Assembly (NCBI RefSeq): GCF_002243045.1
Contig: NZ_MBKP01000015.1
Location: 1 to 43,798, forward strand
Length of the DNA stretch: 43,798 bases
Direction: 5' to 3'
Source: Methanolobus psychrotolerans
Lineage (GTDB): Archaea > Halobacteriota > Methanosarcinia > Methanosarcinales > Methanosarcinaceae
Part shown: in pieces, positions 1 through 43,798 of the stretch
Layout of the letters: each line of letters opens with the position of its first letter
Numbering within the stretch: the first letter of the stretch is position 1
Program-made: the position numbers and the translations under genes
The notes under the pieces: generated by a model
Told to the model about the DNA's origin: nothing
The model's database searches: none
Seen by the model: the letters and a program-made list of their open reading frames with translations, nothing else

Positions 1-498
1 TGGTTCCAATAGCAGCACTTCCATTGTGCTTGATACAGTTGTTCCTGTAGTCTTGGTTGACCCGGTGACCACACCTACTAATGTTAGCAGCCAGACCATA
101 AACGGTAGTGTTGTTGACGTCAATCTTGCTTCAGTTACTGTAAACGGCGTCTCTGCTTCCCTTGATGGTAACAACTATTCTGCGACCATTGATCTTACAG
201 AAGGTGCTAATACGATCACTGTTGTTGCGGTGGACTCTGCAGGTAATAGTGGTTCCAATAGCAGCACTTCCATTGTGCTTGATACAGTTGTTCCTGTAGT
301 CTACATTGACCCGGTGACCACACCTACTAATGTTAGTAGTCAGACCATAAACGGTAGTGTTGTTGACGTCAATCTTGCTTCAGTTACAGTAAACGGAGAG
401 TCTGCTTCACTGGATGGTACCAATTATTCTGCGACCATTGATCTTACAGAAGGTGAGAATACTATAACGGTAGTAGCCACAGATAATGCAGGTAATAC
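1..498 (+). repeat. Two tandem 249-bp in-frame repeats encoding Ig-like domains
   Basis: The sequence from base 1 recurs from base 250 with only a few substitutions (for example cttggt/ctacat near 52/301, and gtc/gag at the VSA/ESA codon). The unit is 249 bp, or 83 codons, so gain or loss of a unit keeps the frame. The near-identity at third codon positions implies recent duplication or gene conversion. More units probably lie upstream of the window. Confidence 0.9.
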
Positions 499-994
499 TG
501 GTGTCAATAGCACTTCAATTGTCCTGAATTCAGGGCCGGACCCTGTACCTCCTGTATTGAGTGATCTGACCATTGTTCCTGGTAAAATACTAAATATTAC
601 CACAGACAGTGCACTTGTTACTGTTAATGTAACGGATGAGATATCAGGTTTGAATAATGTCACAATTGATCTTTCTGAGATTAATGGATCTATAACGGAG
701 ATGACCTATCTGGGTAATGATATTTACTCATATTCGATCTCTACACAAATGGTAGGTAACTTTTCCTTCAATATCACAGCTGTTGATAATGCAGACAATG
801 ATGTGACCTCTTCTCAATTCTACCTGAATGTTACTACTTCTGATGAAGTAATAGGATCTTATTCAGGGGGAGATGATGATCTCTCTCCTAATGAGATAGA
901 ACAGGCAATTGCTGATCACGAAGCAGGTCTGGTATCTGATAGAATAGTACTGGCACTTATTGAGAACTATTTCAGTGAGGTAAGTTTTGGATAA
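1..994 (+). CDS. Repeat-containing extracellular surface protein, 5'-truncated by the window edge
   Basis: The reading frame is already open at base 2, so the gene starts upstream of the window; the GTG at 26 is only the first start-like codon. It holds two nearly identical 83-residue Ig-like (Big/cadherin-type beta-sandwich) repeats, each with TPTNVSSQTINGSV and DLTEG.NTITVVA.D.AGN motifs, rich in Thr, Ser, Asn and Val. A diverged Ig-like domain follows (from about PPVLSDLTIVPGK). An acidic tail, GDDDLSPNEIEQAI followed by LVSDRIVLALIENYF, resembles the EF-hand/dockerin-like ends of methanogen surface proteins. No cysteines or membrane segment are visible in this part. It is probably an exported adhesin-like or S-layer-associated protein. 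It lies just upstream of a PGF-CTERM anchored gene, probably in the same transcript. The exact ligand is unknown. Confidence 0.8.
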   Translation, partial: GSNSSTSIVLDTVVPVVLVDPVTTPTNVSSQTINGSVVDVNLASVTVNGVSASLDGNNYSATIDLTEGANTITVVAVDSAGNSGSNSSTSIVLDTVVPVVYIDPVTTPTNVSSQTINGSVVDVNLASVTVNGESASLDGTNYSATIDLTEGENTITVVATDNAGNTGVNSTSIVLNSGPDPVPPVLSDLTIVPGKILNITTDSALVTVNVTDEISGLNNVTIDLSEINGSITEMTYLGNDIYSYSISTQMVGNFSFNITAVDNADNDVTSSQFYLNVTTSDEVIGSYSGGDDDLSPNEIEQAIADHEAGLVSDRIVLALIENYFSEVSFG

Positions 995-1007
995 AGGAGT
1001 TGGTATT

Positions 1008-2135
1008 ATGAATGTATTATCAAAAAAGACTATTGTATTGATAGTAATGTCATTGCTTCTGGCAATATCCATAGTTGATGCATTTCCAGCTACTTCATCT
1101 GAAAGGGTGCTCCCTGCATCAGTGAATACAGGAGAAGTATTTAATGTAACTATAAATGTGAGTGATTATGGATCATTTGGAATGGTGAATGAAACTATAC
1201 CTTCAGGTTTTGAATTTATGGGTATGGTTTCAGAGGATAACATCACTGTGAATGAAACTGATCCATATTATTTATTTTACTTTTTCAGTATTGATGAATT
1301 CACTTATACTCTGAAGGCTCCTTCAACTGCAGGGACCTACAGTTTTGATGGGTATCTTCATTCATCCATTATGGCAGTAGACATCAACAATACGCAACTC
1401 AGTGTAGTTTCAATTTCCACACCCTCTTCTTCCAGTAGTGGTGGAGGCGGCGGCGGCGGTGGTGGTGCCACCAATGAAGCGTATGCAAATATAGCTTTGA
1501 AGGATGCCCAGAGTAAGTACTTAAAGGCAGACGTCAATGCGAACTATACATTCGGGAAAGAGGGCAATCCTATCATAGGTGTGGAATTCATGCCATTGAT
1601 CAATACTGGTTCCATTAATGTTCTTATTGAGGTGTTGTACGGTACTTCGTCAACAGTTGATATAGAAGCTCCGGGCCGTGTCTATAAGAATGTTAACCTA
1701 TGGGTCGGAAAAGGCGGCTGGGCAAGCGAGGATACTATCGCTTCTCCGAAGGTCATGTTCAAAGTAGCCAAGAAATGGCTGAATGAAGAAGGTATCGATT
1801 CTGTAAATATAAGATTGGCAAGATATACTAATAAATGGACAGTATTGTCACCTGAAATAATAGGTGAAGATGATGACTGGGTTTACTTCTCTGTGGAGGT
1901 TCCTGGTTTCTCACCATTTGCCATCACTGCCTTGCAAGACAAAGTTGAAGGAAATACTATTCCGGTTTCAAACGATGGATCAGAAAACAACGATTCAGAA
2001 TTAGAAATAGTGGAGAATGCGATAGATGCTTCATCTTCCAGTACGGATGAAGGTTCTAATTCCCTACCGGGATTTGAAATATTGACAGCAATTGCTCTTG
2101 TGAGTATGGTATGTTTCTTCAAAAGACGAAGTTAG
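1008..2135 (+). CDS. PGF-pre-PGF domain surface protein with PGF-CTERM anchor
   Basis: The start is ATG 1008, chosen because AAAGGAG (993-999) lies 8 bases upstream; an in-frame TTG at 987 would overlap the upstream gene and lacks a site. The product has a signal peptide (KK followed by TIVLIVMSLLLAISIVDA). An N-terminal beta-rich domain (about residues 20-145) resembles the COG1361/CARDB-like extracellular domains. A Ser/poly-Gly hinge follows, then the PGF-pre-PGF domain (roughly FGKEGNPIIGVEFMPL through VEVPGFSPFAITAL). An acidic Ser/Asn-rich stalk leads to the C-terminal tail LPGFEILTAIALVSMV + FFKRRS. That tail is the tripartite PGF-CTERM signal processed by archaeosortase A, so the mature protein should be lipid-anchored at the cell surface. 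It follows the repeat protein with no gap for a promoter, so the two are probably co-expressed. The function is probably cell-envelope or adhesion related; the ligand is unknown. Confidence 0.85.
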   Translation: MNVLSKKTIVLIVMSLLLAISIVDAFPATSSERVLPASVNTGEVFNVTINVSDYGSFGMVNETIPSGFEFMGMVSEDNITVNETDPYYLFYFFSIDEFTYTLKAPSTAGTYSFDGYLHSSIMAVDINNTQLSVVSISTPSSSSSGGGGGGGGGATNEAYANIALKDAQSKYLKADVNANYTFGKEGNPIIGVEFMPLINTGSINVLIEVLYGTSSTVDIEAPGRVYKNVNLWVGKGGWASEDTIASPKVMFKVAKKWLNEEGIDSVNIRLARYTNKWTVLSPEIIGEDDDWVYFSVEVPGFSPFAITALQDKVEGNTIPVSNDGSENNDSELEIVENAIDASSSSTDEGSNSLPGFEILTAIALVSMVCFFKRRS

Positions 2136-2147
2136 AGTATTTTTTTA

Positions 2148-2176
2148 GCAGCACGAATGTGCTGCACTTCTTTTTT
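2148..2176 (+). terminator. Intrinsic terminator after the PGF-CTERM gene
   Basis: A perfect 7-bp stem GCAGCAC/GTGCTGC (2148-2154 / 2159-2165) with loop GAAT is followed by ACTTCTTTTTT. It lies 13 bases past the stop codon at 2135. Confidence 0.75.
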
Positions 2177-2209
2177 ATTCATTTTGATTGCAGACGTTGT
2201 AATTTATGG

Positions 2210-2241
2210 AAGGCAGTTTTCTGCCTTTCTATTCTTTTTTT
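2210..2241 (+). terminator. Second tandem intrinsic terminator
   Basis: A perfect 7-bp stem AAGGCAG/CTGCCTT (2210-2216 / 2221-2227) with a TTTT loop is followed by TCTATTCTTTTTTT. The hairpin and T-tract have plus-strand polarity. With the one at 2148 it insulates the surface genes from the convergent R-M operon. The rest of 2136-2435 is T-rich with no gene seen. Confidence 0.7.
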
Positions 2242-2435
2242 GCATTCATTTGTGCCATCTTCCATTATTTTTCAGGTATTTTTTCTATTCAAGTTTCTCT
2301 TTGTTCCTGAGGATAAAAAAGGAATGAAGCGGCATTTTTTATATATAAGGTTATATGGCGTATTAAGTTTTGGATTTATATTAGGTTGTGGATTCAAGCT
2401 TTTTATCAGTAATTGGGAATCTGATATGTGGATAT

Positions 2436-3938
2436 TTACCCGTTGTTTCCGTTGCCGTTTACAATTTCCATTACTTCCCTGAAACTCTCAAGTGATGCTT
2501 CAATATTCTCGATTATCTCGTTTGCAAGGATGTCAGGATCTGGGAGATTGTCAAGGTCTGCAAGGCTTTTGTCCTTGAGCCAGAATATATCAAGGTTGGT
2601 TTTGTCTCTTGATACGATCTCTTCGTAGCTGAACCTTCGAAAACGGCCTTCGGGAGTCTCCTCACTCCACGTTTCCCTGCGGTTGTGGCGGTCTTCCGGG
2701 TTATAGCAGGTGATGAAGTCTTCAAGGTCGGAGTACTTCAGAGGGTTCTTTTTCAGTGTGTGATGCACGTTGGTACGGTAGTCGTATATCCATACTTCCC
2801 TTGTCCAGTGGTCTTTAGCTGCTTCTTTTGCCTGGAAGAAAAGTACATTGGCTTTAACTCCGTGGGCGTAGAATATGCCGGTGGGTAAACGAAGTATTGT
2901 GTGCAGGTCCATTGTTTCCAGAAGCTTTTTACGCACGGTTTCCCCGGCTCCTCCTTCAAAGAGGACGTTATCGGGCAAGACCACTGCTGCCTGACCGCCG
3001 GTTTTGAGGATGGTATGGATGTGCTGCACGAAGTTTAGCTGCTTGTTACTGGTAGTGACCCAGAAGTCCTGGCGGTTGTACGTGAGGTCTTCTTTTTCCA
3101 GCCCTCCTTCTTCGTTGGTGAAGGTCATGCTGCTCTTCTTCCCAAACGGAGGATTGGTAAGGATGTAATCGTAGCGATCACCGGAATCGGCTATGAGTGC
3201 ATCAGATATGGATATAAGAGGTTCGCTGTCTATCTCACCGATGTTGTGCAAAAAAAGGTTCATAAGAGCCAGCCTGCGGGTTCCGGGTACTATTTCATTG
3301 CCGCCAAAGGTCTTGTTCTTCAGGAACCTGCTCTGCTCCCGGTCAAGTTGTCCATGAGATTGTGATGTCAGGAAATCATAGGCTGCAAGGAAGAAACCGC
3401 CAGTACCACAGCAGGGGTCGCCTATGGTCTTCATGGGTTGCGGTTGCAGGCACTCAACCATGACCTTGATGAGCGGTCTTGGAGTGAAGTACTGACCGGC
3501 TCCGCTTTTTGTGTCCTCTGCGTTCTTCTGCAAGAGTCCTTCGTATATCTCGCCCTTGGTGTCAACGCCCATCATGACCCAGCTTTCCTTGTCGATCATG
3601 TCTATGACCTTGTACAGCATGGCAGGATCACTTATCTTGTTCTGCGCTTTGAGGAATATCTGCCCGAGCATCCCCGGCTTTTTCCCAAGCTCGTCCAGCA
3701 GGTTCCTGTAATGTACGTCCAGCTCAGCTCCGCGCTTCTGCCTGAGCACATCCCATGTGTATTCCTCCGGGATGCCAATATCCCTGCTATACGGTGGTTT
3801 CCTGTATTCCTCCGCCATCTTCAGGAATATGAGGAATGTCAATTGCTCCAGATAATCTCCATAGCTCACCCCTCCGTCACGCAGTACATTACAAAAGCTC
3901 CACACTTTGGATACGATGGATGATGAATTTTCAGACAT
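2436..3938 (-). CDS. hsdM: Type I restriction-modification DNA methyltransferase subunit HsdM
   Basis: This is the N6-adenine DNA methyltransferase subunit of a type I system; with HsdS it methylates the target and with HsdR it forms the restriction complex. It is 500 residues, normal for the family. The N-terminal helical HsdM_N region spans residues 1-140. GQYFTPRPL (about 148-156) precedes the SAM-binding motif DPCCGTGGFF (about 174-183), and the catalytic motif is NPPFG (about 262-266). It is the last gene of the operon and its start overlaps the end of the AlbA_2 gene by 8 bases, so translation is probably coupled. No frame disruption is seen, so the gene looks intact. Confidence 0.95.
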   Translation of the reverse strand: MSENSSSIVSKVWSFCNVLRDGGVSYGDYLEQLTFLIFLKMAEEYRKPPYSRDIGIPEEYTWDVLRQKRGAELDVHYRNLLDELGKKPGMLGQIFLKAQNKISDPAMLYKVIDMIDKESWVMMGVDTKGEIYEGLLQKNAEDTKSGAGQYFTPRPLIKVMVECLQPQPMKTIGDPCCGTGGFFLAAYDFLTSQSHGQLDREQSRFLKNKTFGGNEIVPGTRRLALMNLFLHNIGEIDSEPLISISDALIADSGDRYDYILTNPPFGKKSSMTFTNEEGGLEKEDLTYNRQDFWVTTSNKQLNFVQHIHTILKTGGQAAVVLPDNVLFEGGAGETVRKKLLETMDLHTILRLPTGIFYAHGVKANVLFFQAKEAAKDHWTREVWIYDYRTNVHHTLKKNPLKYSDLEDFITCYNPEDRHNRRETWSEETPEGRFRRFSYEEIVSRDKTNLDIFWLKDKSLADLDNLPDPDILANEIIENIEASLESFREVMEIVNGNGNNG

Positions 3939-5355
3939 TTTTTGGTTCCTTGGGTTTGGAATAGTATTTTTGTTTAGAGCTGTTTGGTTTGTCGGGAATG
4001 GTCATGAGAAGAAGACCGTTATCTAAAAGTGGTTTTAGTATGTCTTTTCGGAAATGCTCACGGTGAGTCAATTGCAAATATTCCATAATTTCGCTGGTTG
4101 TTTTAGGGTCCTTACAAAAATCAATAATAATGTCCTGCTTTTCGACTTGCGCGGTGACTTGCGCGGTGACTTGCGCGGTGACTTGCGCGGTTAGTGGAAT
4201 GATTGTCTTGAATACATTTCCCTCAATAAACTGGGGGATGCCACCATCTGCATATTCCTTGATAAATCGATTTACATTTAAAACACCAGAACCCAATTCA
4301 TCTACTCTTCCAAGTTGCATGAAGAATTTTACGATCGCAGGGTTTTTAGGGAATGGAGCAAATCTGTCAGGGTCGATTGGTCCTTCTCCGTGTGGATTGT
4401 TGGCATTTTCGGTTTCAACCCGGTTTTCATAGATTATAAATGTGCAGGGATAAGCATTCATATATTCTCTGTGGACGATCAAATTGGCAACTATTTCCCG
4501 GAATATTTTATTTCTAAGGCTTACCCGCTGATCGCCCTCCATATAAAATTTATCGGGTAAGTGTTTGGCGATGAATGTCATTAGTTGTTCATAGGCTTCT
4601 ATTAGGTTTGTCTGGATATATTCGCGATCATCGTAACGATAAATATCTTCAACACGGACCAATGCATCAATTTTAAAGTAAGGGAGTACTTGCTGGATAA
4701 TTTCATCTTTTCCAAACAGTAAAACGGCTGCAAGAGTGTAACCTTCCTGTGCTGTTTTAATATCTCGTTTCCATAGCCCTGCTTTTTCCAGCATTTGCTT
4801 ATCTGTCAGTGCTAGCCAGGGATGGTTGTCGTTGTAGCTTCGGATGAGGTTTTTGATTTTTGGGAAAAGGTCAGCTTTGAAATCTTCAAAGCGCAGTGCA
4901 GGATAAATTATGCCTTCGGTGTAATGGGCAGCTTTGCGGTTGTGTATCTCTGCGATCTGTTGTGGCTGTGTGACTTTAAAATCTCCGTCATTGCTGCGAT
5001 TGAATACAGTATTGCCGGTTTTATGTACCTGTGAGCTGGCAGGAACTTGAATATGAATTACCCATTTTCCCTCTAGTTCATAGGTTTGTGGAAATAGTAT
5101 GAATGGCGGGTCAAGTTTTTGAGGATTATTTGACAGATTGACCAGATTAGTAACAATCGAATCTGTTTTGTTATGTTGAACTCCTGTTACATTTCCACTA
5201 TCGCCCACTCCTAGAATGATGTCTCCTCCATCCCGGTTGAGCATGGCACAAATTGTCTCGAAGAGATTTACAGGCAAAGCTGTAAATGCTTCCTTAAATT
5301 CCAGACGGATGCCTTCCTGCTCTTTAAGTAATCTTTTCAACCTTTCCAATCCCAT
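3931..5355 (-). CDS. AlbA_2 (Schlafen-type) domain ATPase-like regulator with winged helix
   Basis: The 474-residue protein has an AlbA_2/Schlafen-like N-terminal domain (IRLEFKEAF, then CAMLNRDGGDIILGVGD; about residues 15-130). A GHKL-type HATPase_c_4 module follows (FREIVANLIVHREY, then FFMQLGRVDELGSG; about 280-390). A QVTA repeat linker leads to a C-terminal winged helix (about 410-460). Such proteins are often annotated as putative transcriptional regulators or as RecG-related, and they recur inside type I R-M operons. They probably act as regulators or accessory defence factors, but the precise role is unproven. The gene sits between hsdS (6-base gap) and hsdM (8-base overlap). It is homologous in layout to the AlbA_2 gene at 9035, so the operon carries two. 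Confidence 0.8.
   Translation of the reverse strand: MGLERLKRLLKEQEGIRLEFKEAFTALPVNLFETICAMLNRDGGDIILGVGDSGNVTGVQHNKTDSIVTNLVNLSNNPQKLDPPFILFPQTYELEGKWVIHIQVPASSQVHKTGNTVFNRSNDGDFKVTQPQQIAEIHNRKAAHYTEGIIYPALRFEDFKADLFPKIKNLIRSYNDNHPWLALTDKQMLEKAGLWKRDIKTAQEGYTLAAVLLFGKDEIIQQVLPYFKIDALVRVEDIYRYDDREYIQTNLIEAYEQLMTFIAKHLPDKFYMEGDQRVSLRNKIFREIVANLIVHREYMNAYPCTFIIYENRVETENANNPHGEGPIDPDRFAPFPKNPAIVKFFMQLGRVDELGSGVLNVNRFIKEYADGGIPQFIEGNVFKTIIPLTAQVTAQVTAQVTAQVEKQDIIIDFCKDPKTTSEIMEYLQLTHREHFRKDILKPLLDNGLLLMTIPDKPNSSKQKYYSKPKEPKNV
4145..4192. repeat. Four 12-bp tandem repeats in the AlbA_2 gene linker
   Basis: The unit ACTTGCGCGGTG is repeated four times (4145, 4157, 4169, 4181), the last with one mismatch. 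On the coding (minus) strand it encodes TAQV repeats joining the ATPase-like domain to the winged helix. The unit is a multiple of three, so slippage would change linker length without breaking the frame. Confidence 0.9.
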
Positions 5356-5361
5356 ATTTCC

Positions 5362-7326
5362 TCACCTCTTTCCGGCTATTGCTTTCTCACCCTTCACTCT
5401 CTCCAGCAAAACCTCAGCCGGCTCCCAGTCCTCCGCCTTCCTCACTTCCTCCAGCTCCCTCTCACTCAGCAACTTCCCCTCAAACGCCTTTTTCAGGATA
5501 CTCTGCCTAAGCGCCTCAGCTTTCTCCAGATTCTCCGCGATGTCCTGCTCCACTTTATCGCAGACTGAAAGGCGCATTTCGATTTCACTGACGATGGCTT
5601 GTTGTTCTGGAAGGGAGCAGAGGGGGAATGGTAAATTAGAAAGAACTGTCATATTTATTGAAGCAAGATTTACTGTTTGCTTTCCTTTTTTAAAGAAATA
5701 ATCTTTAGCCGTTTGTGTTTGTGAAAAATAGCCAATATATGCTGATACAAGACTCTTTGAATATGGTCTTGCACGAAAAACATGGTTTTGATGGATACAA
5801 TTTTCAATTTGTTCTTTCCAGATGGTTCCTCTTCCAAGTTTGTCTTTATCTCCACCTTCTGTGTATAGTATATCTCCTCTGATTAGGCGATATTTTTCCA
5901 AATCACCTTCTAAAACCTCAATGTGTTTTATTTCAGAGAGGTCCAAATAGCCATCCTGCACATTTGCAACCCTTAAATAAGGTAAAATAATCGTTTTTTT
6001 TCCTTCTAGCTTTCTACCTTTTGTTACTCCGCCTACTAGATTGCATAATTCTTGTAGCTTCAGCCATTTCCATCCAATTGGGATCTCTGATAAATCTAAT
6101 ATTTCTTCTTCAGTGAGGGTTTTTACATTTTTAATTTTTCGGAGGGTTGATTTTTGAGCCTCTTCCCTCTCCCTCCTAATCTCCACCAGCAGCTCCTCCG
6201 CACTCGGCAAATCCACCTGCTGCTCCCGCCATTTCCTCGTAAGCTCTCCCTCAAACGCTTTCTTCAGCACCGCCTGCCTGTAAACCTTGAGCTGCTCCTG
6301 TGCCAGTTTGAGATTGGCGATGCCGTTGTCGAGTTCGCTAAAGAGCAGCTCGATCTTGGAGACTATGGCGCGTTGTTCGGGGAGGGGTGGAAGTGGAATA
6401 ATTTCACTTTTTAAAACTGCACCTGAAATAGCTTTAAACGTAGTCCCAGTTCCTTTTTTATCCAATTCTTTTTCAATTAACCTCAGAAAGTAGAATACAT
6501 ATTTGTTACAAGATGGGTAGCGAATAGCTGCTAATCCTCTGCCAATGCAACACTTTTGATTAGCAATATTTGTTGCTCCAACTGGAGCTCTAACTGAAAT
6601 AAGAATATCATTTGGCTCAGCAATCTTATTTGGTTTTGAACACCACTTTGAAACAATCGGGTGTAATTCAGTAAACTCTGCTTTTCCCTGAAAAAAAGGT
6701 AAACCCATACCTTCAGAATTATAAGTTGATGATGGGGGTGATTGTCCCATTATAATTTCAGTAATATTATTTAGTTCTGCATCTATCCATCCAATTTTTC
6801 TTTCTTTGGGTTCAGTAAATTGGTTTAGTCCAGTACTCTCTTCATCAAATGCGGATACATTTGCACCATATTCTTCGCTATCTTCTGCTAAAAATACAGC
6901 TTCATATTCTGTTCTTGAAGTATTTTGATCTAATTTTTGGTCAAAATAGTCCAAAGATAAATAGCAGTAAGACTGAGGTGGTCTGAAGTTCTTTTTTAAT
7001 TTGTAAGGATCAATTTTCTCAGAAAATTCATCTAGATTGCTTATTTCTATAGCATAAGCCGTATCTGAGTTTTTGAAATACTCGAAAAAGTCATTTTCAG
7101 GGATTCCTCCATATTCATGGCATTTATCCCATAGTTTTTGAGGTGAATCTTCAATTATTCTGGCAATCTCAAAAGATGCAACTATCTTTTTGATGGGAGA
7201 ACTGGAATAGATGAATACTTTACTTATGTCCTTTTTCTTGAAAATTGCTTTTCTAAACTCGAATAGCTTTTTGCCTTCTAGGATTTCATTAACATATTTT
7301 GGTTTAATTGACAGTAAAACGTTCAT
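5362..7326 (-). CDS. hsdS: ASCH domain-HsdS fusion: type I R-M specificity subunit
   Basis: This DNA-recognition subunit sets the target sequence for HsdM and HsdR. The frame can start at 7338 (MANSMNV) or at the internal ATG 7326 (MNVLLSIKPKYV); the latter is the usual start of ASCH proteins and is used here. Numbered from the longer form, residues 5-135 form an ASCH (PUA-superfamily) domain with SIKPKYVNEILEGKKLFEFR. A linker follows (about 136-177). The HsdS part then has TRD1 (about 178-315), conserved region PLPPLPEQRAIVSKIE with a long helix, TRD2 (about 420-590), and a second LPEQQAIVSEIE helix. At about 658 residues it exceeds an ordinary HsdS by the extra ASCH unit. It overlaps the end of the PIN-GNAT-EVE gene. 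ASCH proteins are normally separate genes, so this looks like a fusion. Confidence 0.88.
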   Translation of the reverse strand: MNVLLSIKPKYVNEILEGKKLFEFRKAIFKKKDISKVFIYSSSPIKKIVASFEIARIIEDSPQKLWDKCHEYGGIPENDFFEYFKNSDTAYAIEISNLDEFSEKIDPYKLKKNFRPPQSYCYLSLDYFDQKLDQNTSRTEYEAVFLAEDSEEYGANVSAFDEESTGLNQFTEPKERKIGWIDAELNNITEIIMGQSPPSSTYNSEGMGLPFFQGKAEFTELHPIVSKWCSKPNKIAEPNDILISVRAPVGATNIANQKCCIGRGLAAIRYPSCNKYVFYFLRLIEKELDKKGTGTTFKAISGAVLKSEIIPLPPLPEQRAIVSKIELLFSELDNGIANLKLAQEQLKVYRQAVLKKAFEGELTRKWREQQVDLPSAEELLVEIRREREEAQKSTLRKIKNVKTLTEEEILDLSEIPIGWKWLKLQELCNLVGGVTKGRKLEGKKTIILPYLRVANVQDGYLDLSEIKHIEVLEGDLEKYRLIRGDILYTEGGDKDKLGRGTIWKEQIENCIHQNHVFRARPYSKSLVSAYIGYFSQTQTAKDYFFKKGKQTVNLASINMTVLSNLPFPLCSLPEQQAIVSEIEMRLSVCDKVEQDIAENLEKAEALRQSILKKAFEGKLLSERELEEVRKAEDWEPAEVLLERVKGEKAIAGKR

Positions 7327-8791
7327 CGAGTTTGCCACCAGCTTTTAGGGCTAGATATTGCTCATGGTTTATTTCAGTTATCGACTGTGGTGCAGCTTTC
7401 AATATATTATTTTTCATAAGATAATCCAGACTTAAAGGATTTGGCAGGTATAGGTTATGCATGAAGCGGATTACAAATACAGTTTTATCTGCCCACTCCT
7501 GAAGTTCCTCTTCTGAATAAACAGTTCTTTTACCTACTATTCTTTTAAGCTCGTCCAAATTGTTGATTCGGACAGGGTCCTGATCAATAATCCCAAGGGA
7601 ACTTATTACCTTTTGGTCATGTGAACGGTAAAACAGAATAATATCTCCCTTTTTTAGGCTTGTAATTCTGGAAGAAGAAAGATATGCTTTCTTTATTGCA
7701 TTGCCTGGAATATTGATCTCAAAATAATCAGTCAATTTCATCTGCCTTTTTTTGTAATCAGGAAATAGAATATCATGGAATTTGGGAAGGATTGGAATAA
7801 CAAACTTTCTTACACTTTCACCATCTTTGAACGATGGATAATATTTTCTGGTAACTTCAAGTGCTGATAATTCCGTCACTTCAGGTATGAATTTTTTAAG
7901 ATACACAGGCTCGTTATTCTTTGCCAGCTCTCCTACTTTTTCAAAACCAAAGCTCTCAATCAGATAAATTAACACATCATTTTCAGTTTCAAAATGAGTT
8001 AGGTAAATCTCAAAGATTTGATTGGTTATGCAATACTGGAAAGCAATTTTCAGAAATAACTCTCCCATTTTCGAACCAGCCAAATCTGCCTTCAGCGTTG
8101 CAATTTTAACTCTCTTTCCAGCAGGAATTAGACTATGAGTTTCGATAGGCTCGTCTTCTTCTTTTAGCATCAAAAAAGCTTTAACTTCGCTATCCACTTC
8201 GTAAGTATAACATTCGCGGCTTTCCTTGATACACTTGTCATACCACTTTTTAAAAGCCATATCTCCATAATCTGATTTCAACGAGTCAAAAAAAGGCTTT
8301 TCTATATCAATTTCATGAGTATAGCATTTTCTCAATAAACTGTGACTAGGGAAAAAACGCTGATACAGGGCATTAAAATAATCGAGAGCAGAATCAATTG
8401 AAAATACTCTGTCATCAAGATTAAGTAAATTGGCTTTTCTCCTGATTCCTCTATCTTCTGTAATCAGAAAATCAACAAGATTTCTCTTCAATGAAAAAAG
8501 GATTTCGTTGTCATTCTCATCATGTGAATTGACCGGAGTACCAACAACTGATATAAAATCATCATTTGGTTTGGGTGGTGAAGGTAGTCGAGGATAACCA
8601 CGAAGCTTTGATAACGTAATTTCTCTCCTTTTAACGTCACTATCATTTTCGATATCTTTCAGGGAAGCTGGATGAATAAATTCCAGATGACCATGTTCTC
8701 GGATTATTGTTAACAATGCTTGAAGGTCAGGAGTGAGCTCTTTTGGATCTTCAATGTGAATTAAAATATTAGTGTCATATAGAATTTTCAT
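7304..8791 (-). CDS. PIN-GNAT-EVE three-domain protein in the R-M operon
   Basis: At residues 1-140 there is a PIN-type nuclease fold with MKILYDTNILIHIED at the start and the acidic LITEDRGI later (about 112-119). The middle part (about 205-320) resembles a GNAT acetyltransferase (LKADLAGSKMGELFLKIAF, then ESFGFEKVGE). The C-terminal 140 residues resemble an EVE/PUA-like domain (LKKGDIILFYRS followed by SSLGIIDQDPVRI). EVE domains are proposed readers of modified bases and PIN domains are typically RNases, so a nucleic-acid modification sensor coupled to a nuclease is a reasonable inference. The 3' end overlaps the ASCH-HsdS gene, which implies coupling. No promoter was clearly seen, though a repeat-rich gap lies upstream. 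The domain calls are by eye; the GNAT is the least certain. Confidence 0.7.
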   Translation of the reverse strand: MKILYDTNILIHIEDPKELTPDLQALLTIIREHGHLEFIHPASLKDIENDSDVKRREITLSKLRGYPRLPSPPKPNDDFISVVGTPVNSHDENDNEILFSLKRNLVDFLITEDRGIRRKANLLNLDDRVFSIDSALDYFNALYQRFFPSHSLLRKCYTHEIDIEKPFFDSLKSDYGDMAFKKWYDKCIKESRECYTYEVDSEVKAFLMLKEEDEPIETHSLIPAGKRVKIATLKADLAGSKMGELFLKIAFQYCITNQIFEIYLTHFETENDVLIYLIESFGFEKVGELAKNNEPVYLKKFIPEVTELSALEVTRKYYPSFKDGESVRKFVIPILPKFHDILFPDYKKRQMKLTDYFEINIPGNAIKKAYLSSSRITSLKKGDIILFYRSHDQKVISSLGIIDQDPVRINNLDELKRIVGKRTVYSEEELQEWADKTVFVIRFMHNLYLPNPLSLDYLMKNNILKAAPQSITEINHEQYLALKAGGKLDERFTVN

Positions 8792-8886
8792 GATTCCAAT
8801 TCAACTCCATTTTTGAAATATGCCGTATAAATTTTAAATGTGTAACCATGTATAAATATATTTCATTTTGAACCGATTAAACAAAA

Positions 8887-8956
8887 AACCGCAGATGCAC
8901 ACAGATAAATGCCGATATGAACTTACATCTGTGTTAATCTGCGTTTATCTGTGGTT
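8887..8956. repeat. Imperfect inverted repeat built from CAGAT-containing units
   Basis: The left arm starts ACCGCAGATGCACACAGAT (from 8888). The right arm read on the other strand starts ACCACAGATAAACGCAGAT (from 8955). The arms share ACC-CAGAT-AC-CAGAT spacing with a few mismatches. It lies in the 243-bp gap that divides the R-M operon between the PIN-GNAT-EVE gene and the first AlbA_2 gene. It resembles dispersed intergenic repeats known in many archaea and bacteria. Whether it acts as RNA, a recombination site or a mini mobile element is not known. Confidence 0.6.
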
Positions 8957-8996
8957 CATTAATAATGGAGTATTATTCCAAAAATGTGTATTTTCT

Positions 8997-9032
8997 CCAC
9001 AGTTTATACCACAGTTTATACCACAGTTTATA
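8997..9032. repeat. Three 12-bp tandem repeats in the intergenic gap
   Basis: The unit CCACAGTTTATA occurs three times without change (8997-9008, 9009-9020, 9021-9032). It sits directly 3' of the AlbA_2 gene, whose stop is at 9035. The copy number is likely variable between strains. Confidence 0.9.
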
Positions 9033-9034
9033 CT

Positions 9035-10399
9035 TCAATAATTGAACGACTCAATTACTTCCCAATGTCCACTTTTCCTCGATCCTATGCGCTTTATTTT
9101 CCCTTCATCTTTCAATTTGGAAAGGTTCCACTCCACTCCACGTATGGATAGGTTTATTATCTCACTTATCTCTTCACGGGTAATAGTGGGATTATGTTTG
9201 ATTATTTCCAGGATTTTCTCCGAACTTTTCTCCGAACCTTCACCCAACTTTTCTCCCAACCCAACATTTGAAATTGCATCACCTTTTCGGAAAATCACGG
9301 AAAAACTACCATCGAATGAAAACTCAACCGAAGCCTTCTCGTTTTCATCTACAGCCTGTTTGATTCGGTTTATGCCTGTGCCGACCTTCTCTATATAATC
9401 AATTCTGTGCAGCAGGGATGCAATAAGCGGATTGCGGGCAACGCTCCGACTGCCGAATTCAGAGGGTTTCAGACCGCTTGGCAAACCGCCGGGGTTTGAA
9501 ATCTCAACCCTGTCATCAAAAACCTCTACAAGCACATTGGAGCCTCTGTCAAAATAATCACGGTGACAGACGGCATTGATGATGGCTTCCCTGAGGGCTA
9601 TATCGGGGATGTCGGGAATCTCTTCCCGCTGGATCTTCTCTATTTTGTATTCCACGTTGGTGTGTCTTTTGACAAAAAGGATGGCATTGTCGATGTTCTC
9701 AACAATATTTTCCTTGAAATCCTTTTTGTCAAGGATATTCACCTTTTTTGTTCCTTTATACAGGACACAGACAACGATTGCATGATTTAGCAGGAAATCA
9801 ATATCCTTTGCGAAGAACAGGACCCCGGCATTGTTTAGTTTTCCGTCATCTGTGACACAATCCAGATTTCGCAGCAAAGCCATCTTGTCAATAGAACTGG
9901 TAATGCCGGCAAGTTTCAGGAAATTGCGAAATGCCCTCTCATCAAAATCATTCTCAAAATCTGCCTTTCCGTTTCGCAGTTCCTCAAAACGGATACGTCC
10001 TTCCTTCTGGAAAAAAGCAATGATCTCATTGCGGTTAAGTTTCTGGGAATTTGCCCCGTTTCGAAGAAAGAACCCTCTGGAACATGCATAAGGCTCCTCG
10101 CTCCCCTCCGGCACATCAGCGACAATAAAATTGTCATGCACTTCGATCTTAACATCAAGCTGTGGCTGCAACTGCCTCAGGGAATCCGGCACCCTTGACC
10201 TGAAACTATTATCGGTCTGAACTCCCTTGATAACTCCCTTATCAGAAATGCCAAGAAATACCTTTCCGCCATTGGAATTTGCAAAAGCGCAAACCTCCTC
10301 CACAAACGACTTATCAAGACTCTCCTTGAACTCGATATGGTAGCCCTCACCAGCCGCAACAATACTTTCTATCCACTTGTCCCTGTCATCCATATTCAA
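9035..10399 (-). CDS. AlbA_2 domain regulator with GHKL-like and winged-helix domains (first of two)
   Basis: The 454-residue protein starts with an AlbA_2/Schlafen-type domain (GYHIEFKESLDKSFVEEVC, then NSNGGKVFLGISDKG; about residues 15-120). An HATPase_c_4 module follows (LREAIINAVCHRDYFDRG, then RIDYIEKVGTGINRIK; about 260-370). A low-complexity linker with GLGEKLGEGSEKSSEK leads to a C-terminal winged helix (about 395-450). The ATG overlaps the last 4 bases of hsdR, so the two are translationally coupled. The family is usually labelled a putative transcriptional regulator. In R-M operons it may regulate the locus or act in defence, but this is inference. It has the same architecture as the gene at 3931, though the two are diverged. 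Confidence 0.82.
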   Translation of the reverse strand: MNMDDRDKWIESIVAAGEGYHIEFKESLDKSFVEEVCAFANSNGGKVFLGISDKGVIKGVQTDNSFRSRVPDSLRQLQPQLDVKIEVHDNFIVADVPEGSEEPYACSRGFFLRNGANSQKLNRNEIIAFFQKEGRIRFEELRNGKADFENDFDERAFRNFLKLAGITSSIDKMALLRNLDCVTDDGKLNNAGVLFFAKDIDFLLNHAIVVCVLYKGTKKVNILDKKDFKENIVENIDNAILFVKRHTNVEYKIEKIQREEIPDIPDIALREAIINAVCHRDYFDRGSNVLVEVFDDRVEISNPGGLPSGLKPSEFGSRSVARNPLIASLLHRIDYIEKVGTGINRIKQAVDENEKASVEFSFDGSFSVIFRKGDAISNVGLGEKLGEGSEKSSEKILEIIKHNPTITREEISEIINLSIRGVEWNLSKLKDEGKIKRIGSRKSGHWEVIESFNY

Positions 10400-13152
10400 G
10401 CCGCCAGTGCCTCATTCAATTCGCTGATGATCACGTTCATCTCATCGCCAAAGAGCTGGTACATTTTGCCACGACCGCCCATTGCATCGAAGGGAGTGTA
10501 ATCGAGGTCATCTATTTCCAGGTGGAAACTGTTGCTAACGTAATCCTTTATCATGCGCAGCCAGTTCATCTGATCTTCATTGAACTTCAGGGTTCCGGCC
10601 TGTTTGCTGAAAACCCAGTCCTGAAAATTGCGGTTCACTGTCAAATCGTAAGCTGTAAGAACCGGGTCTATCTCAGTCACCCTGCGGATAAGGGAAACCA
10701 GAGCTGTAAGCTCGTTTTTGGGTGAGTTACCATTGCCCTTTTCCAGTTGTTCGTATGCATGGCAGAGCCTGAAAGGTGCAAACTGGGGCTTCTCCATCTT
10801 CAGTTTCTCCAGCACTTCCTTGATCATATTGAAGGTCACTTCCCTGCGCCGGAAGGGCTGGTTGTAGAATATCTTCAGTGCCGTGATCTCATCCCTGTGA
10901 ACTTCCAGATATGTCTTAAAATCGTTCACAAGCTCCTCTGCATTCGCCACAGCATCCTTATCCCATTCGGCTCTGGTCACATTGTCAATGTTCACCGTAT
11001 CGATTATCTGCTCATGCACCCTGCGAACATTCTCAATGTATTCGTTCAGCTTTCCGGTAAAAGTAGACCTTGCAACATCTATCAGCTCCTGTTGGGCCTG
11101 CACTTTCACCTGCGACTCCGTCATCTCCGGCTGGCGTTGCTTGATGTCAAAAGCCTTCGTCTCAATAATATCAGGATTATAAGCATTCAGCAGGTCCCTC
11201 ACAGTCTGGTTAACAGTCTTGCCATCTGCCTTCTGGGCAAAATTATCTCTTTCCTCATCCGTAAGCTGCCTGTTCAGTCTGGCCAGCCGGTTGGCAAGTG
11301 ACACATACAGGTCCTCATCCTGCGCACCAAAGGTCACAGCCGCCAGCAGGTCTTTCAGAGCAACACCTTTCTTACGCTCAAGTGGTCTGCTGTCCGTCTT
11401 CATGGATTTTGTCACGCCCACAGCATCCACAATAACAAAATGCGTCTTAGCAGAAACCACCGAAGGTGTAACTTTCTTCAGGTCATCATACTCTATGGTA
11501 CGTGTACCGCGTCCCTTCATCTGCTCAAAATAATTACGGCTTCTCACATCCCTCATAAACAGCAGGCATTCCAGCGGCTTCACATCCGTGCCCGTTGCTA
11601 TCATATCCACCGTCACAGCGATCCTCGGATTATAATCATTACGGAAAGCCGCCAGCACAGATTTCGGGTCGTCCTCCGCCTTGTAGGTCACCTTCTTGCA
11701 GAAAGCATTCCCCTCTCCGAACTCTTCCCTCACTATCTGGATAATATCATCTGCATGGCTGTCTGTCTTGGCAAATACAAGAGTCTTTGGAATCTCACTC
11801 CTGCCGGGGAATATCTCCGGAAGCTTATCCCGAAACGCCCGGATAACATTGCGTATCTGGCTGGGATTGACCACATCCCGGTCAAGTTGCTTGCCGTTGT
11901 ATATCAGATCCTCATCCAGTTGTTCCCATCGTTTCCTGCGGCTGAGCTTCTCTCTTTTATCTACAAATTCCCTGGCCCTTATCTGCGCACCATTCTTTGT
12001 GATCTCAGTTTCAATAGTATAAACATCGTAAATGACATTAACACCATCTGCAACAGCCTCTTCATAGCTGTACTCACTAACCACATTCTCATTGAAAAAC
12101 CCGAAAGTACGCTTGTCCGGGGTAGCAGTAAGCCCTATCAAAAAAGAATCAAAATAATCCAGCACCTGCTGCCACAGGTTGTATATTGAGCGATGGCATT
12201 CATCGATAACTACAAAGTCAAACTCTTCTATCGGTATCTTCTCATTATACACAACCGGAATCGGTTCTTTCGGTTGCCACTTCCTCTCAGCAGGATTCTC
12301 CTCCTCTGTTTCTTCATCCAGCTCCTCATCCTTCAGGATCGAATAAAAACGCTGTATGGTGGAAATGCAAACCTGACTATCCGAAGCAATATAATTGGAA
12401 CGCAGCCGCTGCACATTATACAGCTCAGTGAACTTACGGTTATCATCATTTGGCACATATGCCATGAATTCCTGCTCAGCCTGCTCTCCAAGGTTTCTTG
12501 TATCTACAAGGAAAAGCACCTTTTTAGCATCTGCATATTTCAGCAGCCTGTAAATAAAAGTAATAGCAGTATATGTTTTTCCAGATCCTGTAGCCATCTG
12601 GATAAGTGCCCTTGGACGGTTATCCTTAAACGAGTTCTCAAGGTTCATGATGGCCTTTACCTGGCAATCACGTAGTCCTTTTGTTCCCAGTCCCGGAATA
12701 TCAAGCAATCTCTCCCGCAAAGATCTCTCCTTTTTAAGCCATGTCCTGAAAGTCTCAGGCCGGTGGAAGGAAAAAACAGGCCTTGACCTTGGCTTAGGGT
12801 CACGGTAGTCTGTAAATCTTGTAAGCTCCCCGTTACTTTCATAAACAAAAGGAAGCCGGCCATTATCCAGAAATTTTAGCTTGCTGGTGGCATATTCTGC
12901 GGATTGCTCCTCCACAACCGTCAACTTGTGCCCTTCCTCGGCCTTTTTAGCTTCTATGATCCCAACAGCCACCTTCTCAACAAAAAGTACATAATCAGAC
13001 GGTCCCACATCGGTCCAGTACTCCCGGACCGCAACTCCTCTGGAAGCATTCCAATCTATCTGGTTCCTTTTTTGTACTACCCAGCCAGAATCATTCAGTT
13101 TTCTATCTATCTTGTCTCTGGCTTCCTGTTCAGGGTTCTGATTGTCGCTCAT
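10396..13152 (-). CDS. hsdR: Type I restriction endonuclease subunit HsdR
   Basis: This is the motor and nuclease subunit that translocates and cuts unmodified DNA. The ATG at 13152 is preferred because AAGGA lies just upstream; an in-frame TTG at 13170 (MNVKEN) would add 6 residues. The N-terminal nuclease domain has the PD-(D/E)XK signature GPSDYVLF followed by IIEAKKAEEG (about residues 50-75). The SF2 motor has Walker A MATGSGKT (about 186-193), motif II DECHRS and motif III LTATP, with a long helical C-terminal region after about residue 650. About 918 residues fits the family. It is the first gene of the minus-strand operon, and the 4-base overlap with the AlbA_2 gene supports co-transcription. 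No disruption was seen. Confidence 0.95.
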   Translation of the reverse strand: MSDNQNPEQEARDKIDRKLNDSGWVVQKRNQIDWNASRGVAVREYWTDVGPSDYVLFVEKVAVGIIEAKKAEEGHKLTVVEEQSAEYATSKLKFLDNGRLPFVYESNGELTRFTDYRDPKPRSRPVFSFHRPETFRTWLKKERSLRERLLDIPGLGTKGLRDCQVKAIMNLENSFKDNRPRALIQMATGSGKTYTAITFIYRLLKYADAKKVLFLVDTRNLGEQAEQEFMAYVPNDDNRKFTELYNVQRLRSNYIASDSQVCISTIQRFYSILKDEELDEETEEENPAERKWQPKEPIPVVYNEKIPIEEFDFVVIDECHRSIYNLWQQVLDYFDSFLIGLTATPDKRTFGFFNENVVSEYSYEEAVADGVNVIYDVYTIETEITKNGAQIRAREFVDKREKLSRRKRWEQLDEDLIYNGKQLDRDVVNPSQIRNVIRAFRDKLPEIFPGRSEIPKTLVFAKTDSHADDIIQIVREEFGEGNAFCKKVTYKAEDDPKSVLAAFRNDYNPRIAVTVDMIATGTDVKPLECLLFMRDVRSRNYFEQMKGRGTRTIEYDDLKKVTPSVVSAKTHFVIVDAVGVTKSMKTDSRPLERKKGVALKDLLAAVTFGAQDEDLYVSLANRLARLNRQLTDEERDNFAQKADGKTVNQTVRDLLNAYNPDIIETKAFDIKQRQPEMTESQVKVQAQQELIDVARSTFTGKLNEYIENVRRVHEQIIDTVNIDNVTRAEWDKDAVANAEELVNDFKTYLEVHRDEITALKIFYNQPFRRREVTFNMIKEVLEKLKMEKPQFAPFRLCHAYEQLEKGNGNSPKNELTALVSLIRRVTEIDPVLTAYDLTVNRNFQDWVFSKQAGTLKFNEDQMNWLRMIKDYVSNSFHLEIDDLDYTPFDAMGGRGKMYQLFGDEMNVIISELNEALAA

Positions 13153-13333
13153 ATTTTCCTTTACGTTCAATATTCTGCTGTTTATCAGGAGTTGTCGATA
13201 ATTCTACAAGGGGGTGAAATGATTTTGACAAAGTTTATGTGTACATTTAATATAAATATTATCTGTTTGGATTCTGATATAAATGTAAAAACAACAAAAT
13301 AATCATAAAAGAAGTAATTGCTTTAAAATAATA

Positions 13334-13344
13334 ACTATATAAAT
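13334..13344. promoter_or_regulatory. TATA-like box, orientation ambiguous
   Basis: ACTATATAAAT reads as a TATA box on either strand. On the minus strand (ATTTATATAG) it fits the archaeal box A and could drive the hsdR operon with a leader of about 150 bases. On the plus strand it would place a start near 13360, at the 5' edge of the folded segment described next. Confidence 0.4.
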
Positions 13345-13354
13345 GAAAATAGTT

Positions 13355-13455
13355 AGGGAAAAGCCCTGGAAAACTATGGAAGTGCTATAGATTGTGACAA
13401 CCTGACTTGCAGAATCCTGTTCAATAGGTATGTTGAATTCCCGGGGCTCAATGCG
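13355..13455 (+). ncRNA. Candidate structured small RNA downstream of glnK
   Basis: In the 330-bp gap between hsdR and glnK, AGCCCTGG (13362-13369) can pair with CCGGGGCT (13441-13448) to close an 80-nt element. Inside are CTAT/ATAG (13374-13377 / 13387-13390) and ACCTGACTTG / CAATAGGT (13400-13409 / 13422-13429), giving a three-way-junction-like fold. A TATA-like box lies about 25 bases upstream on the plus strand. No protein-coding frame fits. It sits beside glnK-amtB-nrpR, so comparison with the nitrogen-regulated sRNA154 of Methanosarcina is worthwhile, but I cannot confirm homology. Strand and ends are guesses. Confidence 0.3.
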
Positions 13456-13494
13456 ATCGATTTGTAAACTAAAATACAAAAATAAGAGAAAGAG

Positions 13495-13509
13495 AGCACT
13501 TAAAGTGCT
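13495..13509 (-). terminator. Probable terminator of amtB-glnK
   Basis: The perfect palindrome AGCACTT-A-AAGTGCT overlaps the glnK stop codon. On the minus strand it is followed by CTCTTTCTCTTATTTTTG, a pyrimidine and T-rich tract. Confidence 0.55.
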
Positions 13510-13838
13510 TCTCCGTCTGTTTCTCCTGTACGGATCCTGATAATCTTGGCTACAGGGTAAATAAAGATCTTACCGTCACCAATCGAACCGGTTGCTGCAG
13601 TCTTTATAATAACGTCAACAGCCTTGTCAACGTTCTCATCACTGACTACCAGTTCCATCTTTATCTTTGGCAGCAGGTCAACGCAGTACTTGCGTCCTCT
13701 CCACTGCTGCATTACACCCTTCTGCTTACCACGGCCTTTTACATCGGTTACGGTAACACTCTCAAATCCTGCTTCATCAAGTGCATCCTTGACCTCGTGG
13801 ATCTTTGTTGGCCTTATGATTGCTTCTATCTTCATCAT
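13500..13838 (-). CDS. glnK: PII nitrogen regulatory protein GlnK
   Basis: This trimeric PII signal protein senses 2-oxoglutarate and ATP/ADP and blocks the adjacent AmtB channel when nitrogen is sufficient. It is 112 residues, normal for the family. Visible parts are the N-terminal strand MKIEAIIRPTKIHEVKDAL, the T-loop region with KGRGKQKGVMQQWRG, the B-loop TAATGSIGDGKIFIYPV, and a C-terminal IRIRTGETDGEAL. The T-loop position equivalent to the uridylylated Tyr of enterobacterial PII reads Trp (QQW), so control by uridylylation at that site is not expected. The start overlaps the control region at the end of amtB: AAGGAG formed by the last amtB codons serves as its ribosome-binding site. 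The pair forms the usual amtB-glnK operon. Confidence 0.95.
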   Translation of the reverse strand: MMKIEAIIRPTKIHEVKDALDEAGFESVTVTDVKGRGKQKGVMQQWRGRKYCVDLLPKIKMELVVSDENVDKAVDVIIKTAATGSIGDGKIFIYPVAKIIRIRTGETDGEAL

Positions 13839-13844
13839 CTAACA

Positions 13845-15260
13845 TCACTCCTTAAGGATCATGAATTCTGGGTATGCACTGATACCGTGTTCAACTACAT
13901 CCAGTCCTGTTATCTCATGCTCTTCAGACACACGCAGTCCGATTGTCAGGTCAAGTGCCTTAAAGATGATTAATGAGATACCAAATGCCCAGACTATACT
14001 GAGTATTACAGCGACTATCTGGATGAGAAGGAGCTGTACTCCACCACCATAAAGAAGTCCTGCTGTTTCTGCTGTGTATGCTGCACCTTCCAGGATTGAA
14101 CCTTCACCTGTTCCCAGTGCGAAGAGACCGACTGCGAGAAGTCCCCAGCTACCGGTATATCCGTGTACTGCGATTGCACCTACAGGGTCGTCCAACTTGA
14201 GTACATTTTCATTGAACATTACACCTGCATATACTATAATACCACCGATGAGACCAATTATTACTGCCCCCCAGTTACTAACTGAACCACATGGTGCAGT
14301 GATTGCTACAAGACCTGCAAGAAGTCCGTTTGCTGTAAGGGATGGGTCTGGCTTTCCTGTCTTCATCCAGGTTATGAACATGACAGCTATACATCCAGAT
14401 GCACCAGCCAGGAATGTGTTTGCGATGACAAGACTGACAAATGGGTCATTTGCATCGAGTGTACTACCACCGTTAAATCCTACCCAGCCGAACGCCAGTA
14501 TAAGAGTACCGAGGAATGCAAGTGGAAGACTGTGACCAGGAATTGCCAGTGCCTTTCCATTCTTGAACTTTCCAATTCTTGGGCCTACAACTAATACTCC
14601 TGCAAGAGCTGCATATCCGCCAATGGAATGTACAACACCTGAACCTGCAAAGTCGTGGTGTGCAACACCTATTGCATCAACAATGAATCCACTTGTAAGG
14701 ATTCCTGCACCGCTCCATACCCAGTGTCCGTATACCGGATAGATGAGTGCTACCATGAGTACTGTGTAAATAAGATATGCCTTGAAGTCTGTCCTCTCAG
14801 CCATTGCACCGGAAACGATTGTTGCACCGGTTGCTGCGAAGACCATCTGGAACCACCAGCTGTTCCATACAGCATTGTCAGCTCCCTGAAGGAAGAACTG
14901 ATCAATACCTATAAGACCTGCATAATCAGCACCGTACATGATTCCCCAGCCGACTGCCCAGTATACAACTACACCAAGACAGATGGTCATGAAGTTCTTC
15001 ATGAGAATGTTGGCTGTGTTCTTGGTTCTTGTCAGACCGATCTCAACAAGTGAGAATCCTGCATGCATCAGAAATACTATTGCACCGGCAATGATCAGCC
15101 ACATGACTGTAAGTGCAGTTTCAAGGTTTGCAATTGATTCGCTGTTCTCTTCAATTGTTGCAGCTGTTGCTGGAACCATAAATACCATAAATATGACGCT
15201 CATCAGCAGTAAAGCCTGCCAGATAATCTTTGAATTGAGTTTCTGTGATATTCCATACAT
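13845..15260 (-). CDS. amtB: Ammonium transporter AmtB
   Basis: This is a trimeric membrane channel for ammonium/ammonia. The start is ATG 15260, preceded at good spacing by AAAGGTG; a GTG at 15269 is possible. A signal-like N terminus (LLLMSVIFMVFMVPATAA) is followed by about 11 membrane helices. Family motifs include MHAGFSLVEIGLTRTKN, DFAGSGVVHSIGGYAALAG and VHGYTGSWGLLAVGLFA, which supply the twin-His pore residues. At about 471 residues it is normal. It is co-transcribed with glnK 6 bases downstream. A TATA-like element lies at 15319-15326, and the repressor gene nrpR is nearby. Repression by NrpR when ammonium is plentiful is expected from the family, but no perfect operator is seen next to the promoter. 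Confidence 0.96.
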   Translation of the reverse strand: MYGISQKLNSKIIWQALLLMSVIFMVFMVPATAATIEENSESIANLETALTVMWLIIAGAIVFLMHAGFSLVEIGLTRTKNTANILMKNFMTICLGVVVYWAVGWGIMYGADYAGLIGIDQFFLQGADNAVWNSWWFQMVFAATGATIVSGAMAERTDFKAYLIYTVLMVALIYPVYGHWVWSGAGILTSGFIVDAIGVAHHDFAGSGVVHSIGGYAALAGVLVVGPRIGKFKNGKALAIPGHSLPLAFLGTLILAFGWVGFNGGSTLDANDPFVSLVIANTFLAGASGCIAVMFITWMKTGKPDPSLTANGLLAGLVAITAPCGSVSNWGAVIIGLIGGIIVYAGVMFNENVLKLDDPVGAIAVHGYTGSWGLLAVGLFALGTGEGSILEGAAYTAETAGLLYGGGVQLLLIQIVAVILSIVWAFGISLIIFKALDLTIGLRVSEEHEITGLDVVEHGISAYPEFMILKE

Positions 15261-15318
15261 GAGTAACACCTTTGTTCCATTTTAATAGGAAGACGGATGC
15301 TATGTGTAGACTTAATAT

Positions 15319-15326
15319 TATTTAAA
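15319..15326 (-). promoter_or_regulatory. Probable TATA box of amtB-glnK
   Basis: On the minus strand the sequence is TTTAAATA, inside the short inverted repeat CTTAAT/ATTAAG (15311-15316 / 15326-15331). A start near 15296 would give a leader of about 35 bases before ATG 15260. Confidence 0.45.
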
Positions 15327-15478
15327 TTAAGCGGTCATATTATCTAACTTTCTACATTATATTGGCATCACTCTTTATTTGTTCGTATAGTTCCCGTTCT
15401 ACATGACTAAAACTAACCCGATAAATTGTAAATTCTACATATTCTTTATTATAATATCAAAATAATATATATCTGTTT

Positions 15479-15492
15479 GGTATTTTTGTACT
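15479..15492. promoter_or_regulatory. Possible NrpR-type operator (weak)
   Basis: GGTA-TTTTTG-TACT matches 7 of 8 fixed positions of the GGTA-N6-TACC dyad reported for Methanosarcina NrpR. It is adjacent to an ATATATAT stretch but about 155 bases upstream of the better amtB TATA box. In an AT-rich gap, chance is a real alternative. Confidence 0.25.
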
Positions 15493-15549
15493 TTTTCCCG
15501 TATATATCATATTAAGCCGGGCACGACGTCGATACTGTTGCTTCCCTTT

Positions 15550-15574
15550 AACATTGTGTGGGTAACACAATGTT
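15550..15574. promoter_or_regulatory. Perfect 10-bp inverted repeat in the amtB upstream region
   Basis: AACATTGTGT and ACACAATGTT flank GGGTA exactly. No T-tract follows on either strand, so an operator for a dimeric regulator fits better than a terminator. The remainder of 15270-15644 is AT-rich and shows no gene. Confidence 0.45.
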
Positions 15575-15644
15575 GAGAAGATCCATATTTTAACTAATCA
15601 AACAAATAACAAAATAAGAAGTTTTTATCTTAAAGGGGAATTAT

Positions 15645-15806
15645 ATGGGATCTGGCATATCAGGTAAGAATGATACAAAAGGATTTGAAAGCGAATTAAG
15701 TAAGATCCTTGACAGAAAAGAGATACTTGAAAAGATAACAGATAACAGTCCTGTTATTGCTTTTCTCTTGAAGGCAGAATACACTACTGGGGAAAAAATG
15801 GACTGA
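15645..15806 (+). pseudogene. Remnant of a PAS-domain sensor kinase N terminus
   Basis: A 53-codon frame starts at ATG 15645 with AAAGGGGA at proper spacing. The product contains KEILEKITDNSPVIAFLLKA, which strongly resembles the beginning of PAS domains in methanogen multi-PAS histidine kinases, where the motif continues into WPVEFVSDN. Here it stops after EYTTGEKMD, and nothing recognisable as PAS follows in any frame up to nrpR. It could be a decayed kinase or a short expressed peptide. The intact start and ribosome-binding site are notable for a relic. Confidence 0.5.
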
Positions 15807-15968
15807 TAAAGAGATGTGATATGTAGTTTCCAGATGCACGTCCTGAAATGCACCGAAATGGTAACAAATATCTCTAGGTTCCCTTTCCAATGAAGCTGGA
15901 AGGGCTATTTCAGGATGATGATTATCCTCAAAACACCAAATTTATGTCTTAGGAACTTGAGTAGTTCT

Positions 15969-16943
15969 TCATAATTTTTTCATTTTGCTGTATTCCATTA
16001 ATGTTGACACTGGGTGCGTATCAGCCTGGATACCAGCTTCTTCTACAGCAGCAACCGAGTTAATGCCTACCATTACGAGGATACCAGTTTTTCCTCTTTC
16101 TATAGGTGCATACAGGATATCTTCATCAGGATCTCCGATTGCAATATGACCGCATAGATCATTCTTTTTTGCCATTTCCAATATCTCTGCTGCTCTCTGG
16201 GATGCAGACGCAGGAACCTGACGTACATTTGCAAGCATTCTCCCATTACCAGTCTCAATTGCCTCGAGTATTGATGTTGCTTTACGCCTGAGGAAGATCT
16301 TTATAGGATCTATAGATGTCCCACTATATGATATGAGATCAACAAAACCTGCAGGCTTATAATCTTCCATTTGCATAAGCCCACCATAAATAGGAACAAC
16401 AGGAACGCCACTGTTCAAAAGAAAACCATCAACAGTGATGCTGCACACGGTTGCAATGGCTATTTTCCCTTCAGGAACATATACGTCCTGATCGTTGTCC
16501 TCTTCAATTATCCCTACCCTGGAGCTTATGGTTGCACCGTGGTCCATTGCGTACCTGATTATCTCCATAGTATGATCGTAATCATCCTTATCGACGTATG
16601 TGATATTGACAATAACATTGCCTTTGCCTGTTTCCGGATTGTAGTCCGTCTTATACATTAACTCTTCGATCTTGGTAATGACAAAACCAAACCTGTCACT
16701 TATAAGTGCATCATTGAGTTCCTTCTTGCCACGTTCGGTTATGGTGCGCCCGATGTATCCATGCTTCTTTGTGAAACCTCTTTCATCCAGTATGCGTAAA
16801 TGATACCTGACGGCTCTTTCTCCAATTGCATAACCGCGGTTATGGAGCTCATCAGCTATAAGGCGCGCACCTAGGGGCTTGTCACTTTCACTTATTATGC
16901 GCATAATTTCGACAAGCTTTCTTTCAACGTTTGGATCAGTCAT
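15969..16943 (-). CDS. nrpR: Nitrogen regulation repressor NrpR (HTH plus NRD form)
   Basis: This is the archaeal transcriptional repressor of nitrogen assimilation genes; 2-oxoglutarate relieves DNA binding. The N-terminal winged helix (residues 1-80) includes SDKPLGARLIADELHNRGY and RAVRYHLRILDERGF. One NRD (DUF128) ligand-binding domain follows (about 90-320) with VDGFLLNSGVPVVPIYGG, VDLISYSGTSIDPIKIF and TGILVMVGINSVAAVEEAG. At 324 residues with one NRD it matches the NrpRI type of Methanosarcinales, in which a separate NRD-only NrpRII protein acts as partner; no such gene is in the window. It sits upstream of amtB-glnK, its expected targets, but separated by the PAS relic, so it is probably transcribed on its own. 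Confidence 0.93.
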   Translation of the reverse strand: MTDPNVERKLVEIMRIISESDKPLGARLIADELHNRGYAIGERAVRYHLRILDERGFTKKHGYIGRTITERGKKELNDALISDRFGFVITKIEELMYKTDYNPETGKGNVIVNITYVDKDDYDHTMEIIRYAMDHGATISSRVGIIEEDNDQDVYVPEGKIAIATVCSITVDGFLLNSGVPVVPIYGGLMQMEDYKPAGFVDLISYSGTSIDPIKIFLRRKATSILEAIETGNGRMLANVRQVPASASQRAAEILEMAKKNDLCGHIAIGDPDEDILYAPIERGKTGILVMVGINSVAAVEEAGIQADTHPVSTLMEYSKMKKL

Positions 16944-17029
16944 TTTTTCACCAGAAGATGGTTGTCAATAGGCATTGTCAACGGTGTACTAGTTATAGTG
17001 TATGTCTATTTAATATGTACTGTTCATAT

Positions 17030-18709
17030 TCATATTCTTCCAGTTCTAAGTATATAAACAACCAGCCACATTCCCAAAAACCCTGCCATCAGAAAACCCA
17101 TGACTCCAAGTAATGGAACTCCCCATATATGGGGCTCCATCCCGGTCTGTATTATCAGGGAAGAGCCTACGATTATGGCTGAAATGATGAGGCTGAAGGA
17201 AAGGCGGTTACTTGCTGCATCTATCTCAGCAACTATCCTGTCAAATCCGTGGTGTTCAAACCGCAGATTCAGGTAGCCTCTTTCAGCAATATCCAGTATG
17301 TGGGATAGCTTCATGGGTGCCCGGCGAAGGATACGGGTCCAGCTACTGAAATCTCTATAAGCACTGCCTGCAATATTAGTTAAGCGAACACGATCCTTTA
17401 TCGCATTTTTTGCAAATGGTTCTGCTATAATGGCCAGATTGATCTGCGGATCCATAATGCTGCTGAAACCTTCTATGGTCATTGCTCCTTTTGATAGTAG
17501 TGCAATATTGGCAGGAATCTTGATCTGGTATTTTCTCAGGAGGTTTATCATCTCTTCCAGTATCAGTGCAGTGTTAAGCTGGCTAAGGGCTCTTCCATAG
17601 TATTTGTAAAGGAGGTGATCAATGTCTATCTTAAGTAATGCTATATCCACTTCATCACCTATAGATCCAAGATCCCTCAACAGCTCAATGTATAATGTAG
17701 TGTCCCCTCTTGTTATGGCGATAAGCTCATCAACGAGCAGATTGCGCATGTCATAAGAAAGGAATCCTGCCATGCCGAAGTCAAGAAGCGCTATCCTGCC
17801 ATCTTTCATGATGAAAACATTTCCGGGATGAAGGTCTGCATGGAAGAATCCATCCTCATATACCTGCTTCATGAATGCCTTTAGCACATCGATTGCTATC
17901 TCTTTTCTGTCTGCTCTTATCCCGTCAAGTTCCTCAAAGGAACTGCTTTTGACACCGTCAATATACTCGAGGGTCAGTATTTTCATGCTGGAATAATCCC
18001 AATAGACCTTCGGGATATATATGCGTGGATGGTCCTGGAAGTTGCGGGCAAAATGCTCGGCATTCCTGCCTTCCTGGGTGTAATCAAGTTCAGCACGTAT
18101 GGAGCGTTCAAACTCCTCAACAATTTCCACCGGACGGTACAACCGTGCTTCAGGCAAGTGTTCTTCTGTAAAACCTGCAATACTGTGCAGTATGTCCAGG
18201 TCTGCTTCTATTATTTTCCCAATGCCGGGTCTCTGGACCTTGACAACTACATCCTCGCCGCTCTTTAACTTAGCACGATGCACTTGTCCAATTGAAGCTG
18301 CAGCAATGGGTATTTCTTCAAATTGCTCAAAAAGGTCTTCAATACTTGAGCCTAGTTCTTCTTTAATAATTGTTTCAGCTTCTTTTATCCCGAAAGGCTG
18401 TACGTCATCCTGAAGCTTGGACAATTCTTTGGTGTACTCAGGAGGTATCAGATCCTGACGCACGCTGAGTATCTGTCCAAGTTTGATGTAGGTCGGTCCA
18501 AGTTCTTCCAGCATCAACCTGGTTTTTTTAGGACCGGAATCACTCTCTATTAAAAACTTTTCCTTTTTTTTGATTCTTGAACTTAAAGGTCTTAAATCGC
18601 CGACCCCTAACTTGTCAACAATATATCCGAATTCATATTTCACGAGGGCATCAACGATCTTACCGTATCTTTTGATCATTGAATATCTGTGGATTTTCCG
18701 GTTTCTCAT
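17030..18709 (-). CDS. ABC1/AarF/UbiB-family atypical kinase, membrane-bound
   Basis: ATG 18709 is chosen because AAGGA lies 5 bases upstream; an in-frame start at 18748 has no such site. Family motifs are GPTYIKLGQILSVRQDLIP (the KxGQ helices), AAASIGQVHRAKLKSGEDVV (Ala-rich loop), the catalytic FHADLHPGNVF and the metal-binding LLDFGMAG. Two C-terminal membrane helices are visible (FSLIISAIIVGSSLIIQ and GVPLLGVMGFLMAGFLGM). In bacteria and mitochondria the family supports quinone synthesis through ATPase activity. In a methanogen the substrate is unknown, and methanophenazine or isoprenoid lipid metabolism is a guess. The length is normal. It is single-gene, downstream of a TATA-rich gap. 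Confidence 0.9.
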   Translation of the reverse strand: MRNRKIHRYSMIKRYGKIVDALVKYEFGYIVDKLGVGDLRPLSSRIKKKEKFLIESDSGPKKTRLMLEELGPTYIKLGQILSVRQDLIPPEYTKELSKLQDDVQPFGIKEAETIIKEELGSSIEDLFEQFEEIPIAAASIGQVHRAKLKSGEDVVVKVQRPGIGKIIEADLDILHSIAGFTEEHLPEARLYRPVEIVEEFERSIRAELDYTQEGRNAEHFARNFQDHPRIYIPKVYWDYSSMKILTLEYIDGVKSSSFEELDGIRADRKEIAIDVLKAFMKQVYEDGFFHADLHPGNVFIMKDGRIALLDFGMAGFLSYDMRNLLVDELIAITRGDTTLYIELLRDLGSIGDEVDIALLKIDIDHLLYKYYGRALSQLNTALILEEMINLLRKYQIKIPANIALLSKGAMTIEGFSSIMDPQINLAIIAEPFAKNAIKDRVRLTNIAGSAYRDFSSWTRILRRAPMKLSHILDIAERGYLNLRFEHHGFDRIVAEIDAASNRLSFSLIISAIIVGSSLIIQTGMEPHIWGVPLLGVMGFLMAGFLGMWLVVYILRTGRI

Positions 18710-18899
18710 TATTGTCCTTGTACTTTGATTTTTATTTGTATTTATCATTATTTAGTTCAGGCTTTATTATTAAATTATGGTATATATTTGTATGTCAATT
18801 TAGAGGAACAATTATATAATTCCTAACTCCAAATTATCATAGTCAGGAAATGTCTGGCGAATTGTTCGAAAAGAATAATAATAAAAGGAGTGATAAAGA

Positions 18900-19169
18900 A
18901 TGTTATTTTTTAGTATAAGTTCATGGGATCCGCATGATAGTGAAGAAGTAATTGAACATTTCAAGAAACTAAAACCTCCTGCAGGTATTAACGTTGTCAA
19001 CCAGTGGGTAGATCTTAACGGAGGAAGGTATTTCATTCTCTATAAGGCCGAAAGTGCAGAAGCATATGCTGAATTCAATATTCCATGGTCTGATATCTGC
19101 ATTATAGACAGCGTACCGGTTATGGAATCCACAGATTTCATAAAACTTATGATATCAAAGGGACTATGA
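18900..19169 (+). CDS. DUF3303-type small protein
   Basis: An 89-residue protein with AAAAGGAG 9 bases upstream. It reads as a compact alpha/beta dimeric alpha-beta barrel-like domain (FSISSWDPHDSEEVIEHF, then INVVNQWVDLNGGRYFILY and EAYAEFNIPWSDICIID), which fits the DUF3303 family common in methanogens. No catalytic residues are obvious and the function is unknown. It is transcribed alone, divergent from the UbiB-like gene. Confidence 0.75.
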   Translation: MLFFSISSWDPHDSEEVIEHFKKLKPPAGINVVNQWVDLNGGRYFILYKAESAEAYAEFNIPWSDICIIDSVPVMESTDFIKLMISKGL

Positions 19170-19199
19170 TTCCCTTCCTTCTTATTTTCTGTCTTTAAT

Positions 19200-19799
19200 T
19201 CACAACATCAATGTGACTCTTCTTTCTCTGTCACCTATCTTCACGATGAAATCTCCATCTGGAAGTGAACTTGTGTCATATTTGCAATAAAAATTACCCT
19301 CTTCATCCGCCTTGATGGTCTGGCTGGCTACAAAATCTATCTTAACTTCATTTTCATTATCCAGTGCGTTTCCTTCGATTACTATTTCATAGTTCCCTGC
19401 AGGGACATTCTTTTCAAAAAATTCAGCGACCCCATCCTCCGCATCAAAGCTTCTTTTAAAATCCACAAACATCCGCACGATAAAATCCAGATCATTCACT
19501 TTCTGTGACCTTACCAGAAAACTATTACTTCCACTAGGTATCCTGATATTTTTGAATATATAGCTATATCTGTTGTCAATAACCGGAACGTTGAGTGTGA
19601 ATGAAACTACCATTCCTATAATCTCATGAGGATTTGTTTTTCCGGTAATGTCCAGCACATCTCCTGTGCAGGGGCTGGAAGGGTGAATGCTCCAACCATT
19701 TAAAGGTGCATTCTGGTTCTCTTCCGTCTGATCACTTATTAAAGAATAAAGTGCTTTTGAAAAAGTCAAAAAGAGACTATTACTTTTTCTAAAGTTCAT
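19200..19799 (-). CDS. Hypothetical beta-rich protein
   Basis: A 199-residue protein not assigned to a family. Two beta-sandwich-like segments are suggested: one from about residue 35 (NGWSIHPSSPCTGDVLDITG), and a C-terminal one ending FYCKYDTSSLPDGDFIVKIG, a pattern of Ig-like 'sortilin/MG2-type' strands found in many archaeal surface proteins. There is no clear signal peptide, but the N terminus is moderately hydrophobic (LFLTFSKALYSLI). The ribosome-binding site AAGGAGG lies only about 1 base from the ATG, unusually close, so initiation may be inefficient. It lies 16 bases downstream of the phasin-like gene and is probably co-transcribed with it. Confidence 0.65.
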   Translation of the reverse strand: MNFRKSNSLFLTFSKALYSLISDQTEENQNAPLNGWSIHPSSPCTGDVLDITGKTNPHEIIGMVVSFTLNVPVIDNRYSYIFKNIRIPSGSNSFLVRSQKVNDLDFIVRMFVDFKRSFDAEDGVAEFFEKNVPAGNYEIVIEGNALDNENEVKIDFVASQTIKADEEGNFYCKYDTSSLPDGDFIVKIGDRERRVTLML

Positions 19800-19815
19800 T
19801 CCTCCTTTTTAAGGC

Positions 19816-20163
19816 TCACATGTCCTTTTCTTTATCATTGGAACCCACAAGCTTGTCAATTTTCTCTTCGAGCTGTTTAATGATGTCTTTGAGTTCCCTT
19901 ACTTCATCCTTTGTTGCGATGTCCGCCTTAGTGATAGTATCCTGGACCTTGGATGAGATCTTTTTCTCGATATCTTCCTTCTGTTTCTTTTGTTCATCAA
20001 TTACTTCACGAACAAATTTCTTGCCTTCTTCTTTCTTTATTTCTCCGTTTTCGATAAGATCGTCGGCAATGTCTTGTATCTTCTCTTCTGTTAATGCCCA
20101 CATCCCTATTCCGAAAAGACCGACTTTTTTCATAATGTCTGTAATGTCTGTAACATCTTTCAT
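19816..20163 (-). CDS. Phasin-like / polyhydroxyalkanoate granule-associated protein family (COG3937-like)
   Basis: ATG 20163 is preferred over 20190 because GGAGG lies 7 bases upstream. The 115-residue product is nearly all helix and charged. An N-terminal amphipathic segment (MKKVGLFGIGMWALTEEKI) is followed by a coiled coil (DEQKKQKEDIEKKISSK, then ELKDIIKQLEEKIDKLVG). This is the layout of the phasin-like family, including the typical G.GAWALT-like motif. Methanogens usually do not make PHA granules, so the role is unknown, possibly a scaffold. The gene pairs with the hypothetical gene downstream. Confidence 0.7.
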   Translation of the reverse strand: MKDVTDITDIMKKVGLFGIGMWALTEEKIQDIADDLIENGEIKKEEGKKFVREVIDEQKKQKEDIEKKISSKVQDTITKADIATKDEVRELKDIIKQLEEKIDKLVGSNDKEKDM

Positions 20164-20481
20164 TTTAAACCTCCAATGATTAATTATCATGTGTTATGAT
20201 AAATATCTTGTTCTGAGGAAGTTCAAGTCTGGCACAGGCTAAGTTTCCCGGAAAAACGGATATTATCTAATATTATTAGGCACGTCTACGAGGGTGAATA
20301 ATATATAAAAGATAATCTGGAACGTTGGGATAGTTTTCAATTAAAAAATGTTATTGGTGCACAATAATAATTCGGAATCAAATAGTGTAAATAGTATCAA
20401 TCTATGTCTGAAAACTGATACAATGCAGGTGATACCTGCACGATGGAAAGGAACGTATAAGATCCAGAAAAAGATGAGTTT

Positions 20482-22206
20482 TCAGTTATCAACCAGTTCA
20501 CTGATATCATGTTCCAGATATTTTGCATGACTCATTTCTATGAGTTTGCCGCACACCTCTTCAGGCTTACCGTCCATAATTATTTTTGCATTGTCAACAA
20601 GGATGGCCCGGTGTGCCGCCTCCTTTACAAAGTCCATGTGGTGGCTTACAAATACAATGGTTGTGCCGAATTTCTTATTAATGTTCTTCAGGGAATTTGT
20701 AACATCCCTGAGAGTCACAGGGTCCAGATCACCGAAAGGCTCGTCAAGCATCAATATTTCCGGGCGTGATACAAGTGCCAGTGCGATGTATGCTCTGACA
20801 TGTTCTCCACCACTTATCTGGTAAGGTGTTTTGTCAAGCACCGACATTGGCAGGTCAAGGGCTTCAAACACCTCCGCTGCATGCTCATCAACATTCTCCT
20901 TTGTGATCAGTGGGAATAGCCTGGAATATATCTCGATGGTCAGGTTCATTTCCCGGAGTGTTTTGTCTTTCTCCTCCTCGGCAACTTCGGTCAGCTTATA
21001 AAGTGTATCAAGTTCCTCATCCGATATGCCAAGTTCTAAAGCTTTCTGTCTGGCAAAATCAAGTGACCTTTCACCTTTCAGGCGCAGTTTGAATGCAAGC
21101 TGTTCTCGTATGGTGGAATGGGGTGAAAGCGTGAACTCCTGATGCATGATACTCATCTTCCTGCGTAGTTCAAGGCGTTGTCTAGTGAAATCAACTATGT
21201 TCAGCCAATTTCCATCATGCAGGTAACTGATCTCCCCTTCTTTTGGTATCCTCAGGCCTTCGATCATTTTCATCAGTGTTGTCTTTCCGGCACCCGACTG
21301 TCCGATAAGTGCAGTGATCTCGCCTTTGTTTATATCAAGTTCAAGGTCTTCGAACTTAAGTACCTCTCCTACTCTTAACAGAACAAAGCGGTTTGAAAGT
21401 CCTCTTACTTTTATGATCGCTCCGTCATTCGTCTTGTCCGGGAGTGGGACCTGTTTTTGTATGTCCTTCAGGAAATGTTTCAGTACCTTTTCAGGTTCAC
21501 CTGTTTCCACGATTTTGCCTTTTTCAAGGTATACGACCCTGTCTGCAAGGTAGAGGTGGATCTCGGGAAGGTGTGAAACGATTATAATAGGAATCTTGAG
21601 TTCTTTTTTGATGTTCCTTATGACATCAAGGATCTCCTGTTTTGTACCGGGGCCGGTCATGGTCACAGGTTCGTCCAGGAGTAAGAGCCGTGGTTTTGCT
21701 GCAAGTTGGCGTGCAAGTATGAGTCTTTGCTTCTCTCCGCCACTCAACAGGTTGGAGGAATGCTGTGCTTTGTGCTCAAGTCCCACAAGACGCATGTAAT
21801 ACATGGCTTCTTCGTATAGCTCGTCATAGTTAAACGCGTCCGGTTCTGGTAATCCTTCATTTCCCTCTATCTGAAAATTCAGCCTGCGGATTATATTCTC
21901 AATAGCAGGTCCGTTCCAGAGTCCGAAATTGCGCTGAAGGTGTATTGCGCTTGTATGTGCAAGGAATTTCAGTTTGTCCTTTTCGGAATCAGGTTCGATC
22001 CTCTCGCCATCAAGTTCGAAGTATCCTGAATCAAAGCCCTCTATTCCTCTGAGTATCTTTAAAATCGTGGTCTTGCCACTTCCACTCTTTCCGGTAATTC
22101 CGAGTATTTCTCCGTCTGCAACATTAAAACTGACATTGTCCAGAATTCTGTTCTTCTCATTGTTGAATTCATATTCTTTTACGATATTGCATACTTCAAG
22201 CATCAT
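20482..22206 (-). CDS. atwA: Methyl-coenzyme M reductase activation component A2 (AtwA), double ABC ATPase
   Basis: This soluble ATPase takes part in ATP-dependent reductive activation of the nickel cofactor F430 of methyl-coenzyme M reductase. About 574 residues hold two ABC cassettes. The first has Walker A GKSGSGKTT, signature LLSGGEKQR and Walker B RLLLLDEP. The second has Walker A GQSGAGKTT, signature ISGGEHVRA and Walker B EILMLDEP, with a switch His in VSHHMDF. No membrane segments are present, as expected for this family and unlike transporters. ATG occurs twice (22206 and 22203), with AGAGG upstream; a TTG at 22209 is unlikely. It marks the organism as a methanogen. Confidence 0.93.
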   Translation of the reverse strand: MMLEVCNIVKEYEFNNEKNRILDNVSFNVADGEILGITGKSGSGKTTILKILRGIEGFDSGYFELDGERIEPDSEKDKLKFLAHTSAIHLQRNFGLWNGPAIENIIRRLNFQIEGNEGLPEPDAFNYDELYEEAMYYMRLVGLEHKAQHSSNLLSGGEKQRLILARQLAAKPRLLLLDEPVTMTGPGTKQEILDVIRNIKKELKIPIIIVSHLPEIHLYLADRVVYLEKGKIVETGEPEKVLKHFLKDIQKQVPLPDKTNDGAIIKVRGLSNRFVLLRVGEVLKFEDLELDINKGEITALIGQSGAGKTTLMKMIEGLRIPKEGEISYLHDGNWLNIVDFTRQRLELRRKMSIMHQEFTLSPHSTIREQLAFKLRLKGERSLDFARQKALELGISDEELDTLYKLTEVAEEEKDKTLREMNLTIEIYSRLFPLITKENVDEHAAEVFEALDLPMSVLDKTPYQISGGEHVRAYIALALVSRPEILMLDEPFGDLDPVTLRDVTNSLKNINKKFGTTIVFVSHHMDFVKEAAHRAILVDNAKIIMDGKPEEVCGKLIEMSHAKYLEHDISELVDN

Positions 22207-22249
22207 CAAACCTCTGTGAATGGTTTCGGTCTGAAAGGATAAAAGGAAA

Positions 22250-22264
22250 AAAGGAGAGTCCTTT
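22250..22264 (-). terminator. Short hairpin after the GGGP synthase gene
   Basis: A 6-bp stem AAAGGA/TCCTTT with loop CTC lies just past the stop. On the minus strand it is followed by TTTCCTTTTATCC. The stem is weak, so termination may be partial. Confidence 0.4.
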
Positions 22265-22266
22265 AA

Positions 22267-23010
22267 TTACTTCTTAATAGCTGATACGAGCTCTTCGATC
22301 TTTGCAGTGACATTGGAACTCTCTTCAAGGATGGTTCCTGTTACTATCATATCGGCTCCTGCAAGTGCGCATAACTTTGCAGTTTCACCGTCACGGATAC
22401 CGCCACCAACTATTAACTTATTGTCTCCAAGGACATGTTTTACCGCGCCTATCATTTCAGGCGTCACGGCCGCATTTGCACCGGACCCTGCTTCCAGATA
22501 AGTGTAGTGCATGCCGAGGTATTTTCCCGCAAGTGCATAGGCAACTGCAAGTTCCGGCTTATGCTTTGGTATCAGTCTTGCGTCACCAACCCAGCCAACC
22601 GTTCCTCCTGGCTCTACTATTAAGTATGCCATTGAGATTGGTTCAATACCACTCTTGTATACAAGCGGTGCTCCCATTGCCTGGTTGGTTACGATGAAAT
22701 TAATGTCACGGGAATTTAACAGGCTCATGAAAAATATAGCATCAGCGTACCTGCTGACACCTGCTGCATTGCCTGGGAACAGAATGGTGGGCTTGTCGGT
22801 CTTCTCTTTTATTTTAAGGAGTGTCTGATCAAGGATCACTCCTCCGGCTCCGGTGGAACCACCGACCATGATGGCATCTGTACCTCCAAGGACAGCAGCA
22901 TATGCTATTTCTGCAGCCTCGTCAGGAGTCTGGGATGCCGGGTCGATAAGTGTCAAGTGAACTGTACCTTCGCTTTCAGCGATATTATTAAGGTACTTTT
23001 CCACTTGCAT
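22267..23010 (-). CDS. Geranylgeranylglyceryl phosphate (GGGP) synthase
   Basis: The enzyme makes the first ether bond of archaeal membrane lipids, joining geranylgeranyl diphosphate to sn-glycerol-1-phosphate. The TIM-barrel protein of 247 residues starts at ATG 23010 (MQVEKYLNNI). The longer open frame to 23121 overlaps the L40e gene in another frame and is rejected. Signatures are HLTLIDPASQTPDEA, AIMVGGSTGAGG, PTILFPGNAAGVSRYADAI, YLEAGSGANAAV and the phosphate-binding LIVGGGIRDGE. It lies 8 bases after rpl40e, so the two are co-transcribed. Confidence 0.93.
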   Translation of the reverse strand: MQVEKYLNNIAESEGTVHLTLIDPASQTPDEAAEIAYAAVLGGTDAIMVGGSTGAGGVILDQTLLKIKEKTDKPTILFPGNAAGVSRYADAIFFMSLLNSRDINFIVTNQAMGAPLVYKSGIEPISMAYLIVEPGGTVGWVGDARLIPKHKPELAVAYALAGKYLGMHYTYLEAGSGANAAVTPEMIGAVKHVLGDNKLIVGGGIRDGETAKLCALAGADMIVTGTILEESSNVTAKIEELVSAIKK

Positions 23011-23018
23011 GAAAACGA

Positions 23019-23168
23019 TCAGCCACCCTTTGCTTCCTTGGATTTCATACGCAGGGCTTTGCCACCGCATTTCCTGCATCTTGTTGCACGTACTGCATTG
23101 CGGGCATTGCAGTCCATACAAATCTTCTTAATCAGTATTCTGTTTTCAGCTTCTGGAAATCTTGCCAT
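23019..23168 (-). CDS. rpl40e: 50S ribosomal protein L40e
   Basis: A 49-residue protein, too short for most ORF filters. It begins [20 protein letters not shown] and has a CxxC-N10-CxxC zinc ribbon (Cys 17, 20, 31, 34: ICMDCN and [11 protein letters not shown]), with a basic tail [15 protein letters not shown] lies 6 bases upstream of ATG 23168. This is the archaeal ubiquitin-free L40 of the large ribosomal subunit. It is the first gene of a two-gene unit with GGGP synthase. Confidence 0.93.
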
Positions 23169-23381
23169 TGTTTTCACCTAAATGATTATGATATATAATT
23201 AGAATAATAGGCTGCATACATGATGCTCAAAACATATAATTGTTTTGGCAAAACCATGCTTCGTTTCGCACCCTATTTGATTAATCCTGTCACTCTCTTT
23301 TATGCTATAAATATTCATGCTTGTTCTTTTCCACAGGACAAACTATTTAATTAATATAATCATTAATAATGAACGATTGAT

Positions 23382-24032
23382 ATGTCAAAAGAGGAACTAG
23401 AGCAAAGAAGGCAGGAATGGTATGAGAAAGTAAAAAATGAGGGCAAGCTCAATAAGAGTCCCATTGAGGATCATAATGCAAAACTGAAGACCCTGCAGAA
23501 TCCTGTCCGCAGGGATATCATCAAACACTTGAATGAAAAGAAAATGACCTTTGCTGAACTTAAGGCCGAATTCAACCTGCAGGATATGCAGATGAAACTG
23601 CATCTTGGGATGCTGGAAGAGAATCTTTACGTTGAAAAAGAGGGTGATGCGACCTATGTTATCACGCCACGCGGCGAGGACTATCTTGCAAGTGTTGAAC
23701 CAAAGGATGATCTGAAGAAAAGAAGAGATGAATGGTACGAGAAAGCAAAGAAAGAAGGTAAGCTCAAGGAAAATCCTACCGAAGACCACAGGGCTGGTTT
23801 GAAAGCCATGCAGAATCCTGTCCGCAGGCACATTGTTGAAAGTCTGGGCGAAGGGAAAATGACCTTTGATAAGGTCAAGGCCAAGTTCGATCTCAATGAT
23901 GTACAGGCCAGACTGAATCTCGATATGCTTGTAGATACCCTTTACATCGAAAAAGAGGATGATACAACTTACGTAATCACAGTACGTGGTGAGGCATTCC
24001 TCGAGAATGCTGAATCAAAACATGAACATTAA
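23382..24032 (+). CDS. Internally duplicated winged-helix regulator
   Basis: The 216-residue protein consists of two homologous halves (about 1-106 and 109-210). Each has an RR.EWYEK.K.EGKL.(K/E)(S/N)P.EDH lead, an ArsR-like winged helix starting LQNPVRRDIIKHL / MQNPVRRHIVESL, and a closing TYVIT.RGE. A single polypeptide could thus mimic a dimer. No ligand or metal site is obvious (no Cys). No Shine-Dalgarno is present; an AT-rich TATA-like tract (about 23344-23356) lies about 30 bases before the ATG, so the mRNA may be leaderless or nearly so. The DNA target is unknown. Confidence 0.8.
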   Translation: MSKEELEQRRQEWYEKVKNEGKLNKSPIEDHNAKLKTLQNPVRRDIIKHLNEKKMTFAELKAEFNLQDMQMKLHLGMLEENLYVEKEGDATYVITPRGEDYLASVEPKDDLKKRRDEWYEKAKKEGKLKENPTEDHRAGLKAMQNPVRRHIVESLGEGKMTFDKVKAKFDLNDVQARLNLDMLVDTLYIEKEDDTTYVITVRGEAFLENAESKHEH

Positions 24033-24061
24033 AGTCCAATAACTTTAAACAATAATATCAA

Positions 24062-24095
24062 AAAAAGTATTTAAATGGGGTAGACCACCCCATTT
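24062..24095 (-). terminator. Terminator of the gatCAB operon
   Basis: A perfect 9-bp stem AAATGGGGT/ACCCCATTT (24073-24081 / 24087-24095) is followed on the minus strand by AAATACTTTTTTT. It lies between convergent genes and 8 bases past the gatB stop. Confidence 0.8.
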
Positions 24096-24103
24096 GAGTT
24101 AAA

Positions 24104-25525
24104 TTATTCATCCAGTTTCGCAAGCAATTTCTCTCTTGCCTCACGGGCATCAGCACGACCTTTTGTCTTCTGCATGACCTTACCCACAATGAAGTTAAGG
24201 GATTTTTCCTTGCCGGCACGGTAGTCTGCCACAGCCTCCGGGTTCTCAGCTATTGCCTCTTCCACTGCTTTTGCAACGATATCATCCTCTACCTTGAGAA
24301 GTCCCTTCTCTTTGACAATATCCTGAGGTTTGCCTCCGTTATCAAGGACGGCACGTATGATCTCAACACCGCTCTGCTCTGTTATTTTGTTACTGGTTAC
24401 AAGTTCGATAACTGAAACAATATCTTCCACTGTGAAAGCATCGACATTCAGATCACGGTAATTAAGCTCTCCTTTGAGAATATCTGCAACCCATACTGCT
24501 GCTGCCTTAGGGTCAACCTTTGATGCGACTTCTTCATAGAAATTAGCCACCTTAATCTCGGTTGTAAGTGCCCTTGCATGCATGTCGATAATACCATACT
24601 CTTTTATGAAGCGGTCTCTCTTTGCATCAGGGAGCTCCGGCAATGTCTTGAGTACTTCCGGTACCCAGTCTGCCACTCGCAGCGGTACGAGGTCAGGTTC
24701 AGGGAAATAACGATAGTCATTCTCTGTTTCCTTGGTACGCATAGACAGTGTAACGCCCCTGGCCTCATCGAAGTGCCTGGTTTCCAGTGTGATCTCTCCG
24801 CCACGTCTGATGTGGTTCTTTTGCCTCATTATTTCGTAGAGTAAAGCTCTCTCAGCTCCCTTGAAGGATGAGATATTCTTAACCTCAACACGTTCTCCCA
24901 TATACACGGAGACGTTAGCATCCACCCTCATGGCTCCCTCCAGATCGCCATCGAATACGTCAAGGTAGTCAAGTATGCTCCTGAGCTTGTCCAGATAGCG
25001 TCTTGCTTCCTTGGGGCTTCTCATGTCGGGTTCGCTGACAATCTCAATAAGTGTCATGCCTGAACGGTTGTAGTTAATGAGTGTACCCTTGGACTTGTCA
25101 ATGCTTCCCATGTGCTGGAGCCTTCCGGGGTCTTCTTCCATGTGAGCACGTGTTATCCTGATGACACGTTCTCCATCCTCACCTTCAATGACTATTTTCC
25201 CTTCACCTGCTATCGGGAAATCATACTGGGTGGTCTGGAAGCCCTTTGGCAGGTCAGGGTAGTAGTAGTTCTTCCTGTGAAACTGGGTCTGTTCTACGAT
25301 GTTACAGTTCAGTGCAAGTCCTATCTTTATAGCAAACTCAACTGCCTTTTCATTGATAACAGGCAGTGAACCGGGAAGTCCCAGGCATACGGGGCATACG
25401 TGGGTGTTAGGTTCAGAGTCATGGTAGTTTGTGGAACAGCCGCAGAACAGCTTTGTGTTGAGCTTGTTCAGCTGGACGTGCACTTCAAGTCCTATCCTTA
25501 CTCCGTCAGGGTTCTCGTAAACCAT
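24104..25525 (-). CDS. gatB: Asp/Glu-tRNA amidotransferase subunit B (GatB)
   Basis: This subunit binds the misacylated tRNA and phosphorylates and amidates the acyl group using ammonia delivered from GatA. The 473-residue protein opens with VRIGLEVHVQLN, then CGCST and HVCPVCLGLPGSLPV (zinc-site Cys). ITRAHMEEDPGRLQH and NRSGMTLIEIVSEPDMRSP follow in the kinase-like core, with the helical YqeY-like tail (NFIVGKVMQKTKGRA). It overlaps the gatA stop by one base (TAATG). In Methanosarcinaceae GatCAB is expected to serve mainly Asn-tRNA, with GatDE making Gln-tRNA. Confidence 0.96.
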   Translation of the reverse strand: MVYENPDGVRIGLEVHVQLNKLNTKLFCGCSTNYHDSEPNTHVCPVCLGLPGSLPVINEKAVEFAIKIGLALNCNIVEQTQFHRKNYYYPDLPKGFQTTQYDFPIAGEGKIVIEGEDGERVIRITRAHMEEDPGRLQHMGSIDKSKGTLINYNRSGMTLIEIVSEPDMRSPKEARRYLDKLRSILDYLDVFDGDLEGAMRVDANVSVYMGERVEVKNISSFKGAERALLYEIMRQKNHIRRGGEITLETRHFDEARGVTLSMRTKETENDYRYFPEPDLVPLRVADWVPEVLKTLPELPDAKRDRFIKEYGIIDMHARALTTEIKVANFYEEVASKVDPKAAAVWVADILKGELNYRDLNVDAFTVEDIVSVIELVTSNKITEQSGVEIIRAVLDNGGKPQDIVKEKGLLKVEDDIVAKAVEEAIAENPEAVADYRAGKEKSLNFIVGKVMQKTKGRADAREAREKLLAKLDE

Positions 25526-26952
25526 TATGCCACCTCCGGGGGTCTTCTGCTGTTATGATCAGTATTCTGCTCGAAACTGTAGGCTGCCTTGATGATTGTA
25601 TTCTCATCGAAGTGCTTACCTATTATCTGCAGTCCCACAGGCATGTCGCCTGCAAATCCACATGGTACTGAGATGGATGGTACACCTGCAAGGTTGACAG
25701 GTACTGTGTTGACATCCGCAAGGTAGAGTGAAAGCGGGTCCTCTATCTTCTCACCGATCTTAAATGCCGGTGTTGGCATGGTTGGTGCCATGAGCACATC
25801 AACGTTAGCAAGAGCCTTATCAAAGTCCTGTTTCACAAGGGTCCTGACTTTGAGTGCTTTAAGATAGTACTTGTCATGGTAACCTGCCGAAAGCGCATAT
25901 GTTCCAAGTAATATCCTGCGTTTGACCTCGGTACCGAAGCCTTCTGCACGGGTCTTTGATGCCATTACATGCCAGTTCTCGCCTTCGGTCCGAAGTCCAT
26001 ATCTGGTTCCGTCAAAACGGGCAAGGTTTGATGAGGCTTCACTCATGGCTATAATATAATATGATGCAAGGGCATATTTTGTGTGTGGCATGGATACCTT
26101 CTCGTAGGTAGCTCCCATGTCCTCGAATTTGCCGATTGCATCCCATACAGACTTCTCTACATCCTTATCGATGCCCTCTCCAAAGTATTCATCAGGCACA
26201 CCTATCTTCATTCCTTTCACATCATCCTTCAGGGCATCGCTGTAAGTATTCTCCCTGTTGATCGATGTACTGTCCCTGTGGTCGTATCCTGCTACAACAT
26301 CCATGATAGTTGCGATGTCTGCAACATTCGTTGCCAGAGGACCGATCTGTTCAAGTGAGTTTGCATAGGAGATGAGCCCGTATCTTGAAATACATCCGTA
26401 AGTTGGTTTTAGTCCTACCACGCCACAGAATGCTGCCGGACACCTGACCGAGCCGCCGGTGTCAGAGCCGAGGGATACTGGTGCCTCGCCTGCTGCAACG
26501 ACAGCTGCACTGCCACCGGATGAACCGCCCGGGACCCTGTCCATATCCCATGGGTTAAATGTGGGTCCGTAACAGCTTGATTCGGTGGATGTGCCCATAG
26601 CAAACTCATCCATGTTTGTCTTTCCGAGAATTACCGCGCCTGCTTCCTTTAACCTCTCAATGACGTGTGCATCATAAGGTGGCACGTATCCCTGAAGTAT
26701 CTTTGATGAGCAGGTTGTAGAAAGTCCTTTTGTGGATATGTTCTCCTTGATGGCGATAGGGACGCCTGCAAGAGGTCCTGCGTGTCCTTTTGCGTCAATT
26801 TCACGGGCTACATTTATTGCCTCGTCCCAGACGGTTGTGAATCCGTTAATCCTGCTCTTGCCGATTGTCTCTATATAAGCTGCTGTGACCTCTTCGGCTG
26901 AAGAGTCTGCGATCTTTTGTATGATGCCTGAAATGTCTGTCCATGCTGCCAT
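25525..26952 (-). CDS. gatA: Asp/Glu-tRNA amidotransferase subunit A (GatA)
   Basis: This amidase subunit hydrolyses glutamine and channels ammonia to GatB. The 475-residue amidase-signature protein carries the catalytic Ser-cisSer-Lys set: Lys in [10 protein letters not shown], and serines in [14 protein letters not shown] and [36 protein letters not shown] is the typical tail. GAGGTG lies 5 bases upstream of the ATG. It is the middle gene of gatC-gatA-gatB, starting 9 bases after gatC. Confidence 0.96.
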
Positions 26953-26961
26953 TTGTACACC

Positions 26962-27243
26962 TCACATGATCCTTGGGGCTTTGAAGTTGCCTTCCTGCTT
27001 GTTCTCAGTGTTTGCAAGCACATCTTCCTGCGGCATCGATTCTTGTACAACGTCTTTCCTGAACACGTTCACAATGTCCGCTACATGATATGTGGGTGGC
27101 ACATTTTCGGTGTCGACCTCATCGAGCTGCCCGAAATAATCCAGTACGGAGTTGAGCTTCACTGCATACGCATCGGACTGTTTTGCATCGATCTCGATAC
27201 GTGCGAGCCAGCCTACGTGCTCTACTTCTTCTTTAGTGATCAT
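26962..27243 (-). CDS. gatC: Asp/Glu-tRNA amidotransferase subunit C (GatC)
   Basis: A 93-residue protein that wraps around GatA and GatB and stabilises the complex. Family features are EEVEHVGWLARIEID near the start, LNSVLDYFGQLDEVDTENVPPT in the middle and a C-terminal VLANTENKQEGNFKAPRIM. GAGG lies 8 bases upstream of ATG 27243. It is the first gene of the operon, and its promoter must lie in 27244-27400, where the sequence is AT-rich without a clear single box. Confidence 0.95.
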   Translation of the reverse strand: MITKEEVEHVGWLARIEIDAKQSDAYAVKLNSVLDYFGQLDEVDTENVPPTYHVADIVNVFRKDVVQESMPQEDVLANTENKQEGNFKAPRIM

Positions 27244-27531
27244 CGTAAGTTCCTCAGATTTGAAATGGGGTATAATATGTAGATATTTAAGTGTTAGAAA
27301 AGCAGACGATTATATTAAAAATGTTGGTTACTAAAGATCACAATCTGATTTTAATGCAATAAAAGTAACTATAAAAGTGTCACTGCTTTTTGCACCTATC
27401 ATACAAAGATGATACATTGCTTGGAAGTTGAGGTGAAGTTATCAAAACCGTATTCTTCATAGGAAATTGAATATGATTGGAATGCAGGAATCCTCGGAAT
27501 TCAGACCAGATCTTGAGCAATCATTATTTTA

Positions 27532-28794
27532 ATGTACTACATAATAGTGCTAGTAATCCTCCACTTTAGTCAATTGATACAGATCATGGTGGTTTTTACA
27601 GAGCCAGTTGGTGATATTATAGTGACTGCCACAATAAGTGACAAAGAATCTAAAAACAAAAACTTTGAAGAGCGATTTATAATAGAAAAGGACAGGCTTC
27701 TGAATTTCATAAAGGAGAGGAATGATTATATTAAAAACTTGCCTGAAGTTGAAAAGAAAGCATTTTTAGCCTCAATAGAGACGATAAAGGAAAGCAAAGA
27801 CAAAATCGAAAGATTACTGCTGAAAAAAGAGCTCAATAAAGGTATTCATGAACTTCTTTTCTCTTTTGAAGAACTCCCTCTTTTTGGCAAAGAGTACTGG
27901 TTCATGAAATTCACAGCAAATGATGGCTCAAGATGCCAGTTTTTTCTCATGTTCGGCAGGTCTGCAGGGGATATTGAGGTCAATGGCAGGTATGTAGAGA
28001 ACAGTCGGATAATAAATGATAGAACAGATGGATATTGTGTTTGCTGGGCATATGATGAAGTCCAGAGAAAGATTACGGATCATCTGGGAGTTATTGAAGT
28101 AAAAGAGGATGAAGTGACCTGTTCTACACAAGATATTCAGGCGAATTTTCATGGATCATTTCCGGAATATACACTTGATATCTCAAGTGGAGGCAAAAAT
28201 ATATGCCGTCTGGACATCAAAGAACCAGCAGATGGGATCTACAATTCAGAGTTGTCGGAAAATTTTAAAAGCTTATTCGGCTACAGAGTAGCTAACCTAT
28301 ATTTTGATTTTAAGGGTGTGTTGTTTGAGAAGAATTTCTCAGGGAAATGCTATGTTCAGAAAGTAATTGTTATAGGTCCGCTTGTTCCGTGGAAATGGTC
28401 GAGAATTGTTTTCAGGAACGGGTCAATCCTTACTTATTACATCCCCAATATCGAGTTTGTAGGATTGGAATATAATATACGTAATTTTATGGAATTCTAT
28501 GATGGTGATACTAAGAGTATTCAGAGATTTAAAAAAGCCAAAGTGCATGAGTACCCTTCTGAAAAAGGAGATAAAAGATGGGTAATTACTGCAGAGGATG
28601 ATAGGGTATTTGTGGTTATGAGGAGTTATTGCAAGGAACATTTCAATTTCACAAAAAACTTTAATTTCAGTTATGTAGAAAACCTCGTTGATGTCCTGGA
28701 TCTGAAGATCGAGACCGATGATAAAGTCATAACTCTGGAAGAAACAGGCAGTGGGTTAGGCATGGTTGAAGATACATCCGGGTTTGTGATATGA
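27532..28794 (+). CDS. Hypothetical protein, lipocalin/CrtC-like pattern
   Basis: A 420-residue protein of unknown function. It has a helical charged N-terminal region (KDRLLNFIKERNDYIK, then IETIKESKDKIERLLLKKEL; about 45-110), then a long beta-rich part (about 115-400). Segments such as YWFMKFTANDGSRCQFFLMFG, CWAYDEVQRKITDHLGVIE and LVPWKWSRIVFRNGSILTYY faintly recall the two-lipocalin fold of carotenoid hydratase-like proteins. No sequence signature proves this. Start choice is uncertain: 27532 lacks a ribosome-binding site, and MVVFTEPVGD at 27586 is an alternative. It is monocistronic between gatC and the DUF1232 gene. Confidence 0.6.
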   Translation: MYYIIVLVILHFSQLIQIMVVFTEPVGDIIVTATISDKESKNKNFEERFIIEKDRLLNFIKERNDYIKNLPEVEKKAFLASIETIKESKDKIERLLLKKELNKGIHELLFSFEELPLFGKEYWFMKFTANDGSRCQFFLMFGRSAGDIEVNGRYVENSRIINDRTDGYCVCWAYDEVQRKITDHLGVIEVKEDEVTCSTQDIQANFHGSFPEYTLDISSGGKNICRLDIKEPADGIYNSELSENFKSLFGYRVANLYFDFKGVLFEKNFSGKCYVQKVIVIGPLVPWKWSRIVFRNGSILTYYIPNIEFVGLEYNIRNFMEFYDGDTKSIQRFKKAKVHEYPSEKGDKRWVITAEDDRVFVVMRSYCKEHFNFTKNFNFSYVENLVDVLDLKIETDDKVITLEETGSGLGMVEDTSGFVI

Positions 28795-29038
28795 TCTTTG
28801 GCCGAAGTCTTAAACCCTTAAGTTATATTGAGGAAGCTAGAGGATCTTTGTGAAAAACGATGAATTAAAAAGATGGCTTTGAAATATTCATTATTTGATG
28901 GAAGGAATATGTCCGGATCTTCAAACATTTCATAGGATCTGGATGGGATACTTCCAGACCGATCGATGTTTGATGCGTAATTTTGTTATGCACATACAAC
29001 ATATTCCCTGATTACTACATTTTGTGGAGGTTTTATCT

Positions 29039-29368
29039 ATGGGCATAATAAAAATGGTCCTGAAAGCTTCTTTAAAGAAAAAGTTCTACAAGGTCCAATT
29101 ACTCACAAAGACGCTCTCCATGGCAAGTAAACGTCCTGATCTGCCTTTGTACACCCGGGTGCTTGCAGGTGGTCTTGCCATTTATGCTTTAAGTCCTATC
29201 GATCTTATCCCTGATTTTATTCCAATTCTGGGTTCAATTGATGATATTATCCTTGTTCCTCTGGGGTTCATACTGGTAATGAAAATGATCCCTGAACCTA
29301 TTATGAAGGAGTGCAGGCATGGGGCTGAGCAGGAGCTGGCCAATAAGAAACTACCAACATCTGCCTGA
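29039..29368 (+). CDS. DUF1232 (YkvA-type) small membrane protein
   Basis: ATG 29039 is chosen because GGAGG (29026-29030) lies 8 bases upstream; the frame is open 15 bases further to a GTG. The 109-residue protein contains the DUF1232 hallmark YALSPIDLIPDFIPILGSID followed by a hydrophobic helix (IILVPLGFILVMKMIP). This suggests a small membrane or membrane-associated protein. Its function is unknown across the family. It is followed by a methyltransferase gene about 100 bases downstream. Confidence 0.85.
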   Translation: MGIIKMVLKASLKKKFYKVQLLTKTLSMASKRPDLPLYTRVLAGGLAIYALSPIDLIPDFIPILGSIDDIILVPLGFILVMKMIPEPIMKECRHGAEQELANKKLPTSA

Positions 29369-29464
29369 GAAAAGTGGTACTTTTCCCCGTTGCTGGTAAT
29401 AACATATATCTTATGCCGTGATAGTATCTTGAATACAGTGATCTTTTAAGGAGTTTGAGAACGG

Positions 29465-30142
29465 ATGGGTGAGCAGGCAAATCCATGGGAATGCATTGAA
29501 GGAAAGGATATCCCCGCAACCATTGAGCTTGACCCGATAATCTTCTGTTACATTCCACCCGGTGCCCATGTCCTTGATATTGGTTGTGCAACTGGAAAAG
29601 TGAGTATTTCCCTTGTATCACGTGGTTTTTCAGTAACCAGTGTTGACATCAATACGGAAGCACTGAAAATGACCCGCTCTTCTTCAGGTTCACATAACTG
29701 TTCTCACATGCCGTTATTCGTGAAAGCCACTGCGACATCTCTCCCTTTTGCTGATGCGAGTTTTGATGCTGCAGTTATGCAGGCTTTCCTGACCATCGTA
29801 GTTTCAAAAGAAGACCGTGCACGAATAATCAGGGAAGTTTGCAGGGTGCTAAAACCAAAGGGCTGTCTCTACCTTGCAGATTTCGGACAGACGTGGCACT
29901 CGAAGATATATCGTGAGCGGTACATCAATGACCTGCCGGTGACAAAGGAGGAGGGTTCATTTTTGGTATATGACCAGAACACCGGAGAGATTGCTTATGT
30001 TGCTCATCATTTTACTGAGAAGGAACTTGTCTTTCTGTTGATCGAGAATGGGTTTAAGGTTGAGTTTTTCAAGAGGGATACGTTTGTGACGAGGACTGGG
30101 AATCGGGTTAATGGGTTTGTGATTGTAGCTACAAAAGTCTGA
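29465..30142 (+). CDS. Class I SAM-dependent methyltransferase
   Basis: A 225-residue Rossmann methyltransferase with motif I VLDIGCATGKVSISL (about 36-50), acidic ribose-binding VTSVDINTEAL (motif II), ATATSLPFADASFDAAVMQ (motifs III/IV) and RVLKPKGCLYLADFG (motif VI). This is a Methyltransf_11/25-type small-molecule enzyme. The substrate is unknown. AAGGAG lies about 11 bases upstream. It ends convergently against the TetR chimera, 19 bases apart. Confidence 0.85.
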   Translation: MGEQANPWECIEGKDIPATIELDPIIFCYIPPGAHVLDIGCATGKVSISLVSRGFSVTSVDINTEALKMTRSSSGSHNCSHMPLFVKATATSLPFADASFDAAVMQAFLTIVVSKEDRARIIREVCRVLKPKGCLYLADFGQTWHSKIYRERYINDLPVTKEEGSFLVYDQNTGEIAYVAHHFTEKELVFLLIENGFKVEFFKRDTFVTRTGNRVNGFVIVATKV

Positions 30143-30161
30143 GATTATTTTTGTTTTCCCA

Positions 30162-30791
30162 TCATTTTCTCAAAATCCCGTGCAGTATCAGATCAATGGA
30201 TTGCTCCAGTACATCACGTGGTTTCTGCGTATCACTTTCACGTACAGCGGCAAGGATTGCAGCCATCTGGCCGGATGACACTATCAAGAGTACAATTTCA
30301 GGCGGATAGTCCCTGATCCAGCCTTCATTGATTCCGATTTTTATCTGGTCGATGAGGAACATAAAATTTGAAACTCCTTCCTGCTGGGCTTCTGTTGAAA
30401 TGAATGGAGAGTAACAGAACTCTTGCATAAAAATTATCTTGGAGGGGTTCTCTAGACTCCATTTTGCGAAAGCCATGCTGACATTGCACAGCTTTTTCAT
30501 GCAGTCCACCTTACTCCCGGCTACCTCTATTAATACGGCTCCAGCTTCTTTTTTTACGTCGAGGTAGAGGGTCTCGATAAGTTCCTCTTTCGTTTTGAAA
30601 TAATGGAAAAGCGTTCTGGTCGCCACTCCAGCTTCCTCTCCATCACTCAGTTTGTCACCATCGGTGTCTGGGTTCAGAGGCTCGGTGCCATATTCATTTT
30701 CAGTAAGGTCGTCAATGCCGTCACCGTCACTATCGACTTCTGTCGGATCGCTTATCACGTGTAAGAAAATCTTGCCATCATTATCGATCAC
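30162..30791 (-). pseudogene. Chimera of thrombospondin type-3 repeats and a TetR-family regulator lacking helices 1-2
   Basis: The first about 55 residues are Ca-binding thrombospondin type-3 repeats (DSDGDGIDDLTENEYGTEP and NPDTDGDKLSDGEEAG), as in the toxin genes to the right. The frame then runs without a break into the TetR recognition helix GVATRTLFHYFKTKEELIE and a normal TetR ligand-binding C-terminal domain ending in LEQSIDLILHGILRK. The usual about 30 residues holding TetR helices 1 and 2 are absent, so normal DNA binding is not expected. The junction is at EEAGV, where both parents share a similar 13-14-base sequence. The frame is open upstream to 30986 with no real start, like the orphan toxins. 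It is probably a recombination scar rather than a working regulator. Confidence 0.7.
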
Positions 30792-31170
30792 AACCCCGGC
30801 TTCTTCCCCATCTGTCAGTCCGTCGCCATCGGTGTCAGGATTCTCAGGATATGTATAGTACCAGTTACCAAGACCATCCCTGAAGCCGGATGTTTCGGTG
30901 ATGTCAGGGAGCCCGTCTTCATCAGTATCTACAAAACTTTCGGAAATGGCCCTGAAAACATCAGGAAGGTCGTCGGCTGATGATACCTAGAAGCGTTGTT
31001 AGCCTGATTAAAAAAAGATTACAAGTTCAACTTAGATGAAGTCAAGTCCATACAAATTTGCGACATTCTCCATTTTTTTTTGCTTTATTCTCTTATTCCA
31101 CTATCCCCTCCGCAAAATAGAAGTACAGACCATGCCCTGTCTCCTTCGCATCCTCCGCCGCTTCCAGCAC
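30740..31170. repeat. About 430-bp duplicated segment, copy 1 (cassette border)
   Basis: It is nearly identical to about 35445-35870. It covers the 5' end of the thrombospondin-repeat frame, the cassette border with its terminator-like element, and the 3' end of the immunity C-terminal module. Differences are scattered substitutions and small indels (for example agtcaagtcc/agtcagtcc near 31039/35735). Confidence 0.85.
31011..31033 (-). terminator. Weak terminator-like element at the chimera/HEAT gene border
   Basis: Minus-strand AAGTT-G-AACTT (31023-31033) is followed by GTAATCTTTTTTTAATC. The same element recurs at 35702-35725 inside a duplicated segment. Confidence 0.35.
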
Positions 31171-33336
31171 GATCTCAGTCATCTCCCTTATCCAGTCTTC
31201 AACACTATCCATTGCAAGCAGTCTTTTGCATTCCTCAACAAGAGGTTCTGGGTCAAGATAGCTGCCTGTAACATAGGTCTCCATTAGCAAAGCAAGGTTG
31301 GGGTCATTTCCCAATTTCGAAACCTCGGCACAATATCTTTCCACTTCATCGTTGCTCCCCAGGAAATCTTCGTAACCGCCTTCAAGGGTTGTTATCACGA
31401 TGTTGCCCGGTACCTCGTCATCCAGCAGGAACTCTATTTTCGGAGGAACCTTCCGGGACCCGGCCTGTTTTTCATCCCCCGCCGAAGATTCTGTTTTACT
31501 CTGATCGTAAACACCAAGTTCGGTAAGAGCATCGACAACAGCTTCCCTCACGTCTTTGTCAGGGTCGGCAAGAATGGCTTTCAGAGGTTCGATGGCCCTG
31601 GGATCATGTATTTTTCCAAGGGCTATAACCGCCTCTTTACGGAACAGTGTGTTTTGATCCTGAAGTACAGGAATGAGGACATCAACTGCTTCCTCGCCGA
31701 TATCAACACACTTGTCACATCTTCTTTTGGTAACCCAGTAGATAGCAGCAGCCCGGCTTTTATCCGGTTCCCAATTCATTTCCAGCAGATCACAGAGTTT
31801 CTTGAGTATACCCTTGTCTTTCTCAAGCAGCAGGCTTTCAAGCAACGCTTCTGTTATCTCCGGGGAATGGATACGCAGCAGTCCGTCATAGGCTTTTTCG
31901 CGAATTTGCTTATCTTCATCCTTCAGGCAGGCAATGAGTGGTTTGATTATTCTTTCGTCTTTCATTCCATTCAGTGTCCAGGCCGCCCTTAATCTGATCT
32001 CCCTGTTCTCATCCTGCAAGGCATCTATCAAAAACTCAACAGCAGCAGGTCCAATTTCTCTCATTGCCTTTGCAGCCGTCATCCCGGAATCCTGATCTTT
32101 AAGGTGTGACGCGAAATAGGGCAATAAGTTCTCATCCCTGAACATCCTTAATGCACCGGTAGCCGAACTACGTACATTGCCATTGGGGTCACCCAGAACA
32201 GCTATCAGGGAATCTTTAGTGCTTTTATCACCGATTTTCCCAAGAGCAGATATTGCATTTGCACGTATTATTGGTTCCAGATCTAGTTCGTAACCTGGTT
32301 CAATGCTGAGCTTGTGAGGAAAAGAACCATTTTTCAGAAAAGGAAGGAGGTATTTAAGGGCTTGCGGATCACCTATCTGAGCCAGTGAGTCAATTGCAGT
32401 AGAAACCTGAAGCCAGTCATCTCCTTTGAGATTCTTTATTAGTTGTTCGATTGCAGGAGTTCCCATGCATCCGAGTAAGGATTCAATGGCTACGTATAAT
32501 GAAGTATCAATGTCCTGATCCAAGTATTTGATCATTTTTTGTAATGCCGGTTTACCAATTCTCACAAGTGCACGGGAGGCATCATTGCGAATAACGGGGT
32601 TTTCATCAACAAGATGAGCAATCAATACTTCTACATGTTCTTTATTATCTTTTAGATTCTCTGCTGAAAAAGCGAGTTTTCGAAATTCACGCTTTCTTTC
32701 GTTCTCTCCAGCGGCTTTTCCTGATTTAAAAGTATCTAAGATTGAAGCAACTGTCTCCTTGTCGTAACGTCTCTCCAAATAATTTCTAATATCTTTTTTA
32801 TATTCAAGTGACCTGCTATCACCTATTATAGCTAAAGAATATGCAGCTTCGTTAGCCAGAAAAGTACTGGGACTTCCAAGACATTTTGTCAGTGCATCTA
32901 CAGTTCTCCCGTCACCTATACGTGCAAGAGCTCTCACTGCATGTTCCTGAATGCTGCTGTTTCCTTTTTCAAGTATCGATATCAGTGGTTCAACTGCACG
33001 ATCATCCCCGATTTTTCCCAGAGCCCACACAGCATTATCTACTACCTGGGGTCTTTCATCTTCAAGAGCTGCAATAAGAGCATCCACAGCAGCAGGCCCC
33101 ATTAAAGCCAGAGAATCTACGATATAAAAGCTGGTATGATTGTCAAAACACCATTCATAGTCTTCATAATGTTCAAGAATCTCCGGTACTGCTTCAGGTT
33201 CCCCCAGCTTAGCAAGGGTCTGGATAGCTGCTATCCGCTTACATGGATCAGGGCTTTCCTTAAGGATGTTTATGAGGCCATCAACATCCCTATCATTGCG
33301 CATTTGAGCGAATACTTTGCGTTCTTCAGGATTCAC
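31093..33336 (-). CDS. HEAT/PBS-lyase repeat protein with the cassette immunity C-terminal module
   Basis: A 747-residue protein. Residues 1-620 are HEAT repeats (many copies of A..AL..IGD..AVEPLI..L.D, e.g. AVWALGKIGDDRAVEPLI and NAISALGKIGDKSTKDSL). After a Ser/Lys linker, the last about 115 residues (from IEFLLDDEVPGNIVITTLEG to the end) closely match the C-terminus of the immunity-like protein at 35782, including GGYEDFLGSN, LALLMETYVTGS and ETGHGLYFYFAEGIVE. The GTG start overlaps the upstream immunity gene's stop (GTGA), so the two are coupled. In polymorphic-toxin loci HEAT-type proteins are plausible accessory immunity or scaffold factors. That is inference. Confidence 0.8.
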   Translation of the reverse strand: MNPEERKVFAQMRNDRDVDGLINILKESPDPCKRIAAIQTLAKLGEPEAVPEILEHYEDYEWCFDNHTSFYIVDSLALMGPAAVDALIAALEDERPQVVDNAVWALGKIGDDRAVEPLISILEKGNSSIQEHAVRALARIGDGRTVDALTKCLGSPSTFLANEAAYSLAIIGDSRSLEYKKDIRNYLERRYDKETVASILDTFKSGKAAGENERKREFRKLAFSAENLKDNKEHVEVLIAHLVDENPVIRNDASRALVRIGKPALQKMIKYLDQDIDTSLYVAIESLLGCMGTPAIEQLIKNLKGDDWLQVSTAIDSLAQIGDPQALKYLLPFLKNGSFPHKLSIEPGYELDLEPIIRANAISALGKIGDKSTKDSLIAVLGDPNGNVRSSATGALRMFRDENLLPYFASHLKDQDSGMTAAKAMREIGPAAVEFLIDALQDENREIRLRAAWTLNGMKDERIIKPLIACLKDEDKQIREKAYDGLLRIHSPEITEALLESLLLEKDKGILKKLCDLLEMNWEPDKSRAAAIYWVTKRRCDKCVDIGEEAVDVLIPVLQDQNTLFRKEAVIALGKIHDPRAIEPLKAILADPDKDVREAVVDALTELGVYDQSKTESSAGDEKQAGSRKVPPKIEFLLDDEVPGNIVITTLEGGYEDFLGSNDEVERYCAEVSKLGNDPNLALLMETYVTGSYLDPEPLVEECKRLLAMDSVEDWIREMTEIVLEAAEDAKETGHGLYFYFAEGIVE

Positions 33337-34136
33337 GGGCTTATCCTCCTATCGTCAGATTGTTCGTCAGTGTTGATAGCATAAACATCTGCAAATTTCT
33401 CTTTCAGGTGGAAGTAGTAGAGGTAGGCTTCGAGTTTATGCCTGTTTTCTCTGAGGCTCTTTATGAAATCCTCTATGCCTTTCTTTGCATTTTTCAGATT
33501 CTCCTCTGTGGGGTCCAGCTTGTATTCGCATAAAGGGATTAGGGCTTTGGGAAGGGCGTACTCAACGACACGCCACATTTCTACTCCTGATTTTTTGTAC
33601 CTGTCAAGATAGGGGACGACCTGCACCAATAGTTCAAGTGCTTCTTCGTATTTTCCCAAGTTGAGCAGGGAATAGCCGCACCAGAGATATGCAACTGCGA
33701 TATCGTCATACATCCCATGTTTCATCCAGAAATCATAATCATCTTGGGGTACGACGAAATTCTCGGCTGCCCAGCCAAATAGTTTATCAGCAGTGGCTGG
33801 ATCAAAATCGGAAAGATTGAAATAAATAGCCTTCCTAAAGATATAATTACTGGCATCATGGATGCGACGGATATCTTTGTTCTGTTTTTCTTCTTCAGTC
33901 ACTCCATAGAATTTTGAATCTGGAATTCGAAACGTCGTAAAATACTTAAAAAACCATATTGATTTTTGCTTGTTTCCAAAGTATCTATATGTTTTCCCCA
34001 ATCCAGCATAAGCTTTGGCCATATTTGAATCAATTTCGGAGGGGTACTTTTCGAGTACCCCGTTTTCCTTCAGATAATTCTCCCATTCTGCATGTTTTTC
34101 TTCTAAAAAAATAGAAGATTTGTTTCTTTTAGCCAT
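33333..34136 (-). CDS. Putative immunity protein of cassette A (helical, TPR-like)
   Basis: A 267-residue, mostly helical protein lying directly after toxin A (9-base gap; GAGGAGG 4 bases upstream). It shares strong similarity with residues 1-265 of the immunity-like protein at 35782: SIFLEEK..W...L...GV.E.YPS, GNKQK..WFFK, YEEALELLVQVVPYLD, CEYKL.P.EEN and FHLKEKFADVY. It lacks that protein's C-terminal module, which is instead found on the next gene (HEAT protein). Helical-hairpin repeats (GYSLLNLGKYEEALELL) are TPR-like. The immunity role is inferred from position, pairing and co-variation with the nuclease tip. Confidence 0.7.
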   Translation of the reverse strand: MAKRNKSSIFLEEKHAEWENYLKENGVLEKYPSEIDSNMAKAYAGLGKTYRYFGNKQKSIWFFKYFTTFRIPDSKFYGVTEEEKQNKDIRRIHDASNYIFRKAIYFNLSDFDPATADKLFGWAAENFVVPQDDYDFWMKHGMYDDIAVAYLWCGYSLLNLGKYEEALELLVQVVPYLDRYKKSGVEMWRVVEYALPKALIPLCEYKLDPTEENLKNAKKGIEDFIKSLRENRHKLEAYLYYFHLKEKFADVYAINTDEQSDDRRISP

Positions 34137-34145
34137 GCTTCCTCC

Positions 34146-35483
34146 TCATTGACTTACAGCTTCGATGGTAATTTTTACTGTGCTTGATATTGTGTTCCCT
34201 GTGTCAGGATCTATGTACTTATATGGTACTTCAGACAATCCACCTAGCTGTGATATCAAGTTCTGTTTGACTGCAGCGCTGTCAGGACTGTTTATGTAAA
34301 GTACAAATTCTTTATTAATAGTTGTATCCTTAAAGTATGAATTGTCTCCAAATTTATCAGTTACATAATTTGTGTTAAATTCTAATTCACCTGTAACTTT
34401 ATTTGGTCCAATGTAATTCTTCAACTTTGACATTGACAAACTCTGTACAGCCTTTGCTTCTCCTATTTTCAGCGTATGCGGTGGGTTGCCGAAACGACCT
34501 GCGTAATCAATACCACCTTTATTCACATGGGATATCTGGACTACTGCATCTCCTCCGATATGCTTTGCCAGCAGATCTTCCGTATATGCACCCTTAAGGT
34601 TATTGACAAAACCGTTCACATGTGTGGATTTGCCTGCTTTCTGAGCTGCAGCTGCTTTCTTTGCATTGAATGTGCATCTGTCTTTCATAATCTCACCGGT
34701 ATTGCCAATCTGTGACTTCAGGAATGTGTTCAGACCGGGATAGTCGGCAAAAGCATTTGTAGCATCCAGTGCCCTGTTGAATTTGACAAAGTCAATACCC
34801 TGTTCACTTAGTTTGATTATGGAGTTGTCGTCGAAGCCTTTAGCAACCAATCCGTAGTAGTCACTGCTTGACATTGCTTTTAAAACATCGGCCTTGAGCG
34901 ACAACGACGGTATGTAGGGTACCAGCTTGATGGCAACAGTTCCAGCCTCGTCTGCATGTTTTGCACCAAACTCTCCTACGTTGGCTACTACTTTAGCCCC
35001 ATCTCCCCACAGTGGAACAACGGCAGCAATATTCAGGACTGTACCAATCTCATCTCCATGGCTTACTGATGCCAATAAGTCCCTAACATCCCCGACAGCA
35101 ACAAAACCGCTTATTAGGTGACCTGTCAGGTAGTAAACACTGTCATGCTCATCATAGCCAAATTCTCCAAGAACAATTCCAAGTCCTATCTCCTTAACAA
35201 TTTCATAGTGACTATATCTCTTTTCATAGACCAGTGGATCATGATCAGGGTCATTATATTCCTCATAGTCGTTGTATCCGTCAAAATCGGTGTCCTTTAT
35301 GAGTGGTTCTGTCCCGATCTCAAGTTCAAATCCGTCACCCAGTTTGTCGTTGTCACTGTCCCAATCCATCATGCCTGTGGAGAATTCTGCCTCGTCGGGA
35401 TCGTCAATGCCGTCATTGTCTGAGTCAATTCTTTCTGGATTGCTGGTTACGTGTAAGAAAATCTTGCCATCATTATCGATCAC
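34146..35483 (-). CDS. Orphan polymorphic toxin A: thrombospondin repeats, pre-toxin module, PD-(D/E)XK-like nuclease tip
   Basis: The frame is open to 35678, where it starts directly after a TAG with VSSADDLPDVFR; the GTG at 35483 is only an internal codon. Thrombospondin type-3 Ca-binding repeats (DSDNDGIDDPDEAEFSTG, DTDFDGYNDYEEY) lead to a hydrophobic pre-toxin segment (YYLTGHLISGFVAVGDVRDL, then VLNIAAVVPLWGDGAKV). A conserved helical core follows, then the C-terminal domain (about last 160 residues). There GAYTEDLLAKHIGG, NKGGIDYAG and LKIGEAKAVQS give an E...D...ExK layout typical of restriction-endonuclease-fold toxins. There is no signal peptide or N-terminal delivery domain. It is probably a silent cassette unless recombined. 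Confidence 0.75.
   Translation of the reverse strand: MIDNDGKIFLHVTSNPERIDSDNDGIDDPDEAEFSTGMMDWDSDNDKLGDGFELEIGTEPLIKDTDFDGYNDYEEYNDPDHDPLVYEKRYSHYEIVKEIGLGIVLGEFGYDEHDSVYYLTGHLISGFVAVGDVRDLLASVSHGDEIGTVLNIAAVVPLWGDGAKVVANVGEFGAKHADEAGTVAIKLVPYIPSLSLKADVLKAMSSSDYYGLVAKGFDDNSIIKLSEQGIDFVKFNRALDATNAFADYPGLNTFLKSQIGNTGEIMKDRCTFNAKKAAAAQKAGKSTHVNGFVNNLKGAYTEDLLAKHIGGDAVVQISHVNKGGIDYAGRFGNPPHTLKIGEAKAVQSLSMSKLKNYIGPNKVTGELEFNTNYVTDKFGDNSYFKDTTINKEFVLYINSPDSAAVKQNLISQLGGLSEVPYKYIDPDTGNTISSTVKITIEAVSQ
34798..34949. repeat. 152-bp block identical to 37599-37750
   Basis: Every base matches between toxin A and toxin B over the core just before the nuclease tip, whereas the flanks differ at many positions. 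This indicates recent gene conversion or duplication. Confidence 0.85.
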
Positions 35484-35870
35484 AACCCCGGCTTCTTCCC
35501 CATCTGTCAGTCCGTCACCGTCTGTATCGGGATTCTCAGGATCTGTATAGTACCAGTTACCAAGACCATCCCTGAAACCGGATGTTTCGGTGATGTCAGG
35601 GAGTCCGTCTTCATCAGTATCTACAAAACTTTCGGAAATGACCCTGAAAACATCAGGAAGGTCGTCGGCTGATGATACCTAGAAGCGTTGTTAGCCTGAT
35701 TAAAAAAAGATTACAAGTTCAACTTAGATGAAGTCAGTCCATACAAATTTGCGACAGCCTCCATATTTTTGTTTTATTCTCTTATTCCACTATCCCCTCC
35801 GCAAAATAGAAGTACAGACCATGCCCTGTCTCCTTCGCATCCTCCGCCGCTTCCAGCACGATCTCGGTCT
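35445..35870. repeat. About 430-bp duplicated segment, copy 2
   Basis: This is the partner of 30740-31170. It carries the same stop (cta at 35679-35681), the same terminator-like element and the same 3' end of the immunity module. A third, more diverged relative of the coding part lies at about 38230-38500. Confidence 0.85.
35702..35725 (-). terminator. Terminator-like element between cassettes A and B
   Basis: Minus-strand AAGTT-G-AACTT (35715-35725) is followed by GTAATCTTTTTTTAATC. It is a copy of the element at 31011. Confidence 0.35.
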
Positions 35871-36945
35871 TTCCCCTTATCCAGTCTTCAACTCCATCCA
35901 TTGAGAGCAATCTTTTGCACTCTTCGGTCAGTGGCTCGGCATCAAGATGACTTCCGGTCACATAGGTTTCCATCAACAGGGCAAGGTTTGGAAAATCACC
36001 TAATTCCGAAACCTCGGCACAATATTTCTCAACCTCACTGTTGCTTCCAAGGAAATCTTCGTAGCCACCCTCAAGGGTTGTTATCATGATAGTTCCCGGC
36101 TCTTCATCATCCACAGGGAATTCTATCTTCTTCTCTTCAACAGCCTTTTTAACCGCAGGTTTTGCATCGGCAGGCACGCCTTCTGCTTCATATACATCTG
36201 CGAACTTCTCTTTCAGGTGGAAGTAGTAAAGATAGCCTTCAAACTTGTCTTTCTTTTCCCGAAGACTCTTTATGAAATCTTCAATTCCTTTCTTGGCACT
36301 TGCAAGATTCTCTTCCGAAGGATTCAGCTTGTATTCGCACAGTGGTATCAGAGCTTTGGTTAAAGCATACTCGACAGTACGCCACATCTCCACCCCGGTT
36401 TTCTTGTATTTATCAAGATAAGGTACGACCTGCACCAATAATTCAAGAGCTTCTTGATATTGATTTAGTCTAACTAAAGAGTAACTTCGCCAAAGGTGAC
36501 CATAGGCAATATCATCATAATACTTGTGCTTTATCCAGAAATCAAAAGTACTTTCTTTGACTATAAAATCCTCAGCAGCGAATGAAAACATTCTATTAGC
36601 AGTTTTCAGGTCAGAATTTGATAAATCAAAGAATATTCCTTTTTTTAGTGCATATTCACCGTAGCTAAAAACAAGAGTTGTATCATCTTCATTAGAGATG
36701 CCCTCTAATCGTGAAGATGGGACATTAATTGTGGATAAAAACTTAAAAAACCAAACTGCTTTCTGTTTATTCCCTAAATATTTGTTAATCAGCCCTAAGT
36801 CACTATAAGCATAAAGTATTTCGAGATCTGTTTTTGGATTAAGATGGGAGGGGTATTCTTCGAATACACCCCTGTTCTGTAAAACTTTATCCCATTTTTC
36901 TTTCTTTTCTTCTAAAAAAATAGAAAACTTATCTTTCTTTGTCAT
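35782..36945 (-). CDS. Putative immunity protein of cassette B, with extra C-terminal module
   Basis: A 387-residue protein directly after toxin B (10-base gap). Residues 1-265 match the cassette A immunity protein (FSIFLEEKKEKWDKVL, YLGNKQKAVWFFKFL, YQEALELLVQVVPYLDKYKK, FIKSLREKKDKFEGYLYYF). After an Ala/Lys/Glu linker, residues about 275-387 match the C-terminus of the HEAT protein at 31093 (EPGTIMITTLEGGYEDFLGS through AKETGHGLYFYFAEGIVE). It thus equals 'A immunity plus the last module of the HEAT gene', as if the HEAT repeats had been deleted. No signal peptide, so cytoplasmic neutralisation of an imported toxin is plausible. The role is inferred from context. Confidence 0.72.
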   Translation of the reverse strand: MTKKDKFSIFLEEKKEKWDKVLQNRGVFEEYPSHLNPKTDLEILYAYSDLGLINKYLGNKQKAVWFFKFLSTINVPSSRLEGISNEDDTTLVFSYGEYALKKGIFFDLSNSDLKTANRMFSFAAEDFIVKESTFDFWIKHKYYDDIAYGHLWRSYSLVRLNQYQEALELLVQVVPYLDKYKKTGVEMWRTVEYALTKALIPLCEYKLNPSEENLASAKKGIEDFIKSLREKKDKFEGYLYYFHLKEKFADVYEAEGVPADAKPAVKKAVEEKKIEFPVDDEEPGTIMITTLEGGYEDFLGSNSEVEKYCAEVSELGDFPNLALLMETYVTGSHLDAEPLTEECKRLLSMDGVEDWIRGKTEIVLEAAEDAKETGHGLYFYFAEGIVE

Positions 36946-36955
36946 GTTACCCTCT

Positions 36956-38542
36956 TCATTCGCTCACCGCTTTAATTGTGATTTTTACATATTCAGTTAC
37001 ATCTTGTCCAAGAGCATCTTTATACTTATAAGGTACTTCGGACAAACCACCTAATTGTGAAATCAAACTCGTTTTGATTGCAGCGCTGTCTGGGCCATTT
37101 ATGTAAAGAACAAATTCTTTCTGAATAGATGGATTTTTTAGATATTCATCTCCAATTTCCTTTCGAGCATAATTCAGATTAAATTCTAGTTCGCCAGTTA
37201 TATCGTTACGCTTGATATAATTCTTTACGTTAGACAATGACAAACTCTTCACAGCCTTAGCTTCTCCTATTTTCAGCGTAGTGCCGGAAATATCTGCATA
37301 GTCAATACCACCTTTGTTTACTTTAGATAATTTTACTAAAGCATCTGGGTTTTCACCGATGTACTTTGCCAGCAAATCTTCTGTATATGCGCCTTTAAGG
37401 TTATTGACAAAACCTGTAACATAAGTGGATTTGCCTAGTTTCTGGGCGTTAGCTGCTTTCTTTGCATTGAATGTACATCTTTTGTCCATGATTTTACCGG
37501 TACCATCTATCTGTGATCTCAAGAATTCGCTCAGACCTGGATAGTCGGCAAAAGCATTTGTAGCATCCAGTGCCCGGTTGAATTTGACAAAGTCTATTCC
37601 CTGTTCACTTAGTTTGATTATGGAGTTGTCGTCGAAGCCTTTAGCAACCAATCCGTAGTAGTCACTGCTTGACATTGCTTTTAAAACATCGGCCTTGAGC
37701 GACAACGACGGTATGTAGGGTACCAGCTTGATGGCAACAGTTCCAGCCTCATCTGCATGCTTTGCACCGAATTGACCGAACTTGGAGAGGACTTTTCCTG
37801 CATATCCCCACAGTGGAACGACGGCAGCAAGGTTCAGGACTGCACCTATTTCATCCCCATTATTCACTGATCCAAGGAAATCACGAAGGTCTCCAACGGC
37901 CACAAATCCACTGATAAGATGACCTGTCAGGTAGTATGCGCTGTCATGTTCATCATATCCGAATTCTCCAAGGACTGCACCAAGTATGACTTCTCTCGCA
38001 ACCTCATATCTGGTTAATCTTTTATCATAGACAAGGGGATCATAATTATTATCTACGAATTCAGCTATGTCATTATAACCATCGAAATCAGTGTCCCAAA
38101 GCAGAGGTTCGGTACCCAGTTCTAATTCATGTCCGTCGCCCAGATAGTCGTGGTCACTGTCCCATTCAAGCATTCCTGTGCCGAATTCTGCTTCATCAGG
38201 GTCAAGGATTTCATCCCAGTCGGAGTCAACTCTTTCCGGATTGCTGGTTATGTGTAAGTATATCTTACCATCAACATCCATTACAACTCCGGCTTCCTCG
38301 CCGTCGGTAAGTCCGTCGCCGTCAGTGTCTGGATTCTCCGGGTCAGTGGTGTACCAGTTTCCAAGTCCGTCCCTGAAGCCATGGGTTTCCATTATGTCCG
38401 GAAGGCCGTCCTCATCGGTATCCTCAGATTCCAGTTCCCCGGAAATGGTTCGGAAAACATCCGGCAGGTCAGCGGCTGATGATACCGGGAAGTACTGGCC
38501 GCCTGTGGCTGTTGCAATGCTTGTCAATAAGGCGGTATCCAC
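36956..38542 (-). CDS. Orphan polymorphic toxin B: VWA remnant, thrombospondin repeats, pre-toxin, nuclease-like tip
   Basis: The frame is open to 38620 and begins after a TAG inside what reads as the end of a von Willebrand factor A domain (CTQQAIANNIAVYTVGLG, then LLTSIATATGGQYFPV), so the 5' end is missing; the GTG at 38542 is not a convincing start. Thrombospondin type-3 repeats follow (DTDEDGLPDIMETHGF, NPDTDGDGLTDGEEAGV, DTDFDGYND). The pre-toxin segment has YYLTGHLISGFVAVGDLRD. The core is nearly identical to toxin A. The nuclease-like tip has GAYTEDLLAKYIGEN, NKGGIDYAD and LKIGEAKAVKS (D...ExK). The intact parent protein would be a secreted or surface VWA protein. It is followed by its immunity gene. 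Confidence 0.78.
   Translation of the reverse strand: MDTALLTSIATATGGQYFPVSSAADLPDVFRTISGELESEDTDEDGLPDIMETHGFRDGLGNWYTTDPENPDTDGDGLTDGEEAGVVMDVDGKIYLHITSNPERVDSDWDEILDPDEAEFGTGMLEWDSDHDYLGDGHELELGTEPLLWDTDFDGYNDIAEFVDNNYDPLVYDKRLTRYEVAREVILGAVLGEFGYDEHDSAYYLTGHLISGFVAVGDLRDFLGSVNNGDEIGAVLNLAAVVPLWGYAGKVLSKFGQFGAKHADEAGTVAIKLVPYIPSLSLKADVLKAMSSSDYYGLVAKGFDDNSIIKLSEQGIDFVKFNRALDATNAFADYPGLSEFLRSQIDGTGKIMDKRCTFNAKKAANAQKLGKSTYVTGFVNNLKGAYTEDLLAKYIGENPDALVKLSKVNKGGIDYADISGTTLKIGEAKAVKSLSLSNVKNYIKRNDITGELEFNLNYARKEIGDEYLKNPSIQKEFVLYINGPDSAAIKTSLISQLGGLSEVPYKYKDALGQDVTEYVKITIKAVSE
37599..37750. repeat. 152-bp block identical to 34798-34949
   Basis: Second copy, in toxin B, encoding the same stretch (for example KAMSSSDYYGLVAKGFDD). 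It is a ready substrate for homologous exchange between cassettes. Confidence 0.85.
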
Positions 38543-38633
38543 ACTGCTTCCAAGACCGACAGTGTAGACGGCGATGTTATTGGCTATAGCTTGCTGGGTG
38601 CAATTGTTGCTGTAAAAATCCTATAAGTTAAAT

Positions 38634-38675
38634 TTAAAAAGAGACGGCAGACTCAACTTCAATTGAAGTTGAATC
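38634..38675 (-). terminator. Terminator after the cassette C immunity gene
   Basis: A 26-base palindrome at 38650-38675 (core CAACTTCAATTGAAGTTG, one mismatch) is followed on the minus strand by TGCCGTCTCTTTTT. It separates cassette C from the truncated start of toxin B. Confidence 0.7.
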
Positions 38676-38722
38676 TTCTTGTCCTAATTGCACTATATAG
38701 TAGCACATTTAGACCGAGAATT

Positions 38723-39340
38723 TTAATTTCTAGTGAGTTCTTCCTGAGACTTCTCTCTTTCTCGAAGAATCTTTGAAGGGTGCCTCCACCAGAAGCTATC
38801 TGGATAATAGCCACGCTCGATATATGGACATTCTTTCATTATCAAATTGATATTCGATTCAAACTGGCATCTTAAAACATCATCTAAAGCCCTTACTTTT
38901 ATCCTTATATCACGAAGATCATAGTCGTCATCTAATTCCTTTAGTAAATATTCGATATCATCCCTTGAGTTCAAATCGTTTTCAACTTCCATATCTATAG
39001 GATCCAACTCGAGGAAAAAGCAAATCATAGTGGGATATTGATCAACAAGAAATTTAAGTTCGGCATAGAGTTTATCAGTATAATCTCTTCCTCTATTCTG
39101 CATAAAAGTCATTAATTTTTTGTTTATTCGTTCCTCTTCCTTCTTAAAATCCCGTACGTCTGCACCTTCCTCTAGAAGACTCTTGAATAAAAAGGATATA
39201 CGGTATTTGCAGATTATCGGATCACCTGCCATATATCCTTCAAAGTTATCTGTTGAATCTAAACTTTGATCCAACTCATCGATTGTTCGCTCAAAGTTTT
39301 CTAAATCCTTTCTAATCCAATTAATTGTTTTTTTGTCCAA
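38723..39340 (-). CDS. Putative immunity protein of cassette C
   Basis: A 205-residue acidic helical protein immediately after toxin C (4-base gap). It is clearly paralogous to the cassette E immunity protein at 42018: both share the YP....FFLELDPID, ND...RD and LDDVLRC.F..NI.LIMKEC blocks and ESFWWRHPS/DSFWWRHPSK. No membrane segment or signal is visible. The immunity role is inferred from the matching toxin tips in C and E. I do not recognise a named Imm family. Confidence 0.7.
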   Translation of the reverse strand: MDKKTINWIRKDLENFERTIDELDQSLDSTDNFEGYMAGDPIICKYRISFLFKSLLEEGADVRDFKKEEERINKKLMTFMQNRGRDYTDKLYAELKFLVDQYPTMICFFLELDPIDMEVENDLNSRDDIEYLLKELDDDYDLRDIRIKVRALDDVLRCQFESNINLIMKECPYIERGYYPDSFWWRHPSKILREREKSQEELTRN

Positions 39341-39344
39341 GCAA

Positions 39345-40055
39345 TCACTCCATTAGGTTTACCAATGTGCCACAATTAACTAAGGTATCTATGTAAGTTG
39401 CTCTATTCTTGCGGAAACTTTGGATTTCCCCATCTACATTTCCAATCACTAGTTCTTTTGTCGTTCGATGATAAATGAGCATGTTTTGTCTTTGAACGTT
39501 GTAATAAATCTCAACTTCTTGCCTTTTGTTAATCAAATGCACTGCCATATCAACATATTGCTGCTTTCCTACAAGATCAGATAAGTCTCCACTCAAACCA
39601 AACTCCCTCCCATGCCTCATAAAATGGTCATTCAAATTTACTGCAGCGTTTTCAAATCTACCAGGCGACCACTTACCGATATACATAGTACTCAATAAAG
39701 TTTGAACTCGTTTTAAATCAACTCCTGCATCAGCGAGCCTCATGATAGTGTTGGTCGGAACATAGTGAGTGCTCTTTAAAGCTGAGGCAGCACCATCGAA
39801 AACAGCATCCAATGTTTTTATTTTTACAAGTTCAGGGGCATATGGAAGTACATGCTTTGCCAGTACCTTTGCAATATCAACAACCTTTGAAGGATATTTA
39901 GTGACAAAGAGACCTACTGCTCCCCCTACCTTTACTGCATCTCCTATTCCAGAGAAAGCACCTGCTGCATTGAATGCAGCACCAAGTTTATCACCATTGA
40001 TTAGAGCCTGCACCGCATCTCGGGCATCTGCGACAGCACCAACAACAGGTACCAA
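39345..40055 (-). CDS. Orphan polymorphic toxin C (frameshifted): pre-toxin module and RNase-like tip
   Basis: The TTG at 40055 is an internal codon of a longer frame. The frame continues upstream as SPYYLVGWIGFSLVPVVGAV until a one-base deletion near 40161-40168 shifts it from LEIGRAIV, so the cassette is broken at its N side. The pre-toxin part (VPVVGAVADARDAVQALING, then FNAAGAFSGIGDAVKVGGAV) is shared with D and E. The tip (about last 110 residues) has NLNDHFMRHGREFG, VEIYYNVQRQNMLIYHRTT and GNVDGEIQSF. This HxxxH, R/Y and strand pattern matches the tip of toxin E and suggests a BECR-type RNase fold. No N-terminal delivery region is present. Confidence 0.7.
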   Translation of the reverse strand: MVPVVGAVADARDAVQALINGDKLGAAFNAAGAFSGIGDAVKVGGAVGLFVTKYPSKVVDIAKVLAKHVLPYAPELVKIKTLDAVFDGAASALKSTHYVPTNTIMRLADAGVDLKRVQTLLSTMYIGKWSPGRFENAAVNLNDHFMRHGREFGLSGDLSDLVGKQQYVDMAVHLINKRQEVEIYYNVQRQNMLIYHRTTKELVIGNVDGEIQSFRKNRATYIDTLVNCGTLVNLME

Positions 40056-40200
40056 TGAGAAACCAATCCAGCCAACTAGATAGTAAGGTGAGGAAGCTAT
40101 AGATTCATCAACAAAACAGCTGGCATTTCCGCCTTCTATTCCGGTTTCACCGAATACTGCTCGATGACTATGGCCCTGCCGATTTCAAGTACTTCTATAT
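40056..40200 (-). pseudogene. Frameshifted 5' remnant of toxin C
   Basis: Minus-strand translation gives NPDIEVLEIGRAIV in one frame and AVFGETGIEGGNASCFVDES in the next. Together they match the contiguous LEIGRAIVLGAVFGETGI of toxins D and E. Compared with D (18 bases, ctgctccgagaactatgg), C has 17 (ctgctcgatgactatgg). Confidence 0.7.
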
Positions 40201-40228
40201 CAGGATTCGTCTTAAGAGTAATTCTTCC

Positions 40229-40279
40229 GTAAAATAAAAAAGAATAACAGATGACTTCAACCAAAGTTATCTGTTATTC
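40229..40279 (-). terminator. Strong terminator left of the cassette D immunity gene
   Basis: A 16-bp stem (40241-40256 / 40264-40279, one G-U pair, loop CAACCCA) is followed on the minus strand by TTTTTTATTTTACGG. It contains the same ACTTCAAC-type core as the other cassette terminators. Confidence 0.75.
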
Positions 40280-40411
40280 AAGTTCGTTCACAAATCCCAT
40301 GCTATTCAAAAAGATTCCAGGGAATATATCCCTGTACTTTTCTTCAATGTCATCAGGCTTAATATCTATTCCTTTATCACTTGCCAACAACAGGAGTGCA
40401 CATCCAGGCAA
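40274..40411 (-). pseudogene. Relic of a lost immunity gene 3' end
   Basis: A 45-codon frame (TTG at 40411, no ribosome-binding site) reads CALLLLASDKGIDIKPDDIE, then KYRDIFPGIFLNSMGFVNELE, and its stop lies in the terminator stem. It looks like the C-terminal end of a globular protein without a front. It follows the D immunity gene directly, where an immunity gene of a further lost cassette would be expected. No family recognised. Confidence 0.4.
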
Positions 40412-40423
40412 TCATTTATATTG

Positions 40424-40948
40424 CTAGTTTGAAAAGAATTCTTGATATGATTTTTCTGCTTTCTCAATCGCTATCCGAAACTCTTTTACTTCATCAGTAT
40501 CAGTAAGTTTTGGATTCATACTTAATACTCTGTTAAGGAATTCTTTTGCCACTCGAATAAATTCTACTACTAGAGCATCAAGAGACACAGGTAGTCCCTC
40601 GTCAGGAATATTTGGGTTATAGCTTTTACCGTTAAAATCGTAAAAGCCCACATTAACCACATTTTTACCAGACATCTCCAGAATAAGATCAAAAGGAACA
40701 CTTTGGTATCGTATAATGGCTCTCTTATTTTTTAATACGCCATCGATAGAAGAAAGCATTTTCATCAAATTTATATAGATATAATCATCTATCGGAAACA
40801 TGCCTTCATGAGTTCCTGTCAAACATACTTCGTCAACTTTGACATTTATTCCAGTGAGTGCGTCAATTTCACCCATTGAAATCTGGCTTTCGAAATCTTT
40901 ACCATATTCAATAATTATGGTTATATTCTTATGTACATCAGATGACAT
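40424..40948 (-). CDS. Putative immunity protein of cassette D
   Basis: A 174-residue alpha/beta protein whose start overlaps the end of toxin D by 11 bases, so translation is coupled. It begins with strands (NITIIIEYGKDFESQ, then NVKVDEVCLTGTHEGMFPID) and ends helical (FIRVAKEFLNRVL, then FRIAIEKAEKSYQEFF). It is unrelated by eye to the other four immunity proteins, just as the D tip differs. No named family recognised. Confidence 0.68.
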   Translation of the reverse strand: MSSDVHKNITIIIEYGKDFESQISMGEIDALTGINVKVDEVCLTGTHEGMFPIDDYIYINLMKMLSSIDGVLKNKRAIIRYQSVPFDLILEMSGKNVVNVGFYDFNGKSYNPNIPDEGLPVSLDALVVEFIRVAKEFLNRVLSMNPKLTDTDEVKEFRIAIEKAEKSYQEFFSN

Positions 40949-41963
40949 TGATCCACCCTCCTATGTCGGGATCCCAAGCCCAGACATTACTTCCTTTTAT
41001 AGGGTATGCTGTTTTGATATTGCCTTTACTATCGAAAATAACTCTCATTTCATCGATACCATAGTTAAAACCATTGTCCGAAGGTTTGAATATATAGGCA
41101 TAAGGATCATTAGGATCTATATTTCCTCTCTTTACGGCTTCGCATATTAGATCCTCCACATCCTTTTTGTCCATAACTGACGATAAAGTTCTTGGCACAC
41201 CATTTCTTGAAATTGTTTGTCCAACCGGGAAAAACGTAGTGTACAATCCTTCTTTCAGTGTTCCTTCTATATGTCTGCCGTCAATATGAACCCATCCTCT
41301 TAAATCGTCACCATTTTCGAGCCATCTTATATCATTGCCATTTTTGGCAACACCGATCACCTTTGAAAGATCAACATCCTTGTCAGCAAGCGTGACTAGA
41401 TCAGGAAGAATTTCATTTCCATGTTTATTCACCAGCCTCGTAGCCGCACCATCAAATATTATATCCAGAACTTTAAGTTTTACAAGATCAGGTGCATGCG
41501 GGAATGCGTACTTGCCCAATGCCTTGGCGACATCGCCTCCTTTATCCGGATATTTAGTGATAAAGAGACCTACTGCTCCCCCGACTTTTACGGCATCTCC
41601 AACACCTGAGAATGCCCCAGCAGCGTTTAGCGCAGCACCAAGTTCATCACCGTTGATAAGAGCCTGCACAGCATCTCTTGCATCTGCAACAGCACCAACA
41701 ACAGGTACCAATGAGAAACCGATCCAGCCTACGAGATAGTAGGGTGAGGATGCTATTTCATAATCAACAAGGTAGCTAAGACTTCCGCTTTCAATTCCGG
41801 TCTCACCGAATACTGCTCCGAGAACTATGGCCCTGCCGATTTCAAGTGTGGGCGGGTCGATTATTTCTGCCGTATGTGTCAATGGGTCGGGGTCCACGCT
41901 ATCAACGGGTTTACTATCTTCGGTATTTGAGTTTATAGATAAAAAAAGAAATAGCAGACTCAA
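40938..41963 (-). CDS. Orphan polymorphic toxin D: pre-toxin module and distinct RNase-like tip
   Basis: The apparent TTG start at 41963 lies in a terminator hairpin, and the first about 22 codons (SLLFLFLSINSN) are not homologous to anything. Real homology to toxin E begins at about DPDPLTHT and LEIGRAIVLGAVFGETGI. The pre-toxin module has YYLVGWIGFSLVPVVGAV and VGDAVKVGGAVGLFITKYP. The tip (about last 125 residues) has LRGWVHIDGRHIEGTLKEG, TTFFPVGQTIS, FNYGIDEMRVIFDSKGNIK and TAYPIKGSNVW. A GW.HI..RHI...TFF....TAYP pattern is typical of BECR-fold RNase tips (EndoU/ColE5-like group). It is different from the C and E tips. It lacks delivery domains. Confidence 0.73.
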   Translation of the reverse strand: MSLLFLFLSINSNTEDSKPVDSVDPDPLTHTAEIIDPPTLEIGRAIVLGAVFGETGIESGSLSYLVDYEIASSPYYLVGWIGFSLVPVVGAVADARDAVQALINGDELGAALNAAGAFSGVGDAVKVGGAVGLFITKYPDKGGDVAKALGKYAFPHAPDLVKLKVLDIIFDGAATRLVNKHGNEILPDLVTLADKDVDLSKVIGVAKNGNDIRWLENGDDLRGWVHIDGRHIEGTLKEGLYTTFFPVGQTISRNGVPRTLSSVMDKKDVEDLICEAVKRGNIDPNDPYAYIFKPSDNGFNYGIDEMRVIFDSKGNIKTAYPIKGSNVWAWDPDIGGWINVI

Positions 41964-41971
41964 CTTGAATC
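41941..41971 (-). terminator. Terminator after the cassette E immunity gene
   Basis: GACTCAA-C-TTGAATC (41957-41971, one mismatch) is followed on the minus strand by TGCTATTTCTTTTTTTATC. It shares GCAGACTCAACTT with the terminator at 38634. Confidence 0.6.
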
Positions 41972-42017
41972 TGTTTATTTGGTTTTGTAATATTATACCG
42001 TCTTTTCAGCACACAAC

Positions 42018-42647
42018 TCAGGATTGAAACTTAGCATATTCTTCTCTGGATTTCTGTACTTCAAGGTAAATTCTGGATGGATGCCTCCACCAAAAACTCT
42101 CGGGAGCAGTTTCAACTTCAATAAAAGAGCACTCTTTCATGATCAAGTCAATATTCAACCGAAACCGACATTTTAATACATTGTCAAGAGCTTCCACTTT
42201 GATCTTCATATCATGAAGATCAAAGTCATGGTCCAGTTCCATCATCAGAATCTCTAGAATATCCCGGCCGGCTATGTCATTTCCAGTTTCGAGATCGATA
42301 GGATCAAGTTCAAGAAAGTAGCATACTGTGCTGGGGTAGGCTTTGATATAATGCTTCAATTCCTCGAAGAGTTTTTCTCTGGCATTACCTCTTTTCTGCT
42401 CAAAGGCTTCTAATCTCTTATTGATTTCTTCATATTGAACTCTTATCTCTGAAAGATTGATGCCTTTTGCTTCGTACCTTTCAATTGCAGATGCCATGGA
42501 ATGTTTGCTCAAATATGGATGGGTTATGCTGTATTTACCAAGGTGCTTCAAAGATTCATAATTCAAATCCGTCTCTTCGACATCTTTCTTATATAACTTC
42601 AAACTATTTTGGAGCGTATCAATAATATCTTCGTTCATAATGTCCAC
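42018..42647 (-). CDS. Putative immunity protein of cassette E
   Basis: A 209-residue helical, acidic protein, 7 bases after toxin E. It is paralogous to the cassette C protein: YPSTVCYFLELDPIDLE, LDHDFDLHDMKIKVEALDNV, NIDLIMKECSF and ESFWWRHPSRIY. Cytoplasmic, no signal. Toxin C and E tips are also paralogous, so this is most likely the specific inhibitor of the E tip. Confidence 0.72.
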   Translation of the reverse strand: MDIMNEDIIDTLQNSLKLYKKDVEETDLNYESLKHLGKYSITHPYLSKHSMASAIERYEAKGINLSEIRVQYEEINKRLEAFEQKRGNAREKLFEELKHYIKAYPSTVCYFLELDPIDLETGNDIAGRDILEILMMELDHDFDLHDMKIKVEALDNVLKCRFRLNIDLIMKECSFIEVETAPESFWWRHPSRIYLEVQKSREEYAKFQS

Positions 42648-42654
42648 ATTCTGA

Positions 42655-43798
42655 TTAATTTAGGTTTATAAGTTTACCTTCATTTATGAGATTGTCCACG
42701 TAATTCACTTTTGATCCATCAGGTTTCTCAAAAAGCCCAGGTATGAAAAACGTCTGAATTTCTCCAAGCTCATTTCCTGTAGCAAACTCCCCTGTAGCTC
42801 TGTTATATACTGCCATGTTCTCTATTCCTCGTTGATAGTAAATCTCAACCCCAGCAGGTCTGTTGATAAGATCAGTAGCTTTTTGCCTGTATTCTGATTC
42901 AGTTAGTATTCTACCCCATTCAAATTGATTCACTACGTGCTTATTATAATGGTTCTCAAAGTTCTTCGCCGCATCTCCAACTCTACCAGGTGACCATGCC
43001 CCGGTATATACAGTATCCAAGAGGGTTCTGGCCCTTTTAAGGTCAATTCCTTTATCGACTAGCTTTTTAACGGTTTCATAAGTAACTCCTTTGGCATTCA
43101 AGGCAGAAGCAGCCTCATCACATGTAGAATCCAGGACCTTTAATGCTGTATATGGTGGTATGTCATCAAGTACTTTGATCAGTACCTTTTGTATGTCACT
43201 AATTTTCGAAGAATACTTTGTAACAAACAAACCAACCGCGGCAGCCGTTTTTACGCCATCCCCTACACCCGAGAACGCGCCCGCAGCATTCATTGCGGCA
43301 CCAAGTTCATCACCATTAATAAGCGCCTGTACCGCATCTCGGGCATCTGCAACAGCGCCTACAACAGGCACCAGTGAGAAACCGATCCAGCCCACGAGAT
43401 AGTAGGGTGAGGATGCTATTTCATAATCAACAAGGTAGCTAAGACTTCCGTCTTCTATTCCGGTTTCACCGAACACGGCACCGAGAACTATGGCTCTGCC
43501 GATCTCAAGTGTGCTTGGACCGGAGCTTGCTTTTGTATGTTTAAGTGGCTCGGGGTCTTCGTCGTCGTCCAGTCCGTCGTGGTCAGTATCGGAACTCAGC
43601 GGATTTATTCCAAGTTCGTATTCTTCTAGGTCATTAAGGGAATCATCATCACTGTATTCCTCCGTGGGGTCGCTTATCACGTTGAAACTGTATTCGATAT
43701 ACGAGCCGGCGTTTGTCTGAAGTACTCCTACCTCCAGGCCGTCGATCAGGCCATCGCCATCGGTGTCAGGATTCTCAGGATCGGTGCAGTAAACATGG
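42655..43798 (-). CDS. Polymorphic toxin E, 5' end beyond the window: thrombospondin repeats, pre-toxin, RNase-like tip
   Basis: The frame is open to the right edge (reading HVYCTDPENPDTDGDGLIDG, then LEVGVLQTNAGSYIEY), so the GTG at 43680 is not a real start. Thrombospondin type-3 repeats (SDTDHDGLDDDEDPEPL) are followed by the pre-toxin module (LEIGRAIVLGAVFGETGI, YYLVGWIGFSLVPVVG, AAGAFSGVGDGVKTAAAVG). The tip (about last 110 residues) has NFENHYNKHVVNQFEWGR, VEIYYQRGIENMAVYNRAT and GNELGEIQTFF. This HxxxH / R / YNR.T / I.TFF pattern is typical of bacterial BECR-fold RNase toxin tips of the contact-dependent type. It is the only cassette whose N side may be complete. Delivery domains must lie to the right. 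Confidence 0.8.
   Translation of the reverse strand, partial: HVYCTDPENPDTDGDGLIDGLEVGVLQTNAGSYIEYSFNVISDPTEEYSDDDSLNDLEEYELGINPLSSDTDHDGLDDDEDPEPLKHTKASSGPSTLEIGRAIVLGAVFGETGIEDGSLSYLVDYEIASSPYYLVGWIGFSLVPVVGAVADARDAVQALINGDELGAAMNAAGAFSGVGDGVKTAAAVGLFVTKYSSKISDIQKVLIKVLDDIPPYTALKVLDSTCDEAASALNAKGVTYETVKKLVDKGIDLKRARTLLDTVYTGAWSPGRVGDAAKNFENHYNKHVVNQFEWGRILTESEYRQKATDLINRPAGVEIYYQRGIENMAVYNRATGEFATGNELGEIQTFFIPGLFEKPDGSKVNYVDNLINEGKLINLN

What the first reader, a model, noticed from the sequence alone, without database searches (positions are those of the whole stretch)
5362..8791. R-M operon with PIN-GNAT-EVE protein and ASCH domain fused to HsdS
A type I specificity subunit carries an extra N-terminal ASCH (PUA-superfamily) domain, and the overlapping upstream gene encodes PIN, GNAT-like and EVE-like domains. 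EVE/ASCH-type domains are proposed or known to read modified bases. The fusion ties such a reader physically to DNA target recognition, and a PIN nuclease could act as an abortive RNase arm when the modification state is wrong. I know of no characterised system with this set.
Basis: partly seen in the sequence, partly recalled or inferred. Interest (0 to 1): 0.8.

Follow-up and report, generated by a model that had tools for sequence, protein, structure and literature searches.

The report
Antitoxin fused to restriction-enzyme specificity subunit
In this methane-making archaeon the small partner protein of a probable toxin is welded onto the part of a DNA-cutting defence enzyme that picks its target, a published but untested arrangement that could let the cell poison itself when a virus disables the enzyme.

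Summary
Window 7304-8791(-) encodes a PIN-GNAT-EVE protein. The overlapping gene 5362-7326(-) encodes an ASCH domain joined in one open frame to a complete type I HsdS, inside a full hsd operon (2436-13170). It is not an accident: 11 of 112 genomes of the window's family carry the fusion, and the distinct loci treed form one clade. ASCH stays about 81% identical while both target-recognition domains were swapped repeatedly. It is not new in kind: Bell et al. 2020 (PMC7641849) reported PIN-GNAT-EVE + ASCH operons beside type I R-M and the ASCH-HsdS fusion in Methanohalophilus. PADLOC lists the pair as PDC-M11A/B. A GenBank coliphage record names family members "GevT toxin" and "GevA antitoxin". 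My comparative evidence favours toxin-antitoxin over modification-reader: 87/87 intact toxins have ASCH next door, usually with the same 23-nt overlap; broken toxin genes sit beside intact ASCH, never the reverse; toxin-less ASCH loci sometimes keep the toxin gene's 3' scar. Best reading: HsdS carries the antitoxin, so the restriction complex holds an RNase/acetyltransferase toxin in check, working like PrrC in EcoprrI. No experiment shows this.

The parts
7304..8791 (-). PIN-GNAT-EVE protein (495 aa), predicted toxin; PADLOC PDC-M11A, homologue of coliphage GevT
   Evidence: PIN residues D6, D94, D113 and T111 and GNAT G239/K241/G243 nearly invariant
8393..8791 (-). PIN (VapC-like RNase) domain, residues 1-133
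   Evidence: VIA-align Z 12.4, rmsd 2.9, 121 residues to VapC of Rickettsia felis 3zvk
7886..8341 (-). GNAT acetyltransferase domain, residues 151-302
   Evidence: Z about 13 to NatD, Naa50, PaiA; Pfam Acetyltransf_10 below cut-off
7322..7822 (-). EVE/ASCH-type PUA-superfamily domain, residues 324-490
   Evidence: Z 14.7 to ZmASCH
5362..7326 (-). ASCH-HsdS fusion gene (654 aa from ATG 7326; longest ORF starts at GTG 7338)
6943..7326 (-). ASCH domain, residues 1-128; PDC-M11B / GevA / ZmASCH family, predicted antitoxin
6793..6942 (-). variable linker between ASCH and HsdS, residues 129-178 (median 29% identity)
6394..6792 (-). HsdS target-recognition domain 1 (swapped between relatives)
6124..6393 (-). 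HsdS conserved region 1 (coiled coil)
5620..6123 (-). HsdS target-recognition domain 2 (swapped between relatives)
5365..5619 (-). HsdS conserved region 2 (coiled coil)
7304..7326 (-). 23-nt overlap of toxin stop and ASCH ATG, conserved in 89 of 98 pairs including coliphage GevT/GevA
10396..13170 (-). hsdR: nuclease motif D59..EAK, GSGKT, DECH
9035..10399 (-). SLFN_AlbA_2 / HATPase_c_4 / winged-HTH protein
   Evidence: homologues at the same place in several fused loci
3931..5355 (-). second SLFN_AlbA_2 protein with Fic-like C-terminus
   Evidence: homologues at the same place in several fused loci
2436..3938 (-). hsdM: DPCCGTG and NPPF motifs

Best explanation
[quoted passage not shown] The PIN-GNAT-EVE protein is the toxin, probably acting on RNA (RNase plus acetyltransferase, with its EVE domain for substrate choice). 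It is held inactive by the ASCH domain, which is now carried by the M2S / R2M2S complex. Loss of HsdS, or engagement of the complex by a phage anti-restriction protein, would free the toxin and stop infected cells. It would thus work like PrrC in EcoprrI, without being a PrrC homologue. Shown here: anatomy, homology, conserved pairing and overlap, single-origin fusion kept through target-domain swapping, intact catalytic and nucleic-acid-binding residues. Annotated by others, experiment not seen by me: GevT toxin, GevA antitoxin. Inferred: toxicity of this protein, inhibition by the fused ASCH, the trigger, and RNA as target.
For: Family members in Escherichia phage PhiR47_2 (PV340567.1) are annotated 'GevT toxin' and 'GevA antitoxin' and match PDC-M11A (2e-133) and PDC-M11B (7e-52). 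87 of 87 intact toxin genes with at least 500 nt of 3' flank have ASCH next to them; 89 of 98 pairs share the in-frame ATG at a 23-nt overlap. Toxin broken while ASCH is intact in L086/L187, L133/L188, L112, L073, L074, L080; toxin-less ASCH with a scar of the toxin's 3' end in L169, L170, L171. All 11 ASCH-HsdS fusions lie behind the toxin gene, 10 with the toxin intact. ASCH median identity 81% against 20% for TRD1 and TRD2, with 5 TRD1 and 9 TRD2 classes. dN/dS about 0.08-0.35 for fused ASCH and 0.10-0.20 for the toxin. One clade in the ML tree, support 100. The free-ASCH sister group has the same hsdR-toxin-ASCH-hsdS-hsdM order. Precedent: PrrC is sequestered in EcoprrI and released on T4 infection.
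Against: No experiment on any PIN-containing member was found. GevT/GevA names rest on a GenBank annotation without a paper in the library. Clean ASCH genes persist without toxin, and 6 of 7 such loci are in type I hsd loci, more than toxin-bearing unfused loci (28 of 74; p=0.04, rows not independent), which suggests ASCH may also serve the R-M enzyme itself. No complex of ASCH with toxin or with HsdM could be modelled here.
Confidence: 0.45

Rival explanations
1. ASCH is a modified-base reader that adds modification specificity to the type I enzyme, as proposed by Bell et al. 2020; the PIN-GNAT-EVE protein is a separate effector or regulator.
For: Bell et al. interpret the Methanohalophilus fusion this way. 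ASCH fold matches modified-base readers at lower score (YTH, THYN1, VcaM4I, McrB N-terminal domain) and keeps the ZmASCH nucleic-acid-binding residues Y40, K46, S119. Toxin-less ASCH occurs mostly in hsd loci.
Against: Every fused ASCH found is still behind the toxin gene; ASCH is unchanged while DNA targets are swapped; broken toxins and toxin scars beside intact ASCH fit an antitoxin; [quoted passage not shown]
Confidence: 0.27
2. The fusion is an addiction device only: linking the antitoxin to HsdS makes loss of the R-M operon lethal, with no sensing of phage anti-restriction.
For: Toxin-antitoxin genetics as above; R-M operon complete and its conserved parts maintained.
Against: The toxin was lost or broken several times, for example in L086/L187 within the fused clade, so the addiction is escapable; the free-ASCH pair in the same operon would addict equally well and does not explain selection for a fusion.
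Confidence: 0.2
3. The GNAT domain acetylates a nucleic-acid base (as suggested by Iyer et al., cited by Bell) and ASCH is the enzyme that removes the acetyl group, like the ASCH amidohydrolase YqfB.
For: ASCH fold similarity to YqfB (Z 9.2 to 9kyh); GNAT cofactor motif intact.
Against: YqfB needs Lys21, Thr24, Glu74; the motif here is K20-x-x-E23-x-R25, with E invariant in all 98 partners, so the nucleophile is missing.
Confidence: 0.05
4. Neutral in-frame merger of neighbouring genes without functional consequence.
For: Unfused relatives have ASCH and hsdS adjacent or overlapping, so one lost stop is enough; linker is poorly conserved.
Against: Kept across five genera with strong purifying selection on ASCH and never split again in 11 loci.
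Confidence: 0.03

Closest known systems
(PIN)-GNAT-EVE + ASCH operons, Bell et al. 2020 BMC Biol 18:159 (PMC7641849)
   Same: Same proteins, same association with type I R-M, same ASCH-HsdS fusion (reported for Methanohalophilus), COG2865 (RecG-like) genes shown near such loci
   Different: Here the fusion is extended to 11 genomes in five genera and shown to be one clade with swapped target domains; Bell read ASCH as a modification reader, I favour antitoxin
PADLOC candidate system PDC-M11 (PDC-M11A + PDC-M11B)
   Same: Full-length hits of both components
   Different: Here the B component is fused to HsdS
GevT-GevA of Escherichia phage PhiR47_2 (PV340567.1)
   Same: GNAT-EVE toxin and ASCH antitoxin of the same families, same 23-nt overlap
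   Different: GevT lacks PIN; GevA is free; prophage locus, no R-M
PrrC-EcoprrI latent anticodon nuclease
   Same: RNase-type protein encoded inside a type I hsd operon; proposed restraint by the R-M complex
   Different: PrrC has an NTPase domain and a different RNase, is not homologous, and has no ASCH fused to HsdS
ZmASCH (PDB 5GUQ, ZMO0922)
   Same: Closest solved relative of the fused ASCH; Tyr47, Lys53, Ser128 correspond to Y40, K46, S119
   Different: Stand-alone protein, weak ssRNA nuclease; its PDB molecule name is 'helix-turn-helix domain-containing protein'

Membership tests
PDC-M11 / GevTA toxin-antitoxin family | (PIN)-GNAT-EVE protein matching PDC-M11A | tested here: met
   E=1.9e-148 over residues 1-494
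PDC-M11 / GevTA toxin-antitoxin family | adjacent ASCH protein matching PDC-M11B | tested here: met
   E=1.5e-49, as the N-terminal part of HsdS
PDC-M11 / GevTA toxin-antitoxin family | toxin upstream, short coding overlap with antitoxin | tested here: met
   23-nt overlap 7304-7326, as in GevT/GevA
PDC-M11 / GevTA toxin-antitoxin family | toxicity neutralised by the ASCH partner | not testable with these tools
   needs expression experiments
Type I restriction-modification | hsdR, hsdM, hsdS in one operon with intact motifs | tested here: met
Type I restriction-modification | restriction and m6A modification activity | not testable with these tools
   needs methylome and plating assays
PrrC (EcoprrI) | homology to PrrC (NTPase plus anticodon nuclease) | tested here: not met
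   Sequence searches of Pfam and PADLOC give no NTPase or PrrC match for the toxin; its fold matches are PIN, GNAT and EVE/ASCH
PrrC (EcoprrI) | RNase held inactive by the type I enzyme | not testable with these tools
   proposed by analogy only
YqfB amidohydrolases | Lys21-Thr24-Glu74 triad | tested here: not met
   Thr24 position is Glu23 in all 98 partners; mapped by motif spacing, not by superposition
ZmASCH-type nucleic-acid-binding ASCH | Tyr47, Lys53, Ser128 cleft residues | tested here: met
   Y40, K46, S119 in all 10 fused proteins examined
Modified-base reader | binding of a modified base | not testable with these tools
   needs binding assays

The most novel reading that the evidence does not exclude
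A type I specificity subunit that is itself the antitoxin: the restriction complex acts as the lock on an RNase/acetyltransferase toxin, so phage anti-restriction factors that block the complex trigger abortive infection in an archaeon.
Probability: 0.33. Interest if true: 0.8.

Novelty: new member of a known kind. Interest (0 to 1): 0.48.

Why it matters
PrrC is the known case cited here of a toxin RNase locked inside a type I R-M enzyme. If the antitoxin of a widespread toxin family was welded onto HsdS, that gives a covalent, testable link between restriction and cell suicide, in archaea, where such guards are little studied. It also makes a concrete prediction about what the widespread (PIN)-GNAT-EVE + ASCH operons do. 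Because the fusion and its free-ASCH sister group both exist, the effect of tethering can be compared directly.

Tried and rejected
Literature for GevT/GevA: no open paper found. PDC-M11 by name: none. YqfB-type deacylase: the nucleophile position does not fit. Start at GTG 7338: rejected in favour of ATG 7326 on the conserved overlap. Assembly or frame artefact: rejected, same fusion in 11 genomes. Independent repeated fusions: rejected, one clade. Conservation could not separate antitoxin from reader roles, since both predict an intact ASCH. A toxin-ASCH complex could not be predicted with the tools (single chains only). Search of viral contigs gave four distant pairs, none fused.

Full report
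WHAT IS THERE. The minus strand carries one operon: hsdR (13170-10396), an SLFN_AlbA_2/HATPase_c_4/winged-helix gene (10399-9035), a PIN-GNAT-EVE gene (8791-7304), ASCH-hsdS (7326-5362), a second AlbA_2 gene (5355-3931) and hsdM (3938-2436). HsdR keeps its nuclease and helicase motifs and HsdM its DPCCGTG and NPPF motifs. Pfam sees GNAT and ASCH only weakly, but PADLOC matches the first protein to PDC-M11A (1.9e-148, residues 1-494) and the N-terminus of the second to PDC-M11B (1.5e-49, residues 3-132). AlphaFold models are confident: toxin pLDDT 91, ASCH pLDDT 92. Structural matches: VapC for 1-133 (Z 12.4), N-acetyltransferases for about 151-302 (Z about 13), ZmASCH for 324-490 (Z 14.7), and ZmASCH for the fused ASCH (Z 17.9, rmsd 1.9-2.0 over 132 residues). 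PIN residues D6, D94, T111, D113 and GNAT residues G239, K241, G243 are near invariant.

WHERE ELSE. Of 393 genomes of the phylum, 42 have the PIN-GNAT-EVE protein and 49 the ASCH. In the window's family, 11 of 112 genomes have ASCH inside an open frame of 610-715 codons; these fall in five genus codes. Named loci include Methanosarcina spelaei, Methanococcoides seepicolus and Methanohalophilus euhalobius, so the family is Methanosarcinaceae (inferred from matching contigs). All 11 have the toxin gene directly upstream; in Methanococcoides it is frameshifted. The maximum-likelihood tree of 102 toxin proteins puts the ten distinct fused loci treed in one clade with support 100. Related clades with free ASCH include loci with the order hsdR - toxin - ASCH - hsdS - hsdM (L017, L053 and others), so the fusion most likely arose by joining two neighbours.

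THE FUSION IS MAINTAINED. Across ten fused proteins, median pairwise identity is 81% for ASCH, 79% for both conserved HsdS regions, 20% for TRD1, 20% for TRD2 and 29% for the linker. There are five TRD1 and nine TRD2 classes at a 50% cut. ASCH therefore belongs to the constant scaffold and stayed while DNA specificity was exchanged many times. dN/dS is 0.08-0.35 for ASCH and 0.10-0.20 for the toxin. The residues that bind nucleic acid in ZmASCH (Tyr47, Lys53, Ser128; PMC5615036) correspond to Y40, K46, S119 and are kept in all ten. The window's genome has three other hsdS genes and no other ASCH of this family, so this fusion protein appears to be the only ASCH partner available to the toxin.

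WHY TOXIN AND ANTITOXIN. A coliphage record (PV340567.1) annotates the homologous pair as GevT toxin and GevA antitoxin, and both match PDC-M11A/B. All 87 intact toxin genes with enough flank have ASCH adjacent. In 89 of 98 pairs the ASCH ATG lies exactly 23 nt inside the toxin gene, in E. coli phage as in archaea. Toxin genes are broken next to intact ASCH in six loci. Among seven loci with ASCH but no toxin, three keep the end of the toxin gene just upstream, for example 'GIDERFTVN*' in L170. I found no intact toxin without ASCH. This one-sided loss is the usual mark of a toxin-antitoxin pair (established knowledge).

HOW IT PROBABLY WORKS. With the antitoxin on HsdS, the type I complex becomes the holder of the antidote. 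The precedent is PrrC, an anticodon nuclease encoded within the EcoprrI operon, sequestered in that enzyme and released on T4 infection by the anti-restriction peptide Stp (PMC3874165; PMC3014915). I propose the same logic here with unrelated parts. The trigger and the toxin's target are inferred, not shown.

Bell et al. 2020 (PMC7641849) described these operons, their link with type I R-M, and the Methanohalophilus fusion, and inferred that ASCH gives modification specificity. Six of seven toxin-less ASCH loci lie in hsd loci, against 28 of 74 toxin-bearing unfused loci (Fisher p=0.04, rows not independent). ASCH may thus do something for R-M itself. The two roles are not exclusive.

WHAT IS NEW HERE. 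The kind is published; the window is a new member. Additions: distribution and single origin of the fusion, retention through target-domain swapping, the conserved 23-nt overlap, toxin-loss scars, the link to the GevT/GevA annotation, and a testable guard model.

Noticed in passing
window 4144-4191: Perfect 12-bp x 4 tandem repeat, in frame (TAQV repeats), inside the second AlbA_2 gene; could vary protein length by slippage.
   Followed up: no
window 8997-9033: 12-bp x 3.1 perfect tandem repeat in the gap just upstream of the toxin gene, a possible regulatory or variable site.
   Followed up: no
L068 7606-8658 (also L175 2106-3158): A decayed relative: PIN domain joined in frame to the C-terminal part of HsdS, with GNAT-EVE and ASCH deleted together and hsdR split.
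   Followed up: partly
L020 7464-9161; L098; L088 5676-6932; L075 10127-11398: Extra GNAT proteins of about 420 aa with an EVE/ASCH-like C-terminus beside the pair, in L020, L098 and L191 fused to ASCH as a 565-566-aa protein.
   Followed up: partly
L169, L170, L171: Toxin-less ASCH genes that keep a scar of the toxin gene's 3' end directly upstream.
   Followed up: yes
L168 5898-7890: Two genes, an AriA/AbiLi-like AAA_15 ATPase and an unknown 232-aa protein, directly upstream of a toxin-less ASCH in a type I operon.
   Followed up: partly
L166 (psiM100) 2554-5846: PIN-GNAT-EVE (ORFD) lies mostly in the annotated 'inserted fragment IFa' of archaeal prophage psiM100, while the ASCH (ORF5) is annotated as shared with psiM2.
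   Followed up: no
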